From positions 1-6,436 of the forward strand of contig JAGUYV010000027.1 in assembly GCA_020061125.1 (NCBI GenBank): 6,436 nucleotides of DNA, written 5' to 3'. A program made the translations under genes and the position numbers. Positions 1-6,436 of this stretch are shown here, piece after piece. The notes under the pieces are model-generated. The model made no database searches. It saw only the letters and a list, made by a program, of their open reading frames with translations, and was not told where the DNA came from. Source of the stretch: a bacterium. GTDB lineage: Bacteria > UBP15 > UBA6099 > DSWB01. The first letter of the stretch is position 1. Each line of letters opens with the position of its first letter.

Positions 1-747
1 ACCGTTGAAGCCGCGCCCGGCGTGTCGCTCACCCTTGCCCAGGGCTGGCAGGTGCAGGGCCAGCCCGCGGCCATCAAGTCCTACCCCGGCTTTGCGGACA
101 TGGAGCGCAGCATCAAGCTCGTGGCGCTGCGCGGCTCGCAGGTGCTGTTCGCCATGGCGCAGCCCTCGCACGGCCGCAGCCTCATGCAGGTGGCCCAGGC
201 TTACGAGCAGCTTGTGGAGGAAAAAACCGCCGGCACGGACGCTGCCGTTTACCGCCGCAACTTTGCGCTCCTGCCCTGTGAAAAATGCCGCCGCAAGAAC
301 CGCCTGGCGCATGTCACCGCCGCCGTGGGCCGCGGCCGCGACCTGGGCGCCACCGCCCACTTCCAGGAACGCCGCGTGAACCATGTCACCCTCTCGTTCG
401 TGGACGGACCCTGGCTCGTCACCCTGGTTTACTTCGAGCCGGGAACCGCAGCCGAACTGCCCGCGGACGCCGCAGCGATCATTGACTCATTGATCCTCAA
501 GGGCTTCGAGGACCCGCGCGACACGGTGTTCAAGGAAGTCATCAAATATGTGCCCGCGGGCACGGCCCCGGCCTGCGCCGCCAAAATGTCCGAACTCGCA
601 GCGCTCACCGCAAAAGAGTTTCAGAGCGTGGATGTCCCCGCCCTGTTCAACAGCAAGAAAATGCCGGACTGGATGAAGGATATGTACGCCGCCCCGGCCT
701 GCGAGTGCTACAAATTCAAGCACGCCTGCGACAGGGTCAAGAAGTAG
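1..747 (+). CDS. Unrecognised Cys-containing protein, 5'-truncated by the window
   Basis: The reading frame is open from base 1 (codons ACC GTT GAA GCC...) to TAG at 745-747, so the true start lies upstream. The GTG at 22 is only the first start-like codon inside the window. GC-rich third positions and a sensible amino-acid mix support real coding. The visible 248 residues begin with a stretch around GWQVQG, followed by alternating hydrophobic strands (SIKLVALRGSQVLFAMA) and a helical segment rich in A, E and Q. The feel is of a small alpha/beta protein of the PsbP/DcrB type, but that is only an impression. Cysteines cluster in a CEKC pair encoded near 277-288 and again near the C-terminus (PACECYKFKHAC), so metal binding or disulfides are possible. 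No membrane segment is visible in this part; any signal peptide would lie outside. It converges on the minus-strand RelA/SpoT-like gene 86 bp away, and I see no clear terminator between them. Function unknown. Confidence 0.75.
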   Translation, partial: TVEAAPGVSLTLAQGWQVQGQPAAIKSYPGFADMERSIKLVALRGSQVLFAMAQPSHGRSLMQVAQAYEQLVEEKTAGTDAAVYRRNFALLPCEKCRRKNRLAHVTAAVGRGRDLGATAHFQERRVNHVTLSFVDGPWLVTLVYFEPGTAAELPADAAAIIDSLILKGFEDPRDTVFKEVIKYVPAGTAPACAAKMSELAALTAKEFQSVDVPALFNSKKMPDWMKDMYAAPACECYKFKHACDRVKK

Positions 748-2200
748 AGAATTCGAGGTTTAAGATTAATATGTACTGCAAGCGAATTCGATAGATGTGC
801 GTTGCTTGTATTTCATAGACAATAACTTGCTGTCTAAATCTTATTTCCTAATGCCTTATCGTAGGTATCAAACATTTTCTTAACATATTGCTTGCGGGCT
901 GTAGGCGTCCGAAAAACAAATCCGGTTTTGTTAACATACTCCTCAAATTTCTCTTTTGATTTTGATTCTAATACTAATATCAGACACAGTATATTAATAA
1001 TTGCAATGGGTGTTGTATAATAAGCTTTGATTTTATCTATTTTGTCTTCATAAAAACAATTTATAAAAGCAGTCATTATTGTCTCTTTATCTTTTAGTTT
1101 AGCTTTCAACTGACCTATTGAAAATATGTTGCAATATTGAAGTCTTTTGAACACCCATTCGTTATAGAACGCCTCATTGGTAATGTATTTCACACCACGG
1201 CTTAATATTTCTTTTCTCAGTTTGATGGCTAATTCATCATTATCAACAAATTGCAGCAGAGATGCTTTATCAATCGAGACATCATTTGGCGAATCTTTAA
1301 TTTTCTTTGCCACATTTATCTCATACTTTTTGAGTTGATTTCTTATTTTAGCAAATTCGATGTCAGCTATCTCTAAAAGGCCGGATAGTCTGGAAAAATT
1401 CCTTCTGATTTCTTTTGGAATTGCATTTTGACTCTTATACCCAAGATCGTGCTCTATCTCTGCCCAAGAATGCTGTAAAATGGATCTTATTTGTATCTCG
1501 GCTTTAAGATCCTTATATCTCTTATTCTCTGGTAGTCTGATTCGAGATTTTTTCAAGCTGACAATATAGTGAACAGACATGTACCCGAATCTATCAGGCT
1601 CTAAGGACGCTCTCTTATCCACAGAGTTATCGGTATCAATCAGAAACTCTTTTTCAATCAACTTTGCTACAATATCAACCTCATCTTCATACAAAGTAAT
1701 AATTCTAATTCCAACAATGTCCGTGATATCATCTAATTTAGAATATTTATCGTCACACTTTTTTACTTTGCTTAGCAAGCTCTCCTCTGATTTTAGTCTA
1801 GATGTAATAGAATGAACTTTAACATCAGAATCTTTTAGTAATTTTTCAATTAATACTTTAAGCTCATTCAAATAATCAGAATACAGACTATGTTTGACCT
1901 TGAACTGATCGGATATTTCGCCCATAAATCACCTCAAAATAAAATAACCAAGATGAAAGAAGTGAAGGTATGAAAACATGAGTACAAGGTTATTGTTATA
2001 AATTCTATTAGCAGTCAGCCATTTGGGCATATAGATACCTAAACAAGAGCAATAGTAATTTAAAAATGCAGATACTCGAAGATGCACAATGCGAACCATA
2101 TACACATCTATTGCCTTTCGGATACTATTATACAGCACTTTCAATAAATTGGATTCTGTTGCGAAAAATATTTAGCATTGGTGTAGAGAGACGGTGTCGT
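748..2200. other. AT-rich island, probable foreign DNA
   Basis: Base composition changes abruptly just after the stop codon of the first gene and returns to GC-rich near 2200-2220. The island contains only the RelA/SpoT-like gene plus its upstream region. No integrase, transposase, tRNA or convincing flanking repeat is visible, so its mode of arrival is unknown. Both boundaries are approximate, judged by eye from composition and not from an attachment site. Confidence 0.6.
834..1925 (-). CDS. RelA/SpoT-domain nucleotide pyrophosphotransferase, likely small alarmone synthetase or related toxin
   Basis: This 363-aa protein carries a complete RelA/SpoT synthetase domain in about residues 30-165. 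The expected blocks are SRLKSEESLLSK (42-53, phosphate-binding basic residues), DDITDIVGIRI (65-75, with the metal-binding Asp at D69), FGYMSVHY (113-120, with the Tyr expected to stack on the nucleotide base) and EIQIRS...WAEIEH (143-159). None of the residues I would expect for catalysis is missing. There is no HD hydrolase domain and no TGS or ACT domain, so it is not a long Rel. The remaining ~195 residues are a Lys/Glu-rich, mostly helical extension I cannot name. Known members transfer pyrophosphate from ATP to GDP/GTP, and some toxic relatives (ToxSAS) make ppApp or modify tRNA. The ATG at 1925 follows GAGGTGA at good spacing. The gene is by eye about one-third GC in a GC-rich neighbourhood, which suggests horizontal transfer. 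No antitoxin-like ORF is evident alongside. Confidence 0.9.
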   Translation of the reverse strand: MGEISDQFKVKHSLYSDYLNELKVLIEKLLKDSDVKVHSITSRLKSEESLLSKVKKCDDKYSKLDDITDIVGIRIITLYEDEVDIVAKLIEKEFLIDTDNSVDKRASLEPDRFGYMSVHYIVSLKKSRIRLPENKRYKDLKAEIQIRSILQHSWAEIEHDLGYKSQNAIPKEIRRNFSRLSGLLEIADIEFAKIRNQLKKYEINVAKKIKDSPNDVSIDKASLLQFVDNDELAIKLRKEILSRGVKYITNEAFYNEWVFKRLQYCNIFSIGQLKAKLKDKETIMTAFINCFYEDKIDKIKAYYTTPIAIINILCLILVLESKSKEKFEEYVNKTGFVFRTPTARKQYVKKMFDTYDKALGNKI

Positions 2201-2280
2201 TTCGAAAATAAGCGCGACCACACGCCCCTTAACGGTAGTTTCCTGCCCGGCTGCCGCCCGGCGGCGCGGCTTTGCGCGAA
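1926..2280. other. AT-rich intergenic region upstream of the RelA/SpoT-like gene; no supported gene
   Basis: About 355 bp with no credible gene. A 71-codon minus-strand frame (2144-1929) stops just before the RelA/SpoT-like start, but its product is rich in Tyr, Asn, Phe and Leu like random AT-rich DNA, and it has no good ribosome binding site. A TATAAT on the minus strand (complement of 2127-2132) could be a -10 box for the downstream gene, but I find no matching -35. That start would leave a 5' UTR near 190 nt. The GC-rich end at 2245-2266 contains GCCGCC-C-GGCGGC, a compact inverted repeat of unknown role. Confidence 0.4.
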
Positions 2281-2309
2281 AACAAAAGCCCCGGCCGCTG
2301 GGACCGGGG
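2281..2309 (-). terminator. Intrinsic terminator reading leftward
   Basis: On the minus strand CCCCGG (2309-2304) pairs with CCGGGG (2294-2289) across a 9-nt loop. After one C it is followed by TTTTGTT and further Ts (2287-2279). On the plus strand the hairpin is preceded by A residues and not followed by Ts, so it works only leftward. No gene lies directly to its right, which implies a short non-coding or leader transcript. Confidence 0.6.
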
Positions 2310-2421
2310 TTGCGTGTGCAAAAGGAAGTTAAGTTTTGGGCGCCCGTCAGCAGGAGACGTAACAGGTAACGGGCAGTCCGAATTTCTGCCGAACGCTCAC
2401 CTCCCTCAAGCCTTTTTGATT
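2281..2421 (-). ncRNA. Putative leader or small RNA with alternative hairpins and a 17-codon Cys-containing ORF
   Basis: Inferred transcript of about 140 nt, from a weak promoter (-10 TATATT, complement of 2428-2433) to the leftward terminator. Two hairpins share bases and cannot coexist: GGCAG/CTGCC (2372-2376 with 2386-2390) and GCCCGT/ACGGGC (2342-2347 with 2369-2374). On this strand a GTG at 2400-2398 opens a 17-codon frame, MSVRQKFGLPVTCYVSC, ending in TGA at 2349-2347. Two Cys codons lie in the second hairpin's loop region. A strong Shine-Dalgarno-like GGGAGGTGA overlaps that GTG itself, so normal initiation there is doubtful. The order of short ORF, competing hairpins and terminator resembles an attenuator, but no operon follows directly. 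The next gene on this strand is the RelA/SpoT-like gene ~355 nt further. No Rfam family is recognised; a stand-alone sRNA is equally possible. Confidence 0.35.
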
Positions 2422-2427
2422 GCCACT

Positions 2428-2456
2428 AATATAACCATTGTCCCGGTTTCAGACAG
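2428..2456 (-). promoter_or_regulatory. Weak, possibly activator-dependent promoter
   Basis: TATATT (complement of 2428-2433) sits 17 bp downstream of a poor -35, CTGTCT (complement of 2451-2456, 3 of 6 matches to TTGACA). Transcription would start near 2421. The weak -35 together with upstream Crp/Fnr-like palindromes centred roughly 50 and 73 bp before that start suggests activator dependence. This is inference. Confidence 0.35.
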
Positions 2457-2463
2457 TTTTGTA

Positions 2464-2479
2464 TGTGACCATGGTCACA
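2464..2479. promoter_or_regulatory. Perfect Crp/Fnr-family operator TGTGA-N6-TCACA
   Basis: TGTGACCATGGTCACA is a perfect 16-bp palindrome matching the half-site spacing and sequence known for Crp-type regulators. Related proteins such as HcpR in sulfate reducers use similar sites, so the exact regulator cannot be named. It lies about 50 bp upstream of the inferred leftward start. Confidence 0.65.
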
Positions 2480-2486
2480 AATGGCA

Positions 2487-2502
2487 AGTGATCAGAATCA
2501 CA
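2487..2502. promoter_or_regulatory. Second Crp/Fnr-family-like site
   Basis: AGTGATCAGAATCACA differs from TGTGA-N6-TCACA at only the first base. Its centre is 23 bp from that of the perfect palindrome, about two helical turns, so two dimers could bind on nearly the same face. A tandem pair is much less likely by chance than one site. Confidence 0.5.
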
Positions 2503-2577
2503 TGGCTGTTTGCCGGCTCCCGGCTTCCGGCCACCGGCATCTGGAAAAACATTAAAGATCAGGATACAGGGGAAAGT

Positions 2578-2705
2578 GGGCCTGTTGAAAAACTCGGTAA
2601 GCTGCGCCCAAAGCGCGAACGCAGTAAAAACAGGGACTGGGAACGCGGCGTTTTTCCGCGTGCCTGTACCTGTTTTTTACGGCCGCCGGGCTTTTTCAAC
2701 AGCCC
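2578..2705. mobile_element. MITE-like palindromic element, 128 bp, with 5-bp target duplication
   Basis: The ends are imperfect inverted repeats. The left arm begins GGGCCTGTTGAAAAACTCGG, and the complement of the right arm begins GGGCTGTTGAAAAAGCCCGG, sharing the block CTGTTGAAAAA. AAAGT directly abuts both ends (2573-2577 and 2706-2710), as expected of a target-site duplication. The interior folds again: GTAAAAACAGG (2624-2634) pairs with CCTGTTTTTTAC (2669-2680), and CGCGG (2644-2648) pairs with CCGCG (2656-2660), so the whole element can form one long hairpin. It has no coding capacity and would depend on a transposase elsewhere. Insertion-sequence families with 5-bp duplications exist (e.g. 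IS1634-like or Tn3-like), but I cannot assign the parent. Confidence 0.65.
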
Positions 2706-2730
2706 AAAGTACAAGATCTTTGAAAGCCGC

Positions 2731-2780
2731 TGGGGTTGAGATTGGCGCAAGACGAGAAGGCGTTCGAATCTCAAAAGCCA
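2731..2780. repeat. Inverted repeat TTGAGATT...AATCTCAA
   Basis: TTGAGATT (2736-2743) and AATCTCAA (2767-2774) are perfect 8-bp arms separated by 23 bp, extended by TGG/CCA with a one-base bulge. The right half contains GTTCGAATC, which resembles a tRNA T-loop. The adjoining stems do not pair as a T-arm and no acceptor is visible, so this is not a tRNA. It could be an operator, a hairpin or a relic of an element end. Confidence 0.4.
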
Positions 2781-2898
2781 TCTATTGTCCTTTATAATAC
2801 TCAATAGTAATTTATAATTGGTGATAAATGCGAAATAATGCAAAATTTGCCATTGTTGGTAAAAATGTTAAAAAGTGGAAAAAACTTTTGAATAGCAG

Positions 2899-2929
2899 TT
2901 GACAACAACCCCATGGAAGGTGGTATACT
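2899..2929 (+). promoter_or_regulatory. Sigma-70-type promoter of the upstream small RNA
   Basis: A perfect -35 TTGACA (2899-2904) and an extended -10 TGG-TATACT (-10 hexamer 2924-2929) are separated by 19 bp, slightly long. The DNA upstream (2790-2895) is very A+T-rich, as in UP-element-assisted promoters. The predicted start near 2936 falls exactly at the first hairpin of the putative RNA. Confidence 0.6.
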
Positions 2930-2935
2930 TGCATA

Positions 2936-3067
2936 TAGTTGCGAGGGCAACTTGCGTTTTTTGACTTTGCAGAAACGTAAACCGGCGCCCTTACGCGTAG
3001 GTTTAGTTTTTCTGTCCCAAAACTGTCACCAGGGGAACATCCTCCTCGGTCGTTCCCCCCTTTTTTT
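2936..3067 (+). ncRNA. Putative structured small RNA (~130 nt) with CCUCCUC in its terminator loop
   Basis: A stretch with its own promoter and terminator and no credible ORF. Three hairpins are visible. The first is AGTTGC-GAGG-GCAACT (2937-2952) at the 5' end. The second is a longer imperfect stem pairing CAGAAA...TAAACC (2970-2983) with GGTTTA...TTCTG (3000-3014). The third is the terminator hairpin. A single-stranded linker (about 3015-3031) lies before the terminator. The terminator loop reads ATCCTCCTCGGTC, and exposed CCUCC motifs are known from small RNAs in several phyla that pair with Shine-Dalgarno sequences. That role is inference here. It does not look like 6S, SRP or tmRNA. It lies just upstream of the transketolase operon but ends before that operon's own promoter, so it is probably a separate unit and not a riboswitch. 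Confidence 0.5.
3032..3067 (+). terminator. Strong intrinsic terminator
   Basis: GGGGAAC (3032-3038) pairs perfectly with GTTCCCC (3052-3058) around a 13-nt loop. Two C residues and seven consecutive Ts (3061-3067) follow. It ends the putative small RNA and separates it from the promoter at 3130. Confidence 0.8.
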
Positions 3068-3129
3068 GCCCAAAAACGATTGCCGAAAATATGCCGCATG
3101 CAAAGCCGCCATGAACTTTGGGGATCGGC

Positions 3130-3157
3130 TTTACATTGCCGCTTGTGGTGGTATAAT
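3130..3157 (+). promoter_or_regulatory. Promoter of the transketolase-transaldolase operon
   Basis: TTTACA (3130-3135) and a perfect TATAAT (3152-3157) are 16 bp apart, with an extended TGG just before the -10. Transcription would start near 3164, giving a ~60-nt leader. Within the leader ATGGT-TG-ACCAT (3183-3194) is a short inverted repeat that could be an operator or a small hairpin. Confidence 0.7.
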
Positions 3158-3223
3158 TGGATGGAGCTTGTGGCGGTCAGATATGGTTGACCATAGGCAA
3201 AGAGTCTGAAAAGGGTCTTTTTT

Positions 3224-4063
3224 ATGCAAAAAGCAACGGCAACCGACCTTGAAATTGCAGATTTGAAGGAAAAGGCGAGGCAGATCCGGATCAGCATTGT
3301 GAAGATGCTGGCCGAAGCGGGCAGCGGGCATCCGGGCGGGTCGCTTTCGGCCGCGGACATCATGTCCGTGCTGTACTTCCGGGTGATGAACCACGACCCC
3401 GGCAACCCGCTCAAGCCGGACCGCGACCGGTTCGTGTTGAGCAAGGGCCATGCCGCGCCCGTGCTGTACGCAACCCTGGCCGAGGCCGGGTATTTCCCCA
3501 AGAGCGAGCTGCTGTCCCTGCGCAAGCTGGGCAGCTTTCTGCGCGGGCATCCGCTCACGGACCTGGAGCATGGCATCGAGGCCACCACCGGATCCCTGGG
3601 GCAGGGCCTGTCCTTTGCCGTGGGCGCGGCCCTGGGCCTCAAGCTGGACCGCAGCGCGGCGCGCGTGTTCTGCCTCATGGGCGACGGCGAGATTCAGTCC
3701 GGCCAGATCTGGGAAGCGGCCATGAGCGCCGCGCACTACAAGGCGGACAATCTCATCGGCATACTGGATCGCAACCGGCTGCAGATTGACGGCGATACGG
3801 AAAAGGTCATGGCGCTGGATCCCGTGGCGGACAAGTGGACCGCTTTCGGGTGGCATGTGGTGGAAGCGGACGGGCACGACACAAAGGCGCTGTGCGCGGC
3901 GTTCGATGCGCCGCCGGTTCCGGGCAAGCCCACGCTGATTCTGGCGGACACGGTCAAGGGCAAGGGCGTTTCGTTCATGGAAGGCAAGGCCAGCTTCCAC
4001 GGGGTGGCGCCTTCGCGCGATGAAGAAACACAGGCCATGGCCGAACTGGGAGGTGATGCCTGA
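3224..4063 (+). CDS. Transketolase, N-terminal (ThDP-binding) subunit
   Basis: A 279-aa protein matching the first half of transketolase. Signatures in order are GSGHPGG (33-39, conserved catalytic-site His36), SKGHA (73-77), GSLGQGLS (123-130) and the ThDP/Mg-binding motif GDGE (153-156) running to DRN (182-184), followed by LQIDG (186-190). Many bacteria and archaea encode transketolase as two chains of about 270-280 and 310 aa, and both lengths here fit, so this is a natural split form and not a broken gene. With its partner it moves two-carbon ketol units between xylulose-5-P, ribose-5-P, erythrose-4-P and their products in the cytoplasm. The ATG at 3224 is preceded by AAGGG with 8-nt spacing. 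Its TGA overlaps the next start by one base, so the subunits should be translated in equal amounts. Confidence 0.95.
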   Translation: MQKATATDLEIADLKEKARQIRISIVKMLAEAGSGHPGGSLSAADIMSVLYFRVMNHDPGNPLKPDRDRFVLSKGHAAPVLYATLAEAGYFPKSELLSLRKLGSFLRGHPLTDLEHGIEATTGSLGQGLSFAVGAALGLKLDRSAARVFCLMGDGEIQSGQIWEAAMSAAHYKADNLIGILDRNRLQIDGDTEKVMALDPVADKWTAFGWHVVEADGHDTKALCAAFDAPPVPGKPTLILADTVKGKGVSFMEGKASFHGVAPSRDEETQAMAELGGDA

Positions 4064-4995
4064 TGGCGGACAAACAGGCGACCCGCGACGCGTACGGCAT
4101 CGCCCTGCAGCGGATCGGAAACCAGAGGGACGACATCGTGGTGCTGGATGCGGATCTGTCCGGCTCCACTCGAAGCAAGAAGTTCGGGGCCGAGCACCCG
4201 GACAAATTTTTCAATGCGGGCATCGCCGAACAGAACATGATCGGCCTGGCCGCGGGCTTCGCATCCACGGGCAAGACCGTGTTCGCGAGCACCTTTTCCA
4301 TGTTCATCACGGGCCGGGTGTACGACCAGATCCGGCAGAACCTGGCGCGGCCGCGCGCCAAAGTGCGCGTCGTGGGCAGCCACGGCGGCATCACTGTGGG
4401 CGAGGACGGCCCGTCGCACCAGGCGTGCGAGGATGTGGGCCTCATGCGCCTGCTGCCCAACATGCAGGTGTGGGTTCCCGCGGACGGGCCGGAGACCGAG
4501 CGCATGGTCGAGGCCAGCCTGGACATTGACGGGCCGGTCTTCATCCGCACGGGCCGCGCCAAGTGCGCCATCATCCACGACGAAAACTACAAATTCATTC
4601 CCGGCAAAGGGGAAATCGTGCGTGACGGAGCGGACCTCACATTTATCGCCATGGGCATCATGGTGGGCGCGTGCCTGGAGGCCGCGGAAACCCTGGCCGC
4701 CGAGGGCGTGAATGCGCGCGTGGTGAACATGGCGTCGGTCAAACCCATGGATGCCGATCTTGTGGTTCGTTGCGCAAAAGAGACGGGCCGCATCATCACG
4801 GCCGAGGAGCACTCGATCGTGGGCGGCCTGGGCGGCGCGGTCGCGGAAATCTGCGGCGAACAATGCCCGGTTCCGGTCATGCGGCTCGGCATGCGCGACG
4901 AGTTCGGCAGAACCGGCCCGGCCGGCGAGCTGCTCGAATATTTCCACCTAACCGCTGCGGACATGGCGCAGGCCGCACGCGGCTTCTTGAAATAA
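4063..4995 (+). CDS. Transketolase, C-terminal (Pyr/C-domain) subunit
   Basis: A 310-aa protein matching the second half of transketolase. Conserved features are DADLSGST (29-36), GIAEQNM (53-59, with E56 as the Glu that activates the ThDP aminopyrimidine) and [15 protein letters not shown] (106-120), which helps form the substrate site. The C-terminal domain contains [15 protein letters not shown]. It pairs with the preceding subunit so that ThDP sits at the interface between a Pyr and a PP domain. 1-Deoxyxylulose-5-phosphate synthase and pyruvate dehydrogenase E1-beta share the fold, but the two-gene arrangement, the lengths and the adjacent transaldolase favour transketolase. The start is ATG in a TGATG overlap, and GGGAGG about 8 nt upstream, inside the preceding gene, is the ribosome site. 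Confidence 0.95.
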
Positions 4996-5030
4996 AAGGA
5001 ACGACATCAGACATAAACGGAGCAAGAGCC

Positions 5031-5690
5031 ATGAAATTCTTTGTTGACACCGCAAATGTGAAAGCCATCAAGGAGATTGACGAACTGGGGCTGTGCGACG
5101 GCGTGACCACGAATCCGTCCCTGGCCGCCAAAGAGGGCAAGGGGTTCAAGCAGAATGTGCAGGAAATCTGCGCGGCGGTTCCGGGCGTGCCGGTGAGCGC
5201 CGAGGTCGTGGCCCTGGACGCGGAAGGCATGATCAAGGAAGCGCGTGAGGTCAGCTCCTGGGCGGCCAATGTGGTGGTGAAAGTGCCCATGATTCCCGAG
5301 GGCGTCAAGGCCATGCGCGTGATGCACGCCGAGGGCATCAAGACCAACTGCACGCTGATCTTCTCGGCGGTGCAGGCCCTGCTCGCGTGCAAGGCCGGGG
5401 CCACCTACATCAGCCCGTTCATCGGCCGCCTCGACGATCTGGGCGTTCTGGGCATGGAGCTGATCGAGGAATGCCGCACCATCATAGACAACTATGGGTT
5501 CGAGTCCGAGATCATCACCGCGAGCGTACGCCACCCGCTGCATGTGGCCCAGGCCGCGCTCGTGGGCGCGGACATCGCCACCATCCCCCCGGGCGCAATC
5601 AAGAAGCTGTTCAGCCACCCGCTCACGGACAGGGGCATGGACGCCTTCATGAAGGACTGGGAAAAAGCGGGACTGAAGATATTCGAATGA
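5031..5690 (+). CDS. tal: Transaldolase, small TalC/FSA-like family
   Basis: A 219-aa TIM-barrel protein of the short transaldolase/fructose-6-phosphate aldolase family (usual length about 210-225). The Schiff-base lysine is K84 in VVVKVPM. D6, T26 and N28 (TTNPS) match the known active site. Two positions separate true transaldolases from F6P aldolase. E. coli FSA has Gln59 and Tyr131, and this protein has Glu58 (SAEVVA) and Phe130 (SPFIGRLDD). Both point to transaldolase: dihydroxyacetone transfer between sedoheptulose-7-P/glyceraldehyde-3-P and erythrose-4-P/fructose-6-P. The ATG at 5031 follows GGAG with 8-nt spacing, 35 nt after the transketolase stop, so it is almost certainly in the same operon. 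Cytoplasmic. Confidence 0.93.
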
Positions 5691-5696
5691 TCCATC

Positions 5697-5716
5697 CGGG
5701 GCCGCGCGCGGCCCCG
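5697..5716. repeat. Perfect 20-bp GC palindrome between tal and the phosphatase gene
   Basis: CGGGGCCGCG is followed directly by its exact reverse complement. In RNA it would make a very stable hairpin with a tiny loop. No T-run follows on either strand, so it is not a normal intrinsic terminator. It may slow polymerase, stabilise the upstream mRNA end or reduce downstream expression. Confidence 0.6.
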
Positions 5717-5739
5717 CATACGCAAGGAGAGCGGCACAT

Positions 5740-6436
5740 GTGAAGGACCTCACGGTTTTCGACTGCGACGGCGTGATCTATCGCGGCAAAACACCCCTGC
5801 CTTACGCCGCGGAGACCTTCGAGACCCTCCGCAAACACAGCATCCCCTACAGATTCATCACCAACAACTCGTCGCAGAGCCGGGCGCAGTTCGCGCACAG
5901 CCTGCGCGGCATGGGCATCGCCGCGCGCGTGGAGAACATCTACGCCACGGCCTACGCCACGCGCCGCTGGCTGGACGCGCACGCACGGCCCGGCGCGCGT
6001 ATTTACATCGTGGGTGAGGCCGGGCTGCGCCGCGAGCTGCGCGGCTACACTCTGGTGAACGAATCCGAAGCCCGCACCGCGGATTTCGTGGTGGCGGGCA
6101 TTGACCGGCGGTTCACCTACAAAAAGCTGTCCGCGGCCGTGAGCGCGATTTTCGCAGGCGCAACCTTCATCGCCACGAACAAGGACGCCACCTTCCCCGT
6201 GGAAGACGGCGTGCTGCTGCCCGGCGGCGGCACCATGGTGGCGGCCATCGAGCGCGCCACGGGGCCTGCGCCCGTGGAAATCGGAAAGCCCCAGCCCCTG
6301 ATGCTCGAGCAGATGATCGCCGAGGCCGGGGTTGCTCCAAAGAGAACCCTGCTCGTGGGCGACCGCGCGGATACGGACATCGCGTCGGGCCGCGCCGCGG
6401 GCATGAAAACCTGCCTGGTGCTCACCGGCGTGACCC
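5740..6436 (+). CDS. HAD-superfamily IIA (NagD/PGP-like) phosphatase, 3'-truncated by the window
   Basis: The frame is open from GTG 5740 to the end of the window (232 codons; the family is usually 250-280 aa, so a short tail is missing). All HAD motifs are present: FDCDGVIY (7-14, with nucleophile D8 and acid/base D10), ITNNSS (40-45), GKP (Lys183) and GDRADTDI (207-214). The long cap domain between motifs II and III and the trailing LVLTGV are typical of the NagD / p-nitrophenylphosphatase / phosphoglycolate phosphatase group. The substrate cannot be read from sequence. Next to pentose-phosphate enzymes, a sugar phosphate or 2-phosphoglycolate is plausible. AAGGAG at 5724-5729 is the ribosome site. 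An ATG at 5738 overlaps the GTG but is followed at once by TGA, so GTG must be the start. It probably belongs to the tkt-tal operon, separated by the GC palindrome. Confidence 0.85.
   Translation, partial: MKDLTVFDCDGVIYRGKTPLPYAAETFETLRKHSIPYRFITNNSSQSRAQFAHSLRGMGIAARVENIYATAYATRRWLDAHARPGARIYIVGEAGLRRELRGYTLVNESEARTADFVVAGIDRRFTYKKLSAAVSAIFAGATFIATNKDATFPVEDGVLLPGGGTMVAAIERATGPAPVEIGKPQPLMLEQMIAEAGVAPKRTLLVGDRADTDIASGRAAGMKTCLVLTGVT

Follow-up and report, generated by a model that had tools for sequence, protein, structure and literature searches.

A candidate CRP-activated small RNA downstream of tandem CRP-type sites in an uncultured bacterium of a little-studied phylum

Among the small RNAs of bacteria that are controlled by CRP, CyaR is activated by CRP-cAMP (PMC9002310, PMC8672173), whereas Spot 42, AzuCR and VcdRP are CRP-repressed, and AzuCR and VcdRP also encode small proteins (PMC8672173). 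Given that CRP-activated and CRP-repressed RNAs are both named in PMC8672173, CRP-controlled RNAs are a known kind, of which the interval analyzed here, in a 6,436-nt stretch of DNA (hereinafter, the window), would be a new instance. The interval resembles CyaR in that it is a short intergenic unit with an upstream CRP-type site, an intrinsic terminator and pyrimidine-rich candidate pairing segments; it differs from this enterobacterial RNA in the presence of tandem dyads, in coming from another phylum, and in resembling none of the known families, either by sequence or in Rfam. The likeness to Spot 42, AzuCR and VcdRP would consist in the small size of the RNAs, the direct control by CRP and, in the window too, a candidate small open reading frame (ORF). 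However, CRP represses those RNAs, whereas the layout in the window suggests activation, and VcdRP is longer than 300 nt and contains a conserved 29-residue ORF, compared to 140-150 nt and a weak 17-20-codon ORF for the window candidate.

The perfect palindrome and the one-mismatch copy that had been noticed in the preliminary description are present, with their centers 23 bp, or approximately two helical turns, apart. The proximal CRP-type dyad, TGTGACCATGGTCACA, at positions 2464-2479, matches TGTGA-N6-TCACA perfectly, and the distal one, AGTGATCAGAATCACA, read on the plus strand at 2487-2502, has a single mismatch; neither dyad is assigned to a strand. With up to two mismatches allowed, the window contains six matches to the pattern, compared to an expectation of 1.69, and all 200 shuffled sequences stayed below six. 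Across all 17 perfect sites of the host genome, there is only one case of a one-mismatch neighbor at a distance of 16-40 bp, namely the window pair, compared to an expectation of 0.03 that was computed on 106 kb of host-genome DNA surrounding the perfect sites. The window palindromes are not a product of chance, and the two dyads are very likely to be real sites.

The host genome (G000) is 79% complete, and the phylum comparison set comprised seven genomes. The 17 perfect TGTGA-N6-TCACA sites in the host genome contrast with three matches to the reversed pattern, and many of them are located upstream of predicted genes, including those for a response regulator and for large surface proteins as well as the gene that opens a nuo-like operon. 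Downstream of a CRP-type site, the segment L135:3682-4149 encodes, one after the other, two short predicted proteins that resemble each other (~41-57 residues, MKVIYALWGCGARF... and MENTILALLGFGKIL...-like). The only full HTH_Crp_2 protein in the host genome is a CRP homolog encoded at L143:3454-4185. The recognition helix of this protein, TTRETLTRAL, keeps the R-E-T-x-x-R signature of the CRP type and is identical in the G002 and G003 orthologs, which show 57-60% identity overall; residues R180 and E181 have been tied to the TGTGA-type motif (PMC1274295). The best NCBIfam match of the host protein is the CRP model PRK11753, below the curated cut-off of that model, and its matches among the solved structures include E. 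coli CAP and further members of the CRP/FNR family. The protein also carries a cAMP-pocket-like motif, FGELALLDGEPRSA, which suggests that it binds cAMP.

The sites recognized by HcpR of Desulfovibrio read wTGTGAnnnnnnTCACAw (PMC1274295) and are indistinguishable from the window dyads, so that the DNA site alone cannot separate CRP from HcpR. The regulators differ, however: the host protein is closest to CRP and contains the cAMP-pocket-like motif, for which reasons HcpR was ranked below CRP as a candidate, and no hcp gene was recognized beside the sites inspected. The sequence of the regulator thus favors CRP over HcpR. Of the Crp/Fnr-type (Crp/HcpR) control originally proposed, the assignment of the window site to the CRP/FNR family is well supported by the excess of perfect sites, the CRP homolog and the recurrence of the 23-bp layout, whereas the HcpR option is less favored.

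This recurrence became apparent when we looked for pairs of GTGA-N6-TCAC dyads separated by 3-22 bp, with the reversed pattern as the control. A distance of exactly 23 bp between the centers was found in the window as well as in G001, G002, G003 and G005; the host genome contains, in addition, a 24-bp pair on contig C436, and G001 contains pairs with wider spacing. No tandem dyads were detected with the reversed control. In three genomes of the phylum, G000, G002 and G003, the pair is located directly behind the crp ortholog and ahead of a FecR-like gene (L143:4197-4236, L151:2222-2260 and L152:2182-2220), with 23-bp spacing in G002 and G003 and 24-bp spacing in G000. In the crp-fecR promoter of G000, a TAAAAT hexamer lies 29.5 bp from the center of the proximal dyad, which is the class II distance. 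The CRP regulon of this phylum, comprising the CRP homolog, the 17 perfect sites and the recurrent tandem dyads, is the firmer result of the present analysis.

In the window, the minus-strand hexamer GACAAT (2442-2437), likewise separated by 29.5 bp from the center of the proximal dyad, is a candidate -10 element with class II spacing; with this element, the proximal dyad falls at -41.5 and transcription would start at ~2430. The alternative minus-strand hexamer TATATT (2433-2428), 9 bp beyond GACAAT, is the better -10 sequence, and would shift the start to ~2421 and the proximal dyad to ~-50, so a start at ~2430 is tentative. Thus, the weak -10 of the preliminary description exists, but in the form of two candidates. 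The predicted promoter has a poor -10 and lacks a -35 element; this absence, together with the class II position of the dyad, suggests activation by a CRP-family protein rather than repression, unlike the case of the CRP-repressed RNAs. On the plus strand, there is nothing resembling a -10 element at the class II offset from the dyads.

The leftward terminator that had been placed ~140 nt downstream is confirmed. On the minus strand, positions 2309-2280 encompass an intrinsic terminator, CCCCGGTCCCAGCGGCCGGGG followed by CTTTTGTTT, in which a stem of 8 pairs (2309-2289, -15 kcal/mol) precedes CTTTTGTTTT. From the dyads, the -10 candidates and this terminator, a minus-strand transcript of 140-150 nt, spanning 2280-2430, can be predicted. 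Between positions 2310 and 3220, we found no coding minus-strand gene that could use the terminator. By a simple scan, the window contains 11 terminator-like sites compared to 8.2 in shuffled sequences, that is, such matches are not rare as a class; under a stricter score, ~3.3% of the intergenic point/direction pairs in the host genome have a terminator of the same orientation 40-200 nt downstream. Given that such a terminator is found by chance at ~3% of intergenic positions and that the dyads are symmetric and hence directionless by themselves, the dyads could be real while the nearby terminator is coincidental, in which case they would act rightwards or represent a relic of regulator binding. 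We consider this explanation quite improbable because a -10 hexamer with class II spacing is missing from the plus strand and the next rightward gene is more than 700 bp away, beyond a miniature inverted-repeat transposable element (MITE) and a separate promoter-terminator pair.

Two other perfect sites in the host genome are also followed by a terminator before any predicted gene, one in L134 (site at 2193, terminator at 2320-2346), where both lie between convergent genes, and the other in L133 (site at 4365, terminator at 4433-4462). Nevertheless, that the host encodes a whole family of short RNAs driven by CRP is not a convincing proposition, with three cases against ~1.1 expected (34 directions x 3.3%), and the L134 and L133 candidates show no obvious common sequence with the window RNA.

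In agreement with the earlier claim that no gene of normal size separates the promoter from the terminator, the best ORF in this region has only 17-20 codons and a coding score of about zero. As is characteristic of bacterial intergenic sRNAs, the interval combines its own intrinsic terminator with the absence of an ordinary ORF. The weak ORF, ...VSVRQKFGLPVTCYVSC, occupies positions 2347-2409 on the minus strand and has 17 codons if it starts with GTG at 2400 or 20 codons if it starts with TTG at 2409. The interval could accordingly specify a small mRNA, or a CRP-controlled dual-function RNA comparable to VcdRP and AzuCR, for the 17-20-residue peptide VSVRQKFGLPVTCYVSC, a reading that we regard as rather improbable. 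The ORF is located inside the predicted transcript, behind a purine-rich segment, GAGGGAGGTGA, and its frame scores 2.0 bits compared to -6.5 and -0.4 bits for two alternative frames; furthermore, CRP-controlled dual-function RNAs are known (PMC8672173), and short protein genes follow another CRP-type site of the host (L135). However, the Shine-Dalgarno-like 8-mer GGAGGTGA (2397-2404, minus strand) has no start codon at a normal distance and overlaps the GTG start of the peptide ORF, which makes the spacing wrong for translation. The coding score is negligible, and no homolog of the peptide was identified in the seven phylum genomes, the best match being 56% identical over 18 residues (E 1.3).

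The fold of the whole interval is no better than those of shuffled sequences (z -0.3 to -0.7), so that the terminator hairpin alone stands out. Within this fold, two minus-strand hairpins are predicted, the first at 2376-2394 and the second at 2341-2375, with GUCUCCUGC in the loop of the latter; the pyrimidine-rich segment ACUUCCUUUU (2320-2329, minus strand) is a candidate pairing segment. A role as a CsrA sponge was rejected given that the interval RNA contains only two GGA motifs.

Our preferred reading, to which we assign an even chance, is that the interval encodes a CRP-activated, free-standing sRNA of 140-150 nt that works like CyaR. An sRNA is a plausible product of the interval, and we infer the following sequence of events. 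A CRP-family activator would occupy both dyads, 23 bp apart, and, from the proximal one at approximately -41.5 (class II), recruit RNA polymerase to a promoter in which the -35 is missing and the -10 is poor. The resulting transcript of 140-150 nt would start near 2430, end at the terminator at 2309-2280 and escape translation into a normal protein. By analogy with CyaR, it would then act in trans by base pairing for as long as the activator is on, the pyrimidine-rich GUCUCCUGC loop and ACUUCCUUUU pairing with the ribosome-binding sites of target mRNAs. More tentatively, and with a clearly lower probability, the product could be a CRP-regulated RNA unrelated to CyaR, Spot 42 or VcdRP, expressed from a promoter with a phased 23-bp tandem-dyad layout that is reused at several loci in the phylum, and possibly with a built-in peptide. 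If the interval does encode a CRP-dependent sRNA, this would be a case outside the gamma-proteobacteria, in a little-studied phylum, and would suggest that the wiring of sRNAs to CRP arose more than once.

Searches for relatives of the interval yielded only short chance matches. The alignment in related genomes that had been proposed as a check detected no DNA homolog in 60 relatives, the seven phylum genomes, plasmids or phages, a weak test inasmuch as the relatives compared belong to other families. Likewise, conservation of sequence or structure, another hallmark of intergenic sRNAs, was not observed among these relatives, none of which is closer than another family. The adjoining gene gives the same picture: the second half of the transketolase shows at most ~55% identity to any protein in the named genome collection, with the best relatives mostly from Clostridia and archaea, and for the first half, the identity to relatives from the same phylum is 40-45%. 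Because there are no close relatives among the compared genomes, the missing conservation of the interval is weak as a test. No Rfam family reaches its gathering score for the interval; the best sub-threshold match, to anti-hemB (E 0.037), was discounted because it rests mainly on the terminator hairpin. The CyaR model does not match the interval even at E 5. Hfq was not found in the 79%-complete host genome and is present in four relatives.

Another explanation involves the DNA to the left of the terminator: the interval would be either a 5' leader, subject to attenuation, of a gene on that side, or a promoter that the now adjacent low-GC island (~748-2210) separated from the gene it once drove. 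The next leftward gene (834-1925), coding for a RelA/SpoT-domain protein, reads the same way and begins 355 nt beyond the terminator; left of ~2210, the GC content drops from ~0.55 to 0.30, which indicates that the neighborhood was altered; and elsewhere in the phylum, CRP-type tandem sites drive ordinary, fecR-like genes. We nonetheless find this explanation unlikely. The RelA/SpoT gene is foreign in composition and probably has its own promoter, there is no known leader or riboswitch in Rfam for the interval, and no clear antiterminator is predicted to compete with the terminator, which is strong and simple.

The low-GC island itself (~0.30 compared to 0.55-0.67 in the surrounding DNA) merits a comment. 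The protein encoded on the minus strand at 834-1925 contains the RelA/SpoT domain (Pfam PF04607) and also matches the PADLOC candidate defense family PDC-S33 (E 2e-19); it may be a toxin or a small alarmone synthetase that was gained by horizontal transfer. To the right of the dyads, a 128-bp MITE-like element (2578-2705) with inverted ends GGGCCTGTTGAAAAA/TTTTTCAACAGCCC is flanked by a 5-bp target duplication, AAAGT, at 2573-2577 and 2706-2710. The host genome contains 43 matches to this element; those in G001 are partial and weaker.

A second RNA candidate, or a leader of the transketolase gene, is located on the plus strand at 2898-3068, in the gap that separates the dyads from the transketolase gene. 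The promoter of this unit consists of TTGACA-N19-TATACT with a TG before the -10 (extended -10), and the predicted RNA of ~130 nt (2938-3067) ends with GGGGAAC...GTTCCCCCCTTTTTTT, a strong terminator. No Rfam family matches it at the gathering score, and no homolog was detected in the seven phylum genomes. This RNA folds better than shuffled sequences (z -3.1) and is arguably a stronger candidate for a structured RNA than the leftward interval.
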